The notes under the pieces: generated by a model
The model's database searches: none
What the model was told of the DNA's origin: nothing
Seen by the model: only the letters and a program-made list of their open reading frames with translations
Origin: Polyangiaceae bacterium
GTDB lineage: Bacteria > Myxococcota_A > Polyangia > Polyangiales > Polyangiaceae
Direction of reading: 5' to 3'
NCBI GenBank assembly: GCA_025937835.1
Contig: JAICQO010000065.1
Location: forward strand, 1-38,546
Length of the DNA: 38,546 nucleotides
Shown here: positions 1 to 38,546 of the stretch, one piece after another
How the letters are laid out: each line of letters opens with the position of its first letter
How positions within the stretch are numbered: the stretch's first letter is position 1
Position numbers and translations under genes: made by a program

Positions 1-594
1 CCTCGCCGAGTCGTCGGCCCCGAGCGCCGCGCGGTAGTCGCCGAGGGAGCCACGCACGTCGCCGAGCGCCATGCGTGCGTCGGCGCGACGCCGGAACAGC
101 TCCGAGCGCGTCCGCGAATCCCAGATCAGCGGCAGCGCGCGGGCGATCTCGACAATCGCTGGCTCGGGCTCGCCTGCCGCCAGCACCAAGACCAGCCGCG
201 CCTCCGCCTCGAGCCACGGCTCGGGTGCCCGGGCCAGCACTTTGCGAGCGAGCTCGGTCGCTTCCGCCTCGCGACCGAGCTCGGCTCCCAGCAAGATCTG
301 CGCGACCAGCAGCTCCAGGCGCGGATCGTCGAGGGCGCGCGCGCCCGACTGCTCGGCGGTGACGAGCGCGCCGAGCCAGAAGTCGTGGCGCATGTCCGGA
401 TCGGCGTCGGCTTCCGCGACCCAATCGACGAAGCGCGAAATGCGGCGCAGGGCGCGTTCCACGCGGGCGAGGCTGCGATCGTCGCTGCGCTGCCAGAGGC
501 TCGGCTCGGCCGCCGCGGGCCGGGATGGCGCGAGCGCAAGGAGTAACGAGACCAGGGCCGCGCCGGCCGGTGTCAGCGCGGACCGCGAGCTCAT
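1..594 (-). CDS. Exported TPR-like protein, C-terminus cut off by window edge
   Basis: An ATG at 594 opens a reading frame that runs without a stop to base 1, so at least 198 residues are present and the C-terminus lies outside the window. The first 28 or so residues form a plausible Sec signal peptide: a short polar start, then an Ala/Leu-rich core ending in RPAAAEP. The rest is Ala/Leu/Glu-rich helical sequence with the spacing of tetratricopeptide repeats, for example the segments around LLVAQILLGAEL and RRRADARMALGDVRGSL. The start overlaps the stop of the upstream gene by four bases (ATGA), which implies translational coupling. Both encode exported helical-repeat proteins, so they may act together at the envelope, but the function is unknown. 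The other long frames here give low-complexity Arg/Ser-rich products and are shadows. Confidence 0.72.
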   Translation of the reverse strand, partial: MSSRSALTPAGAALVSLLLALAPSRPAAAEPSLWQRSDDRSLARVERALRRISRFVDWVAEADADPDMRHDFWLGALVTAEQSGARALDDPRLELLVAQILLGAELGREAEATELARKVLARAPEPWLEAEARLVLVLAAGEPEPAIVEIARALPLIWDSRTRSELFRRRADARMALGDVRGSLGDYRAALGADDSAR

Positions 595-1598
595 CGCCGC
601 CCACCGCGCGAAGCAGCGAGCTTTCCGCGCGCGAAGCTCGCCCAGGGGCCCGCTGCGGCTGGCCCGAGCAGGTACGCCTCCAGGTGGGTGCGCAACGAGC
701 CCGGATCGCGCTCGGCGGCGGCTAGCGCGAGCACGGCGTGGAGCTCCCCGTCGAGGAACAGCGGCGACCGCGCCCGGAACACCGGAGCGACCGGAACGGA
801 CGGCGCCTTGTCGTCCGGCAACACCACGCGCTCGAGGCGTTGCTGGTCCGCCTGCGACAAGAAGCGCTCGAGGCCCCACGGCCCAGGCAGCTCGCGCGCC
901 ACGACGCGGGCTTGTTCGGCGTCGCCGAGCCGTTCGAGCTCGAGAGCCAGGAGCGCCGAGGTCAGGTCGTCGAGCCCTGGACAGCGCTCGCCGCGGCGGG
1001 CTTCGGAGAGGTACGCCGCGGCTTCACGCGCGCCGTCGGGGCCCGACGCGCCGAGCAGGCTCGCCGCTTCGAGCACGACCACGCGGCGAAAGCTCGGATC
1101 GTGCCGGGAGTCGGCGCGCGGGATCAGCTTGCGGTAGAGAGCCATCGCCTCGTCCCGCCGCCCCGCGATCGCCGTGGTCAGTGCCAGCTCGCGCAGCGCC
1201 GCGGCGTCGCCGAACGGAGGATCTTTGGCCGTGAGTGCTTGCGAAAAGAGCCGGTCCGCGCGAGCCCACTCGCCCTTGCGCACGAGGGCGCGCGCCTGCA
1301 CCACGAGCGGCGCCGCCTGCCCGGGGAGCCCCGCGCGGGCCTGCTCAGCGAGCTCGAAGGCCCGGTCCGGCGCTTGCTCGAGCCGGCCCTGAGCGCGCGC
1401 CAGGAGATCGCAAACACTGCGGCCCGAGGCGCCCATGGTCCGCGACCAGAGGCCGCTGCCGCTGCCGCCCGCTTGCTCGCGGCAGATCGGCGGGCGCAGG
1501 CTGGCTCCGGCCAGGGCGGTGAGCGAGGGCGCGCTCGCGGAGAGAGCTCCGATTCCCAGCGTGAGCGCCACGAGCCCGCTCGCCAGCGCGACGGCCAT
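591..1598 (-). CDS. Exported TPR-repeat protein
   Basis: A 335-residue protein of unknown function. Residues 1-24 (MAVALASGLVALTLGIGALS...) look like a signal peptide or membrane anchor. From about residue 60 on, the sequence is a run of Ala/Leu/Arg-rich helix pairs typical of tetratricopeptide repeats, such as LFSQALTAKDPPFGDAAALR and LALTTAIAGRRDEAMALYRK. Two cysteines near the N-terminus (CREQ, CDLLA) fall outside the repeats. It starts 15 bases after the hisZ stop and overlaps the next gene by four bases, so it is probably in one transcript with hisZ. TPR proteins usually scaffold protein complexes; the partner cannot be told from the sequence. Confidence 0.78.
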   Translation of the reverse strand: MAVALASGLVALTLGIGALSASAPSLTALAGASLRPPICREQAGGSGSGLWSRTMGASGRSVCDLLARAQGRLEQAPDRAFELAEQARAGLPGQAAPLVVQARALVRKGEWARADRLFSQALTAKDPPFGDAAALRELALTTAIAGRRDEAMALYRKLIPRADSRHDPSFRRVVVLEAASLLGASGPDGAREAAAYLSEARRGERCPGLDDLTSALLALELERLGDAEQARVVARELPGPWGLERFLSQADQQRLERVVLPDDKAPSVPVAPVFRARSPLFLDGELHAVLALAAAERDPGSLRTHLEAYLLGPAAAGPWASFARGKLAASRGGRR

Positions 1599-1613
1599 CC
1601 CCCGAAGCTAGCA

Positions 1614-2915
1614 CTACGCGCCGACGACGTCGCGCACGACTGCCGCGAGGGCCGCGGCGTCCTCGGGTAGCGGGCGTTCGCTGCCATCGGCGACCGCAAT
1701 CAGGCTGGGCGTGCGGCGCGTGACATCCACCAGGTGGGTGTAGCGGAAAGCGCGCGCGTAGCCCTGGATGTTGGAGTCGGGCGCGCGCGCGGCCGCCACG
1801 TCCACCGCGCGCAACGCGCGCTCGAGCTCGGCCGCCTCACCGACCACGAGCACGCGCGCCGGCAGTGCTCGCAGCTTGCCCGCGCGCTCGAGCGCCCAGG
1901 CCACGTCGTCGATGCCGAAGGCGAAACCGACCGCGGGGCGCGGCACGCCGAAGCGACCGAGAAGCCCGTCGTAGCGACCCCCGGAGCCGATCGGGCGACC
2001 CGGGCCTTCCGCGTGGATGTGAACGAGCGCGCCCGTGTAGTAGTCGAGATCGCGCGTCTCGCCGAGGTCGATCAGGATCCGGGGACCGAGCTCGAGCTCG
2101 CGCGCGGCCTCCCAGAGTTGCTTGAGCTCGCGGAGCGCCCCTTCGGCGCGGGTGTGGAGCAGCGCGCGCTCCGCAGCGGGCCAGATCTCGGCCCCGCCGT
2201 GGAGCTGCGGAAGCGCCGACAGCGCCGCGCGTTCGGCGGTGTCCAGCTTGGCGCGGGCCGCGCGCCGAGCGACCTCGCTCTCGTCTTTCACCTCGAGCGC
2301 GTCGAGGATCTCTCGCGCCGCGTGCGGCGGCAGTGACTCGACGAGCGCACCGGCGATGCCGGCGTGCCCGAGATCGATCACGAACTCTTCGAGACCGGCG
2401 GCCCGCGCCGCAGCCGCGGCCACGGCGAGCAGCTCGAGGTCGCCGTCCGGCCCGCCGCGGCCGACCAGCTCGAAGCCGGCCTGCGGGATCTGGCGGTGGC
2501 GCCGCGCGCGCTCGCGCAGCCGCCGCAGCACCGAGCCCTGGTAGCAGAGCCGCACGGGGCCCTCGGCCTCGCCCAGCCGAGTCGCGACCAGGCGCGCGAT
2601 CTGCGGCGTCATGTCCGGCCGCAGCGACACCACCGCGCCGCTCTCGGGCTCCACGAAGCGCAACACGTCGTGCGGGTCGAGGCTCGAGAGCCCGCGTTCC
2701 ATCACCTCCGCGAACTCGAACAGCGGCAGCGTGACGAGCTCGTAACCGTGGAGCTCGAAAGCGCGCACCAGGCGCCGGCCGAGATCCGCGTGGCGGAACG
2801 CCTCCGGCGGGAGCAGGTCGCGCATGCCGGCGGGCACCGGGTGCGCGAGGCTGCCGCGACGGTTCGCAGAGACGACGCCGGGATCGGCGGGCGGGAGAGA
2901 GGCGCGATTGGCCAA
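1614..2915 (-). CDS. hisZ: ATP phosphoribosyltransferase regulatory subunit HisZ
   Basis: HisZ is a histidyl-tRNA-synthetase paralogue that binds short-form HisG and allows histidine feedback on the first step of histidine synthesis. The 433-residue protein shows the class II synthetase core: GMRDLLPPEAF (30-40), the motif 2-like LRPDMTPQIARL (98-109), DLDYYTGALVHIHA (289-302) and SGGRYDGLLGRFG (311-323). LRPDMTPQIAR is HisZ-like rather than the LRPEGT form of true HisS. No hisG is present in the window, so the assignment rests on motifs. The frame begins with a TTG at 2915, preceded by AAGG about ten bases upstream. A GTG at 2837 is an alternative that would remove a poorly conserved leader. 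The gene lies 32 bases behind the haem-protein gene. Confidence 0.85.
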   Translation of the reverse strand: MANRASLPPADPGVVSANRRGSLAHPVPAGMRDLLPPEAFRHADLGRRLVRAFELHGYELVTLPLFEFAEVMERGLSSLDPHDVLRFVEPESGAVVSLRPDMTPQIARLVATRLGEAEGPVRLCYQGSVLRRLRERARRHRQIPQAGFELVGRGGPDGDLELLAVAAAAARAAGLEEFVIDLGHAGIAGALVESLPPHAAREILDALEVKDESEVARRAARAKLDTAERAALSALPQLHGGAEIWPAAERALLHTRAEGALRELKQLWEAARELELGPRILIDLGETRDLDYYTGALVHIHAEGPGRPIGSGGRYDGLLGRFGVPRPAVGFAFGIDDVAWALERAGKLRALPARVLVVGEAAELERALRAVDVAAARAPDSNIQGYARAFRYTHLVDVTRRTPSLIAVADGSERPLPEDAAALAAVVRDVVGA

Positions 2916-2947
2916 AGTTCGCCGACCTTAGCAGAGAAAAAGCGCTC

Positions 2948-3688
2948 TCAAGGCGCGTGGCGCAAGACGGCCCGGCCGAGGAAGAACGGGCCCATCTGCT
3001 CCATGAACTCGGCGGTTTGCCGGGTCTGCCGCATGGCCTGGACCACGTGGGACAGAGGATGCAGGGTCTTGCCCATCAGGCCGATCACGAAGTCGTTGTC
3101 GTTCGTATCGAGCCCGTGGCAAGCGAGCCGGACGTCGTGGGCGAGGTCCGCTTCGCCGTAGGAGCGGCCGACCATGCCGTGCTCGCGCATGATGCTGCCC
3201 TTTTCCGGCGGCTCGAGGCGCTCGAAAGGCCCTTTGCGGCGCAGGGGGTACCAGATCGCCCAGGGCCAAGCGGCGTTGAGCACGGTCTCGCGGGGGCGGC
3301 GGAGCAGCCAGTATTCGAGATCCTGCTCGTAGCCGCTCGAGTAGGTGCGGCCGATCATCGTCAGCTCTGGCCGCGGTTCGAGCTCGGCGAGCACCCCTTC
3401 CCCGACCAGGACGCGGGTCTTGGTCACGAAGTCGAGCGGCTCTTCGCTGAACGTGAGGAGCGCGAGGCCGCGCGGGTGGTTGACGTCCTCGTAGACCACG
3501 CCGGCCATGCCGTGTCGCGCGAGCCCCGCACCCAGCGCTTCGACGGCCGGGCCGCTCTTTCCCGAGCCGGTGCTGAAGGCCAGGAGCTGGAAGAACACGC
3601 GCCGATCGAGCTGGATGGGCTGACCGGCGGCGTCGTGACCGCGCTCTCTCACGTCCACGGCCGGGGCCGGGGGGCGTCCGTTCGTCAT
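2948..3688 (-). CDS. Chlorite dismutase-family haem protein, possible coproheme decarboxylase
   Basis: The 246-residue protein matches the chlorite dismutase / HemQ (ChdC) family. The C-terminal half carries the family landmarks: AIWYPLRRKGPF, whose Tyr aligns with the catalytic tyrosine of coproheme decarboxylases, then MREHGMVGRSYG with the proposed proximal haem His, CHGLDTNDNDFVIGLMG, and MGPFFLGR near the end. The ATG at 3688 begins MTNGRPP; the open frame upstream of it crosses the divergent gph gene and is not coding. HemQ converts coproheme to haem b in the coproporphyrin-dependent pathway, but some family members do other chemistry, so substrate and role are unproven. Only 36 bases separate its start from the divergent gph start. 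Confidence 0.82.
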   Translation of the reverse strand: MTNGRPPAPAVDVRERGHDAAGQPIQLDRRVFFQLLAFSTGSGKSGPAVEALGAGLARHGMAGVVYEDVNHPRGLALLTFSEEPLDFVTKTRVLVGEGVLAELEPRPELTMIGRTYSSGYEQDLEYWLLRRPRETVLNAAWPWAIWYPLRRKGPFERLEPPEKGSIMREHGMVGRSYGEADLAHDVRLACHGLDTNDNDFVIGLMGKTLHPLSHVVQAMRQTRQTAEFMEQMGPFFLGRAVLRHAP

Positions 3689-3724
3689 GGCCTTGAGCCA
3701 TACTCGGTCTTCCCTGGATCCGCC

Positions 3725-4390
3725 ATGAGCTCTCCCATCCGCGCCGTGATCTTCGACCTCGACGGGACCCTGATCGACTCGCGCGCCGACATCGCTCGCT
3801 CGGCCAACCGCGCCCTCGCGACGCTCGGGTTCGCCGAGCTGCCGCTGGAGACGATCTCCGAGTTCGTGGGGGACGGCGCGCCTAAGCTGCTCGAACGAGC
3901 CGCGCGCATCGCGGCCGACGATCCGCGGCTTTCTCGGCTCGTCGCCGCGTTCCTCGACGACTATGCGGCGCACCCGGTGGTGACGACGCGCGTGTTCCCC
4001 GGCGCACGCGAGGCGCTCGCGGCGCTCGCGGCGCTGCCGCTCGGCCTGTGTACCAACAAGCCGCGCGTCACGACCGAGCTGGTGCTCCGCGCGCTCGACC
4101 TGGAGCGGCATTTTCGGGTGATCGTGGCGGGCGACGATCTGCCGCGCAAGAAGCCGGACCCGTTGCCGATCCTGCACCTCGCGGAAAAACTCGGCGTGCC
4201 AGCGGAGAGCTTGCTGGTCGTGGGCGACGGCGCGCAGGACATCGAGGCGGGTCGCGCGGCGGGGGCGCGCGCGGTGGGCGTGCGGCACGGGATCCAGCCG
4301 CTCGAGCACCTGCTCTCAGCGAACCCCGAGCGCGTCCTCGAGTCGCTCGTCGAGCTGCCGGCGTACGTCGCCGGGCTCGGCTCGAGCTAA
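3725..4390 (+). CDS. gph: Phosphoglycolate phosphatase-like HAD hydrolase
   Basis: A 221-residue cytoplasmic HAD-superfamily phosphatase. All four motifs are visible: FDLDGTLIDS (10-19) with nucleophile Asp11 and Asp13, LGLCTNKPR with motif II Thr, RKKPDPLPI with the motif III Lys, and VVGDGAQDIEAG with the motif IV acidic residues. The size and the order of cap and core fit phosphoglycolate phosphatases, which clear 2-phosphoglycolate. The exact substrate of HAD enzymes is hard to read from sequence, so the gene symbol is provisional. The ATG at 3725 sits directly before the conserved first strand. The gene diverges from the haem-protein gene and its stop overlaps the stop of the opposing J-domain gene in the shared bases CTAA. 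Confidence 0.86.
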   Translation: MSSPIRAVIFDLDGTLIDSRADIARSANRALATLGFAELPLETISEFVGDGAPKLLERAARIAADDPRLSRLVAAFLDDYAAHPVVTTRVFPGAREALAALAALPLGLCTNKPRVTTELVLRALDLERHFRVIVAGDDLPRKKPDPLPILHLAEKLGVPAESLLVVGDGAQDIEAGRAAGARAVGVRHGIQPLEHLLSANPERVLESLVELPAYVAGLGSS

Positions 4391-5148
4391 CCGGGCAGCA
4401 CGGAGTGATAGGCGCGGCTGAGCTCGGCGAAGCGCCCGAGGAGCTCGGCCTTTTGCGCGGAGCTCGCGTGCGGGTGCCGATCCGGGTGCAGCTCCGCCGC
4501 TCGCTTGCGGAAGGCCTGGCGGATCCGGGCGCGATCCGCGGTCGGTGGGATGCCGAGCAGCTCGAACGCGGCACGGTCGGCGCGACTCGGTCTGCGAAAC
4601 AAGCCTCCGCCGCGCTTGCGCGGGCGCCCGTCGAGGAACTCGCGCGCGGTCAGCGGCTCGGGGTGACCGGCGCGTTTTTCGGCGTTGCGCCGCACGTGGA
4701 AGCGCACCAGCGCGTCGCCGAGGTCGAACAGCGCATCGAGCCGCATCCCGAGCTGGCGGCGCAGCGCGCGCCGCACGGCCTCGGAGCTCACCAGGTCTTC
4801 GTTCACGAGCGCCTCGCCGAGTCGCTCCGGACGGCGCGCGCTCAGCGCGAGCGCCTCGAGCCTGCGTTGCACGCGTCCCACCTCGACGCGATCGATCGCA
4901 CCCTCGTTCACGAGCACTTCGCCGAGCCGCGGCACGTCGAGCTCGGTCTCCACGTCTTCGATCAGCCCGCGCTCGAAATGGATGCGGTGCGCGCGGCCCG
5001 CTCTGTGCCCCTCCCGCTCCACGAGCTCGAGCACGCCGTCGACGCCGCCGCGGTACAGCCGGCCGAGCAGATCTCCGAGCGTCGTCGCCGCGAGCAATCC
5101 GGGCAGGTTCACGCCTCGAGTTAGCCTGGTTTCGAGGGCTCTGGCCAA
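4387..5148 (-). CDS. DUF4388 (PatA-like) domain protein with C-terminal J domain
   Basis: A 253-residue protein with two parts. Residues 14 to about 150 resemble the DUF4388/PatA N-terminal-like domain of delta-proteobacterial regulators: a GLLAATTLGDLLGRLYRGG opening, an FERGLIEDVETE strand, then repeated RLGEVLVNEG / RLGEALVNED helices. Residues from about 190 to the end form a J domain (AAFELLGIPPTADRARIRQAF, then the signature HPD in ELHPDRHP), which should stimulate a DnaK-type Hsp70. A basic linker (RPRKRGGGLFRRPSR) joins them. The frame opens with ATG at 5148; a GTG at 5112 gives the more usual DUF4388 start (MNLPGLLA) and is a real alternative. It is the last gene of a three-gene run with the lipid kinase and small exported protein. 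Confidence 0.82.
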   Translation of the reverse strand: MARALETRLTRGVNLPGLLAATTLGDLLGRLYRGGVDGVLELVEREGHRAGRAHRIHFERGLIEDVETELDVPRLGEVLVNEGAIDRVEVGRVQRRLEALALSARRPERLGEALVNEDLVSSEAVRRALRRQLGMRLDALFDLGDALVRFHVRRNAEKRAGHPEPLTAREFLDGRPRKRGGGLFRRPSRADRAAFELLGIPPTADRARIRQAFRKRAAELHPDRHPHASSAQKAELLGRFAELSRAYHSVLPG

Positions 5149-5161
5149 GTTCGAGCCGGGC

Positions 5162-5581
5162 TCATTTCGTAGCTACTAGCTCGGCCTCGACGTCGCGGGT
5201 CACCGGGCCGCAGCGCTCTTTCGAGCCGGCCTGCTCGCAGAGCACGGCCCGCGCCCGTACGCGCACGGCGCCCCGCCCCGGCGCTTCCAGCACCAGCGCG
5301 AGCGTGAGCCGCGTGGGCGAGCCGAGCTCCTTGGCCGCCAGGCGGGCCCGCAGCGTCCGCGCGAAACCGGGCGTCTTCAGCACCAGCGCGTCCGCCCAGC
5401 TCAGGCGTCGCTCGGGTGCTGCCGAAATCTCGAGCGTGCATAGCGCCCGGCCCGGAGCGCGCGCTGGCTCGCAGCGGAGCTTCGCGGCGAGGGGCTCTTC
5501 GGCGAGAGCCGGCCGCACGCCGAAGAGCCCGCCGAGCAGCGCTGCGGCAGCGAGCGCTCGAGCTCCCCCGCGGTGTCTCAA
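5162..5581 (-). CDS. Small exported protein of unknown function
   Basis: A 139-residue protein. I place the start at a TTG at 5581 because it overlaps the stop of the lipid-kinase gene (TTGA) and gives an ideal signal peptide: RHRGGAR, an Ala/Leu core, then cleavage near PALAEE. A longer frame from ATG 5635 would run 57 bases into the upstream gene and bury the signal peptide. The mature part, about 112 residues, has alternating short strands and four Cys (LRCEP, ALCTLE, VLCEQ, ERCGP) that could form two disulfides in the periplasm. I do not recognise a family. Position between the lipid kinase and the J-domain gene suggests co-expression. Confidence 0.68.
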   Translation of the reverse strand: MRHRGGARALAAAALLGGLFGVRPALAEEPLAAKLRCEPARAPGRALCTLEISAAPERRLSWADALVLKTPGFARTLRARLAAKELGSPTRLTLALVLEAPGRGAVRVRARAVLCEQAGSKERCGPVTRDVEAELVATK

Positions 5582-6675
5582 GGGGCGACGCTCGGTGGGG
5601 CGTACATGTCGACCAGGCTGATCGGCTCCGGACACAGGCGCGCCTCGACGCGACCCCGCAACCCGCGCGAATCGCCGCCGATCTGAAACGCCACCTCGGG
5701 CTCGAGCTCGAGGGTCACCGATTCCACCAGGAAATCGTGGATCGACTTGGAGCCTTCGTAGCTGCCGCGCCAGATGTCGCGCATGTGCAACAAGAACTCG
5801 ACGGGTGACATCGTAGTCAGCCGTAAATGCATGCGATCCGGGCGCTCGTCCGCGTACGGAAACATCCGGAAGCCGTAGCCGTAATAAGGGATGGTGGAGA
5901 TGGCGGTGAAGCGCATGGGGCCGTCGTAGAGCACCTCGCCCTTTCGAGCGGAGCGTACGACCGCGCCCTTCTCTCCCAGCTGAAACGCCTCTTCACCGCT
6001 GTTGATGATGCGGCAGCGCGAATTGCGGCCGAAGAGCTCGCGCGGCAGCGAGCGCGTCGCCGCGGCGAGGCCATAACCGAGCCGCCCCGTTGCGACCCGT
6101 TTCAAGGGGGTGCCGGCGAGCTTCTCCTTCATCCAACCGTAGTCGGCGAGCACGCGCGCGTCCGCGCCCAGGCCGCAAAAAGGCGAGATGATGCCGTCCA
6201 CCTCGACCAACCTCAAGCTGCGGCTCCCGGCGTGGCGCGAGAGCTTCTCGATGTCTGCACCGAGCTCGCCGCCGTGCACGTCGCGGGCCCCCACCACCCA
6301 GGCCAGCGAATTACCCGTACCCAGCTTGAGCAGGCCGAAGCGCGGCAGGGCGCATCCGGCGCGGCGAGCTTCGCGAACCACTTCGGTAACCATGACCGTG
6401 AAGGTGCCGTCGCCACCGCCGGTCAGAACGGTGCCGTAGCTGCCCATCACGAGCGTCTTGGCGATCTCACGGGCGTCGTCGAGGCTCCTCGAGACGAACA
6501 AATCGCCGCCCTTCAGGATGCGATCGAGGGTCGAGATCACCTCGGCGGTCACGTTCTTGGCACGCCCGTTGACGACGACCGCGATCCGGTGACTGTCGTG
6601 ACCAGCGGTCGAAATCGGGGGTTCGCTCGCCGCGTGCGAGTGACCGTCGTTGCTCGGGGCTCTCGTCATGACCAT
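5578..6675 (-). CDS. Diacylglycerol kinase-family lipid kinase
   Basis: A 365-residue protein with the diacylglycerol/sphingosine kinase catalytic fold. The IAVVVNGRAKN strand starts near residue 31, the nucleotide-binding signature TGGGDGTF is at 85-92, and LLKLGTGNSLAWVVG follows, as in bacterial YegS/DgkB relatives. These enzymes phosphorylate diacylglycerol or related lipids at the inner membrane face with ATP; the actual substrate is not predictable here. About 30 polar residues rich in His/Ser precede the domain. Two ATGs (6675 and 6669) are possible starts. The gene heads a run with a small exported protein (four-base overlap) and the J-domain protein, and diverges from the gene at 6766. 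Confidence 0.83.
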   Translation of the reverse strand: MVMTRAPSNDGHSHAASEPPISTAGHDSHRIAVVVNGRAKNVTAEVISTLDRILKGGDLFVSRSLDDAREIAKTLVMGSYGTVLTGGGDGTFTVMVTEVVREARRAGCALPRFGLLKLGTGNSLAWVVGARDVHGGELGADIEKLSRHAGSRSLRLVEVDGIISPFCGLGADARVLADYGWMKEKLAGTPLKRVATGRLGYGLAAATRSLPRELFGRNSRCRIINSGEEAFQLGEKGAVVRSARKGEVLYDGPMRFTAISTIPYYGYGFRMFPYADERPDRMHLRLTTMSPVEFLLHMRDIWRGSYEGSKSIHDFLVESVTLELEPEVAFQIGGDSRGLRGRVEARLCPEPISLVDMYAPPSVAP

Positions 6676-6699
6676 GATTTTGGGTTCGACTCGGGCGAC

Positions 6700-6705
6700 T
6701 ATACT
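6700..6705 (+). promoter_or_regulatory. Possible -10 element upstream of the 6766 gene
   Basis: TATACT matches the sigma-70 -10 consensus at five of six positions and stands out in a very GC-rich divergent gap of 90 bases. It lies about 60 bases before the ATG at 6766. No good -35 is found 16-18 bases upstream, so it may be an activator-dependent or weak promoter. Confidence 0.35.
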
Positions 6706-6765
6706 AGGCTACTTCCGTACCTTAGGGCGGCGGAGCCGTGCGAACGGTCCCGCCGGAGTGCATCG

Positions 6766-7371
6766 ATGGCCAAGAGTTCGTCCCATGCCAAGCGCCCGTC
6801 CATTGCGGCGCCGAACCGCCGCTCGGTGCTGCCGCCGGCGGTTTCGCGCCGCGTCCCGGCCGCAGCGGTGCCGCTGGAATCCGCGCCGCCGGCGGTTTCC
6901 CGACGAAAATTCCGGGGTGCCGCGCCCTGGGCCGCGCGCCACGCCCAAAAGCACGCCGACGAAGTGGCCCAGCGCAACCAGGAGCCGCCGCGCCCCGGCA
7001 GCGCTCGCGCCACGCTCCGCACCCCCGAGCAGGCGGAGAACATCAAGGCTCGCGTCGGCGCGCTCCACGAACACCTGAACCAGCTCCGTGCGCTGAAGAA
7101 GCGCCTGCCCGAGCAGTGTTACGCGGCCGGCCAGATCCTGAAGGCCATCCGCGAGCAGCGTCTGTTCGAGGCCAAGGGCTACGCCTCGTTCGAGGCCTTC
7201 GTCGAGCGCGAGATCGACCTGGGCAGCAAGCTCTTGGCCCTGCGCTTGACGCGCATCCCAGAGATTTTCACCGAAGCTGCTGCGAAGGAGCTCGGGATGG
7301 ATGCGCTGCTCGGCGCGATCGACACGCTCGACCGACTCGCGAAGCCGAAGGCCCCGCCCAAGGGAAAGTAG
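6766..7371 (+). CDS. Basic protein of unknown function with helical C-terminal domain
   Basis: A 201-residue protein that I do not assign to a named family. The first 85 residues are Pro/Ala/Arg/Ser-rich and probably disordered; the segment PPAVSRR occurs twice, 20 residues apart. From about residue 86 (TLRTPEQAENIKARVGALHE) to the end the protein is strongly helical: a heptad-like stretch (LHEHLNQLRALKKRLPEQCY), then ILKAIREQRLFEAKGYASFE, where the GYASFEAFVERE segment resembles the 'gy.sFe.Yv' helix of DUF3102-like or plasmid/phage DNA-binding proteins, and a final helix pair. This suggests DNA binding, but that is inference. ATG at 6766 was chosen because upstream sequence in this frame is antisense to the lipid kinase gene. 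Its 3' end faces the ligase gene with eight bases between. Confidence 0.72.
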   Translation: MAKSSSHAKRPSIAAPNRRSVLPPAVSRRVPAAAVPLESAPPAVSRRKFRGAAPWAARHAQKHADEVAQRNQEPPRPGSARATLRTPEQAENIKARVGALHEHLNQLRALKKRLPEQCYAAGQILKAIREQRLFEAKGYASFEAFVEREIDLGSKLLALRLTRIPEIFTEAAAKELGMDALLGAIDTLDRLAKPKAPPKGK

Positions 7372-7379
7372 AGCTTCAG

Positions 7380-8933
7380 CTAAGGCGCTTCGCCTTCGGC
7401 TCCCGCTCTGCTCGCCAACGCCCGCACGGTGTCGACCGTGTCGGCCTCCGACGCCAGCTTGTCCGAGCGGTAGCGCACCACCCTCGCGAAACGCAGCGAT
7501 AACCCCGAGGGGTATTGCGAGCTGGCCTGGACGCCGTCGAAGGCGATCTCGACCACTTGAACGGGGTCGAGGTGGACCACGTGGCCTTCCGTGCGCACGG
7601 CGAGCTCGGAGAAGCGCGCGGTTTGCCAGGCCAGCATCGCGTCGGTCATGCCCTTGAAGGTCTTGCCCAGCATGGCGAAGCCGCCGTGCTCCGGATCGCG
7701 GGCGCCGAGGTGGATGTTGCTGAGGGTGCCGGTGCGACGACCGCTGCCGTGCTCGACCGCCAGCACCACCAGATCCAGCGTGTGCGCCGGCTTGATCTTG
7801 AGCCAGTGCGCGGCGCGCCGGCCCGCGACGTACAGGGACGCGGGATCTTTGGCGACGAGCCCCTCGTGCCCAGCGCCGAGCGCTTCCGCGAGGAAGGCGT
7901 CCGCCGCTTCGGCGCCCTGAACGAGCCGGCGAGGGACGCGCTCCGCATCGGGCACCACGCTCGACAATGCCAGCACCCGCTCGCTGTTCGGGCTGTCGAC
8001 CAGGGCCTGGCCGTCCAGATACAGACAGTCGAAGAAGAACGACGACAGCGGTAGCTCGCGGATCGACGCCTCTTCTGCCGCCTTGCGCCCGAAGCGGCGC
8101 ATCGTGGTCTGAAAAGACAGCGGGCGGCGATCCCGACCGAGCGCGATCGCCTCGCCGTCGAGCAGCAACGAGCGCGCGGGCAAGGAGCGGGCGAGCTCGA
8201 CCACCTCCGGCACCGCGCGCGTCACGTCGTGCCCGCCGCGCGAGAACACGCGCACGTCGTCGCCGCTCTTGTGCAGCTGGATCCTCGCGCCGTCGAGCTT
8301 GAACTCGAGCGCGGCGCCCGGCATCCGTTCGAGCGTCGCGCTCACGCTGTCCCCCGGCTCGGCGAGCATCGGGCTCAGCGGTCGGAACAGCTCGACCGAG
8401 AACCGCTCCAAGCCCGCCGCCCCTTCGGCGAGCAGCGCCTGCGCCACGGCCCGCAAGCTCCCGGCAAAGAGCAGCGCTCGCTTGACCTTCTCGGCGGGGA
8501 CTTCGCCCGCTCGCGCGAGCGCGTCGAGCAGCACGCCCTCGAGCGCGCCCTGACGCAGCTCGCCGAGGATCAGCTTCCTCAAGAAATCGCGTTCGTCAGC
8601 CGTGGCGCGCGCCGCAAGCTCTCCGAGCACGCGTTCGCGGGCCGCCCCGCGCCCCTTCCCGGTCGCGCTCGCGACCGCCTCGAACGCTGCGTCCGCCTCA
8701 GCGAGCGTGATGCTCGCCGCTTCCGGCGCGGCGACCCCATCGAAGACCGACAGCGCCGACCAGCCGAGCCCGATCTTGCCCTGGCGCAGCTCGCCGACCA
8801 GATACGCGACGGCGATGTCGACCTCGCTCGGGGCGAGCGCCCGCAACAGCTCGACCAGCCGCGACACCTTCTCGAGCCGTCCGCGGGTGCCCGCCACCGC
8901 GCGTGAAACCCGGGCCAAATCCGCGAGCAGCAC
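7380..8933 (-). CDS. lig: ATP-dependent DNA ligase (LigB/LigD-independent type)
   Basis: With a GTG start at 8933 the product is 517 residues, close to the 500-510 of actinobacterial-type ATP-dependent ligases. An N-terminal helical DNA-binding domain (VLLADLARVSRAVAGTRGRL; AVAYLVGELRQGKIGLGW) is followed by the adenylation domain: EFKLDGARIQLHK with catalytic Lys212, LLLDGEAIAL, SFFFDCLYLDG, HEGLVAKD and HWLKIKP, covering motifs I, III, IIIa, IV and V. An OB-fold domain ends the protein. It seals nicks using ATP and acts beside the NAD-dependent LigA that bacteria normally have. No ATG precedes the conserved N-terminus before the divergent obg gene; a GTG at 8939 is a two-codon-longer alternative. 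The stronger-looking ATGs further upstream lie antisense within obg and are not used. Confidence 0.88.
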   Translation of the reverse strand: MLLADLARVSRAVAGTRGRLEKVSRLVELLRALAPSEVDIAVAYLVGELRQGKIGLGWSALSVFDGVAAPEAASITLAEADAAFEAVASATGKGRGAARERVLGELAARATADERDFLRKLILGELRQGALEGVLLDALARAGEVPAEKVKRALLFAGSLRAVAQALLAEGAAGLERFSVELFRPLSPMLAEPGDSVSATLERMPGAALEFKLDGARIQLHKSGDDVRVFSRGGHDVTRAVPEVVELARSLPARSLLLDGEAIALGRDRRPLSFQTTMRRFGRKAAEEASIRELPLSSFFFDCLYLDGQALVDSPNSERVLALSSVVPDAERVPRRLVQGAEAADAFLAEALGAGHEGLVAKDPASLYVAGRRAAHWLKIKPAHTLDLVVLAVEHGSGRRTGTLSNIHLGARDPEHGGFAMLGKTFKGMTDAMLAWQTARFSELAVRTEGHVVHLDPVQVVEIAFDGVQASSQYPSGLSLRFARVVRYRSDKLASEADTVDTVRALASRAGAEGEAP

Positions 8934-9066
8934 CCGCACAACGTGCGGGGCCAGGTCCCTGCCGTCAAGCGCCCGCGCCCGCCGAACGCCTGGATTGATG
9001 CGGGTTTTCGCCGATTTCACCGCGGGCCGCCTTGACGGATCCGGGGCGCTCTGAAACACCACGCCC

Positions 9067-10152
9067 GTGCGCTTCATCGATGAATGCGAAATCCGCGTCG
9101 AAGCCGGCAATGGCGGTAACGGCGCCGTCGCGTTCCGTCGCGAGAAATACGTACCCATGGGCGGCCCGGCGGGGGGCGATGGTGGTCGCGGCGGCGACGT
9201 CGTGTTCGTCGCTGCCAGCGGCCTCGGCAGCCTGCACGACTTCACGCACCAGACCGCGCTCCGCGCCGAGCATGGCCAGAAAGGCATGGGCAAGGACTGC
9301 TACGGCAGGGCCGGGCGCGATCTGATCGTGCGCGTGCCGGTCGGCACGGTGGTCTACGACGCCGCGACGCGCGAGAAGCTCGCCGAGATCACGGAAGCCG
9401 ACGTCCCGGTCGTGATCGCCAAGGGCGGCAAGGGCGGCCGCGGCAACATGCATTTCGCGACTCCCGTGGACCGCGCGCCGCGCCGCGCCGATCCGGGGGA
9501 ACCCGGCGAGCAGCGCGACCTGTACCTCGAGCTCAAGGTGATGGCCGACGTCGGGCTGCTCGGGTTCCCCAACGTCGGCAAGAGCACGCTGATCAGCAGC
9601 GTCAGCCGCGCGCGCCCGAAGATCGCGGACTATCCGTTCACCACGCTCACGCCGCACCTGGGCGTGGTCGCCGTGGGCGACGCGCGCAAGGGCGAAGGCC
9701 GGAGCTTCGTGCTGGCCGATATTCCGGGGTTGATCCCGGGAGCGAGCGAGGGCCACGGCCTCGGGACGCGCTTCCTCAGGCACCTAGAGCGCACGCGCGC
9801 GCTCTTGCACCTGATCACGATCTCGGATGATCCGGAGCGCACGCCGCTCGCAGACTACGAAGCCTTGCGCCACGAGCTCGCCGCGCACGATCCCGGGCTC
9901 GCTGCGTTGCCCGAGCTGGTCGTCGTCACCAAAGCCGACCTGCCCGACGTGCAGGCCCTTTACCCCGAGCTCCAGCAGGAGCTCGAGAGCCGCGGCAAGC
10001 GCGTGTTCTTGATCAGCGCCGTGACCCACGAAGGGCTCCCGGCCCTGCTCGGCGCCGCGCTCGAGCTGATCGACGAGGCCGGCCTCCGCGAACGCGCGGA
10101 AGACGAAAAAGCGGAAGACGCCGAGGCAGACGAAGAGCTCCCCGGCGGTTAG
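9067..10152 (+). CDS. obg: GTPase Obg/CgtA
   Basis: A 361-residue Obg GTPase, which binds the 50S ribosomal subunit and links ribosome maturation to growth state. The N-terminal Obg fold (MRFIDECEIRVEAGNGGNGA) is glycine-rich and full length. The G domain has G1 GFPNVGKST (near residue 165), G3 DIPG in LADIPGLIPGASEG, G4 TKAD and G5 ISA. The C-terminus is short and acidic (RAEDEKAEDAEADEEL). The start is GTG at 9067, fixed by homology of the first residues. Obg is usually next to rplU-rpmA; here it stands alone, divergent from the ligase gene, and converges with a lipoprotein gene four bases beyond its stop. Confidence 0.95.
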   Translation: MRFIDECEIRVEAGNGGNGAVAFRREKYVPMGGPAGGDGGRGGDVVFVAASGLGSLHDFTHQTALRAEHGQKGMGKDCYGRAGRDLIVRVPVGTVVYDAATREKLAEITEADVPVVIAKGGKGGRGNMHFATPVDRAPRRADPGEPGEQRDLYLELKVMADVGLLGFPNVGKSTLISSVSRARPKIADYPFTTLTPHLGVVAVGDARKGEGRSFVLADIPGLIPGASEGHGLGTRFLRHLERTRALLHLITISDDPERTPLADYEALRHELAAHDPGLAALPELVVVTKADLPDVQALYPELQQELESRGKRVFLISAVTHEGLPALLGAALELIDEAGLRERAEDEKAEDAEADEELPGG

Positions 10153-10156
10153 CGCA

Positions 10157-10765
10157 TCACGAGCCGCCGCACGCGAGGCACTTCTCGCTGGGCTCCCACC
10201 CGTCGAGCCAGCCGACTTCGGGCCCCGCCTCGACGCATCGGTCAGTACCGGGTTGGCAGTGGCATTCCAGGGTCGCACCGCCGCTGCCGAGGACGCAGCC
10301 GATGAATTCCGTGCTCGCGCTGCGCCCGCCGCAAGCCAGGCCGTTGCCGCCGCCCGCGCCGCCCGCGCCGCCCGCGCCGCCGGCCAGCTCGCCAGCGATG
10401 TGCGTGATGTACGCGGTCAAGGGATTGCAGCCGCTCGCTTCGCAGGCGGCTTCTCCCGCGGTACCGATGCAATCCCCGACGCTGGGCTCTCCACCGGAGT
10501 CGTTCACTCCACCGATCCCGGGGTCAACCACCCCGCCGTATCCGCCCGTGCTCTCGGGTGGCTGGCCGCCAGTCGGCATCCCGCCCGTGTTGCCGCCGCC
10601 CGTGCCTGGACGTCCTCCCGTGTAGGCCCTGCCTCCGGTGTACTCCGAGATCCCGCCCGCGCCCGGCGCCCCGCCTGTCGGCGCGACGTTCGCGTCTTCG
10701 TCGTCGCTGCATCCAACCCAGACCAGCGCCAACGAAACCCCTACAGCCCAAGTGCCGCGCATCAT
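10157..10765 (-). CDS. Glycine-repeat lipoprotein, Cys-containing C-terminus
   Basis: A 202-residue predicted lipoprotein. MMRGTWAVGVSLALVWVGC is a lipoprotein signal with the lipobox VWVGC, followed by acidic SDDEDANV (an outer-membrane-compatible sorting context). Residues up to about 100 hold many TGG/GG units (YTGGRAYTGGRPGTGGGN and so on) and a second glycine run, GGAGGAGGAGGG, sits further on. The C-terminal half carries about ten cysteines in short spacing (CIGTAGEAACEASGC, ECHCQPGTDRC, KCLACGG), suggesting disulfide bonding. The start at 10765 is chosen for the GAGG six bases upstream; a second ATG follows immediately. Such proteins are common in Polyangia and have no known function. 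The complementary frame gives a proline-rich artefact. Confidence 0.78.
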   Translation of the reverse strand: MMRGTWAVGVSLALVWVGCSDDEDANVAPTGGAPGAGGISEYTGGRAYTGGRPGTGGGNTGGMPTGGQPPESTGGYGGVVDPGIGGVNDSGGEPSVGDCIGTAGEAACEASGCNPLTAYITHIAGELAGGAGGAGGAGGGNGLACGGRSASTEFIGCVLGSGGATLECHCQPGTDRCVEAGPEVGWLDGWEPSEKCLACGGS

Positions 10766-10893
10766 GAAATACCTCGCTCGCAGACAAAGCAAGCTGCGTG
10801 CCGCGGGGAAATGGCTATCTGAACGCCTGAACGCCGAGATTCACCGTCTGCTTCAGTGCCAAGCTGTGCCAGCCCCAGGCACCGCTTTCTGGA

Positions 10894-12402
10894 TCAGCCC
10901 GGCACGAAATCGTCGAACTGATCGACGCCGAGCTCTTCTGCCTCGAGGTTGTCGAAGCGCGTGCACGACGCGGTGAACTTGGTGAGCACGGTGCCGGTCG
11001 GGCCGTTACGTTGCTTGGCCACGATGATCTCGGCCACGCCCTTCTGCTCGCTGTCCTTGAAGTAGTAGTCGTCCCGATAGATGAAGATGATCGTATCGGC
11101 GTCCTGCTCGATGGCGCCGCTCTCGCGCAGATCGCTGAGCTGAGGGCGTTTGTCCTTGGTGGCGCGGGTCTCGACGGCGCGGTTCAGCTGAGAAAGCGCC
11201 AGGACGGGTACCTTCATCTCTTTGGCGAGCTGCTTCAGCCCTCGAGACAGCTCGCTGATCTCCTGCTCGCGGCTGCCCGCATCTCTTCGGCCCTGCATCA
11301 GCTGCAGGTAGTCGATGCACACGAGGCCGATGCCCTTGGCGCGCACCGAGCTCTCGCCGCGCGTGACCTCGGCCTGCAAGCGGCGGATCTTGGCGCGAAG
11401 GTCGAGCAGCGTGAGCGCGGGCGTGTCGTCGAGCCACAGCGGCAGCCGCGCCAGGCGCGACGCGGCCTCGGTGAGCTTGCTCCAATCCTCGCGCGACATG
11501 CTACCGCCGCGGATGTTCGCCATGTCGACGCGCGCTTCCGACGCGAGCAGACGCGCCGCGAGCTGCTCTTTGGGCATTTCGAGCGAACAGAACAGGACGG
11601 CGTGGCCCGGCTCTTCGGAAGGCGTCTCGAAGTAGTCCTCGTCGGATGCCTGGCGCGTCACGCGCGTGGCCGCGACGTTCAGCGCCATGTTCAAGACCAG
11701 CGAGGTCTTGCCCATGCCGGGGCGGGCCGCGACGATGTAGAGATCGCCCGGGTGCATGCCCGAGCACTGCCGGTCGAGGCGCGTGAAACCGGTGGGGATA
11801 CCGGTGATCCCGCCGCCGCGCCGCTCCGCCTCCTCCAGGATCTTGAAGGCGCGGACGACGGCGTCGCGCACCGGCTCGACGGCGTTGCTCTCCGTCGTGC
11901 GCGCGATGTCGAACACCGCTTGCTCGGCTTCGTCGATGTACTTCTGGACCTCGGGCGGCGAGGTGTAGCCTTCGGCCGCGAAGCGCTGGCAAATCGAGAT
12001 CAGCTGGCGCACGCGCCACTTCTCGCGGATCACCTGGGCGTGCGCGACGACGTGCGCGACGGCGGGCGTCGCGTCGGCGAGCTGCGCCAGGTATGCCGTG
12101 CCGCCGATCTGATCGAGCCGCCCGCGATCCCGCAAGAAGCCGGCCACGCTCACGACGTCGATCGGGCGCCCCGCGGTCGACAGCTCCATCACGGCCTCGA
12201 ACACGCGGCGGTTCGCGTCCGCGTAGAAGTGATCGGGCTTCAGGAATTCCTGAACTTGATCGAACGACGCCGGCTCGAGCAGCACCGCGCTCAGCACTGC
12301 GGCTTCGGCGTCGAGATCGCTCGGCGGAACGCGGCCGGGCGCGGGCACGAGCTCGGGGGTGCGCTCGGGCGCGCGGCGGGGTGTCTGGCCCTGGAGGTTC
12401 AT
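10894..12402 (-). CDS. dnaB: Replicative DNA helicase DnaB
   Basis: The 502-residue hexameric helicase unwinds DNA at the replication fork. The N-terminal domain starts at DLDAEAAVLSAVLLEP (29-44) after a 28-residue Pro/Arg-rich leader. The RecA-like domain shows Walker A ARPGMGKTS (226-234), CSLEMPKEQLAARL, Walker B LVCIDYLQLM, and the DnaB motif SQLNRAVETR followed by LSDLRESGAIEQDAD. A roughly 22-residue acidic insertion (RQASDEDYFETPSEEPG, about 250-266) separates the first ATPase helix from the next strand. No intein is seen. It is the last gene of the rpsF-rpsR-rplI-dnaB order found in many bacteria, but a 282-base gap with DnaA-box-like sites precedes it, so it may have its own promoter. 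The SD at the ATG is weak. Confidence 0.95.
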   Translation of the reverse strand: MNLQGQTPRRAPERTPELVPAPGRVPPSDLDAEAAVLSAVLLEPASFDQVQEFLKPDHFYADANRRVFEAVMELSTAGRPIDVVSVAGFLRDRGRLDQIGGTAYLAQLADATPAVAHVVAHAQVIREKWRVRQLISICQRFAAEGYTSPPEVQKYIDEAEQAVFDIARTTESNAVEPVRDAVVRAFKILEEAERRGGGITGIPTGFTRLDRQCSGMHPGDLYIVAARPGMGKTSLVLNMALNVAATRVTRQASDEDYFETPSEEPGHAVLFCSLEMPKEQLAARLLASEARVDMANIRGGSMSREDWSKLTEAASRLARLPLWLDDTPALTLLDLRAKIRRLQAEVTRGESSVRAKGIGLVCIDYLQLMQGRRDAGSREQEISELSRGLKQLAKEMKVPVLALSQLNRAVETRATKDKRPQLSDLRESGAIEQDADTIIFIYRDDYYFKDSEQKGVAEIIVAKQRNGPTGTVLTKFTASCTRFDNLEAEELGVDQFDDFVPG

Positions 12403-12521
12403 GAGCTGTGCTCGGACGAGAAGCTGTGCCGCGAACGGGGCGCGTGAGCCAGGTCAGCAGCTGTCCTACCTCGCGGGCCGGAGCCCTCTTCGGCGTCTGG
12501 AAGCGCATCCGCGCTCCGCGG

Positions 12522-12598
12522 TTGTCCACAGCGCCGTCCACAGACCATCCACGACAATCCAGGATGTTTCATGTTCCCTCGTCCACGAGTTACCCACA
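12522..12598. promoter_or_regulatory. Cluster of DnaA-box-like sites upstream of dnaB
   Basis: Five sites resembling the DnaA box TTATCCACA lie in 77 bases: TTGTCCACA (12522-12530), CCGTCCACA (12534-12542), CCATCCACG (12545-12553), TCGTCCACG (12579-12587) and TTACCCACA (12590-12598). The first and last each differ from consensus at one position; the middle ones differ at two or three. All point the same way. Start-to-start spacings are 12, 11, 34 and 11 bases, close to whole helical turns. They sit in the 282-base gap between rplI and dnaB, about 120-195 bases before the dnaB start. DnaA-dependent control of dnaB is an inference. The rest of the gap (12403-12684) shows no gene. Confidence 0.5.
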
Positions 12599-12614
12599 GG
12601 GTCCCAAATGCACG

Positions 12615-12645
12615 ACGCCCCGAAGGCTTGGGGCCTCCGGGGCGT
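12615..12645 (-). terminator. Hairpin downstream of rplI, possible terminator
   Basis: ACGCCCCG at 12615-12622 pairs with CGGGGCGT at 12638-12645. AGG/CCT extends the stem inward after one A-C mismatch, leaving a seven-base loop. It lies 40 bases after the rplI stop and before dnaB. On the minus strand the stem is not followed by a clear U-run, so it could be a weak or Rho-assisted terminator or a transcript-stabilising hairpin. Confidence 0.4.
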
Positions 12646-12684
12646 TCGACGGACTGCTGTAGCTATCAGAAGTGGTGGCTTCTG

Positions 12685-13143
12685 TCAGCCCTTCTTCGCG
12701 ACCTCGACCTTGAGCACCGCTTCGACGCCAGCCGCGAGCTTCAGCGGGACGTCGTGGGTGCCGAGCTCCTTGATCGGGTCGGCCAGCACGATCTTCCGCT
12801 TGTCGATGGTGACGCCGGCCTTCAGGAACGCTTCCTCGATGTCGCGGGTCGTGACCGAGCCGTACATCTTGCCTTCCTCGCCGACGGCGCGCTCGAGCGT
12901 CACCTTGACGCCCGAGATCTTCTTCGCGAGCTCTTCCGCGGCGGAGACCTCGGCTTGCTTGCGCACGGCCGCTGCCTTCTTGAGCTCATCGACGCGCTTC
13001 AGGCTGCCGGCGGTCGCGATCACGGCCAGGCCGCGCGGCAAGAGGTAGTTGCGCGCGTAACCGGAGCGAACGCGCACGACCTCGCCACCGGTGCCGAGGT
13101 TCTCGACCTCGGTTTCCAAGAGAACTTTGACGTTGGAGGCCAC
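12685..13143 (-). CDS. rplI: 50S ribosomal protein bL9
   Basis: A 152-residue bL9, the elongated protein that links the L1-stalk base of the large subunit to its surroundings. The N-terminal rRNA-binding domain reads VASNVKVLLETEVENLGTGGEVVRVRSGYARNYLLPRGLA in two overlapping pieces, with the signature GYARNYLLPRGLA. A long charged helix with many Lys/Glu follows, then the C-terminal domain (YGSVTTRDIEEAFLKAG; IKELGTHDVPLKL). The start is GTG at 13143: AGGAG stands eight bases upstream and translation begins exactly at the family N-terminus. The longer frame upstream overlaps rpsR and is not coding. It lies 11 bases after rpsR. Confidence 0.94.
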   Translation of the reverse strand: MASNVKVLLETEVENLGTGGEVVRVRSGYARNYLLPRGLAVIATAGSLKRVDELKKAAAVRKQAEVSAAEELAKKISGVKVTLERAVGEEGKMYGSVTTRDIEEAFLKAGVTIDKRKIVLADPIKELGTHDVPLKLAAGVEAVLKVEVAKKG

Positions 13144-13154
13144 TCTTGTTGCTC

Positions 13155-13454
13155 CTAGTCGTTGGAGGTGAACGGCAAGAGCGCGATGTTGCGCGCGCGC
13201 TTGACGGCCAGCGTGATGCTGCGCTGGTGCTTGGCGCAAGCGCCCGAGATCCGGCGCGGCACGATCTTGCCGCGGTCGGTCACGAAGTAGCGCAGGCCCT
13301 GCGGGTCCTTGTAATCGATGGTCAGCGTCTCGTCGGAGCAGTAGGTGCAGCCCCGGCGGCGGATCCGGCGGAAGGCGTTGCCGCCGCCCAATGCGTCCTT
13401 GTCGCCGCGCGGATCGGGCCGGTCGCTCTGGCGTTCGCGTGATGCGTCTTTCAT
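13155..13454 (-). CDS. rpsR: 30S ribosomal protein bS18, cysteine-containing form
   Basis: A 99-residue bS18 that binds the platform of the small subunit together with bS6. The core [26 protein letters not shown] and the ending [14 protein letters not shown] are typical. Residues GCTYC (C36, C39) and CAKHQR (C67) form the Zn-ribbon type pattern of the C-plus paralogues rather than the Cys-free form. A 30-residue charged N-terminal extension ([20 protein letters not shown]) precedes the core. Its ATG overlaps the rpsF stop by four bases (ATGA) with GGGGAG upstream, so the two partners are made together. Confidence 0.95.
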
Positions 13455-13990
13455 GACAACTCCCCACCGTTGAGGTCCGGCACAGCGCCTTCGGCCTCGA
13501 AGTCCTCTTCACCGTCTTCCGAATCCGAGCGCTGCGGGCGCTCGCGCTCGACCGGCTGCTCGAGACCGAGCAAGCGCTCGATCGGCTCCTCGAGCTCGGC
13601 TTCGGTCGCCGGCTCGACGGCCTCGAACGCCACGTTCTCGGGCTTCACTTCCACCGTTTCCATGTCGATGTCGGTGGCGACCTGGACGGTCTGATACTTG
13701 AGCACGTCGTCGAGCATGCGCAGGTTGCGCTCGATCTCGGAGACGAGCGGCCCGCCGCCGACGTAGCGAACGTAGACGTACACGCCGCGCCGGAACTTCT
13801 TCACGGTGTAGGCGAGCTGGCGCCGGCCCCAGTTCTCGAGGGTCGTCAGCTTGCCGCTCTCGCGGGTGACGGCCTCTCCGACGCGGCCCGCGATGCGCTC
13901 CTGGCTCTCGCGCGTCACGTCGGGACGCAAAACGTAGATGGTTTCGTATTCGCGGTGCCGCTTGGGCGCCGCGACTGCTGTCGCTGTCAT
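13451..13990 (-). CDS. rpsF: 30S ribosomal protein bS6 with acidic tail
   Basis: A 179-residue bS6, against about 95-140 in most bacteria. The ferredoxin-like core runs from about residue 13 ([13 protein letters not shown]) through [19 protein letters not shown] and [21 protein letters not shown] to about 110. After it comes about 65 residues of acidic sequence ([35 protein letters not shown]), longer than the modifiable Glu tail of E. coli bS6. AGGAG stands eight bases before the ATG at 13990. The 48-base gap to pth holds a GC-rich inverted repeat (CCCGCC/GGCGGG) that could attenuate transcription or bind the bS6-bS18 pair, but this is only suggestive. Confidence 0.95.
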
Positions 13991-14038
13991 GTAGGTCTCC
14001 TCTCGGACGATCGGCCCCCGCCGGGCGGGAGCAAGGAG

Positions 14039-14614
14039 TCAGCGAGGTCGTCGCTGATTGGTCGCATTCATTGCGGCCGAAATGCCCTGGGTGGCCACGA
14101 GCACCACCGCTTCGACGGCCCGGTCGAGCACACTATCGAGTTCGGTCCGTTCCGTTTGGGCGAAGCCTTGTAGCACGAAATCAGCCGTGTCACCCCGAAA
14201 CTCGGGCGGGGGCTTGCCGATGCCGATCCGCAGCCGCAGCGTGTCCGGGCCGATGGATTCCGTCACCGAGCGAACTCCGCGGTTTCCCGCGTCTCCCCCG
14301 CCCTGCTTCAAGCGAACGTCGCCGAACGCCAGGTCGAGCTCGTCGTGAACGAGCAACACCGCGCCCGGCTGCAGCTTGAAGAACTGCACGGCGGGCTGCA
14401 CGCTCTTCCCGCTCTCGTTCATGTACGTCTCGGGCTTGAGCAAACCGATCGGCTTGCCCGATAGCTCGACCTTCGCGAAGTGGCCGCGGAACTTCGAGCC
14501 GAACGCGGGATCGCCGGCCCGCGCTGCGAGCCGGTCGATCACCGCCCAACCGACGTTGTGACGAGTGGCGTGGTAGCGCGGGCCCGGGTTGCCCAGGCCC
14601 ACGACCAGGATCAC
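14039..14614 (-). CDS. pth: Peptidyl-tRNA hydrolase with altered His-Asn pair
   Basis: A 191-residue cytoplasmic esterase that frees tRNA from peptidyl-tRNAs dropped by ribosomes. It shows VVGLGNPG (Asn9), ATRHNVGW with catalytic His19, ETYMNESG (Asn66), HDELDLAFG with Asp91, and LRLRIGIGKP. In the segment that reads GGHGGHNGLK in E. coli, this protein has GGGDAGNRGVRS (105-116): Asn111 and Arg112 replace the His113-Asn114 pair that helps bind and orient substrate. The other catalytic residues are intact, so the enzyme is probably active with a changed contact. The codons read cleanly, with no frameshift. It overlaps rplY by four bases, the usual pairing. Confidence 0.93.
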   Translation of the reverse strand: MILVVGLGNPGPRYHATRHNVGWAVIDRLAARAGDPAFGSKFRGHFAKVELSGKPIGLLKPETYMNESGKSVQPAVQFFKLQPGAVLLVHDELDLAFGDVRLKQGGGDAGNRGVRSVTESIGPDTLRLRIGIGKPPPEFRGDTADFVLQGFAQTERTELDSVLDRAVEAVVLVATQGISAAMNATNQRRPR

Positions 14615-15279
14615 TTCTTCTCGGCCGAAGCCGCCTCGCCCTTACCCGGAGCGACGCTCTTACCGGCGCCCGGCGCCGCAGCACCACCGGCGCCCGAGGC
14701 GGAAGCCTCTTCTTCCGGCGCCGCCTTCTCGTGGACGATGGCGACCAGCGTCTGCGCGGGGGGCAAGAGGACCTCGACCCCTTCGGGGAGGGCGAGATCT
14801 TGGGTCGCGATGTGCTCGTCGAGCCCGAGCGCGGTCACGTCGGTCACGAGCTTCACCGGGATCTTCTCCGGCAGGCAGCGCACCGGGACCTTGCGGAAGA
14901 CCTGGCGCAGCGTGCCGCCGAGCACGACGCCCGCGGCCTTGCCCGTCACCTCGAGCGGCACGTCCACGGTCACCGGCTGGTCGAGCGAGATCTGCACGAA
15001 GTCCGCGTGCAACAGCTGCCGCGTGAGCGGGTGGTGCTGAAACTCGCGCAAGAGCACCGTCAGCTTGTCCGCGCCTTCGACGGCCAGCTCCACCACGGTG
15101 TTGCGACCGCGCTCGCTCTTCAGCACCTGCTCGAGCTCGGTCGGGGACACGGCGAGCGAGCGGGCGGCCTGGCCACGCCCGTAGGCGACGGCGGGGATCT
15201 TTCCGGAGCTACGGATCTTGCGCGCGCCACCCTTACCGTTTCCTTGGCGCTGCGATGCGGTGAGCTTGATGATCTGCAT
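14611..15279 (-). CDS. rplY: 50S ribosomal protein bL25, CTC form
   Basis: A 222-residue bL25 of the long (CTC/TL5) type, which binds 5S rRNA. The N-terminal domain opens IKLTASQRQGNGKGGARKIR and contains VAYGRGQAAR and LLREFQHHPLTRQLLHADFVQ. The C-terminal beta domain (VTVDVPLEVTGKAAGVVLGG, LPEKIPVKLVTDVTALGL) is followed by an Ala/Gly/Lys tail of about 35 residues that is probably disordered. The gene follows prs after 28 bases and overlaps pth by four, so prs-rplY-pth is likely one transcript, an order known in many bacteria. Confidence 0.95.
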   Translation of the reverse strand: MQIIKLTASQRQGNGKGGARKIRSSGKIPAVAYGRGQAARSLAVSPTELEQVLKSERGRNTVVELAVEGADKLTVLLREFQHHPLTRQLLHADFVQISLDQPVTVDVPLEVTGKAAGVVLGGTLRQVFRKVPVRCLPEKIPVKLVTDVTALGLDEHIATQDLALPEGVEVLLPPAQTLVAIVHEKAAPEEEASASGAGGAAAPGAGKSVAPGKGEAASAEKK

Positions 15280-15307
15280 GACGACTTACTCAGCTTTCCT
15301 TCGAGAC

Positions 15308-16255
15308 TCAGACGAACAGCGAGCTCACGGAGTCGCTGTTGTGGATGCGGCGGATCGCCTCGCCGAGCAGGCGGGCGATCGACACGGTTTGGATCTTCTT
15401 CGAGGCCGCGGCCTCCTCGGACAATGCCATCGAGTTCGAGACCGTGACCAGCTCGAGCGGGGACGCCTCGATGCGCTGCACGGCCGGGCCGCTCAACACC
15501 CCGTGCGTCGCGCAGGCCACGACGCGGCGCGCGCCGTGATCCATGACCGCGCGGGCGGCGTTGCACAGCGTGCCGGCGGTGTCGATCATGTCGTCGATGA
15601 TGATGCAGTCTCGGTCCTTGACGTCGCCGATCAGGTGCATCACTTCGCTGACGTTCGGGCCGTCCCGGCGCTTGTCGATGATCGCGAGGCTGCCGCCGAG
15701 GCGCTTCGAGTAGGCGCGGGCGCGCTCGACGCCGCCGGCATCGGGCGAGACGAACACGGTGTTCTGGTCGAACTTCGGCTTCAGGTAATCCTCGAGGAAC
15801 ACCGGAAGCGCGTGCAGGTGATCGAACGGGATGTTGAAGAAGCCCTGGATCTGACCCGCGTGCAGATCGACGCAGACCACGCGCGTGACGCCGGCCGCGA
15901 CCAGCAGATCGGCGACGAGCTTGGAGGTGATCGGCGTCCTGGGCGCGACCTTGCGGTCCTGCCGCGCGTAGCCGTAGTACGGGATGACGGCCGTGATGCC
16001 TGCTGCCGACGCGCGCCGGAGCGCGTCACACATGATCAGCAGCTCCATGATGTTGTCGTTCACGGGCGAGGAGGTCGGCTGCACGACGTAGGTGTCGAGG
16101 CCGCGGACATTTTCGCGGATCTCGCAGAACGTCTCGCCGTCGCTGAAACGCGACACGCGCGCCTCCCCGAGCGGCGTGCCGAGGACGTGCGCAATCTCCT
16201 GAGCCAGCTCAGGATTCGCATTCCCGGTGAAGATACAGACTCTCCTGACCGCCAC
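15308..16255 (-). CDS. prs: Ribose-phosphate pyrophosphokinase
   Basis: A 315-residue class I PRPP synthetase that makes phosphoribosyl pyrophosphate from ribose 5-phosphate and ATP for nucleotide, histidine and tryptophan synthesis. Features seen are [21 protein letters not shown] at the N-terminus, [11 protein letters not shown] in the ATP-binding region, [19 protein letters not shown] in the flexible catalytic zone, and the PRPP loop [13 protein letters not shown]. The length equals the family norm. The start is GTG at 16255, giving MAVRRVCIF; there is only a weak GAG upstream. It appears to be the first gene of the prs-rplY-pth run, with a promoter candidate about 85-110 bases upstream. 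Confidence 0.96.
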
Positions 16256-16338
16256 TGTCAGCTCGCTCGCTTCGGGTAGACTAGCTAAACCCGCAAAATC
16301 ACTAACGATACGGTCGCGGGGGACCCGTTTGGCGGGCA

Positions 16339-16367
16339 GGAGTAGCAGTCGCTTTCCCGCCTGTCAA
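16339..16367 (-). promoter_or_regulatory. prs: Probable sigma-70 promoter for prs
   Basis: Reading the minus strand, a perfect -35 hexamer TTGACA (16362-16367) is followed after 17 bases by TACTCC (16339-16344), a weaker -10 preceded by TGC. It lies in the 168-base gap between the kinase gene and prs, pointing at prs. I see no gene or stable RNA in that gap. Confidence 0.5.
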
Positions 16368-16423
16368 ACGGCGGCGCGGGCTCCGGCCATCTAGCCAGTG
16401 ACGCACGCGCACCGCAAAGGCGT

Positions 16424-17923
16424 TCAGCGATAAGGGTTTTCGGGCGGGACCACCTCGGCTGACTTTTTCCGGCGCGTCGAGCGCGAAGCAGCGGCGCCCG
16501 AGCGAGCGGCGGGACGACCGCGGCTGGCTCGCGGCTCGGCCGGAGCGGCCAGCGCGGAATCCGCCGGCGCTGCCGTGGCCGCGGGCGGCGGCTCCGCAAC
16601 CGGGGCGGGCGCGGGAGCGACCGCGGCGGGGGGCGGCGCGGGCGGTGCGGGCGTCAGGGTCGGGGTCGCCGCGGGGATCGCCGCTGCCGGCCCGGCAGGC
16701 GCCGCCGTCAGTGCGTTGGTGCCGTAGAAGGCGCCCGCACCCACGGCAGCGAACAGCGCCACGAGCCCGAGCGCCGTGAACGCGCGCGAGCGCCGCTTCG
16801 CTGCAATGCGCGGCCCCGATCGGCTGTCCTGGTCGTTGACCGTGAAAGCGGCCGCCGAAACGCTGGACATCCCCGTCGAGACTGGCCCGGCGATGGTGCG
16901 CTGAGAGATCGGGCTGGGCTCGTTCCTCGCGAGCCAGGCGCGTACGGCTTCGCGCTGCGCCTCGTTCTCGTCGCCGATCAGGGTCTCGACGTAGGCGCCG
17001 AGCTCGCGCGGGGTGGCGACGCGCAGCGGACCGCGCGCCGCGGCCTCGATCGCGTCGGCGAACTCCGCGGCCGTCGCGTAGCGCGACTCGGGCTGACGCT
17101 CGAGCGCCTTCATCACGGCTTCGCTGAGCTGCGCCGTGATCTCCGAGGACATGAGCTGCAGCGCCGGCACGGCCGTGGCGAGCACGCGCGCCAGCGTCGC
17201 GGCCTCGTTCTCCGCCTTGAACAGGCGCCGCGCCGCCAGCGCCTCCCAGATCACGACGCCCGCCGAAAACACGTCCGCGCGCCGATCGACGTCGTCCGCG
17301 CCCTGGGCCTGCTCCGGCGCCATGTACGCGACCTTGCCCTTGAGCTGGCCCACGCGCGTGGCCGACAGACGGCTGGCAGCGCGCGCCACGCCGAAATCGG
17401 TGATGCGCGCGATGCCGTCGAAGCCGACCAGCACGTTCTGCGGCGACACGTCGCGGTGCACGAGGTTCAGCGCCTCGCCGGCGCCGTCGCGGAGCTCGTG
17501 CGCCGCGTGCAAACCGGACAGCAGATCGAGCGCGATTCTGAGCGCGATCGGGATCGGGATGCGCTGCCCCTTGCTGGCCGCGCGAGCGAGCACGCGCGCC
17601 AGCGTGTCGCCCTCGACGTACTCCATCACCAGGTAGTAGCCAATCGCGTGGTTCGAGTTGACCTCGAGGATCGGCACCACGTTGTTGTGGTGGATGCTGG
17701 CGGCGAGCCGCGCCTCGTCCAAAAACATCTCGACGAACTCGGTGTCGAGCGCCAGGTGCGGGTGCAGTCGCTTCAACGCCACGAAGCGCTGGAAGCCGCC
17801 GACGCCGGTGATGCGCGCCAGGTACACCGTGGCCATGCCGCCCGAGGCGAGCTCGCCGATGAGCTCGTAGCGATCGACCAGCTGGCGTCCCGCGGAGGGG
17901 TCGAACAAGCGCGCGGCAACCAC
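16424..17923 (-). CDS. Transmembrane serine/threonine protein kinase
   Basis: A 499-residue PknB-type kinase. The catalytic domain (about 19-290) has the glycine loop GELASGGMATVYLAR, Lys51 in ALKRLHP, Glu70 in LDEARLAA, the catalytic loop HRDVSPQNVL (156-165), DFGVARA (176-182) and MAPEQAQG. The VSPQN variant in place of LKPEN is typical of myxobacterial kinases. A juxtamembrane linker leads to one transmembrane helix (FTALGLVALFAAVGAGAFYG, about 380-400) and a Pro/Ala-rich region ending in a basic tail, probably outside the membrane. The start is GTG at 17923, with GGGAGG eight bases upstream and two bases after the stop of the preceding gene. Co-expression with the PEGA-like protein suggests they sense or act at the envelope together. 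Confidence 0.9.
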   Translation of the reverse strand: MVAARLFDPSAGRQLVDRYELIGELASGGMATVYLARITGVGGFQRFVALKRLHPHLALDTEFVEMFLDEARLAASIHHNNVVPILEVNSNHAIGYYLVMEYVEGDTLARVLARAASKGQRIPIPIALRIALDLLSGLHAAHELRDGAGEALNLVHRDVSPQNVLVGFDGIARITDFGVARAASRLSATRVGQLKGKVAYMAPEQAQGADDVDRRADVFSAGVVIWEALAARRLFKAENEAATLARVLATAVPALQLMSSEITAQLSEAVMKALERQPESRYATAAEFADAIEAAARGPLRVATPRELGAYVETLIGDENEAQREAVRAWLARNEPSPISQRTIAGPVSTGMSSVSAAAFTVNDQDSRSGPRIAAKRRSRAFTALGLVALFAAVGAGAFYGTNALTAAPAGPAAAIPAATPTLTPAPPAPPPAAVAPAPAPVAEPPPAATAAPADSALAAPAEPRASRGRPAARSGAAASRSTRRKKSAEVVPPENPYR

Positions 17924-17925
17924 GC

Positions 17926-18972
17926 TCAGAACCTCCCCTCGGCGCCGACCAGGGCGCCGTTTCCGACGCTGAGCCAGGGCTCGATGCCGGCCTTCTCGCG
18001 CTTCGTTCGGCGGCGCGCGAGGTCTTCTTCGCGCGCGTCGCCCCAGTCGGTGGCGGCGGCGCCGATGATCACGGTGATGATGCCCACGCCGGCGGTCGCG
18101 CCGAGCAGGATGTTGGTACGGCTCTGACGGCTGCGGCCGTCGTCGTAGAGCGTCTGGCAATCATCCTGCCGGCCGTCGCTACAAGCCTCTCGGACCTTGT
18201 CTTCGCCGGGGTTCTTCACGGTATCGAGGCCGCTCCAGAGCGTCGCGGCGCCGAGCGCGACCGTGACCCCCGTCCCGACCCAGAAAACCGCCGGAGACCA
18301 GCCGCTCGACTCGCGCGCCTCCGGCTCGACGGGGCGGCTCTCGGGCTCGCGCTCGAGGACGCGGCTCCGCTCGGGCTCGTCCGTGGCAGCGGCCTCGGCG
18401 TCCTCGTCCTCCGGAGCATCGAAGCGGACCTCGCCCCGTTCGCCGCTGGTCGCCTCCACCGGACTCGACGCGTCGCGCGCACCGAAGCCGGCTCGCAACG
18501 TGTGCGAGCCCTCGTTCAGGAACAGCACCCGTTCGAAGGCAGGCTTGCCGTGGATCAGCTTGCCGTCCAGCACGAGCTCGCACTCCTCGGAGCACGTGAC
18601 CGAGAGCTCGTACAGTTCCCTACGCGCTCGTTCGAGCACTTCGTCCGCGAGCTTGCCGAGCGCGGCCTCGTCCGGGTGGCGGTATTTCGCGAGCGCCGAA
18701 AGCGTCGCCGCGCGATCCAACTGCCCGGCCTTGTCGCGCGAGCGAATCGCGTACTCGAGCGCGATCGGCGAAGCGGCCTGCGAGTCCGCTTGTTCGAATG
18801 CGTCGCCCGCGGCCGCGGCGTCACCGGACTTGTATGCCTCGCGTCCGCGGTCGAATGCGTCCGCCGCCGCCCGAACTTGCGCAGCGGTCGCTTCGCTCGC
18901 CGCCTGGGCGTGTATGCACGGGGCGCCCAGCAAGATCACCGAAAAGGTGGTGACGCGTAGCCGATTGAGCAT
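17926..18972 (-). CDS. Exported PEGA-like membrane protein
   Basis: A 348-residue protein of a type common in Polyangia beside Ser/Thr kinases. The ATG at 18972 gives a clean signal peptide (MLNRLRVTTFSVILLGAPCIHAQA). Next comes a helical TPR-like stretch (AAADAFDRGREAYKSGDAAA), then a PEGA-like beta module (ELSVTCSEECELVLDGKLIH, with GSHTLRAGF closing it), an acidic Glu/Pro-rich linker, and two hydrophobic segments (AVFWVGTGVTVALGAATLW and LLGATAGVGIITVIIGAAA) separated by a 40-residue Cys-containing loop. The domain order suggests a periplasmic sensor or scaffold anchored at its C-terminal part. A longer frame to 19110 exists but would hide the signal peptide. The 181 bases upstream, to the E2 stop at 19154, show no gene. 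Confidence 0.82.
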   Translation of the reverse strand: MLNRLRVTTFSVILLGAPCIHAQAASEATAAQVRAAADAFDRGREAYKSGDAAAAGDAFEQADSQAASPIALEYAIRSRDKAGQLDRAATLSALAKYRHPDEAALGKLADEVLERARRELYELSVTCSEECELVLDGKLIHGKPAFERVLFLNEGSHTLRAGFGARDASSPVEATSGERGEVRFDAPEDEDAEAAATDEPERSRVLEREPESRPVEPEARESSGWSPAVFWVGTGVTVALGAATLWSGLDTVKNPGEDKVREACSDGRQDDCQTLYDDGRSRQSRTNILLGATAGVGIITVIIGAAATDWGDAREEDLARRRTKREKAGIEPWLSVGNGALVGAEGRF

Positions 18973-19153
18973 CGAGTTCTCAACCGCAGCCAAGGCCCCG
19001 TCGAATGCACCGAACCGCTGCCGAGAGCGAGTCAGGTCGGCGCCCGCCGGGGTGAGCTGCGGGGTGCTCAGTAAAGCACGATTTCCCGCGGTGTACGCGG
19101 CCTTCCTCAACCTGAGCGATCCGGCCGGCTGTTCTGACGGATACCGCGACGGC

Positions 19154-20503
19154 TCAGCTCATCTCGACGAGCAGGCGATCCGGGTCTTCCAGCAACGAGA
19201 CGATTTCGAGGGCGAAGCCCGCGCCGACGTCCCCATCGATGATGCGATGGTCGAAGGAAAAGCTCAGCATCATCACGTCGCCGATCACGATCTGGTCGCC
19301 CTTGACGACCGGCTTCCGCTTGATGGCGTGGACGCCCATGATCCCGACCTCGGGGTAATTGATGATCGGCGGGGCCACCAACCCCCCAAGCTTTCCTAGC
19401 GAGCTCACCGTGAAGGACGAGCCGCCCAGGTCCTCTTTCTGGATTTTTCCACTACGGGCGAGCCCGCCGAGCCGGTCGACCTCGCGCGCGATCTCGATGA
19501 TGCTCAGGCGGTCGGCGTCGCGGATCACGGGGACCATCAGGCCCGCATCGGTGGCTGCTGCCATACCGATGTCGTAGCTCTTGCGCAGCACGAGCTCCTG
19601 GGCGCCGTCATCCACCACCGAGTTGAGGCGCGGGTGCAGCTTCAGCGCGGCGACCACGGCCTTGATGATGAACGGCAGGAACGTGAGCTTCACGCCCGCG
19701 CGCTCGCCGTGCGGCTTTACCCGATCTTTCAGCGCGATCAGGGCGCCGACGTTGCACTCTTCGATGTAGTTGAAGTGGGCCGCGGTGTGCTTCGACCGCG
19801 CCATGTTCTCGTAGATGCGCTTGCGCAGGCCGCGGATCGGCACGCGCTCGTCGCTCTTTTGTGCCTGGGGGCGCAGCGCGGGGGCCGGCGCCGGAGCGGC
19901 GGGCGCGGCTGCGGCGGGAGCGCCAGAACGGCCATTGGCGCCGCCAGCTGCGGCGCGCTCCACGTCTTCACGAGTGACGCGGCCGGCGGAGCCCGACGCC
20001 GGCACGCTGCGCAGATCGACGCCGAGCTCGCGAGCGAGCTTGCGCGTGGCAGGCGCGGCGAGCGGCTTGTCCGAGAACTGCGCGGCGGCGGGCGCGGGAC
20101 GCTGCTCGGTGCCCGGCAGCGACTCGCGGATGTCTCCCACCGCGCTCGCCACCGGTCCCGAAGACGCCGCGGGCGCCGTGGCGGGAGCAGGAGCAGGAGC
20201 CGCAGCAGGCGCCGGAGCGGCGGCAGGAGCCGGGGCCGGCTTCGCCGCGGGCGCACCTTCACCCGCGAGCTCGAGCACGACCAGCACTTCACCGACGGGC
20301 ACGGTGTCCCCCACCTTGAAGCGCCGCTCCTGGACCGTGCCGTTGCGCGGCGCGCCGATCGTGACCGTTGCCTTGTCGGTCATCACCTCGACCATGTCCT
20401 GGTTTTCGGTGACAGATGCGCCTTCTTCGACGAGCCAGCTGACGATCTCGCCTTCGGTGACGCCTTCTCCGATATCGGGGAGCTTGAACTCGAACTTCGA
20501 CAT
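19154..20503 (-). CDS. bkdB: Branched-chain 2-oxoacid dehydrogenase E2 (dihydrolipoyl acyltransferase)
   Basis: A 449-residue E2 core protein that passes the acyl group from E1 to CoA. One lipoyl domain lies at the N-terminus (FKLPDIGEGVTEGEIVSWLV) with lipoyl-Lys44 in MTDKATV. It is followed by an Ala/Pro-rich hinge, a peripheral-subunit-binding domain (APATRKLARELGVDLRSVPA, SGSAGRVTREDV, about 150-187), a second hinge, and the catalytic domain ending FDHRIIDGDVGAGFA with active-site His near 419 and Asp near 423. ATG at 20503 is chosen because MSKFEFKLPDIGEG is the standard start. It is the third dehydrogenase gene, 151 bases after E1beta. The E1 partners make a branched-chain substrate more likely than pyruvate; an E3 gene is not in the window. 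Confidence 0.9.
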   Translation of the reverse strand: MSKFEFKLPDIGEGVTEGEIVSWLVEEGASVTENQDMVEVMTDKATVTIGAPRNGTVQERRFKVGDTVPVGEVLVVLELAGEGAPAAKPAPAPAAAPAPAAAPAPAPATAPAASSGPVASAVGDIRESLPGTEQRPAPAAAQFSDKPLAAPATRKLARELGVDLRSVPASGSAGRVTREDVERAAAGGANGRSGAPAAAAPAAPAPAPALRPQAQKSDERVPIRGLRKRIYENMARSKHTAAHFNYIEECNVGALIALKDRVKPHGERAGVKLTFLPFIIKAVVAALKLHPRLNSVVDDGAQELVLRKSYDIGMAAATDAGLMVPVIRDADRLSIIEIAREVDRLGGLARSGKIQKEDLGGSSFTVSSLGKLGGLVAPPIINYPEVGIMGVHAIKRKPVVKGDQIVIGDVMMLSFSFDHRIIDGDVGAGFALEIVSLLEDPDRLLVEMS

Positions 20504-20654
20504 GTTCTTTCGCCTCGAGGGGGGGTTCAACGGCGCTTCTAGCACGACCGAGGCCCTCCCCAAACCAAAGCCTGCCGCTTCCGGAGCTGCGAACGCCGGG
20601 TAGCGGCGGCGCGCAGGTCCAAGGCGGCCGACCCGCCTGGAAACCGGCGCGGAC

Positions 20655-21629
<975 letters not shown>

Positions 21630-21637
21630 GGATCTAG

Positions 21638-21772
21638 TTTCTTGGGTTTCGGTGCCAGAGCTGCCCTGGGTCGGTCGCTTGCTGAGACCAGACCGCGCCG
21701 GGCTCGCCGGTTCTCTCGTGGGTTGGGGTCGCTCGGGGCGATCGTGAGCTGCGCCCGGCAAGACTTCTTGCG
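21638..21772 (+). repeat. Dispersed intergenic repeat, copy between E1alpha and E1beta genes
   Basis: This stretch aligns along most of its length with the minus strand of the nuoD-nuoG gap. Shared blocks in the same order are GTTTCTTGG, GTTTCGGTGCC, GAGACCAG with CCGCGCC, TTCTCGTG, and an identical 21-base core at 21727-21747, then CTGC and CAAGACT. Identity breaks between the blocks. The right end has an inverted repeat GCAAGACTTCTTGC (21758-21771). It fills most of the 185-base gap and is opposite in orientation to the genes around it. Function unknown. Confidence 0.65.
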
Positions 21773-21814
21773 CTGGGGCGCTTCCCAGAATCCAGCTGAA
21801 CCCTCACGAACCCG

Positions 21815-22948
21815 CTAGCTCCCGTGCGGGTTGGGAGCTCGGGGGCCCGACAGCACTTCCTGCCTTTGCTCCTGCAGGTGCCACGGGGGACGCGCGTAGA
21901 CGTCTTCGAACATGGATTCGAGGGGCGGCGGCGGCGTGTGCTCGGCCACCTTCACGGCAGCCTTGAAGGACGCGTCGACCTCGGCGATCAGCCGCTCTTC
22001 GGCGGTGCCGTCCCAGAGATCGTGCTTCTCGAGGTAGGCGCGCACGCGCCCGATCGGATCGCGCGAGGCCCAGGGCTCGAGCATCTCACTGCCGCGATAG
22101 CGGTTCGGATCGTCGCTCGTGGAGTGCCCACCCATGCGGTAGGTGATGGCCTCGATCAGCGTCGGCCCCTCGCCGCGAACGCCGCGCTCGACGGCCTTCT
22201 GCACCGTCGCGACGACCGCGAACAGGTCGTTGCCGTCGACGCGCACACCTGGGATGCCGTAGGCCGCCGCCTTCTCCGCGAAGGTGCGGCTCGCGGTCTG
22301 GCGTTCGACGGGCACGCTGATCGCCCAGCCGTTGTTGCGACAGAAAAATACGGTCGGGAGCTTGAACACGCCGGCGAAGTTCATGCCGCTGTGGAAGTCC
22401 GAAGAGCTCGTGGCGCCGTCGCCGAAGTAAGCGAGCGTGGCGACGTCCTTCTTCTGGATCTTGGCGCCCCAGGCGAAGCCGACAGCCTGGGTGATCTGCG
22501 TGCCGACGGGTGAGCTGATCGAGCCCCAGCCGACGCGACGACACGTGTAGTGGTCCGGCATCTGGCGCCCGAGGACCGTGTCCTTGGCGTTGCCGAACAT
22601 GTTGTGCACGAACACCTGGAGCTCGAGGCCGCGCATCAGCGCCGCACCGAACTCGCGGTAACACGGGAACAGGAAGTCGCCCTTGCGCATGGCGTAGGCG
22701 CTTCCCAAAATCGCCCCCTCCTCCCCGAGCGAGCCGACGTGGAAACCGATGCGGCCCTGGCGCTGCAGAGCGACCAGCCGTTCGTCGAGCTGCCGCGTCA
22801 TCACCATGTGGCGATAGAGGTGGAGCACCTCGTCGTTGCCGAGCTTCGGGTCGTTCTCGGGATCCAGTGTCAGATCGTCGCGCAACACGCGCACGATCGT
22901 CTCGTTCGGCGGGACTGCGTCCGATCGTTTCAACGTCGCTAGGGTCAT
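21815..22948 (-). CDS. bkdA1: 2-oxoacid dehydrogenase E1 alpha subunit, branched-chain type
   Basis: The 377-residue alpha subunit that binds thiamine diphosphate and decarboxylates the 2-oxo acid. The diphosphate-binding motif runs from LAYFGDGATSSSDFHSGMNF to CRNNGWAISVP (GDG...NN). LYRHMVMTRQLDERLVALQR and GRIGFHVGSLGEEGA are family conserved, and YREFGAALMRG with GGHSTSDDPNRYR point to the branched-chain rather than pyruvate class. Branched-chain CoA esters prime iso-fatty acids, which are abundant in myxobacteria. ATG at 22948 gives MTLATLKRSD; a GTG at 22966 overlapping the TerB-like stop (GTGA) is equally possible and would couple the two genes. Confidence 0.92.
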   Translation of the reverse strand: MTLATLKRSDAVPPNETIVRVLRDDLTLDPENDPKLGNDEVLHLYRHMVMTRQLDERLVALQRQGRIGFHVGSLGEEGAILGSAYAMRKGDFLFPCYREFGAALMRGLELQVFVHNMFGNAKDTVLGRQMPDHYTCRRVGWGSISSPVGTQITQAVGFAWGAKIQKKDVATLAYFGDGATSSSDFHSGMNFAGVFKLPTVFFCRNNGWAISVPVERQTASRTFAEKAAAYGIPGVRVDGNDLFAVVATVQKAVERGVRGEGPTLIEAITYRMGGHSTSDDPNRYRGSEMLEPWASRDPIGRVRAYLEKHDLWDGTAEERLIAEVDASFKAAVKVAEHTPPPPLESMFEDVYARPPWHLQEQRQEVLSGPRAPNPHGS

Positions 22949-22962
22949 GGCGTTGGCTGCGC

Positions 22963-23529
22963 TCACTCGTGGAGAGCGCGTTTGGCTTCGAGCAACACTT
23001 CGTCGACCATCGATTCGCCGACGTTGAGCTTCTTCGCGATCCGGGACATCACGTCCCGCTCGACCTGGCTCACGCCGCCCGAGACCTGGGCGAGCAGCGC
23101 CGCGACGCGCAACACCTCGCGTGCCTGCTCGGGCCTTCGCACGACACGGCCGACCATGTCGATTCGCTTGTCGATGCCGTCCTCGGCGAGCTGGTCCGAC
23201 AGCTCCGCAAGCAGCGCCGAGACCTGCCGCTCGGCGACGCGGCCCGCGCACGCGAGCAACACCACGTGCCGGAACGTCGCCTGTTCGGTGGCGTCGAACT
23301 CGCCGTCGGCGTGCGCGACCACGAACGCGCTCTCGATGATGGCCTCGAACAGCCGGGCAGCGTCCGGGTCGTAGCCCGTGGGCTGCGTCAGCTCCTCGAT
23401 GTCGGCGGTCAGCCCGTAACAGCCGGCAGCCGCGGAGAGGATCGACACGGGATGGGGCCCCTCGGCGTAAGCCGGAGCCTGGCCTAGCTTGCGCGCGACC
23501 TTGGTGAGCAGACTCGAATCAGGCGGCAT
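22963..23529 (-). CDS. TerB-like helical protein
   Basis: A 188-residue cytoplasmic helical protein of the TerB/DUF533 kind. The metal-binding-like motif appears in FEAIIESAFVVAHADGEFDA followed by TEQATFRHVVLLACAG, and a second helical half has GGVSQVERDVMSRIAKKLNV. TerB-like folds are named for tellurite resistance but occur in many settings, often with unknown function. It sits between lipA and the E1alpha gene, 14 bases (or an overlap) from the latter, so a link to the dehydrogenase or to lipoylation is possible but not shown. ATG at 23529 (MPPDSSLL) is preferred over ATG at 23562. Confidence 0.75.
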   Translation of the reverse strand: MPPDSSLLTKVARKLGQAPAYAEGPHPVSILSAAAGCYGLTADIEELTQPTGYDPDAARLFEAIIESAFVVAHADGEFDATEQATFRHVVLLACAGRVAERQVSALLAELSDQLAEDGIDKRIDMVGRVVRRPEQAREVLRVAALLAQVSGGVSQVERDVMSRIAKKLNVGESMVDEVLLEAKRALHE

Positions 23530-23584
23530 CGGAGCTCGTCGGCTTGGTCGGGAGCCTAGCATGGCTCCGCGCTGCCACGCCGTG

Positions 23585-24607
23585 TCAACTCGAGACGCGC
23601 CGGACCAACGATGACGGCGCGATCAAGTCTCTGTCTATTGGCCCACCGTCCAGGCCGGGCGCGAGCGACTGCGTAACGCTCGCCGCACCGGCTGCTTGGC
23701 TTGCACCGGACAGCTCCGGGCGCAGCCGCGCTGCGACGAAGCCCTCCGCTGCATGATAGCTGGAACGGACGAGCGGCCCCGAAGCGACGAACGCGAAGCC
23801 GATCTCGAGCGCGGCCAGGCGGTACTCCTCGAACGTCGCCTCGGTCACGTAGCGATCGACCGGGGCGTGCTTGGGCGTGGGGCGAAGGTACTGGCCGAGC
23901 GTGACGATATCGGTGCCGGCGTTGCGCAGGTCGCGGAGCGACTCCACCACTTCCTCGTCGCGCTCGCCGATGCCGACCATGATCGAGCTCTTTACCAACC
24001 GCGCGGGATTGCGGACTTTCGCACGCTCCAGCACCTTCAGCGACGTATCGTAGTCGCAGCGCTGATCGCGGATCACCGGGGAGATCCTGCGTACCACCTC
24101 GATGTTGTGCGCGAACACGTCCGGCTCCGACTCGAGCACCACGTCCACGTCGCGCAGCCGACCCACGAAGTCGCCGACCAGCGTCTCGACCAGGAGCTCC
24201 GGCGCTTGCGCTCTGAGTCCCCTCACCGTCCGCGCTACCTGCGACGCACCGCCGTCGAGCAGATCGTCGCGATCGACCATCGTCAGCACCACGTAACGCA
24301 AGCCAAGCTCGGCGATCGCGCGCGCGACGTGCTCGGGCTCACGCGGATCGAACGCGCCGCGCGGGTTTCCGGTGGTCACGGCGCAGAACCGGCAGCCGCG
24401 CGTGCAGGTGTGACCGAGCAACATCACCGTCGCCGTCCCCGCGTTCCAGCACTCGCCCACGTTCGGGCAGCGCGCCTCCTCGCACACCGTATTCAGGTCG
24501 AGCCGTCGCAGCGTCTGCTTCAGCCGCGCATAGTTCTCGCCGCCAGGCGCGCGCACCTTGAGCCAGGGCGGCTTCGGCTCACGGGGACTTGGATTCACGG
24601 AGGACAC
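23585..24607 (-). CDS. lipA: Lipoyl synthase LipA
   Basis: A 340-residue radical SAM enzyme that inserts two sulfurs into octanoyl chains on lipoyl domains, including the E2 encoded downstream. The auxiliary cluster motif CEEARCPNVGEC (C42, C47, C53) and the radical SAM motif CTRGCRFC (C68, C72, C75) are both present. VTTGNPRGAFDPREPEHVA, VLTMVDRDDLLDGGA, TLGQYLRPTPKHAPVDR and VRSSYHAAEGF with the C-terminal cluster Ser follow. A tail of about 45 residues rich in Ala/Ser extends past the usual end. The start is GTG at 24607, with another GTG three codons in. It is the first gene of the dehydrogenase run. Confidence 0.96.
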   Translation of the reverse strand: MSSVNPSPREPKPPWLKVRAPGGENYARLKQTLRRLDLNTVCEEARCPNVGECWNAGTATVMLLGHTCTRGCRFCAVTTGNPRGAFDPREPEHVARAIAELGLRYVVLTMVDRDDLLDGGASQVARTVRGLRAQAPELLVETLVGDFVGRLRDVDVVLESEPDVFAHNIEVVRRISPVIRDQRCDYDTSLKVLERAKVRNPARLVKSSIMVGIGERDEEVVESLRDLRNAGTDIVTLGQYLRPTPKHAPVDRYVTEATFEEYRLAALEIGFAFVASGPLVRSSYHAAEGFVAARLRPELSGASQAAGAASVTQSLAPGLDGGPIDRDLIAPSSLVRRVSS

Positions 24608-24679
24608 GGGATTGCCGCGGAGCCTACGGCGCGGACGCCACGTGCGCCACCCTCCAAAGACGGGCAGGACTTTTGGGCC

Positions 24680-25288
24680 TCAGCGCTCGAACAACGCGGC
24701 GAGCGCCGCAGTCTCGTTCGTGCCGCCGGGCTCGTGTCGGTATCCCTCGTCGCCGTTCCACGCGAACGACAGGTGGAGTGACTCGGCCGCGAAGTCGAAG
24801 CTCGCGAACGTCAAGCGCCGGCTGGCGACTCGCATGTTGCCGGCCGCCTTCAGCTCGACGACCTCGTCTGCGCGCTGGACGGTAATGGTGGCTTGCATCT
24901 CGAGCTCGCTCGCATCGATGCAGGCTGCGGCGGGCGCCACGAACGAGCGCGTGCCGCAGGCGTGGGCGCGCGCGAAGAACGACGGGGCGAGCGCGTCGCT
25001 CGGAGTCAGCCTCTCCGCACGTTCGCCGCTGAACGGAAGCTGCACGCTGATCCGATACTCGCCGACGCTGTACGGCCCCTCGACTTCCAACCCCGACGCC
25101 ACCGCGAGCATGTCGGCCTGGTCGTATTCGTAGCCGTCGGCGCCCGGACCGGAGCCGGCGCCGGCGTCCGAGCACGCGACCAGATACAGCGGATTGCCGA
25201 GCGCAAATAGCGCGAAAGCCGCCGTCTGGAGCAGTCGCCGCGCCAAGTTACCGGTACCCCGTGAAACACCGTTCGAATCGCGATGCAT
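24680..25288 (-). CDS. Predicted lipoprotein of unknown function
   Basis: A 202-residue protein. RRLLQTAAFALFALGNPLYL ends in LVACSDAG, a plausible lipobox with Cys near residue 39 and an acidic/Gly context after it. The mature part is mostly beta-like and contains four more pieces of note: SVGEYRISVQLPFSGERAER, ACGTRSFVAPAAACID with a likely disulfide pair, LEMQATITVQRADEVVELKA and LTFASFDFAAESLHLSF. I recognise no family. ATG at 25288 has GGAGG seven bases upstream. It begins 26 bases after the gatB stop; that gap holds a run of eight A on the coding strand. Confidence 0.75.
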   Translation of the reverse strand: MHRDSNGVSRGTGNLARRLLQTAAFALFALGNPLYLVACSDAGAGSGPGADGYEYDQADMLAVASGLEVEGPYSVGEYRISVQLPFSGERAERLTPSDALAPSFFARAHACGTRSFVAPAAACIDASELEMQATITVQRADEVVELKAAGNMRVASRRLTFASFDFAAESLHLSFAWNGDEGYRHEPGGTNETAALAALFER

Positions 25289-25314
25289 GGTCACCCTCCG
25301 CTTTTTTTTCGTGT

Positions 25315-26742
25315 TCAGTTCGACGCGAGCAGCTTCTCCAAGAGCTCGTTGACGAGCTTCGGGTTCGCCGAGCCCTTGGTCTCTTTCATGACCTGGCCCA
25401 CCAGGAACCCGAGCACGCCCTTTTTGCCCCCACGCACGCTGGCCGATTGGTCCGGGAACTTGGCGATCACCGACTCGCACGCCGCGCGCAGCGCGGATTC
25501 GTCGGAGACGACGCGCATGCCGCGCTCGGCGACCAGGTCGTTCGGGCGCTTGTCGGTGCCTTCGATGGCCGCGTACACCTCCTTGGCCTGCTTGCCGGAG
25601 ATGTCCCCGCGCTCGACCAGAGAGAGGAGCTCGGCAACCTGGTCGGGCTGGACGCTGAACTTGGCGCTCAAGCCGTGCACCTGAGCGCCGCGTAGCACCT
25701 CGTTCGCGATCCAGTTGGCGGCCTTCACGGGGCTGTCCAGCTTGGACGAGACCGCGTCGAAGAAGCGCACGTAGCCGGGGTGTTGGCTCAGAGTTGCGGC
25801 CGTGGCCGCGGGAACACCGCGCTCGACCCAGCGTTGTCGCACGGCCGCGGGCAGCTCCGGGACCGCGCCGCGGCAGCGCTCGACGAAGGCACCATCGAGC
25901 CGGAGCGGAGGCAGATCCGGCTCGGGAAAATAGCGGTAATCGTGGGCGTCTTCTTTGGAGCGCAGGGTGTGCGTCTCGCCCGTGTCGGGGTCGAAGCTGC
26001 GTGTCTCCTGCGTGATCTTGCCGCCGGCATCGAGGATCGCGGTCTGGCGTGCGATCTCCGAATCGATGGCGCGCTGCACGAAGCGGAACGAGTTCAGGTT
26101 CTTGAGCTCGCAGCGCGTGCCGAACTTGGACGCGCCGCGCGGACGGATCGAAACGTTGGCGTCGCAGCGGAAGCTGCCCTCTTCGAGGTTGCCGTCGTTG
26201 ACGCCGGCGAACACGAGGATGTCGCGCAGCGTCCGCAGGTACGCGGCCGCTTCGGCGCTGCTGCGCAGGTCGGGCTCGCCGACGATTTCGACCAGTGGAA
26301 CTCCCGCGCGGTTGAGATCGACGAGCGAATCACCGCCCATGCCGTGGACGTTCTTTCCGGCGTCCTCTTCCATGTGCACACGGGTGATCCCGACGCGGCG
26401 CGTGACGCCGTCCAGCTCGAGATCGAGGTGACCGTGCTTCGAGAACGGCTCCTCGTACTGGCTGATCTGATAGCCCTTCGGCAAATCCGGATAGAAGTAG
26501 TTCTTGCGCGCGAAGATGCTGTGTTCGTTGATCGTGCAGCCGAGTGCGAGCGCCGCGCGCACCGCGAACTCGACGGCTTTCTGGTTCAAGACCGGGAGCG
26601 AGCCGGGCAGCCCCAAGCAAACCGGGCAGACGTTGGCGTTGGGGGGGGCGCCGAAATTGGTGGAGCAGCTGCAGAACAGCTTGCTGTCGGTGAGGAGCTG
26701 GGCGTGCACCTCGAGGCCGATGACTGGCTCGTAGTCGGTCAT
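25315..26742 (-). CDS. gatB: Aspartyl/glutamyl-tRNA amidotransferase subunit B
   Basis: The 475-residue GatB subunit of the GatCAB amidotransferase, which turns Glu-tRNAGln (or Asp-tRNAAsn) into the amide form. Landmarks are the start [20 protein letters not shown], the zinc-site cysteines [79 protein letters not shown] and the tail domain ending [20 protein letters not shown]. Length is normal. The usual partners gatC and gatA are not adjacent. It diverges from the small basic gene at 26902 across 159 bases, in which I see no other gene. Confidence 0.96.
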
Positions 26743-26901
26743 TCTACCGCGCGTTTTAGCTCAGATTTCCGGGAACATCACGGGGAGCCGGGCAGGTTTC
26801 TCGAGATCGCGCGTGATCCACGCTTTCCGCGCTCGTCGATCCTCGCTTAGACTGACTCGCGAGACTGGCCCCAGAGCTGCTTTCTCCCACCACGAGGAAA
26901 C

Positions 26902-27231
26902 ATGCCGACCAAAGCCCAATTGACCAAGGCCGAGGAATTCCAGACCCGTCGAGCTGCGTCCGTTGCAGCGAACGGCTCCACTCCACCGCGGCGTACGCCC
27001 GTCCCCGCCAAGCCGCACAACCTCGGCGAACGCGCCGGCCGCCACGCTGCCGTCGCGTACGAGGCTTCCGAGACGAAGCCGTCCCGCAAGTCCACGAGAA
27101 AGAGCGCGCACCACCTGCGCGCGGCAAGTCAGCTGGAGCACACCGAGATTTTGGCTCGGACGACGTCGAAGGCCCGGTCGGCGGTCGCGTCGGTGCGCGC
27201 GCTGACGGTCGGCGGCAAGCCGCGGCGCTGA
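26902..27231 (+). CDS. Small basic protein of unknown function
   Basis: A 109-residue protein rich in Lys, Arg, Ala, Ser and Thr, with no acidic cluster, no signal peptide and no membrane segment. Sequence such as SETKPSRKSTRKSAHHLRAA looks like a disordered, nucleic-acid-binding tail of the histone H1 kind. GAGGAAAC stands directly before the ATG, a good ribosome binding site, and an intrinsic terminator follows 12 bases after the stop, so it is a complete single-gene unit. TAGACT at 26848-26853 may be its -10 element. No family is recognised. Confidence 0.7.
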   Translation: MPTKAQLTKAEEFQTRRAASVAANGSTPPRRTPVPAKPHNLGERAGRHAAVAYEASETKPSRKSTRKSAHHLRAASQLEHTEILARTTSKARSAVASVRALTVGGKPRR

Positions 27232-27243
27232 GCTCGCGCGTGC

Positions 27244-27279
27244 GGACCTGCCCGGGGCGTGCGCGGGCAGGTCCGTTTT
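27244..27279 (+). terminator. Intrinsic terminator after the small basic gene
   Basis: GGACCTGCCC (27244-27253) pairs perfectly with GGGCAGGTCC (27265-27274), leaving an 11-base GC-rich loop, and GTTTT follows. This is the clearest terminator in the window and separates the small basic gene from the helicase gene 61 bases further on. Confidence 0.85.
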
Positions 27280-27339
27280 CGCCGTTCGGGGAGCTCCTCG
27301 ACCAGAGGGGTGAGGCCGTGGTGTAGTCCGGGCCCGCTG

Positions 27340-29871
27340 ATGCCCGACTCTTCGCTGTTCGCCCACCTACCTCACCCCGACGACACCACGCCGGACAGCA
27401 TCCTCGATGCATTCCTGTCCTGGGTGTCGTCGCGAGGGCTGACGCTTTATCCGCACCAGGAGGAGGCGATCCTGGCGGTGATGCAAGACAAGAACGTGAT
27501 CTTGCACACGCCTACCGGCTCCGGGAAATCGCTGGTGGCGACGGCCGTGCATTTCAAGGCGGTCGCGGAGGGCCGGAGGTCGTTTTACACGAGCCCGATC
27601 AAGGCCCTGTCGAGCGAGAAGTTCTTCGATCTGTGCCGTGAGCTCGGCGCCGACAACGTCGGGCTCCTGACCGGAGACGCGAGCGTGAATCGCGACGCGC
27701 CGGTGGTGTGCTGCACCGCCGAGGTGCTGGCCAACATCGCGCTCGGTCAGGGCGCGGACGCACCGGTCGACACGGTGGTGATGGACGAGTTTCACTACTT
27801 CTCCGATCGCGACCGGGGCGTGGCCTGGCAGGTGCCATTGCTCACTCTCGACCACGCGCGCTTCGTGCTGATGAGCGCGACTCTCGGCGACGTCTCCGCG
27901 TTCGTCGAGCTCATCGAGCGGCGCACCGGCACCGAGGTGGTCGTGGTCCGCTCCGCGGAGCGCCCCGTGCCGCTCGACTTCGAGTACCTGGAAGCGCCGC
28001 TGCACGAAGCAGTCCACGATCTGGTTCGAGCCGGGCGCTCGCCCGTCTACGTCGTCGAGTTCACCCAGCGCGGCACGGCCGAGATCGCCCAGAGCCTGCT
28101 CAGTCAGGACTTCGCCTCGACCGAAGAAAAGGCACGCTTGAAGCAGGCGCTAGCCGGCGAGAGCTTCCGCAGCCCCGGCGGCAAGGACATGCAAAAGCTG
28201 CTGCGCCACGGCGTCGGGCTGCACCACGCCGGGCTCTTGCCCCGCTACCGGCTGCTCGTCGAGAAGCTGGCGCAGCAGGGCCTGTTGAAGGTGATCTGCG
28301 GGACCGACACGCTGGGTGTGGGCGTGAACGTGCCGATCCGCACCGTGCTCTTCACCAAGCTCTGCAAGTACGACGGCGACAAGGTGCGGATCTTGACGGC
28401 GCGCGACTTCCACCAGATCGCGGGCCGCGCCGGGCGCAAGGGCTTCGACGACCGCGGCTACGTGGTCTCGCTCGCGCCCGAGCACGTGGTCGAGAACCTG
28501 CGGCTCGAGGCAAAGGTCCAGAAGGATCCGAGCAAGAAGAAGAAAATCGTCAAGAAAAAGCCGCCCGAGTGGGGCTACGTGCCCTGGGACAAGCAGATCT
28601 TCGAGAAGCTCGTGAAGGCCGAGCCGGAGCCGCTGGTCTCGCGCTTTCAGGTCTCGTATTCGATGCTGCTCCAGGTGCTGAGTCGCGAGAGCGGCGGCTG
28701 CCTCGCCATGAAAGACCTGGTGCGCGGCAGCCTCGACACCAAGCATCAGAAAAAGGGCCACAAGAAGCACGCGCTCGTGCTGCTGCGCTCGCTGTGGCAG
28801 GCCGGAGTGATCGAGTTCCGGAGCGCCGAGGATGGCGGCGGCGTGCGCGTGAACGAGGAGCTACAGCGCGACTTCTCGTTGTTTCACGCGCTCGGCCTGT
28901 ACCTGGTCGATGCCGTGGAGCGGCTCGACCGCGAGACGCCGAGCTACGCCCTCGACGTGGTGACGCTGGTGGAGTCGATCATCGAGGACCCCGAGGTGGT
29001 GCTGAGGCGCCAGGTGGACTTGGAGAAGACTCGCAAGCTGGCCGAGCTCAAGGCCGCGGGCGTGGAGTACGACGAGCGCATGGCGGAGCTCGAGCGTGTC
29101 ACCTACCCCCAGCCGAACCTCGAGTTTCTGGAAGCGAGCTTTTCGGCGTTCCACCACGATCACCCCTGGGTCTCGCGCGAGAGCCTGCACCCGAAGTCGG
29201 TGGCGCGCGAGATCATCGAGAATTTCTACTCGTTCAGCGGCTACATCAAGGACTACGGCCTCGCGCGCTCCGAGGGCGTGCTGCTCCGCTACTTGACCGA
29301 GGTCTACAAGACGCTGGTCCAGAGCGTGCCTGAGCTGTCGCGCACCGAAGAGCTCGCCGAGTCGATAGCTCAGCTCGGCTCGCTCGTGCGCTCGGTGGAC
29401 TCGAGCTTGCTCGACGAGTGGGAGCGGATCCGCGATCCGGACCGCGCGGTGGCCGCCGCCGACGACGAACAGCCCGAGCCCGAGGCCGGCCCGCGGATCG
29501 CGCCGCGGCTGCTCGTGTCGCTGACGCGCAACCTGCTCTTTGCCTTCGTCCGCGCGCTTTCGCAGCGCGACTTCGAGAGCGCGCTCGATCTGGTCGAGCC
29601 GGGCGAGATCGCGCCCAACGCGCTCGAGCTCGAGCACGCGTTCTTGCCGCTGTTCCGCGCCGGGGAAGCGATCCAGCTCGACGCGCGCGCGCGCAGCCCC
29701 GAGAACACTCGGATCGAGCCGGGCCCGGAGTTCCTGCGCGTGCGCCAGTCGATCGTGATCGAGGACGAGATCAGCGAGTACCAGATCAGCGGCAGGATCG
29801 ACGTCGCGCGTTCGGGACAGGAGCGGCGCGCCGTGTTCCTGCTCGACGCCGTCGGCGCGCTGGCTCCGTAA
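27340..29871 (+). CDS. Ski2-like DEAD/DEAH-box helicase with DUF3516-type C-terminus
   Basis: An 843-residue superfamily 2 helicase. The N-terminal RecA domain has LTLYPHQEEAILAVM (Q-like), Walker A HTPTGSGKS (56-64), SPIKALSSEKF (Ia), DEFHYF (149-154, motif II) and LMSATLGD (III). The second RecA domain has GVGLHHAGLLPRYR, GTDTLGVGVNVPIRTV and QIAGRAGRKGFDDRG (VI). Ski2/Mtr4 and actinobacterial HelY share this pattern. A Lys-rich segment (PSKKKKIVKKKP) and about 400 helical residues follow, resembling the DUF3516 region of bacterial relatives. An RNA or DNA unwinding role is likely; the substrate is unknown. ATG at 27340 is chosen because sequence before it includes the terminator. The stop faces the lipoprotein gene with a CGCC-GAGA-GGCG mini hairpin in between. 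Confidence 0.88.
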   Translation: MPDSSLFAHLPHPDDTTPDSILDAFLSWVSSRGLTLYPHQEEAILAVMQDKNVILHTPTGSGKSLVATAVHFKAVAEGRRSFYTSPIKALSSEKFFDLCRELGADNVGLLTGDASVNRDAPVVCCTAEVLANIALGQGADAPVDTVVMDEFHYFSDRDRGVAWQVPLLTLDHARFVLMSATLGDVSAFVELIERRTGTEVVVVRSAERPVPLDFEYLEAPLHEAVHDLVRAGRSPVYVVEFTQRGTAEIAQSLLSQDFASTEEKARLKQALAGESFRSPGGKDMQKLLRHGVGLHHAGLLPRYRLLVEKLAQQGLLKVICGTDTLGVGVNVPIRTVLFTKLCKYDGDKVRILTARDFHQIAGRAGRKGFDDRGYVVSLAPEHVVENLRLEAKVQKDPSKKKKIVKKKPPEWGYVPWDKQIFEKLVKAEPEPLVSRFQVSYSMLLQVLSRESGGCLAMKDLVRGSLDTKHQKKGHKKHALVLLRSLWQAGVIEFRSAEDGGGVRVNEELQRDFSLFHALGLYLVDAVERLDRETPSYALDVVTLVESIIEDPEVVLRRQVDLEKTRKLAELKAAGVEYDERMAELERVTYPQPNLEFLEASFSAFHHDHPWVSRESLHPKSVAREIIENFYSFSGYIKDYGLARSEGVLLRYLTEVYKTLVQSVPELSRTEELAESIAQLGSLVRSVDSSLLDEWERIRDPDRAVAAADDEQPEPEAGPRIAPRLLVSLTRNLLFAFVRALSQRDFESALDLVEPGEIAPNALELEHAFLPLFRAGEAIQLDARARSPENTRIEPGPEFLRVRQSIVIEDEISEYQISGRIDVARSGQERRAVFLLDAVGALAP

Positions 29872-29885
29872 CGCCGAGAGGCGCC

Positions 29886-30665
29886 TCAGGGAGCCCAGCC
29901 GGCCGCGATGTCCTCGCGACCGAGCCCGCAGCCGCCGTCCGACCCGTGATTGCCGAAGCGCGGCACGAGCACGGCCCGCGCTTCCGGCAGCTCGCGCTGG
30001 ACGGCCTGGACGTTCCCGGGCTCGTCGTCCCAGAAGATCACGCGCGCGCGATCCGCAGTCGACGTCGGATCGAGGCCGTAGTGGCGCATCACACGCGCGA
30101 TCCCGGCCGGCTTCGAGACCCCGCCGTCCATCGTGTACGCGCAGTTCTCGCAGTTCCAGTTCTCGCGCACGTCGAGCGCCGGGTAGCTGGGCGTCCGATT
30201 CGGGTTCGCGTAACCGGGGGCGTCGAGCAGCTCCGGAAACTGACGCTCGGCGATGATCGGCGCGACCTTGTCGGCCCAGCAGTAGTCGACGTTGGCGTGG
30301 CTCGAGATGCCGATGAAGGCGCCGCGCTTCACGCACTCCGCCACGGCCTCACGCGCCGCGACGCCCAGGCACTGGCTGTACCAGTCGTAGGTGATGCACG
30401 CGTTCTCGCGGCAAGAGAGCGCTGGATTGCCCTCGGCGCTCTGGCAGCGGTTGCTGCTCAGCGTGAGATCGTAGTCGAAGACGCAGAGCCGCGGCTGTGC
30501 CGGACCGTCCGCCACGGGCGCGGGCGCGAGCACGGGTGGAGCCGGCTCGCGGACGGGCTTTCCGGGCGCAACGTCGAGGCTCGAACGGCCGCCGCCGCAC
30601 GCCGAGAGCAGCACGCTGACGCCGAGCAGCCACGGCGCCGGGCTCGAGTTCCGCGATCTCGGCAC
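29886..30665 (-). CDS. HAD-like lipoprotein, Cys-rich
   Basis: A 259-residue predicted lipoprotein: LLGVSVLLSAC with Cys23 in the lipobox, then a Pro-rich linker. The rest looks like a HAD phosphatase: FDYDLTLS (63-70, motif I with Asp64 and Asp66), GISSHAN (motif II), SKPAGIARVM with a motif III Lys, and IFWDDEPGNV (motif IV). Several cysteines (CQSAEG, SCRENAC, QCLG, ENCAY) are inserted around the cap and could form disulfides outside the cytoplasm. Lipid-anchored HAD enzymes are uncommon; acid phosphatases of class B/C are precedents. The GTG start lies 12 bases after nuoI, so it probably rides on the nuo transcript. Substrate unknown. Confidence 0.8.
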   Translation of the reverse strand: MPRSRNSSPAPWLLGVSVLLSACGGGRSSLDVAPGKPVREPAPPVLAPAPVADGPAQPRLCVFDYDLTLSSNRCQSAEGNPALSCRENACITYDWYSQCLGVAAREAVAECVKRGAFIGISSHANVDYCWADKVAPIIAERQFPELLDAPGYANPNRTPSYPALDVRENWNCENCAYTMDGGVSKPAGIARVMRHYGLDPTSTADRARVIFWDDEPGNVQAVQRELPEARAVLVPRFGNHGSDGGCGLGREDIAAGWAP

Positions 30666-30677
30666 GGCGCTCGTGCT

Positions 30678-31331
30678 TCAGTGTTTTTCGCGGTCGATAC
30701 CGGGATGCGTGGCTTCGCCGGGCTCGTGACGCGGGTTTTGTGTCCCGTGCGAGCCGTCGCGGCCCGAGAAGCCCATCAACAGATCGCGCTCGTAGATGAA
30801 CTGATCGCGTGAATCGTAGGGAGGCGCGTGGATGCCGGTATCCATGCGGATCGCGTCGCACGGGCAGGCCTCGACGCAGAACCCGCAGAATACGCAGCGC
30901 AGCTCGTCGATCACGAAGCGCTTGGGGAAGCGCTCGTAGCCGCGCCGCGGATCACCCTCTGGGTATTCACCGGCCTCGATGTGGATGCACTGGGCGGGGC
31001 AGGCCGTGGAGCAGCACAGGCAGGCCACGCAGCGCGGGGACGAATCCTCACGGTGCGTGAGCCGGTGCACGCCGCGGAAGCGCGCCGGGTACGGGCGGCG
31101 CTGCTCGGGATAGCTGATGGTGTTCACGCCGTCGTCGATGGCCTCGATCGTCGGATCGTTGCGCTGCCCGAGCGCCATCTCTTTCGTGTTCTGAAAGAAG
31201 TGGCGCATCGTGATCGCGAGCCCCTTGGCGATCTCAGGCACGTAGGTCTGGACGCCCGCGCCGCGCTTCGGTCGTGGGACGGCTTTGCCGGTGACTTTTC
31301 TCGGACCCAGCGGTTGGTTGCTCTGACTCAT
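30678..31331 (-). CDS. nuoI: NADH-quinone oxidoreductase subunit I
   Basis: The 217-residue NuoI carries clusters N6a and N6b that relay electrons toward the quinone site. Two ferredoxin motifs are intact: CVACLCCSTACPAQCI and CVFCGFCVEACPCDAI. The amphipathic N-terminal helix (KGLAITMRHFFQNTKEMALG) and YPEQRRPYPARFRGVHRLTH are typical. About 35 polar residues after the second motif (DGSHGTQNPRHEPGEATHPG) make it longer than the roughly 165-180 of many species. ATG at 31331 is 23 bases after nuoH, with GGA eight bases upstream. Confidence 0.96.
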   Translation of the reverse strand: MSQSNQPLGPRKVTGKAVPRPKRGAGVQTYVPEIAKGLAITMRHFFQNTKEMALGQRNDPTIEAIDDGVNTISYPEQRRPYPARFRGVHRLTHREDSSPRCVACLCCSTACPAQCIHIEAGEYPEGDPRRGYERFPKRFVIDELRCVFCGFCVEACPCDAIRMDTGIHAPPYDSRDQFIYERDLLMGFSGRDGSHGTQNPRHEPGEATHPGIDREKH

Positions 31332-31354
31332 TGAATATCCAAGATTTTAAGGAC

Positions 31355-33145
31355 CTAGGCCTGCATGCGCGCGTTGCGCGTGCCGCCCATCGCCGCGGCG
31401 AACTGCGCGGCGCTCGGTGCGTAGAGCCGGCGCTTCCTCGGCGGCTTGAGCAGGAACAGCACGAGCTGAACTACGGCGTAGATGCCGAGCAACGCGACCG
31501 CCAGCATCGTCAGATCGGCGGCGATCTCGAGGCCGCTCAAGAACTTCGCTCCGGCGCCCTGCACGAGCAGGATCAGCATGCCCGTGAGCAGGATGTTCGC
31601 GAGCGAGGCCGGCAGGAGCTTTCGCCAGCCGAGGCGCATCAGCTGGTCGTAGCGGAAGCGCGGCAGCGTCCAGCGGATCGTGAGCTGCACCCAGCAGAGA
31701 GCGATCGTCTTCAGGATGAAGCCGAGCAGGCCGATCACCACCACCAGGGCGTGGGGCAGCTGCTGGGTGAAGTAGACCGCGTCGCCGATCGCGATCTCGA
31801 GACCGGCGCGGTTGATGAACGGCAGGTGCCAGCCGCCGAGGAAGATCGCCGCGAGCAGCGCGCTCGAGGTGACGACCGCGATGTACTCCGCGAAGAAGAA
31901 CATCGCGAACTTCATGCCCGCGTACTCCGTGTAGTAGCCGGCGACGATTTCGCTCTCGCCTTCCGGCAAGTCGAAGGGAATGCGCTTGGACTCGGCCACC
32001 GCGGCCGCGAAGAACATCACGAAGCCGAGCGGCTGCACGAACACGCCCCAGGTGTTCTCTGCCTGCCAGCGGATCATCGCGTCCACCCGCAGGCTGCCGT
32101 AGATCATGAAGGCGCCGATCAGCGTCAGGCCCATCGTGACCTCGTACGAGACCATCTGGCTTGCGGCGCGCAGGCCTCCGAGCAAGCTGTACTTGTTGTC
32201 GCTGGCCCAACCCGCGAGCGCCGCGCCCACGATGCCGGTGCCGGCCAGGGCGAAGAAGTAGAGCACGCCGACGTTGAGATCGATCACGCCGAGCGGCAGC
32301 GCGCCCTCGGTGCACACGCCCTCCTTCGGCACGAAGGCCATCAGCTCGGACAGCAACAGGCCGCCCTGCTCGTCCACGCCGAAGCACAGCGTGTCGCCGA
32401 AGGGCACCACGCCGAGCACGACCAGCGCGGGGAAGAACGAGATCAGCGGCGCGACGCTGTGCAGGAAGCGATCGGCCTTGGGCGGGATGAAGTCTTCCTT
32501 GAACAGGGTCTTCAAGCCGTCTGCTGCGGGGTGGAGCAGGCCGATCAGGCGCAGGCCGACGCGCGGCTCGTGGCGAATGCTGTAGGCCGCGTACCCGGCG
32601 CCGAACAACACGGCGAACGAGAACACCGCGGCCCCACCGTAGACGCCGACCTGGGCGAGCGCGTCCCCGGTCGAGGTGTTGCGGAAGAACGCGCCGAGCG
32701 CGAGCGTGACGGCGTGGGCGGCGAAGCCGACGTAGACGATCCGGCGCGGATCGCCGAAACCGGCCAGGAACGCGTCGAAGCTGTTGCGGATGCCGCGGTT
32801 TCGCACCTTGCCCGCGATCGCGAGCGCGGTGAACCAGACGAAGAAGATCGCCAGCTGGCTGATGACCAGGGACGCTCCGCCGATCTCCGACTCACGGAGT
32901 TCGGCGTTGAACTTCACGTAGGCGGGCAGCGCGGCTGCCACGGCGATCGCCGGCAACACGGCCAACCCCTGCGCGAGCGGCGTCGGCAGCCAGATCACCG
33001 CGCGGTTCGGGCCGACGCGGTCCTGGATCGCCGCGCCTTGCCGGCGGTCCGCCCAGGTGAGCAGCACCGCCACGTTCATGGCGAACATCACGACGGCGAA
33101 GGCTTTGAGGCCGCTCAGCGCGACCATGACCCAATCGAGATTCAT
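31355..33145 (-). CDS. nuoH: NADH-quinone oxidoreductase subunit H with large membrane insertion
   Basis: NuoH forms the quinone tunnel of complex I. At 596 residues this one is far longer than the usual 325-430. The family parts are present: helix 1 with WADRRQGAAIQDRVGPNR (31-48), GLLHPAADGLKTLFKEDFIP (202-221), NVGVLYFFALAG, GWASDNKYSLLGGLRAASQM, SYEVTMGL, RIPFDLPEGESEIVAGYYTE, YAGMKFAMFFFAEY and PRFRYDQLMRLGW. Between RVGPNR and GLLHP, where other NuoH have about four residues, lie about 150 with four predicted helices (near 60-78, 91-112, 136-154, 168-190). A 35-residue Cys-containing insert (about 251-286) and an extra C-terminal helix (about 545-566) are also seen. The frame is unbroken and the ATG overlaps the nuoG stop (ATGA). 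Confidence 0.94.
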   Translation of the reverse strand: MNLDWVMVALSGLKAFAVVMFAMNVAVLLTWADRRQGAAIQDRVGPNRAVIWLPTPLAQGLAVLPAIAVAAALPAYVKFNAELRESEIGGASLVISQLAIFFVWFTALAIAGKVRNRGIRNSFDAFLAGFGDPRRIVYVGFAAHAVTLALGAFFRNTSTGDALAQVGVYGGAAVFSFAVLFGAGYAAYSIRHEPRVGLRLIGLLHPAADGLKTLFKEDFIPPKADRFLHSVAPLISFFPALVVLGVVPFGDTLCFGVDEQGGLLLSELMAFVPKEGVCTEGALPLGVIDLNVGVLYFFALAGTGIVGAALAGWASDNKYSLLGGLRAASQMVSYEVTMGLTLIGAFMIYGSLRVDAMIRWQAENTWGVFVQPLGFVMFFAAAVAESKRIPFDLPEGESEIVAGYYTEYAGMKFAMFFFAEYIAVVTSSALLAAIFLGGWHLPFINRAGLEIAIGDAVYFTQQLPHALVVVIGLLGFILKTIALCWVQLTIRWTLPRFRYDQLMRLGWRKLLPASLANILLTGMLILLVQGAGAKFLSGLEIAADLTMLAVALLGIYAVVQLVLFLLKPPRKRRLYAPSAAQFAAAMGGTRNARMQA

Positions 33146-34743
33146 GAACCGGCTCCCGCGCTGACCGGGGCCGCCGGCGAGGCCGACGAGCGCTGGATCG
33201 AGAACGCGTTCTGGAGATCAACCAGGCGCTTCCAGCCCGGCGGCGTGCCGAGCACCTTGGCGACGTCGGCGACGAGTCGGTACGCGGGGCGGGACGCGCC
33301 CTGCGGCTCGATCGCCTTCTCGCTCTGTTGGCGCAAACCCTTGGCGTTGACGAAGGTGCCGTCCGATTCGGCCCAGCTCGAGGCCGGGAGCAGCACCTTG
33401 GCGCGCTTGGCCCAGGGCCCTTCGTGCGTAGACAAAGCCACGAGCTCGATGCCCGACGGGATCGGCTTGCTCGGATCGTTCACCTGAGAGCCGAGCGCGA
33501 GCACGGTCTTGATGCTGCCGTCGGCCGCGGCCTTCAAGAAGTCGTCGAAGCTCTTGGGCGCGCTCGGAGCGACCAGCTCGAAGATGCCGGCTTCGTTCGG
33601 ATTACGGTCGGAGTCGAGCAAGATGTTGTCGCCCGTCCCGTCGGGGCGGCCGCTCTCGTAGATACCGGCGACGTGCAGCACCTCGCGCGCGAGCCAGAGC
33701 AGCGCGGCGTTGTCCTCTTGCGAGTGCTCTGCGCTCAGGACCACCGCGGTGGAGGCGGGGTCGGCCCGGCGCAGCAGCTCGGCCGCCTTCTGAACCGCCG
33801 ACACGAGCGTGGTCGGCTCACCGCCGACGCGCGGCTCGAGCACGCGGTTTTCGTGGATGCGCCTGTAGTCGAGCATGCCGACGTCGCACATCCAGTACTT
33901 GTTGACCGCCAGGTTCTCGCGAGGGCGGTAGCGATGGACCTTCTGCGAGCGCGGGTCGAAATCGGTGAACGAGTTGCAACCGGTGGCGCAGCCGACGCAA
34001 ACGGTACGGGCCGAGCGCAAGAACCAGACGCGCGCCTTGAAGCGGAAGTCGATGGCCGTGAGCGCACCGACCGGGCACACGTATTCGGTCATCAACGTGT
34101 AGTTGTGATCGAGCTGACGGCCCGGCGCGACCGTGATCTCGTTCAGGTTGCCGCGCTCGCGCACGGAGAGCACCGGGTCCTTCGCGAGCTCGTCGGAGAC
34201 GCGCACGCAGCGCGTGCAGACGATGCAGCGCTCGGCGTCGTAGACGATGGTCGGCCCGAACACGACGCCCTTCGGCTTGTGGACGGGCTCGTCCCGCATG
34301 CGCTTCTTCTTGGCCTGGTGCTCGAGCCAGTAGTCCTGGAGCCGGCACTCGCCCGCCTGATCGCAGATCGGGCAATCCACCGGGTGGTTCAGGAGCAGGA
34401 GCTCTTGCACCGCCGAGCGCGCACGCAGCACGTGGTCGCTGGTCTGGCTCTTGACGACCATGCCGTCGGCGCATGCTTGCTGGCAGGCGGGCTGGAGCTT
34501 GGGTTTGCGCTGCGGCACGTAGTCGCCGCGCTCGGCGTCCCAGGCCAGCACGTCCAGCATCAACGCCGGGCGCCCGGGCGGCGGCGCGATCTCGACCAGA
34601 CACATGCGGCAGTTCGCCGCCACGCTCAGGCCGGGGTGCCAGCAGTAGTGCGGGATGTCCACGCCCACGCGGTGCGCCGCGCGGATGATCGTGTCGCCCG
34701 GCTCGAAGGGAATGTCTCGGTCGTCTAGCTTGAAGGTGGGCAT
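33142..34743 (-). CDS. nuoG: NADH-quinone oxidoreductase subunit G, short form
   Basis: A 533-residue NuoG, shorter than the 680-900 of many bacteria. Cluster ligands can be read off: [2Fe-2S] C34, C45, C48, C87; the His-ligated cluster H120, C124, C127, C133 (HPVDCPICDQAGEC); C173, C176, C179 and C223; and a fourth site C249-x2-C252-x3-C256-x29-C286, the N7-like pattern. After this a reduced molybdopterin-oxidoreductase-like domain follows (VLSAEHSQEDNAALLWLARE; VLLPASSWAESDGTFVNAKG). nuoE and nuoF, the NADH-oxidising partners, are not in the window. The first 11 codons are duplicated upstream (34891-34923). Confidence 0.95.
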   Translation of the reverse strand: MPTFKLDDRDIPFEPGDTIIRAAHRVGVDIPHYCWHPGLSVAANCRMCLVEIAPPPGRPALMLDVLAWDAERGDYVPQRKPKLQPACQQACADGMVVKSQTSDHVLRARSAVQELLLLNHPVDCPICDQAGECRLQDYWLEHQAKKKRMRDEPVHKPKGVVFGPTIVYDAERCIVCTRCVRVSDELAKDPVLSVRERGNLNEITVAPGRQLDHNYTLMTEYVCPVGALTAIDFRFKARVWFLRSARTVCVGCATGCNSFTDFDPRSQKVHRYRPRENLAVNKYWMCDVGMLDYRRIHENRVLEPRVGGEPTTLVSAVQKAAELLRRADPASTAVVLSAEHSQEDNAALLWLAREVLHVAGIYESGRPDGTGDNILLDSDRNPNEAGIFELVAPSAPKSFDDFLKAAADGSIKTVLALGSQVNDPSKPIPSGIELVALSTHEGPWAKRAKVLLPASSWAESDGTFVNAKGLRQQSEKAIEPQGASRPAYRLVADVAKVLGTPPGWKRLVDLQNAFSIQRSSASPAAPVSAGAGS

Positions 34744-34759
34744 TCCAAAAATCCCATCA

Positions 34760-34890
34760 GTCTTGGCAAAAGCAGATCACGATCGCCCCGAGCGACCACA
34801 CACGAGAAACCCGACCGACCGGGCGCGGCCTGGTTGCGGGTAGCACCAGGGGCGAGGCGCTCCGGGAACCGAAACCCCAGTCCAAGAAAC
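34760..34890 (-). repeat. Dispersed intergenic repeat, nuo copy A
   Basis: The minus strand here carries the same ordered blocks as 21638-21772: GTTTCTTGG, GTTTCGGT, ACCAGG with CCGCGCC, TTCTCGTG, an identical 21-base core (34777-34797) and CAAGACT. It forms most of the spacer between the duplicated nuoG start and the true nuoG start. Confidence 0.65.
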
Positions 34891-34923
34891 AATGTCTCGG
34901 TCGTCTAGCTTGAAGGTGGGCAT
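34777..34923 (-). pseudogene. Duplicated nuoG 5' end, 48-codon mini-ORF
   Basis: ATG at 34923 begins MPTFKLDDRDI, identical to the NuoG N-terminus, then leaves homology at the duplication joint (VSWTGVSVPG...) and stops at a TGA at 34777-34779, 33 bases before the true nuoG ATG. It has the same 48 bases upstream as real nuoG, so ribosomes may start at both. The product is unlikely to be functional as a protein, but it could act as an upstream open reading frame. Confidence 0.6.
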
Positions 34924-34939
34924 TCCAAAAATCCCATCA

Positions 34940-35067
34940 GTCTTGGCAAAAGCAGATCACGATCGCCCCGAGCGGCGACTCACAAGAAAATCCCGACCGA
35001 CCGGGCGCGGCCTGGTCTCGGACAGCAACGGGGGCGAGGCGCTTGCAGGCACCGAAACCCGAGAAAC
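34940..35067 (-). repeat. Dispersed intergenic repeat, nuo copy B
   Basis: The minus strand carries GTTTCTCGGGTTTCGGTGCC (35048-35067), GAGACCAGG with CCGCGCC, and GCTCGGGGCGATCGTGA. This copy begins exactly at the nuoD stop codon. Its left block is closer to the copy at 21638 (shared GGGTTTCGGTGCC and GAGACCAG) than to nuo copy A. Confidence 0.65.
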
Positions 35068-36281
35068 TAACGATCACACTCGCCACCAATCATATTTAGA
35101 GAACCGAAGCACGGCACCACGTCGGCCATCATCTGGCCGGTGATCACGCGCTCGAGGCCGCCCGTGATGTAGTAACAGGGCGGGCGGATCCGCACGCGGT
35201 AGGGCGTACCGCTGCCGTCGCTCACGATGTAGAAGCCGAGCTCGCCGTTGCCGCCCTCGGTGTACGAGTACACCTCGCCGGCCGGGATTTTGAGCCCTTC
35301 CATCACGATCTTGAAGTGCTGGATGGTGCCCTCGATCGTCGTGTAGACGTCTTCCTTCGGAGGCAAGATCACGCGCGGGTCGTCGACGTTGACGGGGCCC
35401 GAGTCCGGCATGCGCTCGAGGCACTGGTCGATGATGCGCGAGCTCTGCTTGAGCTCCTCGATGCGCACCATGAAGCGGTCGAAGCAGTCGCTCGCCGAGC
35501 CGACCGGAACGTCGAAGTCCACCTCGCCGTACTTCATGTACGGGTGCGACTTGCGGATGTCGTACGGGATGCCGGTCGCGCGCAGGCACGGGCCGGTCCA
35601 ACCGAGCGAGATCGCGTCTTCCTGGCTGACGATGCCGACGTTCTCGAGGCGGTCGAGGAAGATGCGGTTGCCGAGCAAGAGCCGCTCCACCTCCTCGATG
35701 ATGTGCAGGATCTGCTTGGTGACCGCCTTGACGTTCTCCTTGAAGCCGTCGGTCGGGGGCTGGGCCATGCCGCCCACGCGACCGAAGGAGTGGGTCAGGC
35801 GCGCGCCCGTCTCCTCCTCCATCAAATCCCAGATCATCTCGCGGCCCTTGATCATCCACAGGAACGGCGTGAACGCGCCGAGCTCCATGGCCATCGCGCC
35901 GTCGCAGGTCAGGTGATCCGACATGCGCGCGAGCTCGCCCAGGATCATCCGGTAGTACTGGCAACGATCGGGCACGGTGACGCCGAGCAGCTTCTCGCAG
36001 GCCATGGCGAAGCCGACGTTGTTCAGCATCGGCGAGACGTAGTTCAGGCGATCGACGTACGGGAACACCTGCGTCCAGGTGCCGCGCTCGCACATCTTCT
36101 CGAAGCCGCGGTGCAGATAGCCGACCTGCACGTCGCAGCGTTCGATGGACTCGCCGCTGAGCTCCATCACGATCCGCACCGTGCCGTGCATGGCCGGGTG
36201 CGCGGGGCCGACGTTCAGCAACATCGGCTCGGACGCGACTTCGAGCTCCGCGTCGTCGAGGTCTTGGTCCAGTGCTTCCAT
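35067..36281 (-). CDS. nuoD: NADH-quinone oxidoreductase subunit D
   Basis: The 404-residue 49-kDa-type subunit that lines the quinone-binding cavity. Typical stretches are LNVGPAHPAMHGTVRIVMEL (with the quinone-site His), VGYLHRGFEKMCERGTW, DRLNYVSPMLNNVGFAMACE, RMSDHLTCDGAMAMELGAFT, SFGRVGGMAQPPTDGF, GIPYDIRKSHPYMKYGEVDF and the C-terminal FGSLNMIGGECDR. It is a separate protein, not a NuoCD fusion. Its start overlaps the nuoC stop by one base (TGATG), giving translational coupling. The stop lies at the edge of the downstream repeat. Confidence 0.97.
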   Translation of the reverse strand: MEALDQDLDDAELEVASEPMLLNVGPAHPAMHGTVRIVMELSGESIERCDVQVGYLHRGFEKMCERGTWTQVFPYVDRLNYVSPMLNNVGFAMACEKLLGVTVPDRCQYYRMILGELARMSDHLTCDGAMAMELGAFTPFLWMIKGREMIWDLMEEETGARLTHSFGRVGGMAQPPTDGFKENVKAVTKQILHIIEEVERLLLGNRIFLDRLENVGIVSQEDAISLGWTGPCLRATGIPYDIRKSHPYMKYGEVDFDVPVGSASDCFDRFMVRIEELKQSSRIIDQCLERMPDSGPVNVDDPRVILPPKEDVYTTIEGTIQHFKIVMEGLKIPAGEVYSYTEGGNGELGFYIVSDGSGTPYRVRIRPPCYYITGGLERVITGQMMADVVPCFGSLNMIGGECDR

Positions 36282-36883
36282 CAGAGGCTTTCGGGTTCGT
36301 CGCTCGGAATTTCGAGGCGGCCGTGCGCGTGGGTCTGACGGCCGAACGGCATGCCCTCGTCACGGCCGAAGGGCGCGAGCTTCTCGATGTTCGGTACGTC
36401 GCGGTAGGGCACGAGCGGTTGGATCCGCTCGGCCGGGTAATCCTTGCGCAAGGCGTGACCCTCGAACTCCGGATAAGTGAGGATGCGTCGCAGGTCGGGG
36501 TGGCCGCGGAAGCTGACGCCGAACATGTCGTAAGCCTCGCGCTCCGCCCAGTTGGCGCTCGCCCAGAGCTCGGTCAGCGTATCGAGCTCCGCGTTTTCGC
36601 CCTCGGCGTCGCCGACGCGAGCCTTGATCCGCAGGCGGTGACCCTTGGTGAGCGAGTAGAGGTGGACGACGACCTCGAAGCGCGGCTCGCGATCGGGATA
36701 ATCGACGGCCGTCAGATCCATGAGCATATCGAGGCGCGCCCGCGGATCGTCTCGCAAGAAGCGCGCGACGCTCTTCCACGAATCGGGCGTGAGCACGACG
36801 GTCTCGTCGCCGTGTTGTGCAGAGGTTTCGACGATTGCGTCGGGAAAGGTGCGTGCGATCAGGTCGACCAGGGCCTTGGCCAT
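36281..36883 (-). CDS. nuoC: NADH-quinone oxidoreductase subunit C
   Basis: The 200-residue 30-kDa-type subunit of the peripheral arm. The domain core includes MLMDLTAVDYPDREPRFEVV, VVHLYSLTKGHRLRIKARV, LTELWASANWAEREAYDMFG and the signature GHPDLRRILTYPEFEGHALR with KDYP. The tail (GRDEGMPFGRQTHAHGRLE) is polar. AAGGA stands seven bases before the ATG at 36883, and the gene is 34 bases downstream of nuoB. Confidence 0.96.
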   Translation of the reverse strand: MAKALVDLIARTFPDAIVETSAQHGDETVVLTPDSWKSVARFLRDDPRARLDMLMDLTAVDYPDREPRFEVVVHLYSLTKGHRLRIKARVGDAEGENAELDTLTELWASANWAEREAYDMFGVSFRGHPDLRRILTYPEFEGHALRKDYPAERIQPLVPYRDVPNIEKLAPFGRDEGMPFGRQTHAHGRLEIPSDEPESL

Positions 36884-36917
36884 GCGAAATCCTTCTATTG
36901 CTCCAGCGGGCCTGGGT

Positions 36918-37517
36918 TCAGGTAGGCGCGTTCGACGGACGCGACGAGCGCGAACGCCGCACCTGCACCAGACCGAGCCCCGGATCGTCCACCGGGTCGT
37001 GGCGCGGCTTGACCACCGCGGGCCGCCGATCGCCCTTCTGGATCTTGTCCTGGAGCAGCATCAGCCCGTCGAGCACCGCTTCGGGGCGGGGCGGACAGCC
37101 GGGCACGTACACGTCGCAGGGGATGATCTTGTCGATGCCAGCAACCGTCGCGTAGTTGTCGTAGAAGCCGCCGCACGACGCGCAGGTGCCGAACGCCAGC
37201 ACCCACTTCGGCTCCGCCATCTGCTCGTAGATGCGTCGCAGGATCGGCGCCTGGCGCTGCACGATCGTGCCGACGACCCACAAAAGGTCGCTCTGACGTG
37301 GGGAGAAACGCGGAGCCTCCGAGCCGAAGCGCGAGAAGTCGTAGCGCGGGCTCGAAACCGCCATGAACTCCATGCCGCAGCAGGCAGTCACGAACGGATA
37401 CATGAAGAGCGAGTACTTCTGCGCCCACGCCAGCATGTCCGCGAGGCGCGTGGTGGCGAAGCCCTGGCCGTCGCCCGGCGTCACGATCTCCGAGTTATTG
37501 CTGATCAAGTCTCCCAT
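36918..37517 (-). CDS. nuoB: NADH-quinone oxidoreductase subunit B
   Basis: The 199-residue subunit that holds cluster N2, the last electron donor to quinone. Ligands are C46 and C47 (TACCGMEFMAV), C112 (FGTCASCGGFYDNYA) and C141 (VYVPGCPPRPEAVLDGL). SPRYDFSRFGSEAPRFSPRQ and LWVVGTIVQRQAPILRRIYE are standard. ATG at 37517 overlaps the nuoA end by 13 bases, and a GGAGGAAGGGAG stretch lies upstream. The open frame extending to 37952 crosses nuoA and is not coding. A basic 25-residue tail follows the core. Confidence 0.96.
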   Translation of the reverse strand: MGDLISNNSEIVTPGDGQGFATTRLADMLAWAQKYSLFMYPFVTACCGMEFMAVSSPRYDFSRFGSEAPRFSPRQSDLLWVVGTIVQRQAPILRRIYEQMAEPKWVLAFGTCASCGGFYDNYATVAGIDKIIPCDVYVPGCPPRPEAVLDGLMLLQDKIQKGDRRPAVVKPRHDPVDDPGLGLVQVRRSRSSRPSNAPT

Positions 37518-37864
37518 TCGAGTGCTCCCTTCCTCCAGCAGTACGCGAGCGCGACGATCAGCGCGACGATGAAGCCGAACATGCTGAAGAACCCGGTCCA
37601 ACCTAGCCCTTTGAAGAGCGCGGCCCACGGGTACATGAACACGACCTCGATATCGAAGACCACGAACAGGATCGCCGTCAGGTAGAACTTCACGCTGAGT
37701 CGCGTGGAGCCGGCGCCTTCGGTGTCGTTGCCGCACTCGAACGACGTCATCTTCTCGGGCGTGGGGTTCTTGGGGCCGATGAATTGGCCTCCCAAGAACA
37801 TGACGGACGCGATGACCGCCACGATGGCGAACATCACGAACATGGGCAGGTAGAGTTCCACCAT
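37505..37864 (-). CDS. nuoA: NADH-quinone oxidoreductase subunit A
   Basis: A 119-residue membrane subunit with three helices: LPMFVMFAIVAVIASVMFLG, VKFYLTAILFVVFDIEVVFM and TGFFSMFGFIVALIVALAYC. The first loop has FECGNDTEGAG with the Cys used to mark conformational states of complex I. KFYLTAILFVVFDIEVVFMY is the family signature. It is the first gene of the cluster. A promoter candidate and leader hairpin lie in the 124-base gap upstream. Confidence 0.96.
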   Translation of the reverse strand: MVELYLPMFVMFAIVAVIASVMFLGGQFIGPKNPTPEKMTSFECGNDTEGAGSTRLSVKFYLTAILFVVFDIEVVFMYPWAALFKGLGWTGFFSMFGFIVALIVALAYCWRKGALEWET

Positions 37865-37884
37865 GGGAAAGATCCGGGGATCGG

Positions 37885-37919
37885 CCGCTCGGGGGAGAAA
37901 CTGGAGAAATCCCGAGCGG
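37885..37919 (-). promoter_or_regulatory. Hairpin in the nuoA leader
   Basis: CCGCTCGGG (37885-37893) pairs perfectly with CCCGAGCGG (37911-37919). The 17-base loop includes part of a GGAGAAA direct repeat on the plus strand. It falls between the promoter candidate and the nuoA start, so it would form in the 5' leader of the nuo mRNA, about 20 bases before the ATG. There is no U-run, so it is more likely a protein- or stability-related structure than a terminator. Confidence 0.45.
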
Positions 37920-37930
37920 ACTCGCGGGGC

Positions 37931-37960
37931 TATGTAGTGCCCGCGGAATCATGCTGTCAA
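37931..37960 (-). promoter_or_regulatory. Probable sigma-70 promoter for the nuo cluster
   Basis: On the minus strand a perfect TTGACA (37955-37960) is followed after 18 bases by TACATA (37931-37936), matching three of six -10 positions. It points to nuoA, about 65 bases from the predicted transcript start to the ATG, and lies after the stop of the TPR gene. Confidence 0.5.
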
Positions 37961-37988
37961 TCAGAGGTCGCTGCCACCATCCGAGCAG

Positions 37989-38546
37989 CTAGGCCGAGCT
38001 GCCGGGCGGCTGGCTTTCGGCGGGGGATTCCAGCACCGAAATCAGCGTGTCGAGCTGCGGGCCGAGGCCTGCATGAACCTGGTCGAGCGCCCCTTGCAGC
38101 ACCTCGGCGGGCACACCGGCGGCGCGCCCCTCGATCACCGCCGAGAGAGCCGCAAGCCAGCGACCGCGCTGGCAGAAAGCGTCGGCGAGGAGCGGCCAGA
38201 CCTTCATGCCGGGCGTGCCGAGGTTGGCGGCGCGGCGCAAGGCCCCGATCGCCTCACCGGCCCGCCGGTCGCCCATCAGAGCGTCGGCCAGTCGGAAAAA
38301 ACAGTCGGGTGCCGCGGGGCCGTCCCCGGCGTACTGGACCGCGAGCCGGAGCACCTCTTCCCCCTTCCCGACGTCGCCCAGGGTGACGCAGGCGGTGCCG
38401 AGCAGCGACAGGCCGCGCGAGATCGTGGCGCGCGTGTCCTGGGGGAGCGACTGGCCCTCCGGCGTGCGGAGGAAGATCGCGAGCGGCGCCGGCCAGCTCC
38501 CGAGCAGCTCGACGATCTTCAGGTGCTCGCCCTGCTCCGCGGCGCG
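37989..38546 (-). CDS. TPR-like protein, N-terminus cut off by window edge
   Basis: An open frame of 186 codons runs from the right edge to a TAG at 37989 with no stop, so the N-terminus lies outside. The sequence is helical-repeat in style: GLSLLGTACVTLGDVGKGEE, LRLAVQYAGDGPAAPDCFFR, ALMGDRRAGEAIGALRRAAN and LLADAFCQRGRWLAALSAVI have TPR spacing. A short acidic/Pro tail (ESPAESQPPGSSA) ends it. The start of the full gene is unknown. No signal peptide can be judged. Function unknown. Confidence 0.7.
   Translation of the reverse strand, partial: RAAEQGEHLKIVELLGSWPAPLAIFLRTPEGQSLPQDTRATISRGLSLLGTACVTLGDVGKGEEVLRLAVQYAGDGPAAPDCFFRLADALMGDRRAGEAIGALRRAANLGTPGMKVWPLLADAFCQRGRWLAALSAVIEGRAAGVPAEVLQGALDQVHAGLGPQLDTLISVLESPAESQPPGSSA

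Follow-up and report, generated by a model that had tools for sequence, protein, structure and literature searches.

The window that we have analysed, a stretch of 38,546 nucleotides from a Polyangiaceae bacterium, carries on its minus strand a nuo operon with the gene order A-B-C-D-G-H-I (30678..37864). Within it, nuoH (31355..33145, minus strand) encodes a protein of 596 amino acids that is matched by Pfam NADHdh with an E-value of 8e-99. The gene is a single frame of 596 codons, unbroken from its ATG start and with zero internal stops, as a sequence-only reading of this DNA had claimed, and nuoH overlaps the end of nuoG by four bases. NuoF and three antiporter-type subunits are encoded together on another contig (G000:C75:36307-44273), and two further antiporter-type genes lie at G000:C111:2854-7055; since these genes sit on other contigs, the complex I genes are spread over at least two loci. 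nuoH is encoded among the genes of what would be a complete complex I (A to D, G, H and I in the window, NuoF and the antiporter-type subunits elsewhere), the search by name having covered subunits other than E, J and K. The gene at 31355..33145 is the only full-length NuoH copy in the genome, and the long module that it carries, described below, is therefore part of the housekeeping enzyme.

Some smaller features accompany the gene. A near-identical direct repeat, with copies at about 34711-34850 and about 34891-35030 (180-base spacing), lies between nuoD and nuoG; because one copy contains the first codons of nuoG, the second copy resembles a duplicated gene start. A second, weak NuoH match in the same genome (L002, G000:C25:19940-20317) falls in a reading frame some 630 codons long, whose start is PDZ-like and is followed by a weakly NuoH-like membrane stretch. 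Several relatives (G010, G012, G020, G022, G023, G024 and others) have a second, diverged NuoH besides the main one, with an identity of 42-45 percent across approximately residues 288-550.

Among the core subunits of respiration, NuoH/ND1 is one of high conservation. The protein of the window has the core sequence, fold, motifs and nuo operon place of the NuoH/Nqo8/ND1 family (PF00146), from whose known members it is set apart by the four transmembrane helices added between TM1 and AH1, an amphipathic helix. This added part has no sequence match among solved PDB chains. It scores 331 bits against PF00146, well above the curated cut-off of 27, and the match consists of two NADHdh pieces, one on each side of the insert. 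The NCBIfam NuoH equivalog cut-off is missed (best model NF004741, 279 bits against 305), the match again falling in two stretches around the insert; because the features of sequence, fold and context are all those of NuoH, this shortfall affects the automatic name alone. In a 58-sequence alignment, the core retains every one of the motifs RxGP, ADGxK, KE, SYE, PFDxPExESE and RWTLPRFRxDQ, whose residues vary little or not at all from phylum to phylum. An AlphaFold2 model based on 58 sequences, of which three carry the module (mean pLDDT 81.9, pTM 0.78), matches solved NuoH and ND1 chains with Z scores of 33-39 over 295-338 residues.

The motifs RVGPNR (residues 43-48) and GLLHPAADGLK (202-212) are separated by 153 residues (residues 49-201, 32543..33001, minus strand). 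The sequence-only reading had placed the extra segment at 32552-33001, which is correct to within three codons, the true end being 32543. It had also taken the two motifs to be usually about four residues apart; this holds in many phyla, but other phyla have a distance of 9-24, and module-less relatives within the order one of 13. Because those relatives already hold 13 residues there, the net insertion amounts to about 140 residues, approximately residues 55-194. The stretch between TM1 and AH1 is thus far longer than the 4-24 residues otherwise typical of NuoH, and it is a variant feature that is no bar to NuoH identity.

In the AlphaFold2 model, a hairpin of two strands carries the four predicted helices of the insert (all features on the minus strand). 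The first strand (51-54, 32984..32995) matches the AxIxI of the 13-residue loops and leads into helix a (55-79, 32909..32983), which is directly preceded by P54 and contains P65, both conserved. Helix b (85-111, 32813..32893) contains W104 and is followed by a linker rich in Arg and Lys (112-132, 32750..32812), modelled with a short helix at low confidence, which is probably cytoplasmic given its positive charges and the topology of NuoH. Helix c (133-153, 32687..32749) bears the motif P133, R134, G140 and H144, and helix d (158-189, 32579..32674) contains Y185. The return strand (195-198, 32552..32563) then runs into AH1 (204-215). Both strands lie where the 13-residue loops of module-less relatives would lead one to expect a hairpin. 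Confidence within the module is moderate (ten-residue mean pLDDT about 52-91, lowest at about residues 100-140), and the module folded by itself reaches a pLDDT of 60. The four hydrophobic stretches noticed earlier are recovered as the four AlphaFold2 helices and, by hydropathy, in 55 of 56 inserts, the helix caller being used at a mid threshold with which its counts move. Because the number of module helices is even, AH1 stays cytoplasmic. The earlier expectation that an even count would leave the later helices in place is supported by the model, which has the same core fold as mycobacterial 8e9g_H (Z 39.3, rmsd 2.5, 334 residues).

To follow the module across genomes, we used a profile built from 17 inserts (profile A1). 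It matches 64 of the 183 genomes of the order, every one in the window's own family (f1), where NuoH matches were found in 104 genomes, so that more than half of the sampled genomes of the family keep the module. Among 377 genomes of the phylum, the profile finds 20 f1 genomes and one doubtful match elsewhere; this weak match, in a genome of another family (G078, E 8.7e-6), is chance-like and is without the P-R and H motif positions. In a comparison with 39 relatives, every genome of the same genus matches the insert end to end, as does roughly half of the rest of the family, and in the remaining relatives the NuoH match flanks the insert only. The module-bearers include Sorangium cellulosum So0157-2 and Minicystis rosea, the latter a member of the Polyangiaceae (PMC8436480), so that f1 probably corresponds to the Polyangiaceae. 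Among the genomes compared, those that have the module and those that lack it share one order of operon genes. Since a homologous insert is present in 64 genomes, complete single-contig ones among them, chance and sequencing error are excluded as its source, and the check for sequencing error thus finds the long frame to be genuine. An assembly artefact, or the fusion of a neighbouring gene, would have only the unusual length in its favour; the frame is unbroken, the insert is shared by these 64 genomes and no free-standing homologue occurs in the 183 genomes of the order, and we give such an origin practically no weight.

The module is conserved in a distinctive pattern. All 56 modules compared have W104, R134 and G140; P133 is present in 55, P54, P65 and G118 in 54, H144 in 52 (the remaining four have Q or N) and Y185 in 51. 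Pairwise dN/dS of the insert lies between 0.04 and 0.47 in 11 of 13 pairs and exceeds that of the core in all 13; in two Sorangium-group pairs it is about 1, where dS is very low. The module is thus mostly under purifying selection while changing faster than the core, which fits a structural or peripheral domain rather than a catalytic centre. Among the operon partners A, B, C, D and I, no insertion or deletion clearly follows the module: NuoA and NuoD have no indels that track it, and in NuoB a four-residue gap near position 180 tracks it in part.

The same site has been used in other lineages. We surveyed NuoH in about 115 genomes of the order and in 80 named records from many phyla. In other phyla the motifs are 4-24 residues apart; within the order, the distance is 13-14 residues in module-less genomes and 144-160 where the four-helix module is present. 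The module-less loop has the form AxIxIGxxxLRxxG and looks like a small hairpin. Families f3, f4, f5, f7 and f9 of the order have 81-104 residues at the site, and 19 of 20 of these short inserts have two helices at the mid hydropathy threshold. Because the flanks are alike throughout, the TM1-AH1 site is a recurring one. A Sandaracinaceae insert (L067), a similar one (L227) and one from f5 (L033) share the insertion point with it, have similar flanks (RxGPxRAxIxLP ... GLLHP) and mostly have two predicted helices; they differ from the f1 module in having no detectable sequence homology to it, and comparison of the module with the short inserts by hhalign gives a probability of at most 3 percent. 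A 70-residue insert inside f1 (L023) matches the f1 module at 89 percent by hhalign and looks like a shortened module. The largest inserts at the site, of 190 and 280 residues, occur in family f3 (L211 in G418 and L213 in G414) and have 5 and 6 helices at the mid threshold and 5-8 across thresholds. The sizes of the f3 inserts (95, 190 and 280 residues) are suggestive of multiples, and no clear repeat was found in them.

The history of the inserts was approached through a tree of the core columns. Constraining the f1 modules to group together raises the likelihood by 15.65 over the unconstrained quick tree (p-AU 0.725), and because the constrained tree has the better likelihood, a single gain of the f1 module fits, alongside a large f1 clade that is without it. 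Placing all insert-bearing sequences in one clade is rejected (p-AU 1.7e-122), which implies either several gains of inserts at the site or an ancient insert with many losses. The lack of detectable homology among the inserts favours repeated gain, at a level short of proof.

Searches for the origin of the module returned little. Pfam gives no match to the insert of the window and NCBIfam none that is significant, and the other inserts have scattered single-member Pfam matches with no two members agreeing. A PDB sequence search with profile A1 was empty up to E 10, a search that short single-helix proteins can escape. Gene fusion was considered and set aside: there is no second copy of the module in its own genome and no free-standing homologue in the order. 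Tandem duplication was likewise rejected, as the two halves of the module are dissimilar (hhalign 0.3 percent) and there is no long DNA repeat, and so was a heme-binding bundle, the module having only one conserved His. We found no paper on this insert in the literature searched, of which coverage was partial. The sequence-only reading would have been weakened had most Polyangia shared the insert with a described role; a large part of one family does carry it, and no described role was found. The module is genuine, and the literature searched contains no description of it.

The position of the module is informative about its possible role. The entrance of the quinone tunnel is framed by TM1, AH1 and TM6 of the NuoH-type subunit, and in simulations the opening of the entrance involves movement of TM1, AH1 and their connecting loop (PMC8799541). 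One E. coli structure has a disordered TM1 (PMC8357420); in mammals, NDUFA1 acts as a wedge bracing TM1 of ND1, and a longer TMH2-3 loop has been linked to TM1 stability (PMC8762328). The earlier proposal of an added membrane module in a loop by the quinone tunnel is therefore supported, and the contacts with quinone, lipid or an accessory subunit that it suggested are putative. We propose that a four-helix membrane domain was gained at the tip of the short beta-hairpin between TM1 and AH1, where it would pack in the membrane beside the quinone entrance, brace the flexible TM1 and provide quinone and lipid with a wall or vestibule of protein. It may thus act like an accessory subunit that has become part of the core chain, comparable to NDUFA1 on TM1 of ND1. 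NDUFA1, NDUFA3 and NDUFA13 place transmembrane helices on the heel of ND1 near quinone entry; they are separate single-helix proteins with no sequence similarity found to the module, and the analogy is one of position and role only. We give about even chances to this reading of the module as an integral accessory domain bracing TM1 and lining the quinone and lipid portal, the step from position to role being the inferred part. How quinone passes the narrow TM1/AH1/TM6 entrance is an open question on which the module bears.

Other roles can be weighed against the same evidence. The module could be a docking platform that binds another membrane protein, either a respiratory complex or a lineage-specific accessory subunit, with the invariant W104, R134 and G140 and the Arg-rich linker as a binding surface. 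Transmembrane accessory subunits do exist in the heel region of the mitochondrial complex (PMC8762328), but the unchanged operon order and the lack of a known binding partner leave docking an unlikely reading. We consider equally improbable a constructive neutral insertion, in which a segment at the hairpin tip became fixed and needed only to fold and stay embedded in the membrane, with no function gained. The inserts without detectable homology in several families, the rejection of a single insert-bearing clade, the faster change of the insert and the f1 clade without the module would all suit such a history; the three residues invariant in 56 of 56 modules, the near-constant H144, the mostly low dN/dS and the retention of the module in more than half of the sampled family genomes argue for constraint. 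That H144, R134 and W104 form a second quinone-binding or proton-relay site is very unlikely: H144 is predicted within helix c and is replaced only by Q or N, but these replacements are tolerated, it is the only conserved protonatable residue in mid-helix, and the core keeps all of the residues invariant across phyla, so that the usual path would be self-sufficient.

If the accessory-domain reading extends to the other inserts, the TM1-AH1 loop in this one Myxococcota order would be a recurrent site that has repeatedly acquired unrelated membrane modules, most with two or four helices and some perhaps with more, and each module would be an integral accessory domain controlling the access of quinone and lipid to the complex I tunnel; we offer this wider view tentatively and think it somewhat doubtful. 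Two, four or more helices are placed exactly in the loop that moves as the entrance opens, and cultivable bearers (S. cellulosum and M. rosea) and close relatives without the module together provide a natural experiment, a basis for comparing quinone kinetics, TM1 stability and lipid binding.

Two other features of this NuoH had been thought to add to the module. Both are real, but both also occur in module-less NuoH and are separate from it. The long periplasmic TMH2-3 loop (residues 251-286, 32288..32395, minus strand) contains C254 and C278, which are invariant in 19 module-bearing sequences, are present too in several module-less NuoH and may form a disulfide. The C-terminal extension (530-596, 31358..31558, minus strand), with an extra AlphaFold2 helix at 533-566 and a GGT...MQA-like end, is also found in module-less members of the family. 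In Nqo8 of Thermus thermophilus, the TMH2-3 loop is likewise longer and a further helix, TMH9, stands at the C terminus (PMC8762328); it is without the TM1-AH1 insert, and that stretch is longer by about 140 residues in the present protein.
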